This document shows positions 1 through 38,993 of a DNA stretch of 38,993 bases, piece by piece. The stretch lies in NCBI RefSeq assembly GCF_000421605.1, contig NZ_ATXI01000016.1, positions 1-38,993 on the forward strand, written 5' to 3'. This DNA is from Thermodesulfobacterium thermophilum DSM 1276. Its GTDB lineage: Bacteria > Desulfobacterota > Thermodesulfobacteria > Thermodesulfobacteriales > Thermodesulfobacteriaceae. The notes under the pieces were generated by a model. It was not told the origin of the DNA, did no database searches, and worked only from the letters and a program-made list of their open reading frames with translations. How positions within the stretch are numbered: the first letter of the stretch is position 1; each line of letters opens with the position of its first letter. Made by a program: the position numbers and the translations under genes.

Positions 1-246
1 CAAAGAGGCTCTAAAAAGGATTTTTATGACCTTTGGTTTCTCATGAAAAGACATAATTGGAGTTTAAAGTATGTAATAGAGTTAGCTAAAACTAAATATC
101 CAACCTTATCTATCGGTGTTATTTTAAAAAGTATTATCTATTTTGAAGATGCTGAAAAGGAGTCTTATGAAGATATAGACAAAAATTGGTCTAAAATAAA
201 GGAGTTTTTCGTAGGGGAGGAGAAGAGATTGGTGACAAGTATTTAA
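1..246 (+). CDS. C-terminal tail of an AbiEii/AbiGii-type nucleotidyltransferase toxin (partial)
   Basis: The reading frame is open from the first base and ends at a stop at 244-246, so only about 81 C-terminal residues are seen. It contains RGSKKDFYDLWFLMK, a signature I associate with the end of AbiEii/AbiGii nucleotidyltransferases, followed by a short helical tail. In that family the protein is the toxin of a type IV toxin-antitoxin or abortive-infection pair. The antitoxin and catalytic core would lie upstream of the window. An internal ATG at 43 exists but is not needed as a start, because coding sense runs through it. The next gene, hsdR, begins 23 bases downstream on the same strand, consistent with a defence island. 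The family call rests on the motif and is moderately certain. Confidence 0.6.
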   Translation, partial: QRGSKKDFYDLWFLMKRHNWSLKYVIELAKTKYPTLSIGVILKSIIYFEDAEKESYEDIDKNWSKIKEFFVGEEKRLVTSI

Positions 247-269
247 AATTAGAATTATAATTAATAACG

Positions 270-2936
270 ATGAGGAACGAGGCTGATACACGGGCTACCT
301 TAATAGAACCGAAATTAAAATCTGCTGGCTGGCTTGATACCCAAATAAAACGAGAATATTACTATCAAAAAGATTATATATACACACCTGGTAGAATTAT
401 CCTTGTTGGTGATAGGATTAAACGAGGAGAAGGACGTAGGGTTGATTATCTTTTAAGAATAACTGAGTCATTTCCTATAGCTGTTGTCGAAGCGAAACCA
501 GAATCTGAACCCGCAGAATCTGGACTGGAACAAGCCAAACGGTATGCTAAGGATTTAGGTTTAGTCTTTGCTTACTCTACTAACGGACATGAGATTATAG
601 AATTTGATTTCTTTATAAATTCAAGTCGGAAGCTTGAAAGCTTTCCATCTCCTCAAGAATTATTACACCGTTGGTTGCTAAATGTAGGCATAGACCGCGA
701 CATGTTTAAAATTTCGGAATCTCAGTCTAGCTATATATTTGATAAATATTCAAACCCTCTGCTCCATCCTTATTGTCCTGAAAATATTTGCGGTAAACGT
801 CCCTTTTATTTTCAAGAAGTAGCTATAAGAGAAGTTATAAAACGAATAATGTTAGGGCAAAAGAGGATACATTTGACTATGGCTACAGGCACCGGTAAAA
901 CCTTTGTTGCTTTCCAAATTGTTTGGAAGCTTATAAAGTCAGGCTGGTTACAACGTCAACATCCAGACCGTCCTCCAAGAATTTTATTCCTTGCGGATCG
1001 CATTGTTCTTAGAGATCAAACATATAACACCTTTTCGCCCTTTGCGGATGGCAGAAATGAACCACGTTGTAAAATTGAGGGGCATCCTCCTAATTTGACA
1101 AAAGATCTATACTTTGGAATATACCAAACCCTCTGGAGCCCCGACGATAATGGGATTAGACTTTTTCAAAAGTTTCCTAAAGATTTTTTCGATTTAGTAA
1201 TCATAGATGAGTGCCATCGTTCAGGATGGGGCACTTGGAAAGAAATATTAGATCATTTCAGCTCATCTATTCATTTAGGCATGACAGCTACTCCGAGGCA
1301 GGACGAAAATATTGACACCTATGCATATTTTTGTGCGGAAGAAACGGAAGTGTATATAGACCCAGAAAAACCCGAACTCGGAAAATGGCGCCCCCCTGCC
1401 TATCAGTATAGTTTAGGGCAAGGAATTGAGGATGGATTTCTTGCTACCTATAAAGTTCATCGTGTTAGAACTACTATAGATTTAACAGGTTTGCGTCTTG
1501 AGGATGCAATGGAACAGGGTGCAGAGGTTTTTATTCCTGAAGATGTAGAACCTCGGGAAATTTATACCACTCCACAATTTGAGAGGGAGATAACTCTCCC
1601 GGATCGAACAAAAGCAATGGTTAAGCATTTAGCGGGATTGCTTAGGAAGTTCGGAAAAATGGAAAAAACTATGGTTTTTTGCGTTGATATGGAGCATGCT
1701 CGTTTGGTGGCGCGCCTCTTGCAAGACGAATTCGGACCGGAGACTGGCTTATCAGATTATGCCGTCCCTATTATTTCTGAAGAGGGAGAAGAAGCAAGAA
1801 AGGCTCTCGAAGCTTTTGCCGATTCTGACAAAACCAGTCCTGTCGTTGCTACTACCGCTGAATTGCTTTCTACAGGTGTTGATGTGCCTTCCTGTAGGAA
1901 TATCGTTTTCATGAAGACCATTTCATCACCTATTCTTTTCAAACAGATAATTGGACGGGGCAGTAGAATAGACCCCACAACGGGAAAATACTGGTTTCGT
2001 ATAATTGATTATACAGGAGCTACAAGGCTTTTTGATGAATGGGATAGACCTCCATTACCACCTCCTGAACCAATTAAAGGTCCCTTAACTGCAAAGCTTG
2101 CTGGAAAGGTCTTTCATGTAAATACTGGGGAGTTGATAGTTGGCGCTCGAGTAAGCGTAAGAATTGGACCTAATAATCAAATTGGTCCTATTTTAACCAA
2201 CGAAAACGGTGAATTTTATTTTGAAAAACTACCAGCTGGGCGCTTACAATTAATTGTTGACGCAAGCAAGTTTATTGGTCGGACTATCAATGTGGAAACT
2301 ATTCCGGATGAGCTTATTTGGATAGATGTGCCTTTAAAGCCTGAAAAACAAAGAGGGGGTAAGATAAAGGTTGAAGGGCTTGAGGTTAGCATTGCAGATG
2401 AAGCGGTGTTTGTGATAGAAGCAACGGGTCAACAGTTAACCTTGGAGGAATACAAGGATTATACTCGGCGTTTTATATTAGATTCTACTCCTACCATTAA
2501 TACTTTTAAAGAGGTTTGGGTTGACCCCGAGAGGCGTCGTGCTTTCATTAACGAACTACGAAAAAGAAGTATTCATCCTGAAGTATTAGCAGAGGTTTTA
2601 GGTTGTCCCGAAGCTGATACCTTTGACCTTCTTGCCCATATCGCCTTTGGTGAGCCTCTTAGAACCAGAAGTGAAAGAGTAACGGCTTTTAAAAATAGAG
2701 AGCAGAAGTTTATTCAAAGCTTTAGCGAGCTTGCAAGAAAAGTGATTTTAGAACTCTTAGAAAAATACAGAGTTGGAGGCATCGAGCAGTTAGACCCAGC
2801 CATATTCGGAGTATCGCCTTTTAGAGAATGGGGAGGAGCTATTAAAATTAGCCAATGGTTTGGCGGAATAGATGCTCTAAGGAATGCACTTTTAAAAGTT
2901 CAAAAGAAAATTTATATAGAAGAACCTTTATCGTAA
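270..2936 (+). CDS. hsdR: Type I restriction enzyme, R subunit (EcoEI-like) with an inserted beta-sandwich domain
   Basis: This is the motor and nuclease subunit of a type I restriction system, translocating and cutting unmodified DNA in complex with HsdM and HsdS. The N-terminus has a PD-(D/E)xK-type nuclease signature (D59, E74, K76 in VDYLL and VVEAK). A superfamily 2 helicase follows, with Walker A MATGTGKT (204-211), DECH (313-316), a TAT motif near 339 and helicase-C motifs around 540-600. Residues about 604-692 look like a carboxypeptidase-regulatory-type beta-sandwich (GKVF, GARVSV, TNENGEFYFEKLPAG). The EcoEI-type C-terminal domain spans about 695-888. The 888-residue length is somewhat above plain EcoEI-type subunits, explained by the insert. 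hsdM follows after 17 bases with a strong Shine-Dalgarno, so the two are probably cotranscribed. No clear ribosome site precedes the ATG at 270. Confidence 0.92.
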   Translation: MRNEADTRATLIEPKLKSAGWLDTQIKREYYYQKDYIYTPGRIILVGDRIKRGEGRRVDYLLRITESFPIAVVEAKPESEPAESGLEQAKRYAKDLGLVFAYSTNGHEIIEFDFFINSSRKLESFPSPQELLHRWLLNVGIDRDMFKISESQSSYIFDKYSNPLLHPYCPENICGKRPFYFQEVAIREVIKRIMLGQKRIHLTMATGTGKTFVAFQIVWKLIKSGWLQRQHPDRPPRILFLADRIVLRDQTYNTFSPFADGRNEPRCKIEGHPPNLTKDLYFGIYQTLWSPDDNGIRLFQKFPKDFFDLVIIDECHRSGWGTWKEILDHFSSSIHLGMTATPRQDENIDTYAYFCAEETEVYIDPEKPELGKWRPPAYQYSLGQGIEDGFLATYKVHRVRTTIDLTGLRLEDAMEQGAEVFIPEDVEPREIYTTPQFEREITLPDRTKAMVKHLAGLLRKFGKMEKTMVFCVDMEHARLVARLLQDEFGPETGLSDYAVPIISEEGEEARKALEAFADSDKTSPVVATTAELLSTGVDVPSCRNIVFMKTISSPILFKQIIGRGSRIDPTTGKYWFRIIDYTGATRLFDEWDRPPLPPPEPIKGPLTAKLAGKVFHVNTGELIVGARVSVRIGPNNQIGPILTNENGEFYFEKLPAGRLQLIVDASKFIGRTINVETIPDELIWIDVPLKPEKQRGGKIKVEGLEVSIADEAVFVIEATGQQLTLEEYKDYTRRFILDSTPTINTFKEVWVDPERRRAFINELRKRSIHPEVLAEVLGCPEADTFDLLAHIAFGEPLRTRSERVTAFKNREQKFIQSFSELARKVILELLEKYRVGGIEQLDPAIFGVSPFREWGGAIKISQWFGGIDALRNALLKVQKKIYIEEPLS

Positions 2937-2953
2937 AATAAAAGGAGGACCAG

Positions 2954-4444
2954 ATGAATGGACAAACTCGGGAAACTCTTGCTAATGAGATCTGGAGAGC
3001 CTGCGATATCCTCCGTAGTGATAATAATTGCACTGGTGCCATGGAATACATTGAGCACTTATCTTGGCTTCTTTTTCTCAAGTTTCTTGATGCTCAAGAA
3101 GAGGAATGGGAAGCACAAGCCAAGCTCGCAGGAAGAACATATGAACGGATTTTAGACGGAGACTTACGCTGGAGTGCCTGGGCAACCAAAGATTGGCCTG
3201 CCGATAAGCTTCTTGAGTTTGTCCACGGAAGACTTATCCCCTATTTGCAAAGTCTTGGAGGAGACCCTTTAAGGGATACTATACGGAGTATTTTTGCTGA
3301 ACGCAATGTTATAGTTTGTGCCTCTGGATATAATCTCAAGGAAGTGCTTCAAATTATTGATAAAATAGACTTTCACAACCAGGATGACATTTTCACTGTC
3401 TCTCAGGTGTATGAAGAACTTTTACGGCGGCTTGGCAATGAGAACCAGCTTGCTGGAGAGTTTTACACACCCCGTCCAGTTGTTCGCTTTGTGGTGGAAG
3501 TTGTTGACCCAAAAATTGGAGAAACTGTCTACGACCCAGCTTGCGGAAGTTGTGGCTTTTTAGTGCAAGCTTATCTATGGATGAAAAGATACGAAAAAAC
3601 CTTGGAAGACCATAAAATCCTTCAGGAGCGCACCTTTTACGGGCAGGAAAAGAAGCCTATTCCTGCCCTACTTGGTTTAATGAACATGGTTTTGCATGGT
3701 ATAACCGCTCCTCGAGTAATTAGAAAAAATACCTTAGAAGAAAATATCCGTAATCCTTCTGAGCGTTATGATGTTATCCTTACCAATCCTCCTTTTGGAG
3801 GAAAGGAAGGAAAGCATATTCAGTCAAATTTCCCTATTAAATCTTCAAGGACAGAGCTTCTTTTCTTACAACATATTATGAAAAAGCTTAAACCAAAAGA
3901 TGGGGCTCGCTGCGGGATGGTTGTCCCGGAAGGAACGCTTTTTAGCGGAGGAGCCTTTGCTTCTGTTAAAAAAGAACTTTTAGAACAATTCAACCTTCAC
4001 ACTATAGTTAGTCTTCCTCCAGGAACTTTTGCTCCTTATTCAAATGATGTTAAGACCGCTCTAATCTTCTTTGAACGACCTGGACCCACGAAGGAGATTT
4101 GGTATTATGAACTACCTTTACCAGAGGGATTAAAAAAATTTAACAAAACTAATCCTATCAAGGATGAGCATTTTAATGAAGCTCGGGAGCTTTATAAAGC
4201 TTGGTTAGCTTATCGTAAAGGCGAAGGACCACGTGAAGCTTGCCTCTCAGAACGCTCATGGATAGTCTCTGTTGAAGAAATCAAGGCTAAAGGGTATGAC
4301 CTTAGCGCAAGAAATCCAAACAGAAAAGAAGCTGTAGACTTGCCATCTCCTGTTGAAATTCTCTCAAGCTTATTAGAAAGGGAAAGAGAGATTTTAGATA
4401 CTCTTGATGAGCTTAATGAGATTTTGGGGAATAATTACAAGTAA
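2954..4444 (+). CDS. hsdM: Type I DNA adenine N6-methyltransferase, M subunit
   Basis: This subunit methylates adenine in the sequence read by HsdS and is also needed for restriction. The N-terminal HsdM helical domain covers about residues 1-130. The N6-methylase domain carries the S-adenosylmethionine motif DPACGS (194-199) and the catalytic NPPF (278-281). FYTPRPVV just before motif I is typical of the family. The 496-residue length is normal. A GGAGG ribosome-binding site lies about six bases before the ATG. The gene sits between hsdR and hsdS, and hsdS starts 11 bases after its stop, so all three subunits form one operon. No disruption is visible, and the system looks intact. Confidence 0.95.
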   Translation: MNGQTRETLANEIWRACDILRSDNNCTGAMEYIEHLSWLLFLKFLDAQEEEWEAQAKLAGRTYERILDGDLRWSAWATKDWPADKLLEFVHGRLIPYLQSLGGDPLRDTIRSIFAERNVIVCASGYNLKEVLQIIDKIDFHNQDDIFTVSQVYEELLRRLGNENQLAGEFYTPRPVVRFVVEVVDPKIGETVYDPACGSCGFLVQAYLWMKRYEKTLEDHKILQERTFYGQEKKPIPALLGLMNMVLHGITAPRVIRKNTLEENIRNPSERYDVILTNPPFGGKEGKHIQSNFPIKSSRTELLFLQHIMKKLKPKDGARCGMVVPEGTLFSGGAFASVKKELLEQFNLHTIVSLPPGTFAPYSNDVKTALIFFERPGPTKEIWYYELPLPEGLKKFNKTNPIKDEHFNEARELYKAWLAYRKGEGPREACLSERSWIVSVEEIKAKGYDLSARNPNRKEAVDLPSPVEILSSLLEREREILDTLDELNEILGNNYK

Positions 4445-4455
4445 GGAGAATTGGC

Positions 4456-5709
4456 ATGATTGAAGGACCATATAAACTTCCAAAAGGCTGGCATTGGGTG
4501 AGGCTAGGGGAAGTGTGTATTATTAATCCAAGGCGCCCTCGCATATTTCGAGAGCCAAACAGACCAATTTCATTTATTCCTATGTCAGCTATTGATGAGG
4601 AAACTGGAACAATTACCGCCCCCGAGGTACGCCCATTTAAGGAACTTAGCAAAGGCTATACTTACTTTGAAGAAAATGATATTCTTTTTGCTAAGATTAC
4701 TCCTTGTATGGAAAATGGGAAAGTAGCTATTGCACGAGGTTTAACTGATCGAATTGGATTTGGGTCAACAGAATTTCATGTTTTACGTCCTAAATCAAGT
4801 GTACTTTCTGAATGGATATGGTTATTTATTAGAAGAAAACAGTTTCGTGAAGATGCAAAAAAATTTTTCCGAGGCGGAGTAGGTCAACAAAGAGTACCGC
4901 AAGAATTTCTTGAACATTATCCAATCCCACTCCCACCCCTTGATGAGCAAAAACGAATTGTAGCGCGTGTTGAAGAGCTGATGAGTAGAATAAAAGAAGT
5001 CAAAAAGTTAAGAGAAGAAACAAAAAAACAGACCGAACTCCTTTGGCAATCAGTCCTTGCAGAAACTTTTCCACAACCTGGGGCACAACTTCCAAATGGT
5101 TGGCGTTGGGTTAAGCTGGGAGAGATTTGTATCTATAATTCAGGTATTTGGGGACCTGAAGCTTCTGATCAAAATGAAGGATTTCCAATCGTTCGTTCAA
5201 CTGAAATAGATGGTTTTTTAATAAAGCCTTCCTCTGCGTCCGTTAGATTGGTCCCTAAAACCAAATATAAATATTATAAACTCGAAACTGGGGATATACT
5301 TGTGAACAAATCCAGTGGAAGTCCTCATTTAGTAGGTTGGTCAGCAATTTTTGAGGATCCAAATGATGGAAGAATTTACTTGTTTTCTAATTTTATGTTA
5401 CGCTTGAGAGTTAATAAAACTATCATTGAACCTTGGTTTTTGTTATTTTATTTACATAATCCTATATCACGTTCTTTATATTTGAAGGCACAGGATACGA
5501 CATCCGGACTTCGCAATCTACGAGTTAAAGAGTTTTTATCATTACTCATCCCCCTTCCACCTCTTGAGGAACAAAAACGCATAGCTAATTACTTACAGGA
5601 AGTGCATGAAAAGATACAAGAGCTTAAAGAAGTTCAAGCCAGAACAGAAGAAGAAATCAAACTTTTAGAACAATCTATCTTAGAAAAAGCCTTCCGCGGC
5701 GAACTGTAG
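4456..5709 (+). CDS. hsdS: Type I restriction-modification specificity subunit
   Basis: HsdS gives the restriction-modification complex its bipartite DNA recognition. The protein has two similar halves. Each begins with a target-recognition domain (starting at LPKGWHWVRLGEV and at LPNGWRWVKLGEI) and ends with a conserved PLPPL(D/E)EQKRI segment leading into a helical spacer (around residues 160-205 and 365-417). The C-terminus AFRGEL is typical. The 417-residue length is normal for a two-domain HsdS. An AAGGAG site precedes the ATG. The recognised DNA sequence cannot be deduced from the protein alone. The two recognition halves differ from each other, so an asymmetric bipartite site is expected. 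Confidence 0.94.
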   Translation: MIEGPYKLPKGWHWVRLGEVCIINPRRPRIFREPNRPISFIPMSAIDEETGTITAPEVRPFKELSKGYTYFEENDILFAKITPCMENGKVAIARGLTDRIGFGSTEFHVLRPKSSVLSEWIWLFIRRKQFREDAKKFFRGGVGQQRVPQEFLEHYPIPLPPLDEQKRIVARVEELMSRIKEVKKLREETKKQTELLWQSVLAETFPQPGAQLPNGWRWVKLGEICIYNSGIWGPEASDQNEGFPIVRSTEIDGFLIKPSSASVRLVPKTKYKYYKLETGDILVNKSSGSPHLVGWSAIFEDPNDGRIYLFSNFMLRLRVNKTIIEPWFLLFYLHNPISRSLYLKAQDTTSGLRNLRVKEFLSLLIPLPPLEEQKRIANYLQEVHEKIQELKEVQARTEEEIKLLEQSILEKAFRGEL

Positions 5710-5720
5710 ACTAAAGTAAA

Positions 5721-6458
5721 GTGAAAAAAGAAAAAGATTTATTTGGAAATATTATTGAACGTAAAGTAACATATTGGGTTTTTCATGATGAAAGCATTCC
5801 AAGTAAAAGATGGTTTATAATTGGATTACTTTTCGTAAAAGCAGAATATTTACAAAAGGTAGAACAAGCACTTAACTACTTGGTAGAAAAAGAAAATTAT
5901 AAAGGTGAAATTCATTTTTCACGCTTACCTAAAAAATTTCAAGGAGAATATGGACCAAAGGCGCGCATAGCACTAAATTGGCTTAAGGCTTTTGAAGAAG
6001 GACTTTCTGATTATGCAAAATTTAGTGCTTTAGCAGTTGATCGTTTCTCTCCAGCTTATGATTATTCAAGATTCACTAAAGAATATCATGCTTACAATAG
6101 ATTTACAGCAATGGCATTAAAGGGAGCAATTGCATGGCTACTTGGTCCAGAAAATTTAGATAAACTTTCTATAGTTTTTGTATCTGATGCAAAATTCCGA
6201 ATGAGTCGTCCTGAAGAAGGATGGATTGATAACTTTGAGAAATATATTCCTTATCGCGCTCAATTAGATTCATATCTAAGTCGTTTGGAAGGTAAGAAAT
6301 ATCCTTTTGTTAAAATTGAAAAATTAGAAACAGAAGATTCTTCAAGAAACATTTTACTTCAATTTTGTGATATCCTATTAGGCGCAACGCAAATGGCAAT
6401 AGTAGCTGGATCTACTAAAGAAACTAAAATAAAACTTGGTAAAATGATTGTTAAATAG
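5721..6458 (+). CDS. DUF3800 protein, apparently truncated by an in-frame amber codon
   Basis: The GTG start follows hsdS by 11 bases, so the gene is probably the last of the hsd operon. FHDES near the N-terminus and LQFCDILLGA near residue 220 match the acidic motifs of DUF3800 proteins (DES and QxxD), an RNase H-like fold of unknown function often found with phage and defence genes. The frame ends at TAG (6456-6458) after 245 residues, but protein-like sequence continues in the same frame for 46 more codons (WEQTFNLQRKFHLWAFPDK and so on) to a TAA at 6597-6599. A 292-residue product would fit the family better. This looks like a recent nonsense mutation, or less likely readthrough. Confidence 0.7.
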   Translation: MKKEKDLFGNIIERKVTYWVFHDESIPSKRWFIIGLLFVKAEYLQKVEQALNYLVEKENYKGEIHFSRLPKKFQGEYGPKARIALNWLKAFEEGLSDYAKFSALAVDRFSPAYDYSRFTKEYHAYNRFTAMALKGAIAWLLGPENLDKLSIVFVSDAKFRMSRPEEGWIDNFEKYIPYRAQLDSYLSRLEGKKYPFVKIEKLETEDSSRNILLQFCDILLGATQMAIVAGSTKETKIKLGKMIVK

Positions 6459-6654
6459 CATAAAGATTTATTTCTCCCCCCATGGGAACAAACTTTTAAT
6501 TTACAAAGAAAATTCCATTTATGGGCTTTTCCTGATAAAAATGGAGCTCCATATACTAACATTGATTTTGCTCTAAAAAAAATAATGATGGACAATTAAA
6601 TCTACTTTTTTAGAATGCTCTCACTATGAGCTTATTTAGAAAGGTACTAATTAT

Positions 6655-7323
6655 TCACATTGATTCCGTAAGACTACCCACCCTCTCATTCACAAACCGA
6701 CTAAAACTCTCTAACATCTTTTCTCTTAAGTCTTCGGGTTTTTGAGAGAAAAGAGGTGCGAAAGAGGGGTCAAGGGTTTTTCCTGCCTTCTCGGCTCGCT
6801 CAATAAGCTCAGAACTTTTGCTCGGTTTTATAGCCTCTGTCCGAACAAAAAAGTTAACAAGCCGAACAAACCTCTTCCTATCTCCCTCGCTAACCTCCTT
6901 CTTCTCCTCAACAGCCTCCTCAAAGGTCATGCAAAGCTTCTTCAACTCATCAAGCAAAGGAATCTGAACCTGCTTCTGCACAATCTCTTCCAAAAGATGA
7001 AATTCATGGGATAGCTGGTCATACTTTGCGTTAGAAAAATCGCGATGAAGAACCATCTCCCTAAACCAAAAGGAAAACTCTTTGCGCAAAAGGTCAACAA
7101 GATGCATAAAATCAAACCGCTCTCGAAGAGAATCTAAAAGCTCTTCAATGGGCTCAAGCTTGTAGAGAAGAGGTCTTTGAAAGATATGAAGAAGCGCTAT
7201 GGCAAAAATAAGGGGCTTAAAGTTTATCTGCTTATCCCCAACGATTATGACTTCCTCTGCCTCGTAATCCCTCTCGTAAGCCTTAAAGATGTTTTCTAAC
7301 CAGTTGAGAGTATAGAGTTCCAC
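6655..7323 (-). CDS. Unknown helical protein coupled to a selenoprotein-like gene
   Basis: I do not recognise this family. The 222-residue product is predicted mostly helical and charged, with no signal peptide, clear membrane segment or cysteine pair. One moderately hydrophobic stretch (LIFAIALLHIF, about residues 38-48) could be a buried helix. The start used is GTG at 7321-7323, preceded by GAGGGA. This start lies inside the 3' end of the extended reading frame of the upstream gene (stop at 7296-7298), so the two genes overlap by 28 bases if that gene is read through its UGA; without readthrough the gap would be 77 bases. The overlap suggests translational coupling. Base composition matches the alaS block rather than the flanking DNA. 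Confidence 0.6.
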   Translation of the reverse strand: MELYTLNWLENIFKAYERDYEAEEVIIVGDKQINFKPLIFAIALLHIFQRPLLYKLEPIEELLDSLRERFDFMHLVDLLRKEFSFWFREMVLHRDFSNAKYDQLSHEFHLLEEIVQKQVQIPLLDELKKLCMTFEEAVEEKKEVSEGDRKRFVRLVNFFVRTEAIKPSKSSELIERAEKAGKTLDPSFAPLFSQKPEDLREKMLESFSRFVNERVGSLTESM

Positions 7324-7631
7324 GCTTCCCTCAGGCTTTTTCTTAGCATACTAACCGTCGGAACTTTCACGAGCATGCCCTGCTCATCAATAAAGAACCT
7401 TCAACTAAAACCACCCATCTCAAGGGGCTGAAAGGTTTCTCCGTTTATGATTATGGTTGGAGAACCTTTAAACCCCCTCTTCTCAGCATCAACTGGGTCT
7501 AAAACCTCGATCTTTAGCTCAGCGGGGATCACTTCCATCTCAAGAGCTTCCTTCAAATTTCTTTCTACCTGCTCCTTTGTAGGACAATTCGGAGCAAAGT
7601 AGACCTCAACTTTTAGCCTTTTATCCTCCAT
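7296..7631 (-). CDS. Thioredoxin-fold protein, probable selenoprotein (UGA at codon 77)
   Basis: The frame starts with ATG at 7631 and encodes a small thioredoxin-like fold: a beta strand and APNCP (Cys15), then a helix, then GSPTIIINGE with the cis-proline-type SPT motif. A TGA at 7403-7401 interrupts it after MGGFS. The same frame continues as RFFIDEQGMLVKVP and a final amphipathic helix (LRKSLREAW) to a TAG at 7298-7296, giving 111 residues. Small thioredoxin-fold relatives I recall have a Cys-Arg at exactly this place and a VPP-x-x-L-I helix after it. A hairpin with a GG-starting loop lies 20 bases past the UGA, as bacterial SECIS elements do. Cys15 and Sec77 would be the redox pair. The gene overlaps the alaS 3' end by 11 bases. 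Confidence 0.75.
7371..7400 (-). promoter_or_regulatory. Candidate bacterial SECIS hairpin
   Basis: Immediately after the UGA (7403-7401) of the thioredoxin-fold gene, GAGCA (7385-7381) pairs perfectly with TGCTC (7375-7371) around the five-base loop GGGCA. Two further pairs (a U-G and an A-U) can extend the stem outward. The loop begins 20 bases after the UGA and opens with G residues. Known bacterial SECIS elements have a short loop with an early conserved G at a comparable distance, where SelB docks. Folding was done by eye only. Confidence 0.65.
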
Positions 7632-9756
7632 GGAGCACCTCCTCTAAGGCTTCAGATAACTTTTCTTTTAAGCTTTCCTCATCAATCTTCTCAAGAAGGG
7701 TCCCTTGAGCAAGCTCAGGTCTTCCCCCGCCTTTAAGACCAATCTTCTTTGAGAGGGCAAGAAAGATATCCTTGGCTGAAACCTTTGAGCTTAAATCTTT
7801 TGTTACCATGCAGATGGCTTGGATCTTTCCATCCTTTTCTGAGGCTAAAAAGATAACCCCTGAGCCAAGCTTTTGTTTTATAAAGTCTCCGCACTCCCTA
7901 AGCTCATCCATCTTTTCCACGGGCACATACCCAACAAAGAGCGAGATTTCTCCAACCTTTACCACAGAAGAAAGCTTCCTTGCCAACTCATCCCTTAAGT
8001 TTCCTCCCTTCCACCTCTTTAACTCTGCCTTAAGGTCTTCCATCTCCTTTAGGAGTTGCTCAACCCTCTTTTCCAGGTCCTGAGGGGATGTCTTAAGAAG
8101 GATTGTTAATCTTTCAAGCCTATCCTCAAGGTCTCTCACATACTGGTAAGCAAGGTCACCGCAGATGGCGGTAATCCTTCTTACTCCGCTTGCTACCGAG
8201 CCTTCGCTAATGACCTTGAAAAACCCGATATCTCCAGTTCTCTTAACATGCGTTCCTCCGCAGAATTCGCAAGAAACATCGTTAATCCTTACAACCCGCA
8301 CGATGTCGCCATACTTTTCCTCAAAAAAGGCAAGAGCTCCTAACTTTTCTGCCTCCTCACGGGGCATCCACTTCGTCTCAACCTCATAGTTTTCAAGGAT
8401 CCAGCGGTTAACGAGGTCCTCGACCTTCTTTAGCTCTTCCGGCTTTAGGGCTGAAAAATGGGTAAAGTCAAAGCGAAGCCTTCCCTCTTCAACCAAGGAA
8501 CCATACTGCCTCACATGAGAGCCAAGCACTTGCCTTAGGGCAGAATGCAAAAGATGCGTTGCGGTATGATGCCTCATGATGCGCCTTCTTCTTTCAACAT
8601 CTACCTTTAGCTCAACCTCATCGCCGACCTCAATCCTTCCTTCAAGGAGTTTTATCCGGTGAATGATAAGCTCTGATGCTTTTTCTGCATCCACAACTTG
8701 GGCTTTTCCTTTTTCTCCCACTACCAGCCCAACATCAGCAACCTGCCCACCACCTTCAGGATAAAAGGGAGTCTTATCCACAACGAGGATATCATCTATG
8801 AGGGCAAGGACCTTAGCCTTTGTGGAGAATTCTTCGTAGCCTACAAACTCTGTCTTCACTCCTTGGGAGATAAGCTCTTTTATGGCAGGGGGCAAGGTCT
8901 CTAAGGCTCCCTTCCAGGTTTGCCTGCTTTTCTCCCTTGCCTCTTCCCTAAGTCTTTCAAAGCCTTCAAGGTCTAAGCTAAACCCAAGGGGGAGCACATA
9001 GTCCCGCACTAAATCGTAAGGGAAGCCATAGGTATCGTAAAGCTTGAAAAGAAGCTCGGCGGGAATAGTCTGTGCTCCCTTTTCTTTCAATCTTTCAACC
9101 TCTTCTGCTAAGACTTCAAGTCCAGTGTTTAAGGTCTCTAAAAAGCGTTCTTCTTCATGCTTTAGCACCTTCTCAATCAAGGGGGCATTTTCTTTAATTT
9201 CAGGATAGATGTCTCCATACTCTTCTATAAGAGGTGGCAAAAGCTTGTAAAGGAAGGGCTCGTTTAGACCGAGGAGCTTTCCAAAGCGTTCAGCTCTACG
9301 GATAATCCTCCGAAGGACATAGCCACGCCCCTCGTTTGAGGGGATGATGCCCTCTGCGATGATGAAGGCTGAGGCTCTAAAATGGTCTGCGATCACTCGG
9401 AAGGCAACCTCAGTGTCCCCCACCATGTCATCCTGAGCCCCCTTTCTGTCATCCCGAGCGAAGCGAGGGACCCCCTCCTTAAGAGCTTTGCTCTCTTTAT
9501 AAGCTACTCCAGAGAGCTCAGAAATTTTTTGCATGAGCCCGGCAAAAAGGTCGGTGTCAAAGTTTGTTGGAACTCCTTGGACGACAGCGGTTATCCTTTC
9601 AAGCCCAATTCCCGTGTCTATGCAGGGCTTTGGAAGGGGGATAAGCTTTCCATCCTTTGTCCTTTCATACTGCATAAAGACAAGGTTCCAGACTTCTAAA
9701 AAGCGGTCGCAATCGCAACCAGGCTGGCAATCGGGCTTTTTCCTAAGACAAAACCT
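7621..9756 (-). pseudogene. alaS: Alanyl-tRNA synthetase lacking its N-terminal catalytic core
   Basis: From about codon 180 of a normal AlaRS onward the match is clear: RKKPDCQPGCDCDRF, WNLVFMQY, motif 3 DTGIGLERI, the editing-domain zinc residues in HHTATHLLH and CEFCGGTHV, a coiled coil, and the C-Ala domain ending in GGRPELAQG. The open frame has its first ATG at 9675, but homology extends in frame to 9756, where a TGA (9759-9757) closes it. Class II motifs 1 and 2, needed to activate alanine, are absent, since a usual AlaRS has roughly 870 residues. Upstream DNA is instead a cas6 fragment. A 684-residue product could at most edit mischarged tRNA. An in-frame repeat-derived insert lies near 9425-9478. 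Codon use is richer in G+C than in the adjoining blocks. Confidence 0.8.
9425..9478. repeat. Short interspersed palindromic-type repeat inside alaS
   Basis: Two related units, GTCATCCTGAG (9427-9437) and GTCATCCCGAG followed by CGAAGCGAGGGAC (9448-9471), match the widespread bacterial GTCATCCTGAGCGAAGCGA-type dispersed repeat. They lie in frame inside alaS and encode VPRFARDDRKGAQDDM, placed between the motif 3 region and the FRVIADHFRA motif, where ordinary AlaRS has only a short loop. Family membership is from recall; copy number elsewhere cannot be seen from this window. Confidence 0.6.
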
Positions 9757-9893
9757 TCATCGTGAAGCTTCTCAGCAATAGCTTTATCTAAAAGACGGTA
9801 AATCAAGCCCTGAAGTATTTCATTGTAATGAAGAGGTAGAAGCAAATTTTTGGTAAATGAAAAAGTTAAACTTAATCTCATTTTTGCAAACAA
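9740..9893 (-). pseudogene. cas6: 5' fragment of a Cas6 CRISPR endoribonuclease
   Basis: About 50 codons from ATG at 9893 (or ATG at 9881) resemble the N-terminus of Cas6: MRLSLTFSF, LLLPLHYNEILQGLIYRLL and LHDEGF. In the family this is the first ferredoxin-like fold of the enzyme that cuts CRISPR precursor RNA. After LHDEGFVLGK the similarity stops, and the frame runs into alaS DNA in a different frame, ending at a TAG near 9698. The catalytic region is gone. No CRISPR repeats or other cas genes are in the window. The break falls within roughly 9738-9756. Confidence 0.6.
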
Positions 9894-9956
9894 ATTAACA
9901 CTTTAAAAAATTTTATATAATAAAATCTTTATAAAAGTCAAATGTTTTTTATAATA

Positions 9957-10061
9957 CCCTAATTTGCCGATAGAGAATAAAAGAAAAAATTTTTCTGTAA
10001 TCTTTAAACTTAAAAAATTTTCATAAAACATATTTCTCCCATAAACTTCTATCGACAAATT
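9957..10061. repeat. Inverted repeat with TAATTTGCCGATAG arms
   Basis: The left arm TAATTTGCCGATAG (about 9959-9972) and right arm CTATCGACAAATTA (about 10048-10061) are reverse complements with one mismatch, separated by about 75 bases. A third, inverted copy (ATCGGCAATTTAGGG) occurs near 33849-33863 before the trehalose operon. The role is unknown. A shared regulator site is possible. Confidence 0.45.
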
Positions 10062-10189
10062 AAGGTCAATTATTTTTTATAAACATTACGAAAATTATAT
10101 CTACACAGATTGAAAGCTCATAACCTGAAAATTTAGCAAAACCTAACCTCACTGGATAAAAATTATAACTATGATAAATTAAAAAGTTA

Positions 10190-10195
10190 TATAAT
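10190..10195 (+). promoter_or_regulatory. Possible -10 element for the M16 peptidase gene
   Basis: A perfect TATAAT lies 25 bases before the ATG at 10220 in a very AT-rich stretch. No good TTGACA-like -35 box is found at the usual spacing, so this is only a candidate. Confidence 0.3.
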
Positions 10196-10219
10196 CAGAT
10201 TTAAGCGGGGAGACTTAAA

Positions 10220-12829
10220 ATGTTGAAAAAATTGTTTTGGATAGTATTTTTTATCATCCTGTTTTTAGGAGGTTTTAGTATGCCAGGAGAAGCTAAAAAA
10301 TCTGATTACATAGTAGACAAGGTGGTAGAAAAAAAACTTGCAAACGGGCTTACGGTACTTTTTTATCCCTATGAAAGAGAAGACGTGGTAACTGTTAAGC
10401 TTTGTGTTAAAGTCGGTAGTGCTTATGAAAATGAAAAACAGGCAGGGATTACCCATCTTATAGAACACATGATCTTTAAAGGCACCGAATCCAAAAAGCC
10501 AGAGGATATCGTAGGTGAAATCGAAGCCCTTGGTGGCTACATGAACGCCTTTACCTCTTTTGATTATACCTGTTATTACACAACCGGCCCAACCAAGATC
10601 TTAGAAAAATCCTTAGATATACTTTCTGACATAGTGTTTCATCCTTATTTTGACCCTAAAGAGTTAGAAAGAGAAAAAGAAGTAGTGGTTGAAGAGATGA
10701 AAATGAGGCTTGACAATCCTCATGTAGTGCTTTTTGAAGAGGTTATGAAGGCCTCTTATCAAAAGTATCCTTACAGACGTCCTATCATCGGTTATGAAGA
10801 AACCGTAAGGTCTTTTAAAAGAGAAGATCTTTTGTCCTTTATCAACCAGTTTTATACTCCGGAAAATATGCTGCTTTCAGTGGTAGGAAAGATTCCTCAG
10901 GATGAGCTCTTTTCTCTAATAAATAAATACTTTACCAACCTTCCCAAACGAAAGTTAAAAAAAGTGAAATTCCCTGAAGAACCCTTTACAGAAAAACCAA
11001 AGTTAGTCTGGGTAGAAAGGCCGGTTAAAGAAGGATACTTTGTGTTTACTTTACCTGGAGCCTCTTTTAGGGAAGAAGACGCACCTCTCTTAGACCTGCT
11101 TGTACAGGCCTTAGGAGGAGGAGAATCTTCCAGACTTTACGTAAGATTAAAAAGGGAATTAAACTTAGTAAAGACTATCTCTATGTCTGCTTTTTCTCCA
11201 GTAGGACCTGGTTTGATAGAAATCTATGGCACCGCAGACCCAGAAAAGTTTAAAGACATAGTCTCTCATCTGATAAACGAGCTTGAAGAAATCAAAAATT
11301 TAGGTATTACTGAAGAAGAGTTACAGAAAGCTAAAGTACAGCTACTTTCTGATTTTGTGTTTGATGCAGAAACCTCTGATGGTCTTTCAAGCACCCTTTC
11401 GTCTTTTCAACTAAAAAGAGGAAATTATAGGGACATCCTGTGGTATAAAAACAAGATAGAGCAAGCAACGGTTGAAGACCTAAAAAAGGTAGCGAAAAAG
11501 TACTTTAATTTTGATAAACTGGTAGGTGGTTTTCTGTCTGAAAAAAGGCTTTTTGATGAAGAAGATTTTAAAAAATTGATCTCTGTAAAAAAAGATTCTC
11601 CTGTTAAATTCTTTACCTTAGAAAATAAACTAAAGGTCATCGTCTATCCTCAGAAGGATTTACCCACCGTAGGAATCACCTTAGCCTTTCCAGGAGGTTT
11701 GAGGTTTGAGAACCCTCAAACTAATGGACTTTTTCAAGCATTAACCCTTCTTTGGACAAGAGGAACTCAAAAATACTCTGCAGAGGAAATTGCCTCTAAG
11801 CTTGAGGCCTTAGGTGCTACCATAAAAGGTTTTTCTGGAAGAAATACCTTTGGGTTAAAAGCACTCTCCCTTTCTTCTAACTTTGACCAAACCTTAGAGC
11901 TTTTTAAGGAAATCTTGCTAACCCCTACTTTTAAAGAAGAGGAGTGTGAAAAAGCTCGACCTGAACTTATTTCTATGATTTTTATGCAAGAAGACAATCC
12001 TATAAGCTTAGCGGTTAATCAGTTTTTAAAAATTCTCTTTCCTGATCATCCATATGGGTTAAACATAGCAGGTGACTTAAATTTTTATCAAAACTTTAAA
12101 GCCGAAGACCTAAGACAGGCTTATCAAAAATTCGTTACTCCTGAAAAGGCCGTATTAACCGTGGTAGGGGACGTAGACCCCTTTATCCTAAAACAAAAAC
12201 TCGAATCCTATCTAAAGGACTGGAAAGCCTCAAAGGTAAGAGTTAAAGAAGAAGAAGAAGAAGAAGAACCTAAACTCCCTTCTCAGAAGACCCAAAAAAT
12301 AAAAAAAGAAACCTTCCAGAACCAAATTTTACTTGGATTTCAAACCCCTGGTCTTAATTCAAAGGAAAAACTGGTATTAGAAATCTTAAGCAGTGCTCTT
12401 TCAGGCCAAGACGGAAGGCTATTTAGGATTTTAAGAGATGAACGCTCCCTTGCCTATAGCGTTACCTCATTTACGGTGTTTTATCCTAAAAAATCTGCCT
12501 TTGTGCTTTACATAGGTTGTTCTCCGGAAAAAGAAGAGGCTGCGATAGCAGGTTTTTGGGAAATTTTGGAAGAAATTTCCCAAAAAGGGTTAACCTCAGA
12601 AGAGATAGAAAGGGCTAAAAACAGACTTTTAGGTAAACTTAAACTTGGCTTACAAAGCAACCTTACAAAAGCCGAAGACATGGCAGTAAATGAGGTCTTA
12701 AACCTTGGATGGGACTATAGCCAAAAGTACGAAAACATGTTACAATCTATCAAGCAAGAAGACATCCAAAAGTTTATAAAAACCTACCTAAAAAAAGACA
12801 ACGCGGTGCTTTTTATTTTAGGAAAATAA
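10220..12829 (+). CDS. M16 family zinc metallopeptidase (two-repeat, exported)
   Basis: This is a pitrilysin/processing-peptidase-type protein of 869 residues built from two M16 halves. The first half is active-type: HLIEH (79-83) provides the inverted zinc motif, with the third ligand expected at the glutamates in VVEEM (about 158-159). The second half, from about residue 465, lacks HxxEH (TLLWTRGT in its place) and is probably the structural partner that closes the chamber. A signal peptide is evident (LFWIVFFIILFLGGF then GEAKKS), so it acts in the periplasm or at the inner membrane. GGGGAG precedes the ATG. A run of seven GAA codons (about 12248-12268) encodes an acidic linker. The neighbour tsaE follows after 18 bases. 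The physiological substrate is unknown. Confidence 0.9.
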   Translation: MLKKLFWIVFFIILFLGGFSMPGEAKKSDYIVDKVVEKKLANGLTVLFYPYEREDVVTVKLCVKVGSAYENEKQAGITHLIEHMIFKGTESKKPEDIVGEIEALGGYMNAFTSFDYTCYYTTGPTKILEKSLDILSDIVFHPYFDPKELEREKEVVVEEMKMRLDNPHVVLFEEVMKASYQKYPYRRPIIGYEETVRSFKREDLLSFINQFYTPENMLLSVVGKIPQDELFSLINKYFTNLPKRKLKKVKFPEEPFTEKPKLVWVERPVKEGYFVFTLPGASFREEDAPLLDLLVQALGGGESSRLYVRLKRELNLVKTISMSAFSPVGPGLIEIYGTADPEKFKDIVSHLINELEEIKNLGITEEELQKAKVQLLSDFVFDAETSDGLSSTLSSFQLKRGNYRDILWYKNKIEQATVEDLKKVAKKYFNFDKLVGGFLSEKRLFDEEDFKKLISVKKDSPVKFFTLENKLKVIVYPQKDLPTVGITLAFPGGLRFENPQTNGLFQALTLLWTRGTQKYSAEEIASKLEALGATIKGFSGRNTFGLKALSLSSNFDQTLELFKEILLTPTFKEEECEKARPELISMIFMQEDNPISLAVNQFLKILFPDHPYGLNIAGDLNFYQNFKAEDLRQAYQKFVTPEKAVLTVVGDVDPFILKQKLESYLKDWKASKVRVKEEEEEEEPKLPSQKTQKIKKETFQNQILLGFQTPGLNSKEKLVLEILSSALSGQDGRLFRILRDERSLAYSVTSFTVFYPKKSAFVLYIGCSPEKEEAAIAGFWEILEEISQKGLTSEEIERAKNRLLGKLKLGLQSNLTKAEDMAVNEVLNLGWDYSQKYENMLQSIKQEDIQKFIKTYLKKDNAVLFILGK

Positions 12830-12847
12830 AATTTTTAGAATTTATAA

Positions 12848-13318
12848 ATGGAAATAAACTTTATAACTGAAAACGAAGAAGAAACCATAAAATTAGGCCG
12901 AAGGATTGCCAAGCTTTTAAAGCCCGGAGACTTAATCCTTCTTTATGGAGACCTAGGTTGTGGAAAAACCACCTTTGTAAAAGGGGTTGCAGAAGGTTTA
13001 TTGGTAGACCCAGAGGTTTATGTAACCAGTCCTACCTTTTCTTTAATCAATGTGTATGAAGGAAAATATACTATCTACCACGTCGACCTTTACCGTTTAG
13101 AACATATAGAGTTAGAAGAGTTAGGACTTCATGAATTTTTAAATGAAGGTATTGTGATCATTGAATGGGCTGACCGCCTTAACGATTCATTAAAAGAAGA
13201 TTTTTTAGAAGTTTATTTTAAATATCTGGACCTCACAAAAAGAAAGATAACCTTTATCGGTTACGGAGAATGGCAAGAGCTCCTAAGAGAACTGGATAAG
13301 GATGAGTTATCAACTTGA
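12848..13318 (+). CDS. tsaE: tRNA threonylcarbamoyladenosine biosynthesis ATPase
   Basis: TsaE is the ATPase that, with TsaB, TsaC and TsaD, installs t6A at position 37 of ANN-decoding tRNAs in the cytoplasm. Walker A GDLGCGKTT covers residues 34-42, followed by the family motifs SPTFSLINVYE, YHVDLYRL and VIIEWADR. The 156-residue length is normal. It lies 18 bases after the M16 peptidase gene and is likely cotranscribed with it. Its last 65 bases overlap the 3' end of the convergent glk gene, which is unusual; both frames show good coding sense up to their stops. Confidence 0.92.
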   Translation: MEINFITENEEETIKLGRRIAKLLKPGDLILLYGDLGCGKTTFVKGVAEGLLVDPEVYVTSPTFSLINVYEGKYTIYHVDLYRLEHIELEELGLHEFLNEGIVIIEWADRLNDSLKEDFLEVYFKYLDLTKRKITFIGYGEWQELLRELDKDELST

Positions 13319-14174
13319 TAGGAAAACGCTCTAAAAGAAAATCCATCTTAGGATTGTTAAAATAACCTGTTAAAAACTTATCTAAAAAATTATTTTTTGC
13401 CAAAAACTCTTTCAATCCTGCTATCAAACCACCTGTGAGATAAATGCCTCCTTCTGGCAAAAAAGTAAGGGCTAATTCTGAGGTCTTTCTTCCTAAAAGT
13501 TCTAACATCGTCTCAACTATCTTTAGAGCCTTTTCTTCTCCCTTTTTAGCAAGATTAAAAATTTCTTCAGGGGATAAAGTTTGGTTGAAATAAAACTGAT
13601 ACCACAGAGAAACAGCTTTTCCTGACAAAGCTTTTTCCCAGCACTTTTCTTCGTTTAGAGTTCCCAAGTATTCTAAAAAAGCATATTCTTCTTTTTTTAA
13701 AGGGCAAAAAGGAGTATGTCCGTTTTCTGAAGGTAGAACTATACCTTCATCTATTAATACTGAAATACCTAAACCTGTACCTGGTGCCAAAAACACCCGG
13801 GGGAACTTCTTTTTAGTTTTTCCCTTTTTTAAAGTTTTTAGGTCTTTATTAGACAAAAAAGAAGAACCCAGAGCTAACCCATAAAGGTCGTTTACCAAGA
13901 AAACTTCTTTAAAGTTAAACTTTTTCTTTAAATCATTTACAGAAATTTCCCATCCCAAGTTGGTCAATCTGGCTTTATCTTCAAAAACTGGCCCAGCAAC
14001 CGCTAAATAAATCTTTTCCGGTAGTTTTTCAAGAAAACCTTCCGAAAAATAACTTTGAATTATACTGTATAGATTTTGATGTTCTTTAGTTTTATAAACC
14101 TTGATGTTAAAAAACTTCTGATCTTTTAATATCCCTATCCTGGAATTAGTACCTCCTATGTCAGCTATCAACAT
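13254..14174 (-). CDS. glk: Glucokinase (Glk-type hexokinase fold)
   Basis: This enzyme phosphorylates glucose with ATP to glucose 6-phosphate. The N-terminal phosphate-binding motif DIGGTNSRIG starts at residue 5; LAVAGPV, LVNDLYG, APGTGLG and the substrate-binding SENGHTPF follow in the order of the Glk (non-ROK) family. The C-terminal adenosine motif is YLTGGL. The 306-residue length is slightly below the E. coli enzyme. The stop lies inside the 3' end of the convergent tsaE gene (65-base overlap). Upstream, 30 bases away, is the skp-like gene on the same strand. Glucose for this kinase could come from trehalose turnover by enzymes at 33945-37976, but that link is inference. Confidence 0.88.
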   Translation of the reverse strand: MLIADIGGTNSRIGILKDQKFFNIKVYKTKEHQNLYSIIQSYFSEGFLEKLPEKIYLAVAGPVFEDKARLTNLGWEISVNDLKKKFNFKEVFLVNDLYGLALGSSFLSNKDLKTLKKGKTKKKFPRVFLAPGTGLGISVLIDEGIVLPSENGHTPFCPLKKEEYAFLEYLGTLNEEKCWEKALSGKAVSLWYQFYFNQTLSPEEIFNLAKKGEEKALKIVETMLELLGRKTSELALTFLPEGGIYLTGGLIAGLKEFLAKNNFLDKFLTGYFNNPKMDFLLERFPIKLITHPYPVLLGALAILRNR

Positions 14175-14204
14175 TTTTTAAGATTGGTATAAAAACTACC
14201 CCCT

Positions 14205-14753
14205 TTACTTCTTGGTCTTTTTAACGTTTTCATAATAAGCGTTAAATTTATCTATCAATTTATCAGTATAATCAACCTTGGGTGCTACATAATATATTCC
14301 TGGTTGATTTTTTTCTAAAACAAGGTCGATACCTTCTTTTTGTACAAACTCTTTAAGCAACCCTTCTAACTCTTTAAAAACCGGGTCAAGAAGTTGTTTT
14401 TCATATTCTTGCATCTCATACTGTGCGTCTTCTTGAAGGCTTTTAAGTTCTCTTAACAGCTTTTGATACTCAGCTTGTTTTTTTTCTCTTGCCTCTTGAG
14501 AAAGAAGAGCACCCTTTTTTTCTAATTCTTCTTTAATTGTATCTAATTCTTTAGCCTTTGCTTGAACTTTTAAAGAAAGTTCTTCATATTTCTTTTGCAA
14601 CTTTTGAATAATTTCTTCGCCGTACTTGGATTTATTAATCACTTTTTTGATGTCTATAACCCCTATTTTTAAACTGGGCTCAGCCTTGGCCTCATTAAAA
14701 AAACCAAAACCTAAAAAAAAGACCAAAAACATACTAATAAAAAACCTTTTCAT
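14205..14753 (-). CDS. Periplasmic OmpH/Skp-like chaperone
   Basis: The 182-residue protein has a cleavable signal peptide (ISMFLVFFLGFGFF, ending around NEAKAEP). A short strand with IGVIDIKKVI follows, then a long charged coiled coil (about residues 45-135), the classical Skp layout, and a C-terminal segment returning to the body (DLVLEKNQPGIYYVAP). Skp trimers hold unfolded outer-membrane proteins in the periplasm. It sits 14 bases from the pal-like gene on the same strand, giving an envelope-biogenesis pair. A ribosome site AGGAGG precedes the ATG. Confidence 0.85.
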   Translation of the reverse strand: MKRFFISMFLVFFLGFGFFNEAKAEPSLKIGVIDIKKVINKSKYGEEIIQKLQKKYEELSLKVQAKAKELDTIKEELEKKGALLSQEAREKKQAEYQKLLRELKSLQEDAQYEMQEYEKQLLDPVFKELEGLLKEFVQKEGIDLVLEKNQPGIYYVAPKVDYTDKLIDKFNAYYENVKKTKK

Positions 14754-14767
14754 AAAAACCTCCTATT

Positions 14768-15361
14768 TTAATTTAATTTATTATTAATTATCACAAAATC
14801 AACTCTTCTGTTGATAGCCCAACATGTTTCGTTAGAACACTTAGCTAAGGGTCTTTCTTCTCCAAAACTGATGGTGTTAATCCTTTCTTCATCTATTCCT
14901 AATTTAGTAAGCACTTTTTTTACCTCTTGAGCTCTTTTAGCACCTAAAGCCATGTTGTATTCGTTGGTACCTCTTTCATCACAGTTTCCCTGTAACTCAA
15001 CCTTCAAATCTTTGTGCTCAAGAAGGTATTTAACGTTATGTTTGATAGGTTCCCACATATCTTCTTTTATGGAATAATCGTCATAATCAAAAAAAACTGC
15101 CTTAAGAGGAGGGGTGCTTCTTCCATAAACTTTCCATCTTTCCCAGTCTTCTTTTTCTGAATCTTTGAATTCTTCAGGAGAGAAAACCTGGTTCTGTTCT
15201 ACTTCTGAAGGAGCTTTAGGCTGAGAGACAGAAGTTGTAGACTCTTTCTGAGATTGATAAACAGGAACTTGAGATTCTCCAACTATAGGAGGAACTTCCT
15301 TTTTTGCGCATCCAGAAAATAAAAGTATAACACCTATTAAAAGCCTCCACCATCTAACCAT
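14768..15361 (-). CDS. pal: Peptidoglycan-associated lipoprotein (OmpA-type C-terminus)
   Basis: The N-terminus has a lipobox, LLFSGC, with Cys18 as lipidation site, followed by a low-complexity linker rich in Ser, Pro and Glu. The C-terminal OmpA-like domain (from about residue 85) contains VFFDYDDYSI, the LEGNCDERGTNEYN motif with the diaminopimelate-binding Asp/Arg pattern, and ends INRRVDFVI. Pal anchors the outer membrane to peptidoglycan with the Tol proteins. A cysteine pair (CSNETC) near the C-terminus, shared with other Pal proteins, may form a disulfide. GGAGAG precedes the ATG. No tol genes are nearby. Confidence 0.88.
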   Translation of the reverse strand: MVRWWRLLIGVILLFSGCAKKEVPPIVGESQVPVYQSQKESTTSVSQPKAPSEVEQNQVFSPEEFKDSEKEDWERWKVYGRSTPPLKAVFFDYDDYSIKEDMWEPIKHNVKYLLEHKDLKVELQGNCDERGTNEYNMALGAKRAQEVKKVLTKLGIDEERINTISFGEERPLAKCSNETCWAINRRVDFVIINNKLN

Positions 15362-15371
15362 AGATCTCTCC

Positions 15372-15953
15372 TTATTCCCAGCAATACCCTACTATGTCTA
15401 ATTCTAACAAAAACTCACCTAATAAAAACTCCAATTGTTTTCTAATATATCGCGTTATTTCATAAAGTAAAGTAAGCTCTTCGTTAAGCACCTGGGTTAC
15501 TAAGGCATACTCTTCTTGCGTAAGTTTATTTAACAAACGACGACAAAAATAATCTCTGCAGATAAAAGGTCTGGCAAAGATTTTACATCCTGTAGGACCA
15601 ACAAAAAAACATCTCAGAGGAATCTCTCTTTCCTTTGGAATGTCTTTTCTTAAAAAAAGGTTTAACAATAAAATGTTTATAGTAACTTCTGCCTCAATAC
15701 CAGCCTTACAACAACCTTTTTTATCTATTACTGAGCAAACATAACATTCGTTAAATGTTTCTAAATTTGACATCGTCTGGTTTGACAACAAAACTGCGTT
15801 TTCGTACCTTTTTAAAAGTTTTAAAAACTTTGAGTCTTTATAAAAATAGTCATTCCAGTGCTCAAAAAGCTCTTCAGCTGTGAGGATTTTTTCTTTCATC
15901 AAAGCAGTAGGATCTGGGTCTAAATTTTTAATCAGCTTTAAATTTTTTAACAT
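15372..15953 (-). CDS. YkgJ-like cysteine-cluster protein
   Basis: Eleven cysteines in 193 residues, including CYVC, GCC and the spaced set in CFFVGPTGC and FICRDYFCRR, resemble the CxxCxxCC-type cluster proteins of the YkgJ/zinc- or iron-chelating family (PF03692-like). Function is unknown; metal binding is expected from the cysteines. The ATG at 15953 is the only reasonable start. It is the first gene of a minus-strand run ykgJ-like, pal, skp, glk with gaps of 6-30 bases, probably one transcript. The family call is moderately certain because the spacing is not canonical throughout. Confidence 0.6.
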   Translation of the reverse strand: MLKNLKLIKNLDPDPTALMKEKILTAEELFEHWNDYFYKDSKFLKLLKRYENAVLLSNQTMSNLETFNECYVCSVIDKKGCCKAGIEAEVTINILLLNLFLRKDIPKEREIPLRCFFVGPTGCKIFARPFICRDYFCRRLLNKLTQEEYALVTQVLNEELTLLYEITRYIRKQLEFLLGEFLLELDIVGYCWE

Positions 15954-16273
15954 AATTGGCCTTAATATAAAAATTTCTATAAAAAGATTTTAATTTAAAA
16001 GAAAAAAAATAAAAGATAAGATGATGATAAAACAGGTTGGTTTAAACAAAATGCTTATAAGGTCCAAAATATCAGAGATGGATGATTTTAAACTTTTGTC
16101 AAAAGGTTTAAAATAATCTTATTCAAAAGCATGTCGAAAACTTTTTAAAATTTAGACATAGTTTTGAACATGTTTTTGGTTTTTCTTTAGACAGAGATTT
16201 TGACCTTTGGATTGACGAAAATCGTTTTTTGAGCTAAAACTTATAAATTTAAAAACATCTTAAAGAGGCTTTT
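15954..16273. other. Intergenic region with a toxin-gene remnant
   Basis: This 320-base AT-rich stretch lies between divergent genes. Apart from the HepT-like remnant described separately I see no gene, hairpin terminator or repeat. Promoters for the YkgJ-like run and for fhs should lie here, but no convincing -35/-10 pair stands out. Confidence 0.5.
16133..16237 (+). pseudogene. Remnant of a HepT-like (HEPN) toxin C-terminus
   Basis: A 34-codon stretch reads LKFRHSFEHVFGFSLDRDF and ends with a TAA at 16235-16237. The RHxFxHxFGFxLD pattern is that of the RNase active-site region (R-x4-6-H) and C-terminus of HepT-like HEPN toxins. There is no start codon, and upstream codons in other frames only loosely resemble the rest of the family (KMLIRSKIS). 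It is too short and broken to function. The partner MNT-type nucleotidyltransferase is not visible nearby. Confidence 0.4.
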
Positions 16274-18040
16274 ATGAAAAAAAGCTTAGACCCAAGAAAA
16301 CTTTCTACCTGGGAGATAGCCTATCAAGCCGAAAAAAATCTAAAAAAGATTTTTGAACTTGCAGAGGAAATAGGACTTCTTCCGGAAGAGTTAATACCTT
16401 ATGGTTATTACTTGGCTAAGGTCGACTATCAAAAGGTAATTCAAAGGTTAAAAACCAAACCTTACGGAAAATATATCGATGTTACCGCGATAGTACCTAC
16501 TCCTTTTGGAGAAGGAAAGACTACCACCACGATAGGACTTATTCAGGGACTTGCTAAAAAAGGAAAAAGGGTAAGTGGTGCTATAAGACAGCCCTCTTCA
16601 GGCCCAACTTTTAACCTAAAAGGAGGAGGCACTGGCGGTGGTTTATCTCAGGTATTACCTTTAGATAAAATTGCTTTAGGACTTACAGGAGACATAAACG
16701 CGGTGATGAATGCCCATAACCTTGCTATGGTAGCTCTTACCTCAAGACTTCATCATGAAGAAACTTATACTGACGAAGAGCTTTCAAAAATAGGGATTAA
16801 AAGGCTAAACATAGACCCTAAAAGAGTAGAATTTCCCTGGATAATAGATTTTTGTGCTCAAGCATTGAGAAAAGTTTTGATAGGATTGGGAAATAAAAAG
16901 AACGGTGTTTTGATGGAAAGCAAATTTTGGATAGCCCCAGCTTCAGAACTTATGGCCATTCTTTCTATTGCTAAAAATTTAAAAGACCTAAGAGAGAGGG
17001 TCGGAAAGATTGTAGTAGCCTATGATAAAAGGGGAAATCCTATTACTACCGAAGACCTTGAGGTAGCAGGTGCGATGACTGCCTGGTTGGTAGAAGCTCT
17101 TAACCCAACCCTTGCACAAACCATAGAAGGACAACCTGTTTTTATACACACCGGACCTTTTGCTAACATCGCCCTTGGCCAGTCTTCTATCATCGCAGAC
17201 TATTTAGGTCTAAAACTTTCCGAATATCATGTTACTGAGTCAGGATTTGGAGCAGAGATTGGCTATGAAAAATTTTGGAATATTAAGTGCAGGTTATCAG
17301 GTCTTATACCTCAGGCAGTAGTTTTGGTAACCACTTTAAGGGCCCTTAAGTACCATGGAGGAGCACCTCTTCCTAGGAAAAACCAGCCTCTTCCTTCAGA
17401 ATACCAAAGTTTAAGACCAGACCTGGTAGAAAAAGGTTGTGAACTTTTAGCCCATTGTATAGAGATTATCCAAAGAAGTGGAATTAATCCAGTGGTGTGT
17501 ATCAACCAGTTTATACATGATTTTAAAGAAGAAATAGAGGTGGTTAAAAGATTTTGTGAGGCCTTAGGGGTAACTGCGGTTTGTTCTAACCACTGGTTAA
17601 AAGGAGGAGAAGGAGCAGTAGAACTTGCTGAAGCGGTTATAGAGGCCTGTGAAAAACCGAATAGTTTTAACTTTCTTTACGACACAAAAAAGCCTCTTAA
17701 AGTTAAAATAGAAAAAATTGCAAAAGAAATCTATGGTGCAAAGGAGGTCTGCTTTACTACTTTAGCCAAAGAAAAATTGGAACAGCTTGAAAAAGAAGAC
17801 CTTACAGAATTTTTTGTTTGTATGGCTAAAACCAGCCTTTCTCTTTCAGATAACCCTACACTTAGAGGTGTTCCTAAAGATTGGGTTTTCAATGTAAAAG
17901 ATATCATGGTTTTTAGAGGAGCAAAGTTTGTTGTACCTGTTGCTGGTGAAATTAACCTTATGCCTGGTACAGTTTCTAATCCAGCTTTTCGCAAGATCGA
18001 TGTAGATTTGAAAACTGGCAAAATCATAGGTCTTGAATAA
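16274..18040 (+). CDS. fhs: Formate-tetrahydrofolate ligase
   Basis: This enzyme opens the methyl branch of the Wood-Ljungdahl pathway by joining formate to tetrahydrofolate with ATP. The P-loop-like signature TPFGEGKTTTTIGL lies at about residues 76-89, followed by RQPSSGPTFNLKGGG, TGDINAVMNAHN and the C-terminal GEINLMPG. The 588-residue length is slightly above the usual 555-560, because of a short N-terminal extension. The start ATG follows AAAGAGG. It heads the plus-strand cluster, with folD 12 bases downstream. Direction in the cell (fixation or oxidation) cannot be told from the sequence. Confidence 0.97.
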   Translation: MKKSLDPRKLSTWEIAYQAEKNLKKIFELAEEIGLLPEELIPYGYYLAKVDYQKVIQRLKTKPYGKYIDVTAIVPTPFGEGKTTTTIGLIQGLAKKGKRVSGAIRQPSSGPTFNLKGGGTGGGLSQVLPLDKIALGLTGDINAVMNAHNLAMVALTSRLHHEETYTDEELSKIGIKRLNIDPKRVEFPWIIDFCAQALRKVLIGLGNKKNGVLMESKFWIAPASELMAILSIAKNLKDLRERVGKIVVAYDKRGNPITTEDLEVAGAMTAWLVEALNPTLAQTIEGQPVFIHTGPFANIALGQSSIIADYLGLKLSEYHVTESGFGAEIGYEKFWNIKCRLSGLIPQAVVLVTTLRALKYHGGAPLPRKNQPLPSEYQSLRPDLVEKGCELLAHCIEIIQRSGINPVVCINQFIHDFKEEIEVVKRFCEALGVTAVCSNHWLKGGEGAVELAEAVIEACEKPNSFNFLYDTKKPLKVKIEKIAKEIYGAKEVCFTTLAKEKLEQLEKEDLTEFFVCMAKTSLSLSDNPTLRGVPKDWVFNVKDIMVFRGAKFVVPVAGEINLMPGTVSNPAFRKIDVDLKTGKIIGLE

Positions 18041-18052
18041 AGGAGAGAGATT

Positions 18053-18958
18053 ATGGAGCCGTTAATATTAAAAGGGTCAGAGATAGCCAAAAACTTGAGA
18101 GAACAAATCAAAGAAGAGGTAAGAACATTAAAGGAACAATATGGGCTTATTCCTGGTCTTGTTACCATCTTGGTAGGACAAAATCCTGCCTCTGTTTCTT
18201 ATGTTACATCCAAACAAAGGGTAGCTAAAGAACTTGGTTTTTACTCGGTGCAAGAAAACCTTCCAGAGGATATCTCAGAAAAGGACCTTTTAGACCTTAT
18301 AGAGAAATACAACCAGGACCCATCCATCCACGGTATCTTGGTGCAGCTACCTCTTCCTAAACATATAGACGAAAAAAAGGTGATCTGCGCTATCAACCCT
18401 AAAAAGGATGTCGACGGTTTCCATCCCTTTAATTTAGGAAGGTTGGTTATGGGACATCCTACCTTTATTCCATGCACACCCTATGGAATTCTGTTTCTTT
18501 TAAAAGAAGCTGATATAGAGGTAGAAGGAAAAGAGGTGGTTATCATAGGAAGAAGTAACATCGTAGGAAAACCCTTAGCCCTCCTTCTTATGCAGAAACT
18601 TAAACCTGTAGGAAACGCAACGGTAACGGTGTGTCATACCGCTACCAAAGACCTTGCTTTTCATACTAAAAGGGCAGATATCTTGATAGTGGCAGCAGGT
18701 AGACCAAAATTTATTTCAGGGGATATGGTGAAAGAAGGGGTAGTGGTTATAGATGTTGGGGTTAACAGGATTGGGACCACTCCTGAGGGTAAACCGATTC
18801 TTTGTGGAGATGTAGATTTCGAAAGTGTTAAAGAGAAGGCCTCGGTTATTACCCCGGTTCCCGGTGGAGTTGGTCCTATGACGATTACTATGTTGATGAA
18901 AAACACGTTAGAAGCTGCAAAAGCAAGCCAAGGTCTTTCTGAAGAAATTCAGTTTTAG
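18053..18958 (+). CDS. folD: Methylene-tetrahydrofolate dehydrogenase / methenyl-tetrahydrofolate cyclohydrolase
   Basis: FolD interconverts formyl-, methenyl- and methylene-tetrahydrofolate in the cytoplasm. The catalytic region YVTSKQRVAKELG carries the Tyr and Lys of the YxxxK-type active site. QLPLPKHID, the Rossmann motif GRSNIVGKP and the C-terminal PVPGGVGPMT are all present. The 301-residue length is normal. AGGAGAGA precedes the ATG. It is likely translated from the fhs transcript, and a 95-base gap then separates it from the next gene, where a second promoter may lie. Confidence 0.96.
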   Translation: MEPLILKGSEIAKNLREQIKEEVRTLKEQYGLIPGLVTILVGQNPASVSYVTSKQRVAKELGFYSVQENLPEDISEKDLLDLIEKYNQDPSIHGILVQLPLPKHIDEKKVICAINPKKDVDGFHPFNLGRLVMGHPTFIPCTPYGILFLLKEADIEVEGKEVVIIGRSNIVGKPLALLLMQKLKPVGNATVTVCHTATKDLAFHTKRADILIVAAGRPKFISGDMVKEGVVVIDVGVNRIGTTPEGKPILCGDVDFESVKEKASVITPVPGGVGPMTITMLMKNTLEAAKASQGLSEEIQF

Positions 18959-19013
18959 CTAAAATTCAAGCCTCGAACAGATTTTATCGATAGTCTTTTA
19001 GTATAAAATATGT

Positions 19014-19019
19014 TATAAT
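19014..19019 (+). promoter_or_regulatory. Possible -10 element of the CooS-like/acs operon
   Basis: A TATAAT sits 34 bases before the TTG start at 19054, in the 95-base gap after folD. No clear -35 box lies at 16-18 bases. It could start a transcript for the tightly packed genes that follow. Confidence 0.35.
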
Positions 19020-19053
19020 AGTTTTTTGAAATTTATACGATCGAGGGATAACA

Positions 19054-20466
19054 TTGGAAAGTACTAAAGATCAGCTAAAAAGCTTTGGTTTGCATCTAAT
19101 TAAAGATTATGGGCTAAACCTTTTAGAGTTTAAAGGTGAAATTTTTAAGATAGATGAGGCTTTATCCTCAGGAAAAACGATAAATTTAACGAAACCAGAA
19201 AATCTTCTTTTTTTGGCTCAAAGTTTAGGCTTAGAAACTAACATTCCTGAAAGGATTTTACTGGCAAAAATCATCGAAAATCTTTTCAATCTGTTTTTTA
19301 CCAAAAATTTAACAGAAGAGTTTGAAAAATTTTTTTCTGATGAGGTTTTATCTAAGTTTAAAAAAGAAGGGCTTTTACTTGAAGGAATAGAAAGAGAAAT
19401 AGTTTGGACCTACGAAAAGTTTCTCAGAACCGAAGAAAAAGAAGAACTTACTAAAAGCTTGATAAAACTTTCTCTTACCTATGTTTTTGGTTTAGCATTA
19501 TTTAGGTCATACTTTAAGGAGTTATTTTTTTCTAAAGGGAATTTAAACGGTTTAACCTGTGAAGACCTGATGTATGCCCTTGGAGGAACTTTCAGGGCCT
19601 CTTTAAGTCCGATCAACGAAAACCTTAAAGCAGGCAATCTAAAAGGACTGGCATTTTTTAATCATCTTCCTTTAGAAGAGTCATATCTTTCTTTGGTTAA
19701 AAAACTATTACATCAAAATATCTGGATATGGACTGTAGACAGCAATGAAGGAACCTTAGATTTAGACCTTATTAAAGAAGCAGGAGAAGGGCTGAGAGAA
19801 TTTTTAGAAGCCTTTGGTTTGCCTCCGGTTTTATGTTTAAGGGATGAAGTTGAGATTTTTTCTGTTGTGTTAGAGATGCTTAGTGCCGGAGGGTTGTTTA
19901 AAGAGCTTTCAGAGATACCTTTAGTTGCGGTCTACTGTAGTAAAAACAGCTTAGAAACCGTTAATCCTGGGCTTTTAGTTCCTGCTTTTTCAGGTTTAGG
20001 TTTAGAAGTTTTAGCCATAGGGAAGGACTTTTTACCTTTTAAATTGCTTGATGAAAAGGTTAAGGTATTTGAAGAAGGTCTTGCCGACCAGATTTTACAG
20101 GAAATCATAGAGAGGATAGAAACAAAAAGAAAGACTTTAGGAATTCACCAGCCAAAGCCAAGGGTGCTTTTTGATATGGAAATGCGAAGGTCTCTTTCTT
20201 CTTCAGAACACATGTCTTTTTACCAACAAATATTGTTAGAAAGGTTTAAAAACACTTTTTCCTCTGAAATGCTTCCGGTTAAACGGGCTGAAATTTTTAG
20301 AGAAAGGTGTATCAACTGTTTTAATTGTGTAAAGATTTGTCCTTTTTCAGCCATGTCTATCGACCATGTGGCTAATAGTATATTGGTAGACCTAAAGAAA
20401 TGCACAGGTTGTGGCATCTGTATCGGTGAGTGTCCTTCTGAGGCGATCTATCTTCAAGTAATCTAA
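19054..20466 (+). CDS. CODH (CooS)-like protein without metal ligands, fused to a 2x[4Fe-4S] ferredoxin domain
   Basis: The 470-residue protein aligns by eye with CooS, the nickel CODH catalytic subunit. Shared segments are GIEREIVWTYEKF (CooS: GIDREVVEAMHRT), the EDLMYALGGTF and LKAGNLKGLAFF region, AGEGLREFLEAFGLPPVL, VPAFSGLGLEV, and the terminal IIERIETKRKTLGI. The Cys/His ligands of clusters B, C and D are absent, and the middle of CooS is deleted. Residues 419-460 form a ferredoxin domain with two CxxCxxCxxxCP-type sets (C419, C422, C425, C429; C450, C453, C456, C460). It cannot be a working CODH; an electron-carrying adaptor is my inference. The TTG start is chosen for GAGGG six bases upstream. 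It is followed after 15 bases by the MvhD-like gene. Confidence 0.75.
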   Translation: MESTKDQLKSFGLHLIKDYGLNLLEFKGEIFKIDEALSSGKTINLTKPENLLFLAQSLGLETNIPERILLAKIIENLFNLFFTKNLTEEFEKFFSDEVLSKFKKEGLLLEGIEREIVWTYEKFLRTEEKEELTKSLIKLSLTYVFGLALFRSYFKELFFSKGNLNGLTCEDLMYALGGTFRASLSPINENLKAGNLKGLAFFNHLPLEESYLSLVKKLLHQNIWIWTVDSNEGTLDLDLIKEAGEGLREFLEAFGLPPVLCLRDEVEIFSVVLEMLSAGGLFKELSEIPLVAVYCSKNSLETVNPGLLVPAFSGLGLEVLAIGKDFLPFKLLDEKVKVFEEGLADQILQEIIERIETKRKTLGIHQPKPRVLFDMEMRRSLSSSEHMSFYQQILLERFKNTFSSEMLPVKRAEIFRERCINCFNCVKICPFSAMSIDHVANSILVDLKKCTGCGICIGECPSEAIYLQVI

Positions 20467-20481
20467 GGTTACGGAGGCTTG

Positions 20482-20817
20482 ATGAAAGGAAAAACTCTGA
20501 TGTTTGTTTGTAGAGAGCTTGGTTCAGAAGATGGGATTAAGGATAGAGAAGATATAGTTTTAAAGACCTTAGATTGTGCAGGAGATTTAACTGTTTTTGA
20601 GGTGCTGAAAGCTTTGGAAGAGGGTTTTCAGCAGGTTTTTGTGGTAGGGTGTAAAAAAGGAACGTGTAAAAGTAGGATCGGGAACTTAAGGGCAGAAAAA
20701 AGGATGGCTACGGTAAGAAGATATTTAGGAAAATGGGCTGAAGGATATAGACTGGAGATGGTTTATCTTAATAAAGAAAAAGGTCAAACTTTATTAGATC
20801 AGATTCTTAAAGCTTAA
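20482..20817 (+). CDS. MvhD/FlpD-like iron-sulfur protein (hydrogenase delta-type)
   Basis: The 111-residue protein resembles MvhD, the small [2Fe-2S] subunit that passes electrons between hydrogenase or other donors and heterodisulfide-reductase-like complexes. Retained features are LDCAGDLT, VVGCKKGTCKSR, the following ...GNLRAEKRM and the helical C-terminus. The usual N-terminal CxxC (CNWC-type) is replaced by VCRELGS, so cluster binding may be altered. I take ATG at 20482 with GGAGG four bases upstream rather than the TTG just before it. In acetogens with MetVF complexes an MvhD protein is encoded beside metV and metF, as here. Confidence 0.75.
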   Translation: MKGKTLMFVCRELGSEDGIKDREDIVLKTLDCAGDLTVFEVLKALEEGFQQVFVVGCKKGTCKSRIGNLRAEKRMATVRRYLGKWAEGYRLEMVYLNKEKGQTLLDQILKA

Positions 20818-20830
20818 CGGAGAAAAGGTT

Positions 20831-21499
20831 ATGGTAATTACAGAATTAAAACCTATAGAAAAGATTTGGCAAAACATAGCAGACTTTCGTAAGGTTCTGG
20901 TTTTAGGATGTAGGGGGTGTTCAGGGATTTGCTCAACTGGAGGAGATCGAGAGGTAAAGTTGCTGGTCTCGGCATTAAACCTTATAGCAGAAAACGAAGG
21001 GAAAAACTTTATTGCTCTCGGACAAACCCTTATTAGGCAGTGTGACCCTGTTGCTTTGAAGGTGTTGCCTGAGTTTCTTAAAGAGGTTGAAGCGGTAGTC
21101 AGTTTAGCTTGTGGAGTAGGGGTAAACTTGATAGCTGACCTTTATCCTGATTTAAAGGTTTATCCTGGAACAGATACTTTATTTATAGGAGCCCATGTTG
21201 GATTTGGTGTTTGGGAGGAGAAGTGTCGGGCTTGTGGGGATTGTTTTATCGATAAAACCGCAGGTCTTTGTCCTATAGCAAGGTGCCCAAAAGGTCTTTT
21301 AAACGGGCCTTGTGGAGGGTCTCAAACAGAAAGGTGTGAGGTGAACCCTGAAATACCCTGTGTTTGGTATGAAATTATCATCAGGCTTGAAAAAAGAGGA
21401 GAACTTGCAAGCCTTGATGAAATAATAGGTCCAAAGGATTGGAGATTAACCTTTGGCGAAGGCCCAAGAAAAAGACAAAGAGAAGACTTAACCTTTTAA
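20831..21499 (+). CDS. metV: MetV, zinc-containing partner of methylene-tetrahydrofolate reductase
   Basis: This is the MetV-type (MTHFR C-terminal) subunit that forms a complex with MetF for methylene-tetrahydrofolate reduction in acetogens and relatives. The N-terminal motif GCRGCSGICSTGG and the C-terminal cysteine-rich segment (CRACGDC, CPIARCPKG, NGPCGGS, CEVNPEIPC) are characteristic. The 222-residue length is normal. GGAGAAAAGG precedes the ATG. Its stop is 14 bases before the GTG of the metF-acsD fusion, so the partner is the next gene. No HdrA or RnfC2-like subunit is encoded beside it, so the electron donor is uncertain; the two upstream iron-sulfur proteins are candidates. Confidence 0.9.
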   Translation: MVITELKPIEKIWQNIADFRKVLVLGCRGCSGICSTGGDREVKLLVSALNLIAENEGKNFIALGQTLIRQCDPVALKVLPEFLKEVEAVVSLACGVGVNLIADLYPDLKVYPGTDTLFIGAHVGFGVWEEKCRACGDCFIDKTAGLCPIARCPKGLLNGPCGGSQTERCEVNPEIPCVWYEIIIRLEKRGELASLDEIIGPKDWRLTFGEGPRKRQREDLTF

Positions 21500-21513
21500 A
21501 GAGGAGAGCTTGC

Positions 21514-23706
21514 GTGAAATTTAGAAGCAATTTAGAAAGGGTTTTAAAGTCTGGTTATATGGCCATTACTTGTGAGCTTGCACCTCCGAAGCATGCAAGC
21601 CTTGAGCCGTTAAAAAAGAAAGCCCGCGTGCTTAAAGGTTATGTAGATGCTGCAAACATAACCGACTGTCAGGTTGCCATGGTAAGGCTTTCAAGCTTAG
21701 CTGGTTGTTTGGCTATTATGTTAGAGGGGATAGAACCTATCCTTCAGATGACCTGCCGAGATAGAAACCGCATAGCCATGCAGTCTGACCTTCTTGGGGC
21801 TTGGGCTTTAGGGATAAGAAATGTTTTTTGTACCACAGGAGACCATCCTACGTTTGGTGATCATCCTCAGGCTAAGCCTGTGTTTGATTTAGATTCTGTG
21901 CAACTGGTGGCTATGGTTAATCAACTTAAGCAAGGGAGGTTTTTAAACGGACAGGAGATAAAAGGAGAAAATCCTCGATTTTTTATCGGGGCAACAGAAA
22001 ATCCTTTTGCTGACCCTTCAGAGTATAGAGTAAGAAGACTTGCTAAAAAAATCAAAGCAGGGGCTGAGTTTATTCAAACTCAGCTGGTTTATGATGTAAC
22101 CAAGTTTAAGCAGTTCATGTATATCGCCCACAACGAAGGTCTTACAGAAAAGGCCTATATCTTAGCAGGAATAGTACCTCCCAAATCTTTTCGGATGATA
22201 GACTACATCAAAAGTCACCTGCCAGGTTCTTGTGTGCCTGAAGATCTGGTTAAAAGAATGCGCGAGGCTAAAGACCCTTTAGAAGAAGGTATAAAAATAG
22301 CTGTAGAACTGATAGAACAAATAAAAGAAATCCCTGGAGTAAAGGGATTTCATCTTATGGCTATAGGCTGGGAAGAATACCTTCCTGAAATTCTTAAAAA
22401 AACTGGCTTTTATCCTCGTCCATTTTCTCAAGATTTGTTACCAGAAGATACTAAGACCTTTTCTTTGAGAGAACAAGAAAAAAAGCACTTAGAAGAAGAA
22501 ATAAAAAATTTAAAAGAGCATCTTTTAAGACTTGAAAGTTTAATTACCGGAAAAAAAGAAATAAAAGAAGAAGATTCAGAAAAAGTCAGTATTACGATAG
22601 AGACACCAAAAGAAAAAACTACTGCAGTAGTAGAGGATCTTACAAAAACCTCTCCATCCTCCTTGGCACCTGCTAAAGAAGAAAGCCTGACAGGTGAAAA
22701 ATCCAGGCTAAAAGTTTTATATCGTAGCTTATCTGAAAGGGCTAAGGGTCTTCCAGAAGACCTTTATCGTGAACCTGCTTCTGGCAGGATTAGAGAGGTT
22801 GTTTTTGGAAAAGGCGATAAAGCGTTAAAAGTTGGAGGTGCTGAGGCCTTACCCTTTCACAGTTTTGAGGGTAGTTTAGGTCAACCTTTAAGGATAGCGA
22901 TGGAGGTGTTAGACGTTGTTCCTGAGGATTTTCCAGAGGTGCTTGCTAAATATTTTAAAGATGTGTGGGATGACCCTGGGTCCTGGGCTAAAAAATGTGT
23001 AGAAGAGTATGGGGCTGAGGCGATCGCTGTTTATTTGTTAGGGATAGACCCGAACTATTTAAATTTAGGGGCAGACCATGCCAAAAGGGTTATAGAAAAG
23101 GTTAAAAAAGCGGTAGATGTGCCTTTGATCATATGGGGGTGTGATAACGCCGAAAAAGACACCGAGGTGCTTAGAGAGGTGGCTGAGGTAATTAAGGATG
23201 ATAACATCCTTTTTGGCCCTATAGTTGAAGATAACTACCGTACTTTAGGGGCAGTAGCCTTAGGTTATCAACTGCCTGTGATAGCTCAAAGCCCTATAGA
23301 CGTTAACATAGCTAAACAGCTAAACATTTTGCTTGAAAATCTTGGAGTGCCTTTAGAAAAGATTATCATGGACCCTTCAGTAGGTGCCCTTGGGTATGGA
23401 CTTGAATATACCTATTCTGTGATGGAAAGGATAAGGCTTGCAGCCCTTTATTCTAACGACGTAAAACTGCAAAATCCCTTTATCTGCAACGTAGGTAGAG
23501 AGGTCTGGAAGACTAAAGAAACCAGTCTTCCTTCTGATGAATTCATGGGAGAGGCTGAGATGAGAGGGGTTATGATGGAGGTTATTACTGCCGTGTCCCT
23601 TGCGTTAGCAGGAGGCGAATTGTTTATTCTCAGGCATCCTAAGTCCTTAGAGTTGACTAAAAGGGTATTAAATCTTTTATGGACTTCAAGTGAACAAAAA
23701 CCGTAA
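21514..23706 (+). CDS. MetF-AcsD fusion: methylene-THF reductase joined to the corrinoid protein small subunit
   Basis: One uninterrupted frame of 730 codons encodes two Wood-Ljungdahl proteins. Residues about 1-300 are MetF, the flavin TIM barrel (CELAPPKH, TCRDRNRIAMQSDLLG, CTTGDHP, FIQTQLVYD, GIVPPKS). Residues about 319-347 form a charged coiled coil, and 348-412 a low-complexity linker. Residues about 415-725 are AcsD, the corrinoid iron-sulfur protein small subunit (LPFHSFEGSLGQP, EYGAEAIAVYLLG, DPSVGALGYGLEYTYSVMERIRL, LRHPKSLE). The frame is open further upstream, but GTG at 21514 with GAGGAG in front avoids overlap with metV. AcsB follows after 10 bases. The fusion would tether methyl-THF production to the methyl acceptor, an inference. 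No separate metF or acsD is in the window. Confidence 0.9.
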   Translation: MKFRSNLERVLKSGYMAITCELAPPKHASLEPLKKKARVLKGYVDAANITDCQVAMVRLSSLAGCLAIMLEGIEPILQMTCRDRNRIAMQSDLLGAWALGIRNVFCTTGDHPTFGDHPQAKPVFDLDSVQLVAMVNQLKQGRFLNGQEIKGENPRFFIGATENPFADPSEYRVRRLAKKIKAGAEFIQTQLVYDVTKFKQFMYIAHNEGLTEKAYILAGIVPPKSFRMIDYIKSHLPGSCVPEDLVKRMREAKDPLEEGIKIAVELIEQIKEIPGVKGFHLMAIGWEEYLPEILKKTGFYPRPFSQDLLPEDTKTFSLREQEKKHLEEEIKNLKEHLLRLESLITGKKEIKEEDSEKVSITIETPKEKTTAVVEDLTKTSPSSLAPAKEESLTGEKSRLKVLYRSLSERAKGLPEDLYREPASGRIREVVFGKGDKALKVGGAEALPFHSFEGSLGQPLRIAMEVLDVVPEDFPEVLAKYFKDVWDDPGSWAKKCVEEYGAEAIAVYLLGIDPNYLNLGADHAKRVIEKVKKAVDVPLIIWGCDNAEKDTEVLREVAEVIKDDNILFGPIVEDNYRTLGAVALGYQLPVIAQSPIDVNIAKQLNILLENLGVPLEKIIMDPSVGALGYGLEYTYSVMERIRLAALYSNDVKLQNPFICNVGREVWKTKETSLPSDEFMGEAEMRGVMMEVITAVSLALAGGELFILRHPKSLELTKRVLNLLWTSSEQKP

Positions 23707-23716
23707 GAGGTAAGTA

Positions 23717-25933
23717 ATGTCTAAAATAGTCTGTGAGTTGGGTATAAAAGGTTCCTATTTACTTTTTGAGAGGGCGTTAGAGGAATATGAACAGGCGGTA
23801 AAAACCTTTGGTAAAGAAAAACCCATAGGTTTCCCGAATACTGCTTATTTTTTACCCATAATCTATGCTATCTTAGGTTATCCGGTTAAAAAACTGGGGG
23901 ATTGTGGAGAGGTTTTAGAAGAAATAAAGAAGCTTTTACCTAAGGAGACTTCTTCTGAATTTTTTTACTGGGGCAAGGCCTTAGATGCAGGGTTGGTTGC
24001 GCTTTTTTCTGAAGAAATTATCGAGGCTATTAGATATCTAAAACAGCCGGACTTTTATTGTTATTCAGAAGACCCAGGGGAAGGGAAGCTTTGGCTTGGG
24101 GCGGCAGATGATGTTGTTTTTAGGAAAAGAGGGGTTGAGTTTGTAGATGGAACTGCTCCTGGTTTTGCGGCTATTCTTGGGACTCCTGAAGATATAGAAA
24201 GTGCAATCAACATAATAAGAGACCTTCAAGAAAAAAATCTGTATGTGTTTTTGCATGGAACAGGGCAAGGGGTGAGTTTGGCAGAAAGTCTTTTGCAACA
24301 AGGGGTTCAGCTTGGCTGGTCCACTCGACTGGTGCCCTTTGGGCCAGAGGTAACCTCAGTAGCCTTTGCCATAGGGTTTGCTTGTAGAGTGGCTATGTCT
24401 TTTGGAGGGGTAAAGCCAGGAGAAGGGCCTAAGAACCTTCTTTATAATAAGAACAGAACCTTTGCTTTTGCGTTGTCCTTTGGTGCTCCTTCTTTAGAGG
24501 TTGCAGCAACCGCACTTGGGGTCTTTAACTGGGGATGTCCAGTGATAACCGATGTAGAACTTCCTGAAATAAAGGTGCCAGGGGTATGTCTTTATGAACA
24601 TCTTGTCTCAAAAGTGCCCCTTGACAGGATGGTAGATACAGCTTTAGAGGTAAGAGGGCTTAAGATCACCTCGGTTAAGCTTGACATTCCTGTAGCTTAT
24701 GCCGCTTCTTTTGAGGGAGAAAGGGTTAGAAAGGAAGACCTCTATCTTGAATGTGGAGGAGGAAGGACCTTAGGGGTTGAGTTGCTGGTTTCAAGGCCTT
24801 TAGACGAAATAGAAGACGGAAAGATCGAGGTATTTGGTCCAGATATCCCAGACCTAAAAAAACTTGAAGAAAAAGGCCCTCCTTATAGATTGCCTTTAGC
24901 GGTGGTGGTTGAAGTAGCCGGGGCTAACATGCAAGAAGATTTTGAGCCTATCATAGAGAGACAGTTTCACTATTTTATAAACTATGCCCAGGGGATTATG
25001 CATGTAGGCCAAAGAAATCTGATGTGGCTTCGGATATCTAAGCAAGCTGTAGAAAAAGGGTTTACGTTTAAACATTTAGGATTAATCCTATATGCCAAGA
25101 TAAAGGAAAAGTTTAGTGCCATAGTAGATAAATTGCAGGTAAAAATCTACACCCAAGAATCTGAGGTTAAAAATGTGCTAGAGCAGGCTAAGGAGGTTTA
25201 TCGGGGTAGAGATGAGAGACTTTCAGGGTTGGTTGACGAAAAGGTGGATGTGTTTTATTCCTGTACGTTATGTCAGAGTTTTGCTCCATCTCATGTGTGT
25301 GTGATAACCCCTGAAAGGGTGGGTATGTGTGGGGCTTATAACTGGCTTGACGGAAAGGCGGGTTATGAGATCAATCCCACAGGTCCCAACCAACCTATTC
25401 CTAAAGGAGAATGCTTAGACCCGGTTCTTGGATATTTTTCAGGGGTAAACGAGTTTGTCAAAGAGGCTTCCCGTGGAAAAATAGAGAAAGTGGCGCTTTA
25501 TAGTATTATGAAAGACCCTATGACTGCCTGTGGATGTTTTGAGTGTATTGCTGCGGTACTTCCCGAGGTGAACGGGGTTATGGTGGTTAACCGGGATTAT
25601 ACAGGCCTTACCCCTACAGGCATGAAGTTTTCTACCATGGCAGGAATGGTAGGTGGTGGGGTACAAACACCAGGATTTTTAGGGGTGGCTAAACATTATA
25701 TCGTATCTCCTAAGTTTTTGATGGCTGAAGGTGGGATAAAAAGGCTTGTGTGGATGCCTAAAAGTTTAAAAGAGGAACTTAAGGATAAACTAAAAATCAT
25801 GGCAGAAAAGTTAGGAGTTCCTGATTTGATAGAAAAGATAGCAGACGAAACGATAGCTAACACAGAGGAAGAGATAAAAAAATGGGTAGAAAGGGTTAAC
25901 CATCCTGTTTTAACCCTTCCTCCTCTGATGTGA
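23717..25933 (+). CDS. acsB: Acetyl-CoA synthase (A-cluster subunit)
   Basis: AcsB joins the methyl group from the corrinoid protein with CO and CoA to acetyl-CoA. The 738-residue length fits the bacterial three-domain type. The A-cluster ligands are all present: C516, C519, C528 and C538 for the [4Fe-4S] unit, and C605-G606-C607 for the nickel sites, each ten residues later than in the Moorella enzyme (506, 509, 518, 528, 595-597). The N-terminal CODH-contacting domain is intact, so it should bind a CooS encoded elsewhere. It lies between metF-acsD and acsC. An AGAGG site precedes the ATG. Confidence is high. Confidence 0.97.
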   Translation: MSKIVCELGIKGSYLLFERALEEYEQAVKTFGKEKPIGFPNTAYFLPIIYAILGYPVKKLGDCGEVLEEIKKLLPKETSSEFFYWGKALDAGLVALFSEEIIEAIRYLKQPDFYCYSEDPGEGKLWLGAADDVVFRKRGVEFVDGTAPGFAAILGTPEDIESAINIIRDLQEKNLYVFLHGTGQGVSLAESLLQQGVQLGWSTRLVPFGPEVTSVAFAIGFACRVAMSFGGVKPGEGPKNLLYNKNRTFAFALSFGAPSLEVAATALGVFNWGCPVITDVELPEIKVPGVCLYEHLVSKVPLDRMVDTALEVRGLKITSVKLDIPVAYAASFEGERVRKEDLYLECGGGRTLGVELLVSRPLDEIEDGKIEVFGPDIPDLKKLEEKGPPYRLPLAVVVEVAGANMQEDFEPIIERQFHYFINYAQGIMHVGQRNLMWLRISKQAVEKGFTFKHLGLILYAKIKEKFSAIVDKLQVKIYTQESEVKNVLEQAKEVYRGRDERLSGLVDEKVDVFYSCTLCQSFAPSHVCVITPERVGMCGAYNWLDGKAGYEINPTGPNQPIPKGECLDPVLGYFSGVNEFVKEASRGKIEKVALYSIMKDPMTACGCFECIAAVLPEVNGVMVVNRDYTGLTPTGMKFSTMAGMVGGGVQTPGFLGVAKHYIVSPKFLMAEGGIKRLVWMPKSLKEELKDKLKIMAEKLGVPDLIEKIADETIANTEEEIKKWVERVNHPVLTLPPLM

Positions 25934-25971
25934 TGACAAAGAGATAAGCAACCTTTAAAGGGGTAGTTTAG

Positions 25972-27330
25972 ATGGCACTCACCGGTATTCAAATCATGAA
26001 ACTTCTTCCTAAGAAAAACTGTAAAGAATGTGGTTTCCCTACCTGTCTTGCCTTTGCGATGAAGGTAGCTGCAGGACAGGTAGAGATAGATAAGTGTCCT
26101 TACGTAGACCCTAAGGTTAAGGAAGAGATATCTGAGGCTACCGCTCCACCTATAAGAACGGTAGTGATAGGAACTCCAGAGGCTTCTTATAAGTTAGGAG
26201 GAGAAACCGTCCTTTTTAGACATGAAAAAAAGTTTGAAAATCTTCCTCTTATCGGAACCTATCTAAAAACCTCGATGGGAGAAGAAGAGATTTTAAGAAG
26301 AATTAGAGCCTACCAAACCTTAAAGTGGGAAAGGGTAGGCAATGTCCTAAAACCTGAAATAGTTTGCATCAAAGACGAGGGAGATAAAGAAAGGTTTATT
26401 AGTTTGGTAAAAAAAGTAAGGCAAAACTTGCCTGAGGTAGCGATAGTTTTAGCCTCTTCAGACTTATCTTTAATTAAAAACGCTATAGAGGTGTGTACCC
26501 CTTCAGTTCCACTTGTTTATCCAGGACAAGCAGAGGATCTATCTTCTTTTGTCAGTTTGGCTACAGAAAAAAAGGTGCCTTTAGTAGCTTCTGCGGTGAC
26601 TTTAGGGGAGTTGGTGCGGTTGGTTGAAGGCTTAATTAACCAAGGATTGAAAGATCTGGTTTTAGATAGTGGAGCCCTTCATCCCAAGGAGCTTTTTGAA
26701 GATTTAGTAATCATAAGACGAGCAGCTGTGAAAAAACGCTTTAAACCCTTTGGGTTTCCGGTGATAACCTTTATGGATAGATATACAGAAGACCTGGTTG
26801 AGGAATATCTTTTAGCCAGCATCTATGTAGCAAAGTATGCAAGTATTATCTTGGTTTCAGACCTGAAGCCAGAGCTTTTGTTTCCATTAGTATTGGAAAG
26901 GTTTAATCTTTATTCAGACCCACAAAAACCTTTGGTAGTAGACGAAGGGATTTATCCTATAAACGGGCCGGATGAGTATTCCCCAGTAGTGGTGACCTGT
27001 AACTTTGCCTTGACATATTTTATCGTATCTGGGGAAATAGAAGGAAGTAGAGTGCCTTGCTGGCTTTTGATAAAGGATACAGACGGGCTCTCAGTTCTTA
27101 CCGCCTGGGCTGCAGGTAAGTTTAACGCCGATAACATCGCAGAGTTTGTTAAAAAAACAGGTATTGCTGAAAAGATAAAACACAGAACATTGATGATACC
27201 AGGTTATGTGGCTATCATCAAGGGAGAGCTTGAGGAGGAGCTCGGAGGTTGGGAGGTAGTGATAGGGCCAAGAGAAGCAAACGGGCTTCCTGTAGCCCTA
27301 AGAGAATTGGCTAAAAGATTAAAGCCTTAA
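25972..27330 (+). CDS. acsC: Corrinoid iron-sulfur protein, large subunit
   Basis: AcsC binds the cobamide that carries the methyl group and a [4Fe-4S] cluster that keeps the cobalt reduced. The N-terminal cluster motif uses C17, C20, C25 and C42 (KNCKECGFPTC then DKCPYV). A TIM barrel and a C-terminal cobalamin-binding domain follow (GVEEL-type end: EELGGWEVVIGPREANGLP). The 452-residue length is normal. Its partner AcsD is encoded as the C-terminal half of the gene at 21514. AAAGGGG stands upstream of the ATG. Confidence 0.95.
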   Translation: MALTGIQIMKLLPKKNCKECGFPTCLAFAMKVAAGQVEIDKCPYVDPKVKEEISEATAPPIRTVVIGTPEASYKLGGETVLFRHEKKFENLPLIGTYLKTSMGEEEILRRIRAYQTLKWERVGNVLKPEIVCIKDEGDKERFISLVKKVRQNLPEVAIVLASSDLSLIKNAIEVCTPSVPLVYPGQAEDLSSFVSLATEKKVPLVASAVTLGELVRLVEGLINQGLKDLVLDSGALHPKELFEDLVIIRRAAVKKRFKPFGFPVITFMDRYTEDLVEEYLLASIYVAKYASIILVSDLKPELLFPLVLERFNLYSDPQKPLVVDEGIYPINGPDEYSPVVVTCNFALTYFIVSGEIEGSRVPCWLLIKDTDGLSVLTAWAAGKFNADNIAEFVKKTGIAEKIKHRTLMIPGYVAIIKGELEEELGGWEVVIGPREANGLPVALRELAKRLKP

Positions 27331-27361
27331 AAATTTTTAGGTTAATCGCTGAGGAGGAAAG

Positions 27362-28258
27362 ATGAAGGAAAAAGTAGTTTGTGTAGGTGAAAGCATAAAT
27401 GTGATGTCTAAAACCATAGGCCCGGCTATAAAGGCAAGAGACCCAGAACCAATAAAAAGGATGGCAAGAGAGCAAAAGGAGTTAGGAGCTGACTATTTAG
27501 ACCTTAACATAGGACCAGCTAAAAAGGATGGGAAGGACCTTGCGGTTTGGATAGTAAGCTTGGTTGAGTCTGAGGTGGACCTTCCTGTATCCTTAGATAC
27601 TACCAATGAAGAGGCTATGGCTGCAGGACTTAAGGTTTCGAAAAAACCACAGAGGTTTTTGATGAATTCTATTTCTGCCCAAAAAGAAAGGATGGAAAAA
27701 CTCATCCCTCTTGCGGCAGAGGCTGGATGTGAGGTTGTAGCTCTTTTATGGGGAGACGAAGGATTACCAAGAGATGCAAACGAAAGGGCCTCTTTAGCCG
27801 TAGACCTTATCATGAAACTCAACGAGGCAGGGATCCCTAATGAAAAAATCTGGGTAGACCCAATCATCACCCCTATTACCTTAGGGGCAGACCAAATAGT
27901 TGAGGCTTTAAATTTTCTTTCGATGCTTCAAGACCTTGCTCCAGGGGCCAAAAGCATAGTAGGACTTTCTAACGTTTCTAACGGAATTAACCCTAAACTA
28001 AGACCTTACCTTAACCGAGTGCTTCTTATGATGCTTATGAAGTATGATCTTTATGCAGCCATCCTTAATGTCTATGATAGAGAGCTGGTAGAGATAGCTA
28101 AAGGCTTGCATCCAGATTGGGTAAACCTGGTAGGAAGGATTATGGATGGAGAAGAAATGGCCCCTAAGGATTTAACCCCCAAGGAAATGGAAATTTATAA
28201 AACTACGCAGGTGCTTCTTGGTAAAACCATCTTTTCGGAGTTTTGGTTAGAACTCTGA
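27362..28258 (+). CDS. acsE: Methyl-tetrahydrofolate:corrinoid iron-sulfur protein methyltransferase
   Basis: AcsE transfers the methyl group from methyl-tetrahydrofolate to the cobalt of AcsC. The pterin-binding barrel shows VGESINVMSKTIGPAI, GADYLDLNIGPAKK, LDTTNEEAM, LMNSISAQKERM, VDPIITPI and GLSNVSNGI in the expected order. At 298 residues it is about 35 longer than the Moorella enzyme, mostly at the C-terminus. GAGGAGGAAAG gives a strong ribosome site. Its stop overlaps the ATG of folE2 (TGATG), so the two are translationally coupled. Confidence 0.95.
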   Translation: MKEKVVCVGESINVMSKTIGPAIKARDPEPIKRMAREQKELGADYLDLNIGPAKKDGKDLAVWIVSLVESEVDLPVSLDTTNEEAMAAGLKVSKKPQRFLMNSISAQKERMEKLIPLAAEAGCEVVALLWGDEGLPRDANERASLAVDLIMKLNEAGIPNEKIWVDPIITPITLGADQIVEALNFLSMLQDLAPGAKSIVGLSNVSNGINPKLRPYLNRVLLMMLMKYDLYAAILNVYDRELVEIAKGLHPDWVNLVGRIMDGEEMAPKDLTPKEMEIYKTTQVLLGKTIFSEFWLEL

Positions 28259-29049
28259 TGAAACCAGAACTTCTTGACGTCCAAAGTCTGCCACCTGAAG
28301 AGAAAATAGACATAGATAAAGTAGGTATCAAGGGATTTAAATATCCTGTCACAGTCCTTGACAGAGAAAAGGGATTGCAGCATACGGTAGCAGAGCTCAA
28401 TCTTTATGTAGACCTACCTTCTAAGTTCAAAGGTACTCATATGAGCCGGTTTATAGAGGTGATAAACGAGTTTAAAGGGGAGATTCACGTAAAAAACGTA
28501 ATCAAACTTTTAAAAAAACTTGCTCAAAGACTTTCAGCCAAAAGTGCACACTTAGAGATGTTTTTCCCTTATTTTTTGCAAAAAAAGGCACCTGTTACCC
28601 AGATTTCTTCTCTGATAGAATACCAGGGGATTTTGTTGGCTTCCTATTCCGAAGGCAAAAAGGACCTGGTGATTGGGGCCAAGGTACCGGTGATGACCCT
28701 TTGTCCTTGTTCTAAATCTATCAGTCAGTTTTCAGCCCATAACCAAAGAAGCTTGATTACCCTTAAGGTACGGTTTAAGGAGTTTATCTGGTTGGAAGAG
28801 CTGATAGAGATTGCAGAAGCTTCTGCCTCAAGCCCGGTTTATTCCCTTTTGAAAAGACCAGACGAAAAGTTTGTTACTGAGTTCGCCTATCAAAACCCGC
28901 GTTTTGTAGAGGATGTAGTCAGAGGGATAGCCAAACGGCTCTGGGAACATCCTGAGGTGAAATGGTTTTTCGTAGAGGTAGAAAACTTTGAGTCTATCCA
29001 TGCCCACAACGCCTATGCCTGTATCGAAAGAACCAAAATTGGTTCATAA
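28258..29049 (+). CDS. folE2: GTP cyclohydrolase FolE2
   Basis: FolE2 (GTP cyclohydrolase IB) makes 7,8-dihydroneopterin triphosphate, the first step of folate biosynthesis. The ATG at 28258 overlaps the acsE stop by one base and is preferred to an in-frame start 15 bases upstream inside acsE. Family marks are GTHMSRFIEV, the catalytic cysteine in LCPCSKSIS, HNQRS and the C-terminal ESIHAHNAYA. The 263-residue length is normal. Its place directly after acsE ties pterin supply to a pathway that uses large amounts of tetrahydrofolate. Confidence 0.93.
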   Translation: MKPELLDVQSLPPEEKIDIDKVGIKGFKYPVTVLDREKGLQHTVAELNLYVDLPSKFKGTHMSRFIEVINEFKGEIHVKNVIKLLKKLAQRLSAKSAHLEMFFPYFLQKKAPVTQISSLIEYQGILLASYSEGKKDLVIGAKVPVMTLCPCSKSISQFSAHNQRSLITLKVRFKEFIWLEELIEIAEASASSPVYSLLKRPDEKFVTEFAYQNPRFVEDVVRGIAKRLWEHPEVKWFFVEVENFESIHAHNAYACIERTKIGS

Positions 29050-29054
29050 AACCT

Positions 29055-29867
29055 ATGAAAATTATCTCTTCAAGGTCAAACCCCACTTTTAAATTTCTTA
29101 AAGCTCTTAAAGAAACTAAAGGCAGAAAACAACATCAGGCCTTTCTGGTAGAAGGAGTTTCTTTTGTTAGAGAACTTTTAGACCAGGAAAGAGACAAAGT
29201 ACTCTGGGTGGTTCTGGAAAAGAGAAGTCTTCCCAAACTTGAGCCTTTGTTAAAAAAGGCAGAAGAGGCAGAAATTCCGATCTTAGTCTTAGAAGAAACT
29301 CTTTTTAAAGAATTGGTTGTCTCAGAGACCCCTCAAGGAGTTTTAGCGGTCGTTAAAATTCCTATTTTTGAGGACTTATCAGAGAGGTTAGAGAGTACCC
29401 CTTGTTGTGTGGTAGTGCTTGAAGAAATACAGGATCCTTCTAATGTAGGGGCAATAATAAGGACGGCAGCAGCGGTTGGGGTGGCTTGTGTGTTTTATAC
29501 CAGGGGTACGGCAGACCCTTTTTCTCCAAAGGCCGTTAGGGCAAGTGCTGGAGCTGTCCTAAATGTTCCTCTGATAAAGGTTGAAAAATTTATAGAACTT
29601 GCTGAGGACCTAAAAAAAAGAGGTTTTAGACTAACGGCTACGGTGGTTAAGGGAGGTGAGGACCTTTTTTCCTTTTCTTTTCCTCCAAAAACAGCCCTTT
29701 TGTTTGGAAACGAGGCAAAAGGACTTTCTAAAGAGGGGATGGCAGCCTCAAACTATAGGCTAACCATCCCTATCGTAGGCAAATTAGAATCTCTAAACGT
29801 AGCAGTAGCAGCAGGTATAGTCCTCTATCAATGGCTAAAGGATAGACTTAATGTAGTTAAACCCTAA
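29055..29867 (+). CDS. TrmH/SpoU-family RNA 2'-O-ribose methyltransferase
   Basis: This is a SPOUT-fold methyltransferase for tRNA or rRNA ribose. The N-terminal substrate-binding domain has HQAFLVEGVSFVREL. The SPOUT motifs follow: EIQDPSNVGAIIRTA (motif 1), LFGNEAKGLS (motif 2) and IPIVGKLESLNVAVAAGI (motif 3). The 270-residue length is normal. It lies five bases after folE2 and closes the plus-strand run. Its last 33 bases overlap the convergent iorB 3' end. The target nucleotide (RlmB-like or other) cannot be told from sequence alone. Confidence 0.9.
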   Translation: MKIISSRSNPTFKFLKALKETKGRKQHQAFLVEGVSFVRELLDQERDKVLWVVLEKRSLPKLEPLLKKAEEAEIPILVLEETLFKELVVSETPQGVLAVVKIPIFEDLSERLESTPCCVVVLEEIQDPSNVGAIIRTAAAVGVACVFYTRGTADPFSPKAVRASAGAVLNVPLIKVEKFIELAEDLKKRGFRLTATVVKGGEDLFSFSFPPKTALLFGNEAKGLSKEGMAASNYRLTIPIVGKLESLNVAVAAGIVLYQWLKDRLNVVKP

Positions 29868-30428
29868 ATCAAAGGCCTTTAAGTTTACCTGATGAAGTTT
29901 TTCAGGTAAAAGTTCAAGCATAGCCTCAACAAGAGCCTCTCTGTTTAAAGGAAATATCTCAAGAGCAGTTGCTGCACCTAACATTACCATATTTAGCGCT
30001 TTGACAGACCCAGCTTCTTTGGCTAACTCTTCTCCAGGCACCAAAAAAACTTGATTGAAGTAAGAAGTCATTTCTTCAAAAAAGGGGTTCAAATCAGGAT
30101 AGTTAGCCGATCCCTCTTTTACAGCAAAGGGTAATATAGGGTCTTTACTTATTATAAATTTAGTTTCTTTTTTAGCCCTTTTAACAAACCTTAAGGCTTC
30201 AGCAGGTTCAAAGGCTACTATAAAATCTGCTTCTCCTTCTGAGGTGTAAGGACTTTTGCCAAAAAGGCAAATAGAGCTTTCTACCACACCTCCTCTCTGT
30301 GCCATCCCATGGACTTCAGAAACGATAACAGGAATGTCAGCCTTAAGGCAGGCCTCTCCTAACACTCTGGTAAAAAGGATGATACCCTGTCCTCCTACAC
30401 CTACCACTAACCCTTTTATCTTTTTCAT
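29835..30428 (-). CDS. iorB: Indolepyruvate ferredoxin oxidoreductase, beta subunit
   Basis: IorB is the gamma-type catalytic domain partner of IorA in the oxidative decarboxylation of aryl-pyruvates to aryl-acetyl-CoA. VGGQGIILFTRVLGEA at the N-terminus and SEVHGMAQRGGVVESSI are diagnostic. The 197-residue length is normal. The ATG lies three bases after the iorA stop, so the two are coupled. The gene's end overlaps the convergent RNA methyltransferase gene. In anaerobes the reverse reaction (reductive carboxylation) is also possible. Confidence 0.92.
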   Translation of the reverse strand: MKKIKGLVVGVGGQGIILFTRVLGEACLKADIPVIVSEVHGMAQRGGVVESSICLFGKSPYTSEGEADFIVAFEPAEALRFVKRAKKETKFIISKDPILPFAVKEGSANYPDLNPFFEEMTSYFNQVFLVPGEELAKEAGSVKALNMVMLGAATALEIFPLNREALVEAMLELLPEKLHQVNLKAFDLGFNYIKSIL

Positions 30429-30431
30429 GGT

Positions 30432-32126
30432 CTAACTCCCTTTTTGAGATTTAGTTTTATATAAGATACAAGGAGCTTTAGCGATGATTACCGAAAGCTC
30501 CTGTTTTTCAAGTAAAGGCTGAATAAGTTCTTTAGCCTCTTCTTTTTTGTAAGGGTTTATTACCACATAAGGGATATCAAGGGCCTCAACTATTTTTTGT
30601 ATAGGTATGGTTGGATGGTCCTGGATGATAGGTGATTTTATCGTTTGAGAAGGCACAGGTTGATGTCCAGTCATGGCAGTGGTGTCATTGTCAAGGACCA
30701 CCAGCGTAAAATTATGTTTGTTAAACTTAGCGTTGACCAGAGGAGAAAGCCCTGCATGAAAGAAAGTTGAATCTCCGATAAAAGCCACCACCCTTTGGTC
30801 TGTAGCTACATCAAAACCACAAGGAGTTCCCACACTCGAACCCATACAAAGCAAATAGTCTGCCATATTTAATGGGGGTTGAATCCCTAAGGTATAACAC
30901 CCTATGTCTGTAGGATAAATAGTCCGTTCCTCTATTCCCATCTCTTGTAAAACTTCTTTTATGAGTTTATAAGTTTCTCTGTGAGGACATCCCTGGCAAA
31001 GAACCGGAGGTCTTGCCGGAAGTTTGTCCGAAAAATCGAAAGGAGGAACTTCAACGGTAAACCTTTTTAGGTTGAAGGCATTAGCTAAAGCCTCCTTTAC
31101 TTGGGTAGGGGTAAACTCAAAATACCTGGGTAAAAGCTTTTCTTTTTTACCTAAAATCTTGGTTTTAAGACCATGAGTATAAGCAAGAGCTCTCAAGTTT
31201 TCTTCTAAATAGGGCTCAAGCTCTTCTACCACCACACAGGTTTCCACTTGAGAAAGGAATTCTAAAGCTAACTTTTCTGGGAAAGGATGGGTAAACGTAA
31301 GGATAAGTAAAGAAACCTCATCCTGTAGACCCAAATCTTCGAGGGCATCTATTACGTAATTTACCGCAACCCCAGAGGCACAGATCCCTAATTTCCCCTT
31401 GGGTATAAACTGGTTAAAATTAAACGAGCTGGCTAAGTTTTGAAGTTCTTCTAATTTTTCTAAAAGGAGTTTATGTTGTTTTCTGGCAACAGCAGGGACA
31501 GGTACAAACCTAAAGGGGTCTTTTTTAAAGAATCCTTTTTTAAAGGTTGTATAAAAATCAAAAGGGATAGCTCCTACCTCTACCACACCTCTGGCATGAG
31601 ATACCCTGGTAGTAGTTCTCAAAAGCACAGGTAGTTTAAACTTTTCTGAAAGGGAAAAAGCTTCTTTGGTAAGGACATAAGCAGTATGAGGGTCAAAAGC
31701 CTCAAGCATAGGCACTTGAGCAAGCTTAGCATAATAACGGTTGTCTTGTTCGTTTTGGCTGGAATGACAAGAAGGATCATCTGCGGTAACCACCACCAAC
31801 CCTCCTTCCACCCCTACATAGGCAAGAGACATAAAAGCATCGCTTGCCACGTTTAACCCTACATGTTTCATACAAGTAATAGATCGTAGTCCGCAGGCAG
31901 AAGCAGCCCCAACGATTTCCATAGCCACTTTTTCGTTTACAGCAAATTCAAAATAAAGGCCAGACAAATCCTTTTGCATCTGAAAAAGGTTGTTTCCTAT
32001 CTCAGACGAAGGAGTCCCAGGATAGGCAGCACCAACCTGGACACGACTTTCTACAGCCCCTCGAACAATTGCTTCATTACCCAACAGAAATTTTTTACAG
32101 TTATCGCCTTTTAAGATAGGATGCAT
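30432..32126 (-). CDS. iorA: Indolepyruvate ferredoxin oxidoreductase, alpha subunit lacking the ferredoxin domain
   Basis: IorA binds thiamine diphosphate and normally carries C-terminal [4Fe-4S] clusters. The pyrimidine-binding part has GNEAIVRGA, GTPSSEIG and CMKHVGLNVA; the diphosphate part has LCQGCPHR, TDIGCYTLG, AFIGDSTFFHAG and LDNDTTAMTGHQ. The protein ends at IIAKAPCILYKTKSQKGS, about where a typical IorA continues into a ferredoxin domain. That domain is missing, and the stop is three bases from iorB, so there is no room for it. I use ATG at 32126 with GGAGGG upstream (564 residues) instead of a TTG 12 bases earlier. A separate ferredoxin would be needed. Confidence 0.88.
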   Translation of the reverse strand: MHPILKGDNCKKFLLGNEAIVRGAVESRVQVGAAYPGTPSSEIGNNLFQMQKDLSGLYFEFAVNEKVAMEIVGAASACGLRSITCMKHVGLNVASDAFMSLAYVGVEGGLVVVTADDPSCHSSQNEQDNRYYAKLAQVPMLEAFDPHTAYVLTKEAFSLSEKFKLPVLLRTTTRVSHARGVVEVGAIPFDFYTTFKKGFFKKDPFRFVPVPAVARKQHKLLLEKLEELQNLASSFNFNQFIPKGKLGICASGVAVNYVIDALEDLGLQDEVSLLILTFTHPFPEKLALEFLSQVETCVVVEELEPYLEENLRALAYTHGLKTKILGKKEKLLPRYFEFTPTQVKEALANAFNLKRFTVEVPPFDFSDKLPARPPVLCQGCPHRETYKLIKEVLQEMGIEERTIYPTDIGCYTLGIQPPLNMADYLLCMGSSVGTPCGFDVATDQRVVAFIGDSTFFHAGLSPLVNAKFNKHNFTLVVLDNDTTAMTGHQPVPSQTIKSPIIQDHPTIPIQKIVEALDIPYVVINPYKKEEAKELIQPLLEKQELSVIIAKAPCILYKTKSQKGS

Positions 32127-32149
32127 AAGACCCTCCAAAAATTAAACTT

Positions 32150-32812
32150 TTAATTATTTAGTGTTTTGTTTTTAAAAATAGAATAGTAGTATAATACGTT
32201 TTTTACATAACTTTGGGTTTCTGGATAAGGAGGTATTCCCCTATAGATTTTTACTTTTTCAGGACCGGCATTGTAAGCTGCAAGTGCTAAACTTAGATCC
32301 TGAAACTCATCTATAAGCATCCTTAGGTATTTAGCTCCACCTTTAAGGTTTTCTAAGGGATGATAAGGGTCTTCAACCCCTACCAACCTTGCGGTTTGAG
32401 GCATAAGTTGCATAATACCCATAGCCCCTTTGGGAGAAACAGCCCTTGGGTTAAAAGAAGATTCAACCTTGGCAATTGCTTTAAGAAGTGCAGGGTCAAG
32501 AGAAAATGCCTGAGCTACCTTTTCAAACCAGCTTTCGTATTCTCCCGGTAGTTTGGCATAATTGGCAGAATAAGGGAACTTAGCTCCTAAGGATTTAAAG
32601 TTTAAGTTTTTGGGTTTTTCTTTAATATAAAGTTGGCAGTAGGAAACATTTAGCTTTTGATTACTAAAGAAAATCTCACCTGTCTCAGGATTTTCACACC
32701 TGTAGATATGTGCTTGAGCACAGGAAGAAAGGAAATGAAAGAAAATTAGTAATTTTAAGAAAAAAAATTTGGAGTTAATTGCTGAAAGTAATAAAATTTC
32801 TCTTTTTCTCAT
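32150..32812 (-). CDS. Exported lytic transglycosylase (SLT domain)
   Basis: The protein should cleave peptidoglycan between MurNAc and GlcNAc in the periplasm. A hydrophobic export signal (FFFLKLLIFFHFL) is followed by SSCAQA, so Cys31 may be lipidated or the signal cleaved after AQA. A short DUF4124-like segment (IYRCENPETGEIFFSN) comes next, then the SLT domain from about residue 95: the catalytic Glu117 in KVESSFNP, GAMGIMQLMP, NLKGGAKYLR and ALAAYNAGP. ATG at 32812 is preferred to an in-frame start 39 bases upstream because the signal begins there. The gene lies 24 bases before iorA on the same strand; no functional link is apparent. Confidence 0.88.
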   Translation of the reverse strand: MRKREILLLSAINSKFFFLKLLIFFHFLSSCAQAHIYRCENPETGEIFFSNQKLNVSYCQLYIKEKPKNLNFKSLGAKFPYSANYAKLPGEYESWFEKVAQAFSLDPALLKAIAKVESSFNPRAVSPKGAMGIMQLMPQTARLVGVEDPYHPLENLKGGAKYLRMLIDEFQDLSLALAAYNAGPEKVKIYRGIPPYPETQSYVKNVLYYYSIFKNKTLNN

Positions 32813-32855
32813 AATTGTTAAATTATAACATAAGATAAATAAGTCCGTCAAGGCC

Positions 32856-33819
32856 CGTATTAGATCATAAAAATGCCCCTGAAATAAAGATTGTTAGATC
32901 AAAAATCTGTCCCTGAAGTTAAAATTCCTCCCTGAAATTACATCCTTTAATGGAACAGGAATGCTCCACTTACTCTCCTCCCAAAAGAGGTAGACCCCGT
33001 AAATATCACGTCCTCCACTACGAAATCGTAAAAATCACCTGAAAAATGCTTCTTTGTCCCTGCGCTGAAAGACTCCATCCCGTATTACCGTCAACCATTG
33101 ATATCCTCTTAAAAGAAGGCCTCTTAAAACACTACGATCTTGAAATAATCAACGAAACTAAGGGACTCTCCTTTGGGACTCTAAAGAGGATCATCATCAA
33201 ATTTAAAAAGCCTACCTTCAGAAAAAGATACAAAGGGCAAGCCTTCATCTATCATCAAGTTCCGATATCCGCTGATTTTGGGAAGTATGCTAAAAAAGTA
33301 GGGGCGGTTAGGGCCTGTGGCTTTGGAAAAAATCTTGAGAGCATGAAACTTATTGATAAGATAGCCCATCAAAGGATTTTCTTTCCGGTGGAACAATATC
33401 ATCAGGGCAACGATAAGAGCATTTTAAGGGTTTTGTTTGAGAAGGCTCTATCTGATAATGGGATCAAGGTATTTCGTTCAAGGCCTTACAAGAAAAACGA
33501 TAATGCCCATGTGGAGCAGAAGGGAGGGGATAAGGTGAAGTATAAGGTAATAGACAAGAGGGGTAGGGTAATCAAGAAGATTTATGATCAAGCGAAAACA
33601 CCATACCAGAGGCTAATGGAGATTTCAGTTGTGTCGGAGGAAGTAAAGGAAGCTTTGAGGAAGAGTTATGAGGGATTATCACTTGTTGGATTGAAGAGGA
33701 GGCTTGATGAATTGCTTGCTCAATTACTTGGAGGTAAATTAAAAAGGAGAGATGTTCGGGGACAGAAAAATGATCTAACAAATTACAATTTCGGGGACAT
33801 CCATTTTTGATCTAACACG
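32856..33819 (+). mobile_element. Decayed insertion sequence with doubled terminal repeats
   Basis: The ends are a 12-base inverted repeat, CGTATTAGATCA (32856-32867) and TGATCTAACACG (33808-33819), with one mismatch. A second TTAGATCA lies inside each end (32894-32901 and, inverted, 33771-33778), next to CTGTCCC (left) and GGGGACAG (right). No target duplication is obvious. The single gene inside is defective, so movement would need a transposase supplied in trans. Confidence 0.75.
32950..33810 (+). pseudogene. Integrase-type transposase remnant
   Basis: The frame from ATG 32950 reads KRGRPRKY, a usual DNA-binding opener, hits an in-frame TGA at 33040-33042, and continues with AERLHPVLPSTIDILLKEG. 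Downstream it keeps RSRPYKKNDNAHVEQK and AKTPYQRLMEI, marks of rve/integrase-fold transposases of ISs near IS481 or unclassified groups. The stretch that should hold the first catalytic Asp (FFEID-type) and the DSDNGSEF motif is deleted or scrambled, leaving only SDNG. A 254-codon open segment (33046-33810) remains but cannot be active. The subfamily is uncertain. Confidence 0.7.
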
Positions 33820-33848
33820 TGGGGAGATCATGGATGATTATAAATTTT

Positions 33849-33863
33849 TATCGGCAATTTAGG
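33849..33863 (-). repeat. Third copy of the CCTAA(A/T)TTGCCGAT motif
   Basis: On the minus strand this reads CCCTAAATTGCCGAT, one base different from CCCTAATTTGCCGAT at 9957-9971. It lies between the insertion sequence and the trehalose promoter. See the inverted repeat at 9957. Confidence 0.4.
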
Positions 33864-33877
33864 GAAATTAAATAAAC

Positions 33878-33906
33878 TTGACAATATTATTTTTATATGT
33901 TATGTT
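33878..33906 (+). promoter_or_regulatory. Sigma-70-type promoter of the trehalose operon
   Basis: A consensus TTGACA (33878-33883), a 17-base spacer and TATGTT (33901-33906) lie 38 bases before the otsA-otsB ATG. This is the best promoter match I see in the window. The right end of the insertion sequence is about 58 bases upstream, so the promoter belongs to the host gene rather than the element. Confidence 0.65.
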
Positions 33907-33944
33907 AAATTTTAACAAAAAATTTCAAAAGTTTTCTAAATCTT

Positions 33945-36152
33945 ATGGAATTTTTTAAAAAATCCGAAAAATTAATAATAGTATCTAATCGTTTGCCTTT
34001 TTCTGTAAAATCTGACTTAAGTCTTTCTAAAAGTCCTGGGGGTTTAGTTTCTGGGATTGAGACTTTTTTAAAAAAATCTGGGATTGAAAATTATGTATGG
34101 ATTGGATGGCCAGGAGCCAATTTGAATAAAAAAAATTTTGAGTTAGTAAAAACTAAGGCTAAAAAACTTAATTGCTATCCTGTTTTTATTTCTCATAAAT
34201 TGTTAGAAAAATTTTACAATGGTTTTTGTAACAAAATACTTTGGCCTCTATTTCACAGTCTTCCCAGTTACGCGGTATATGATGAAAACTATTGGAAAAA
34301 TTATATCGTTGTAAATGAAATATTTTGTGAAGAAACTCTAAAACATGTTACTGAAGATTCAGTAGTATGGATACACGATTATCATCTTATGCTTCTGCCT
34401 CAAATGTTAAAAAAGAAAGCTCCCAATGCCTTAATAGGCTTTTTCTTGCACATTCCCTTTCCTCCCCCTGAGATTTTTATGCAGCTTCCATGGAGAAAAG
34501 AAATTTTAGAAGGTCTTTTGGGTTGTGATTTAATAGGTTTTCATACTTATGAGTACACTGCTAATTTTTTAAGAACCATTTCTTGTATGCTGGGCTTAGA
34601 TCATAAGATGGGAGAGATCGTGTATCAGAATAGGATTATTAAAGTAGAGACCTTCCCTATGGGAATCGATTTTGATTTATTCCATAATGCCTGCGAGAAA
34701 GTAAAAATTAAAAAATTAGTTAACAAAATCAAAAAACGATTTAAAAATCAGAAGATAGTATTTTCAGTAGATAGGCTTGATTATACTAAAGGAATCTACA
34801 ATCGTCTTTTGGCTTATGAAGAACTTTTAGAAAGAAGACCTGATCTTCACGAAAAAGTTGTTTTAATTATGGTTGTTGTTCCCTCAAGAGAGGGAGTAGA
34901 ACATTATCAAAGAATGAAAAAACAATTAGAAGAAAAAATAAGTGAGATAAACGGAAAATTTGGCAAGATAGATTGGATTCCGGTTTTGTATTACTATAGA
35001 TTTCTTAACTTTGAGGAGCTTGTTGCTCATTACTTAGCAGTTGATGTAATACTTGTTACGCCTTTAAAGGATGGTATGAACCTTATTGCTAAAGAGTTTA
35101 TAGCTTCAAGAAAAGACCAAAGAGGTGTTCTAATTCTTTCAGAATTTGCAGGATCTGCAAAGGAGTTGGGGGAAGCCTTTATCGTAAATCCAAATTCTAT
35201 CCGTGAACTTTCTTATGCCATAGAAAACGCTCTTGAAATTTCAGAAGAAGAACAAAGAGAAAGAATTAGAATAATGCAAGAAAGGTTAAAAAGGTACGAC
35301 ATAGTGAAGTGGGGAAAAGACTTTTTCTATACTCTAACAGATGTAAAAGAAAGAAAAATAGCTTTAAAAACCAAGTTATTAACTACCGAAATAATAAACC
35401 AAATTAAAAAATCTTTCGAAAAAGCGTCTTCTCGAATACTTTTTTTGGACTATGATGGAACCTTAGTTCCTTTGGTAAGTAAACCTTATTTAGCTTCCCC
35501 AGATGAGGAGTTAAAAAATCTTTTAAAAGCACTTTCTAATATTCCTAATACTGATGTAGTAATTATCTCTGGAAGAAAAAAAGAGGATTTAGTAAACTGG
35601 TTTGACGGAATAAGGCTTAACTTTATTTCTGAGCATGGAATGTTTATAAAAAAATATAACAAGGACTGGGAAACGCTTTTACATTTTCCTAAAGAATTCG
35701 TAAGAGACTTCAAAGAAAAGATTAAAAACATTCTGGAAACTTATGTAGATCGATTACCAAGATCTTTTATTGAAGAGAAAGAATTTTCTATAGTTTTTCA
35801 TTACAGAAATGCAGATCAAGAATTAGCAAGTTTAAGAGTAGCAGAACTAATTGACGAACTCCTGATAGTAACAAGTAACTTAAATCTTAATTTAATAAGA
35901 GGAAATAAAGTGATTGAAATAAGACCTGCAGGAATAAACAAGGGAATAGCTGCTAACGTATTTTTAAAGGAAAAAAACTACGATTTTATTCTTGCAGTAG
36001 GAGATGATACCACAGATGAAGATTTATTTAGAGATCTTCCTGAAAATGCTATCACCATAAGAGTGGGAATTGGAAAGTCTTTTGCTAAATACAGTGTAGA
36101 ATCTTATTCAAAAGTAAGAAAATTATTAAATGCTTTGGTAACCAGTGAATAA
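33945..36152 (+). CDS. Trehalose-6-phosphate synthase/phosphatase fusion (OtsA-OtsB)
   Basis: The N-terminal GT20 domain (residues about 8-475) makes trehalose 6-phosphate from a nucleotide-glucose and glucose 6-phosphate: SNRLPFSV, SPGGLVSGI, WIHDYHLMLLP, VDRLDYTKGI and TPLKDGMNL. The C-terminal HAD phosphatase (about 495-735) removes the phosphate: DYDGTL with D502 and D504, VIISGR, and GDDTTDEDLF. The 735-residue length fits known bacterial fusions. The next gene starts with a GTG overlapping this stop by eight bases. A strong promoter lies upstream. Product trehalose would serve as compatible solute or carbon store. Confidence 0.93.
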   Translation: MEFFKKSEKLIIVSNRLPFSVKSDLSLSKSPGGLVSGIETFLKKSGIENYVWIGWPGANLNKKNFELVKTKAKKLNCYPVFISHKLLEKFYNGFCNKILWPLFHSLPSYAVYDENYWKNYIVVNEIFCEETLKHVTEDSVVWIHDYHLMLLPQMLKKKAPNALIGFFLHIPFPPPEIFMQLPWRKEILEGLLGCDLIGFHTYEYTANFLRTISCMLGLDHKMGEIVYQNRIIKVETFPMGIDFDLFHNACEKVKIKKLVNKIKKRFKNQKIVFSVDRLDYTKGIYNRLLAYEELLERRPDLHEKVVLIMVVVPSREGVEHYQRMKKQLEEKISEINGKFGKIDWIPVLYYYRFLNFEELVAHYLAVDVILVTPLKDGMNLIAKEFIASRKDQRGVLILSEFAGSAKELGEAFIVNPNSIRELSYAIENALEISEEEQRERIRIMQERLKRYDIVKWGKDFFYTLTDVKERKIALKTKLLTTEIINQIKKSFEKASSRILFLDYDGTLVPLVSKPYLASPDEELKNLLKALSNIPNTDVVIISGRKKEDLVNWFDGIRLNFISEHGMFIKKYNKDWETLLHFPKEFVRDFKEKIKNILETYVDRLPRSFIEEKEFSIVFHYRNADQELASLRVAELIDELLIVTSNLNLNLIRGNKVIEIRPAGINKGIAANVFLKEKNYDFILAVGDDTTDEDLFRDLPENAITIRVGIGKSFAKYSVESYSKVRKLLNALVTSE

Positions 36153-36771
36153 GCCTTTTATTTTTAAATCTGAGTTTTGGGTTCCTCAGTATACAGGAAT
36201 AAAGGTTTATTCTATAAAGGAGTTTATAGAGGCACTTAAAATAGTTGATGAGTTTTCTATTTTTTATCACCTATACATAAACATTTTTAACTATCACAAT
36301 TTACCTACATTTTACAACAATAGTTTTTCTTACTGGTTATATAAAAACGGTCATTTTTTACTTGCAGAAAAACTCTCTGTAATTGATCCCTTAGAATACT
36401 ATGATTTAGAAGAACTGAGGAATGTTCTTGTTCAAACTCTTGAAGAAAATTACAACCCAACTGAAGATAAAAGTGGACAAGAAGCTTTTTATTTTAGCAA
36501 AGCTGAAAGAGAAATCATAGAGAGTGTAGATGTTGCTAATAACTTAGATAAGTTTTTAGAGGGGATTAAAAAATCAAGCATAAATTCTGTTTTTTATCAT
36601 CTTGTAACTTCAAGAATAGAAAACAAAACTCTTATAAATGACTATTCTGCCTGGCTTACCAATTTAGGAGAAGCTAAAAAAGCAGAAAAAATAACTAAAT
36701 TAGATGTTTATAGTATGAATCTGTATAAGATAAAAAATAAGATAATAAAAATTTTGGAAGAAAAGGAATGA
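36145..36771 (+). CDS. DUF5752-like protein with two repeated halves
   Basis: The 208-residue protein resembles DUF5752, a family I know to lie beside glycosyltransferases of compatible-solute synthesis; its biochemical role is unknown. Two halves look alike: FSIFYHLY...YWLYKNGHFLLAEKLS...EELRNVLVQTLEE, and SVFYHLVTSR...AWLTNLGEAKKAEKI...YKIKNKIIKILEE. Each has a FYHL helix, an aromatic W(L/A) segment and a closing helix. The GTG start overlaps the otsA-otsB end by eight bases, and its stop overlaps the treT ATG (ATGA), so the three are translationally coupled. A scaffold or regulator of the trehalose enzymes is a guess. Confidence 0.6.
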   Translation: MNKPFIFKSEFWVPQYTGIKVYSIKEFIEALKIVDEFSIFYHLYINIFNYHNLPTFYNNSFSYWLYKNGHFLLAEKLSVIDPLEYYDLEELRNVLVQTLEENYNPTEDKSGQEAFYFSKAEREIIESVDVANNLDKFLEGIKKSSINSVFYHLVTSRIENKTLINDYSAWLTNLGEAKKAEKITKLDVYSMNLYKIKNKIIKILEEKE

Positions 36772-37976
36772 TTGAGGAATACATACCCTTTGTAGGCGAA
36801 GAAACGATCGAAGAGTTGTTTATTTTAAGTAAGAAACTGAATGGGGTAAAAGTCCTTCATGTTAACTCTACTTATAAAGGTGGTGGTGTTGCTGAAATTT
36901 TACACAGAATGGTTCCTCTTATGAATGCACTTGGAGTTAAAACAGACTGGAAGGTGTTTAAGGGAGACAAAAAATTTTTTTCTTTTACCAAAAAACTTCA
37001 CAACCTACTTCACTTAGGATATGGTGAAAAAATCAGGAGTGAAGAGATTGTTCATTATTTAAAAATAACTTATGAAAATTTTAAAGAAATAGACACAGAA
37101 AACTATGATGTAGTTTTCATTCATGATCCTCAACCTATGGGTCTTGTGATTAAAAAATTGCCAGGGCAAAAATGGATCTGGAGATGCCACATAGATACTT
37201 CGAGTCCTGATCCCAATGCTTGGAACTTTCTTGAAAATTTTTTAAACGCTTATGATGTTTGTATTTTTCATATGCCTGAATTTGTTTATGAAAGGATAGA
37301 AATTCCTACTTATATAATTTCTCCTTCAATAGATCCGTTGCATCCTAAAAACATAGAATTGTCTCAAGAAGAAATTTTTCAAACTTTAACCAAATTTGGG
37401 ATAGATCCAGAAAAACCTCTTATTCTTCAGGTTTCTCGTTTTGACAGATTAAAAGATCCCTTTGGAGTATTATCAGCTTTTAGAATTGTAAGAAAAAAAT
37501 ACGATTGTCAACTTGCTTTTGTAGGTTCTTTCGCAGAAGATGATCCAGAAGGAGAGGAAGTGTATAAGGAACTTTTAAACCTTACTTCAGATGATAAAGA
37601 GGTGTTTGTTTTAAATCTCCCACCTGATAGTTATAGAGAAGTAAATGCCTTTCAAAGAGGAGCAACAGTTGTTGTTCAAAAATCTTTAAAAGAGGGTTTT
37701 GGGCTTGTTGTTTCAGAAGCAATGTGGAAAGAAAAACCAGTTATTGGATCCAATGTGGGTGGGATAAAAAGACAAATAATACACGGTATCACTGGATATT
37801 TAATAAACAGTGTAGAAGGATTAGCAATGCGAATAAAACAACTTCTTGCTAATGAATATTTTAGAAAAGAAATGGGATATTATGGTAAAGAAAGAGTAAA
37901 ACATAGGTTTTTAATCATTCGCCATTTAAAGGATTATTTTCTAATTATTTCTAAAATTTTAAACTCAAAGTCCTAA
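36768..37976 (+). CDS. treT: Trehalose glycosyltransferring synthase (TreT-like, GT4)
   Basis: TreT reversibly joins ADP- or UDP-glucose and glucose to trehalose. The N-terminal motif HVNSTYKGGGVAEILH and WKVFKGDKKFF are typical. The GT-B C-terminal half has QVSRFDRLKDPFGVL, GSFAEDDPEG and the donor-site KEGFGLVVSEAMWKEKPVIG. The 402-residue length is normal. The ATG overlaps the preceding stop. With OtsA-OtsB in the same operon the organism has two trehalose routes; TreT may instead run toward degradation. A related sugar acceptor cannot be excluded. Confidence 0.88.
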   Translation: MIEEYIPFVGEETIEELFILSKKLNGVKVLHVNSTYKGGGVAEILHRMVPLMNALGVKTDWKVFKGDKKFFSFTKKLHNLLHLGYGEKIRSEEIVHYLKITYENFKEIDTENYDVVFIHDPQPMGLVIKKLPGQKWIWRCHIDTSSPDPNAWNFLENFLNAYDVCIFHMPEFVYERIEIPTYIISPSIDPLHPKNIELSQEEIFQTLTKFGIDPEKPLILQVSRFDRLKDPFGVLSAFRIVRKKYDCQLAFVGSFAEDDPEGEEVYKELLNLTSDDKEVFVLNLPPDSYREVNAFQRGATVVVQKSLKEGFGLVVSEAMWKEKPVIGSNVGGIKRQIIHGITGYLINSVEGLAMRIKQLLANEYFRKEMGYYGKERVKHRFLIIRHLKDYFLIISKILNSKS

Positions 37977-38047
37977 AAATCGTCAATCTTGCTTTTTTCT
38001 CTTAAAAAACTAAATTTCATAAGGAGTCAACTATCAGTAAATAGGTT

Positions 38048-38993
38048 TTAAGCATGAGATACCTCACAAATAGAAACATAACCTTGGGAATAAGAACTCA
38101 AACTTAGATTAAAATAAGTCCCATTTTTGCAAATGCCATAAATCACCCTGATAAGCTTGTTTATTACTGCTACCATCGCCTTTTTATAGCTCTTAAATTC
38201 CTTCTTTTTGCGCAAAAAATACTCTCTGAAATAAGGTTCCCAGGTTACTACTCCTACTGCCATCTGAAAAAGGATGTTTTTAAGCCAAGGACTTCCTTGC
38301 TTGGATATGTGTTTATTCACCCTAAACTTGCCAGACTGTTTTATTACTGGGTCTGTGCCAGCATATTTTATAAGTTTTTTGCACTGGAAAATCTAAGAAC
38401 GTCTTTTACTTCAGCGAGAAAATGGGCTGCAAGTTTTGGAGATATGCTTTTGATCGAGGAGATAAGCTTTATTTGTTGGTTTTGGTCGTGATCTATTTCT
38501 TCAAGGAGCATATTTTCGAGTTTTTGGATTCTTGGTTCAAGGAAGAGACACTTTTCGATGTAGAAGATGAGGGTTTGAGAAAGATAGGGGTTGTGGATAC
38601 CGATAGAGTTTTTAGCAAGGTTTATAATGTCTTCAGGGGAGAAGGAAGGGGTTCTACCTTTTGGGGAGGCGTTGATGATATTGGAGAGGTCTTTGGGAGA
38701 GGCTTTTTTGAGATAGTGGGCTCCTGGGAAGTTAAGGAGGATGTTAAGGAAGGAGAGGGTAAAGATGTTGAAATGTTTTTCAGCTTCGGGGAAGAGCACA
38801 GAGAGAGCGTATTTGATTTGTGTTTTAGCTTCAGAGAGTTCTTTTTTGAGTTTTTGGATGAGACGAGAGAGGTTTCTCAGGTGATGATCTGGTGGGGACA
38901 CTTGTCAAGAGAATTGTGTCTCCTTATAAAATCTCTTTACAAACATTTGCCTCAATTCGTATAAAGCAGACTTAATTAAAGGAAGTGGTTTTT
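38048..38993 (-). pseudogene. IS110-family transposase, broken and truncated by the window edge
   Basis: Reading from the right edge on the minus strand, the frame runs KSALYELRQMF, meets a TGA at 38907-38905 after KETQFS, and resumes from GTG 38901 as SPPDHHLRNLSRLIQKLKKEL. It then covers the helical middle and the start of the transposase_20 domain up to SSAKNL and TAA at 38370-38368. The continuation KYAGTDPVIKQSGKF and HISKQGSPWLKNILFQ, typical of IS110-family C-termini, lies in the -1 frame, ending at 38048. The junction is an A-AAA-AAC heptamer (38380-38374). The N-terminal RuvC-like domain would lie beyond the window. Probably decayed, though the second break could be recoding. Confidence 0.75.
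38374..38380 (-). other. A-AAA-AAC slippery heptamer in the IS110 transposase
   Basis: The heptamer is in the correct phase (X-XXY-YYZ) for -1 ribosomal slippage. A -1 shift here avoids the TAA two codons later and joins exactly the two parts of the transposase. A one-base loss in the A run would look the same. Confidence 0.4.

Follow-up and report, generated by a model that had tools for sequence, protein, structure and literature searches.

Structures are known of CODH/ACS with CFeSP and of CFeSP with AcsE; we know of no structure in which a methylene-THF reductase (MTHFR) is seen with CFeSP. The MetF subunit of the MetVF-type MTHFRs of acetogens (Clostridium ljungdahlii; MetFV-HdrABC-MvhD of Moorella thermoacetica) is a stand-alone protein, and known AcsD/CdhD subunits of CFeSP (Moorella 4djd_D, Carboxydothermus 2h9a_B, 9fzy_E) are stand-alone proteins of ~310-320 aa. 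In the locus described here, in contrast, MetF bears AcsD at its C-terminus, and AcsD is the C-terminal domain of a protein whose length is 730-1100 aa in the different carriers.

The DNA analysed, hereafter the window, is a contig of 38,993 nucleotides from Thermodesulfobacterium thermophilum DSM 1276, a member of a thermophilic lineage of sulfate reducers. An earlier note, made from its sequence, had described an unbroken MetF-AcsD frame with a coiled coil and a flexible linker between the domains, had taken separate metF and acsD genes to be the rule in acetogens, had predicted a MetV-MetF-AcsD-AcsC-AcsB complex for tethered C1 transfer with AcsE acting in between, and knew of no description of the architecture.

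The metF-acsD fusion gene

The gene and its parts are located as follows.

21514-23706 (+): metF-acsD fusion gene, 730 aa, GTG start; PF02219 and PF03599
21500-21506 (+): ribosome-binding site AGAGGAG, read in the sequence 7 nt before the GTG
21514-22413 (+): MTHFR (MetF) domain, residues 1-300; PF02219, Foldseek match to the Thermus thermophilus MTHFR
22471-22548 (+): linker helix, residues 320-345; AlphaFold2 and periodicity test
22552-22713 (+): disordered K/E/S/T-rich linker, residues ~347-400; pLDDT ~30, dN/dS
22765-23682 (+): AcsD (CFeSP small subunit) domain, residues 418-723; PF03599, NF003376, 4djd_D

No stop codon was found between the GTG and the TAA. Residues 7-298 match positions 2-287 of the Pfam MTHFR profile PF02219 (E 9e-36), so that the barrel is complete, and residues 428-669 match PF03599 (CdhD, E 1e-44). 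The fusion protein also exceeds the model's own cut-off for NF003376 (NCBIfam, AcsD/delta subunit). In phmmer searches the AcsD part matched CFeSP small subunits (4djd_D, E 3e-79, residues 435-724; 2h9a_B, E 2e-77), and the matches of the MetF part to MTHFRs were weak but significant. AlphaFold2, run with 30 relatives, placed one TIM barrel at residues 1-298 and a second at ~400-727, with a helix (320-345) and then disorder (347-400) between them; the low pTM of the model (0.52) is expected for two bodies joined by a flexible tether. Foldseek assigned the AcsD part to 2h9a_B/4djd_D (E 1e-32, TMt 0.93 to 2h9a_B) and the MetF part to the T. thermophilus MTHFR (1v93/8eac, E ~1e-13). Residues E21, D110 and Q188/Q190 of MetF, which by alignment we take to correspond to Glu28, Asp120 and Gln183 of the E.coli enzyme, are identical throughout the 71 fused and 57 unfused proteins. 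The stretch 21514-23706 is one unbroken gene encoding an intact MetF and an intact AcsD, as the earlier note had it.

The same note had named a frameshift or a stop between the two domains as the point to check. The identical architecture in one open frame recurs in the complete single-contig genomes G013, G010, G017, G030 and G032 (the last of which we take to be Thermodesulfatator indicus) and in dozens of independent assemblies, which excludes an artefact in practice. The fusion is the only PF02219 protein of the window's genome, and it is therefore probably also the source of methyl-THF for other uses. AcsD is present as this C-terminal domain and not as a stand-alone protein, acsC being the second gene downstream.

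The surrounding gene cluster

The fusion gene lies in a cluster of the order fhs, folD, CODH-like/ferredoxin ORF, mvhD, metV, metF-acsD, acsB, acsC, acsE, folE2.

16274-18040 (+): fhs, formate-THF ligase; PF01268
18053-18958 (+): folD, methylene-THF dehydrogenase/cyclohydrolase; PF00763 and PF02882
19054-20466 (+): degenerate CODH-like protein with two C-terminal 4Fe-4S motifs; partial match to TIGR01702, E 2.6e-8
20479-20817 (+): mvhD/flpD-like electron-transfer subunit; PF02662, E 2e-13
20831-21499 (+): metV, zinc/Fe-S partner subunit of MetVF-type MTHFR; PF12225, E 3e-35
23717-25933 (+): acsB, acetyl-CoA synthase; NF040764, 1027 bits
25972-27330 (+): acsC, CFeSP large (corrinoid, 4Fe-4S) subunit; NF003195, 9fzy_F E 4e-126
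27362-28258 (+): acsE, methyl-THF:CFeSP methyltransferase; PF00809
28243-29049 (+): folE2, GTP cyclohydrolase (folate synthesis), end of the C1 cluster; PF02649

The arrangement metV-(metF-acsD)-acsB-acsC-acsE is constant across the window's order, Thermodesulfobacteriales. MetV, for which sequence search found no PDB relative, is encoded next to metF in the window and elsewhere in the genome in the fused Desulfobulbales. When AcsE was aligned to MeTr 2yci, the LDTTN, MNS, DP and SNVS motifs were found to be preserved. HdrA-like ORFs lie upstream in most of the order; in the window MvhD is present and the place of the HdrA-like genes is occupied by the 470-aa CODH-like ORF, which is devoid of the B/D- and C-cluster cysteine regions of CODH. 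This shrunken ORF is kept only in the window's genome (G000) and in G006, G010 and G013, with a dN/dS of 0.34-0.48.

The window's genome encodes a 647-aa CODH on contig C32. G013 and G010, the complete genomes closest to the window and from the same genus, keep the acetyl-CoA synthase operon with acsB, acsC, acsE and metF-acsD, but no gene for the catalytic subunit of CODH was found in them, only one for a 545-aa prismane/HCP-like protein. They may consequently make no acetyl-CoA from CO2, and the operon of this small lineage may have taken on another role, its part in acetyl-CoA synthesis being less certain.

Two features of the window lie outside the C1 cluster. At 7621-9717 (-), beside a type I restriction-modification system, there is a second copy of alaS without the first ~180-190 residues; the full gene is on contig C11, and the truncated copy is absent from G013, G006 and G010. 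The HsdR-like type I restriction subunit at 270-2936 carries an unusual insertion, a PF13620 carboxypeptidase-regulatory-like domain at residues 610-678.

Distribution of the fusion

The MetF-AcsD architecture was read in 71 loci. The 41 genomes sampled from the window's order were all searched and their loci read: both domains share one frame in 31, a contig end or a frame break in a MAG interrupts the locus in three (G015, G029, G040), and two adjacent genes are present in four (G003, G004, G008, G012). G004 is Thermodesulfobacterium geofontis OPF15; the Thermosulfurimonas dismutans S95 genome is G016 (locus L113). AcsD was not found in G007 and G011, which keep metV-metF, and G039 yielded only an unrelated second MTHFR. 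In G007 (L037) and G011 (L041) metV and a stand-alone metF adjoin folD or lie nearby, and nothing of the linker is left behind the MetF domain; no acs genes were found in this region, G011 being only 70% complete. Many genomes of the order also encode a distant second MTHFR, whose frame of ~520-650 aa includes a MetV-like (DUF5981) domain (e.g. G017:C1:1413030-1414463); it does not occur in the window's genome.

A scan of the phylum detected AcsD in 222 of 345 genomes. Outside the order, at least 20 genomes have AcsD in a frame of 868-1174 aa; all 13 of these frames that were read proved to be MetF-AcsD fusions, and Desulfurivibrio sp. AMeS2 (locus L138, G272/G376) was the fourteenth such genome. 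Carriers include Desulfurivibrio, Desulfocapsa, many Desulfobulbaceae assemblies and many other Desulfobacterota/Thermodesulfobacteriota families; the counts come from a sample of genomes and are minimum values outside the order. A lineage-specific oddity of one species was rejected as an explanation. The supposition that metF and acsD are separate in acetogens held, with no fusion in 64 AcsD-bearing Bacillota genomes, nor was one found in 15 from Planctomycetota and 26 from Chloroflexota: in all 105, AcsD lies in short frames (≤406 aa). In many other families of the window's phylum AcsD is 500-549 aa long owing to a C-terminal extension of ~200 aa; in the one protein checked, the extension gave no match to a Pfam domain.

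Origin and later split

In the AcsD tree all fused proteins group with the four split ones in a single clade (SH-aLRT 99 in the first tree; 100/99 for UFBoot/SH-aLRT in the careful one), and the label fused/unfused changes twice on this tree vs 20.7 times in shuffles. The MetF tree is compatible with one fused clade with weaker support (SH-aLRT 90), the 'unfused' rows inside it being split or WLP-losing genomes of the window's own genus or contig-end cuts (L121, L149, L171, L182). Placement of the split lineage outside the fused rows was rejected by the AU test (p-AU 0.0003), which rules out the split state as the ancestral one; several independent fusions are not supported, since fused AcsD is a single clade. 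The single clade, the split nested in it and the agreeing MetF tree argue for one fusion in an ancestor within the phylum, followed by one split, which belongs to the T. geofontis lineage of the window's genus.

The earlier note had reckoned with relatives that always have two genes; the outcome was the opposite, the fusion being ancestral in the order and the two-gene state derived. Its description of the fusion stood, but the scope it implied was too narrow for a phylum-scale feature of single origin. The split genes start at an ATG behind a ribosome-binding site of their own, and the frame is still shared by the two genes of G004 and of G012, with one or two stops between them. Separate metV-metF-acsD-acsB genes without a long linker occur in Candidatus Desulfaltia bathyphila (L175), an arrangement that is likely of the precursor type; in L154, too, metF and acsD lie side by side as separate genes with no long linker.

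The linker

The linkers of the fused proteins are 109-456 aa long, rich in E, K, A, P and V and almost free of Cys; with such varied length and sequence no precise geometry can be required. Their dN/dS is 0.31-0.32 vs 0.05-0.11 in both domains, which makes the linker the fastest-evolving part, yet the value is below 1, and the fusion has been kept under purifying selection. In the window the linker consists, much as had been suggested, of a helix and a flexible part: the 3.5-3.6 (heptad-like) periodicity of helix 320-345 was reached by 5 of 500 shuffles, and a disordered stretch follows.

A conserved 39-aa amphipathic helix was recognized in the linkers of the order. Its HMM matches these linkers except those of the window's own subclade, as well as the N-terminus of AcsD (E 1e-8 to 1e-12) and the N-terminus of the operon CODH (E 2e-7 to 2e-10) in the four split genomes; coiled-coil sequences are alike by composition, though the best E on shuffled linkers was 1.1 (20 shuffles per linker). 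The helix was not found on the CODHs examined in fused genomes. The helix-bearing operon CODHs (743-780 aa) are:

L042:3034-5367
L034:7991-10219
L038:8096-10435
L033:5819-8107

In the window's subclade the linker is shorter; a helix occupies the same position there, without recognizable sequence similarity. The HMM did not detect the window helix as the motif of the order, so that position is what speaks for their homology. Desulfobulbales and related thermophiles have a different conserved block of ~50 aa, ...EMNEKER.MALESV..GL.ALKKAYGLSDDQFEAL..FAGAEAIL.., whose model shows a helical hairpin and, after it, a helix of 62 residues, and the linkers of f2, f3 and the f31/f57/f80 group contain TPR repeats. 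The match between clade-1 and clade-2 linker helices in hhalign was weak (probability 32%).

Possible function

The fusion suggests that two pathway steps are physically tied. Our preferred reading of the domain content and gene order, in which we have some confidence, is a bifunctional Wood-Ljungdahl protein with methylene-THF reductase tethered to the small CFeSP subunit for co-assembly or tethered methyl transfer. The MetF end would pair with MetV and an electron supply of the MvhD/Hdr or ferredoxin type to produce methyl-THF, and the AcsD end with AcsC to make up CFeSP, so that each MTHFR would carry its own methyl acceptor on an arm. AcsE would transfer the methyl group from methyl-THF to the cobalt of CFeSP, from which AcsB would take it for acetyl-CoA. 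The arm, a helix or TPR repeats plus a flexible or long helical spacer, would allow CFeSP to move between AcsE and AcsB and would keep the last three proteins of the methyl branch together in a fixed ratio. Other proteins of the pathway probably also dock at the conserved linker helix.

Against tethering it must be said that methyl-THF still has to pass AcsE, a separate protein in most genomes, and that the split T. geofontis lineage does without the covalent link; T. geofontis needs CO2 for growth. Neither a full-length product nor a complex was found documented at the protein level. The pathway as such is operative in the order: Thermodesulfatator indicus fixes CO2 by the Wood-Ljungdahl pathway, as established by 13C tracing, and all enzymes were detected by proteomics (PMC12743299).

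Other fusions were encountered in the survey, AcsC-AcsE with K/E-rich linkers (G001, G004, G008) and AcsD-CODH of 1123-1150 aa with the CODH catalytic subunit at the C-terminus of AcsD (G066, G139, G340):

L031:9611-12061, AcsC-AcsE
L034:461-2863, AcsC-AcsE
L038:631-2958, AcsC-AcsE
L084:5315-8683, AcsD-CODH
L085:3925-7374, AcsD-CODH
L086:4390-7794, AcsD-CODH

Because these, too, join neighbouring steps, they favour a common assembly. A more speculative and rather doubtful extension is that the single ancestral fusion forms the backbone of a Wood-Ljungdahl metabolon with the linker helix as a portable docking element; after the T. geofontis split the AcsD helix and its copy on CODH would pair non-covalently and tie the carbonyl to the methyl branch.

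Adjacent metF and acsD genes could also have merged by stop loss, neutrally or with equal expression or folding as the only gain, the enzymes remaining independent. Such a merger would accommodate the unfused neighbours without a long linker in C. Desulfaltia bathyphila and L154, the four genomes that lost the covalent link and retained the pathway, and the fast evolution of the linker (dN/dS ~0.31). It is nevertheless unlikely in view of the one origin and the maintenance across many families with a linker dN/dS below 1, of the clade-specific conserved helix or TPR modules, and of the split lineage, which kept the helix and bears it on CODH as well. That the two proteins were joined by a sequencing or assembly fault has a negligible probability: nothing was found in its favour, and complete genomes and dozens of independent assemblies have the same frame.

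Two further accounts start from the linker. Its helix or TPR repeats might dock CODH/ACS or an electron-transfer partner and make the fused protein the hub of the whole pathway, as the 39-aa helix on both AcsD and CODH of the split genomes, the TPR repeats of the three groups and the Desulfobulbales block with its modelled hairpin and long helix would allow. We regard this as improbable, since the CODHs examined in fused genomes are without the helix, the window's own helix is unmatched by the HMM of the order, and coiled coils resemble each other by composition (shuffled decoys did not score, though). The polypeptide might instead be cut in its long, K/E-rich, disordered linker to release separate working proteins, which suffice in the split lineage; with no processing signal seen and linkers kept in hyperthermophiles, where exposed loops are costly, there is little to recommend this idea.

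Literature and annotation

No description of a MetF-AcsD fusion was found in the searchable literature (open text, with subscription papers and supplements outside reach), in agreement with the earlier note. It is not mentioned in the text of the genome papers on T. dismutans (PMC4911364), Dissulfurimicrobium (PMC8780430), Desulfurivibrio dismutans (PMC12142623), cable bacteria (PMC11247825) and Desulfobacterium autotrophicum (PMC2702500), or in that of a 2026 study of Wood-Ljungdahl evolution in Desulfobacterota (PMC12827605). The enzymes are known and the architecture is apparently new, an old fusion that seems to have gone undescribed. TDIS_1006 of Thermosulfurimonas dismutans, listed only as MTHFR in its naming paper, is by gene order the fusion. 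When BLAST hits to AcsD or MetF are filtered by coverage, proteins in which the two are fused can be misjudged. Whether the methyl group passes from methyl-THF to cobalt inside a physical complex is an open question of bacterial CO2 fixation on which the fusion bears; with a covalent link across many families and cultured carriers it is directly testable.

Comparison with known systems

With the MetVF-type MTHFRs of acetogens the locus shares the catalytic residues, MetV directly upstream of MetF, and upstream genes for MvhD-like and, in most of the order, HdrA-like proteins. In the window the degenerate CODH-like protein with ferredoxin motifs appears to stand in for the HdrABC of the Moorella type. 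With AcsD/CdhD of Moorella and Carboxydothermus it shares the whole TIM-barrel domain (~42% identity in the structural alignment) and the vicinity of AcsB/AcsC. MetH also combines, in one chain, a methyl-THF module and corrinoid-related modules on linkers, and its cobalt domain visits several sites, as CFeSP would; it differs in that the joined module is a methyltransferase (MeTr-like) and not an MTHFR, and the linkers are not homologous. The AcsC-AcsE and AcsD-CODH fusions likewise connect neighbouring steps by K/E-rich linkers, with other partners and in few genomes.
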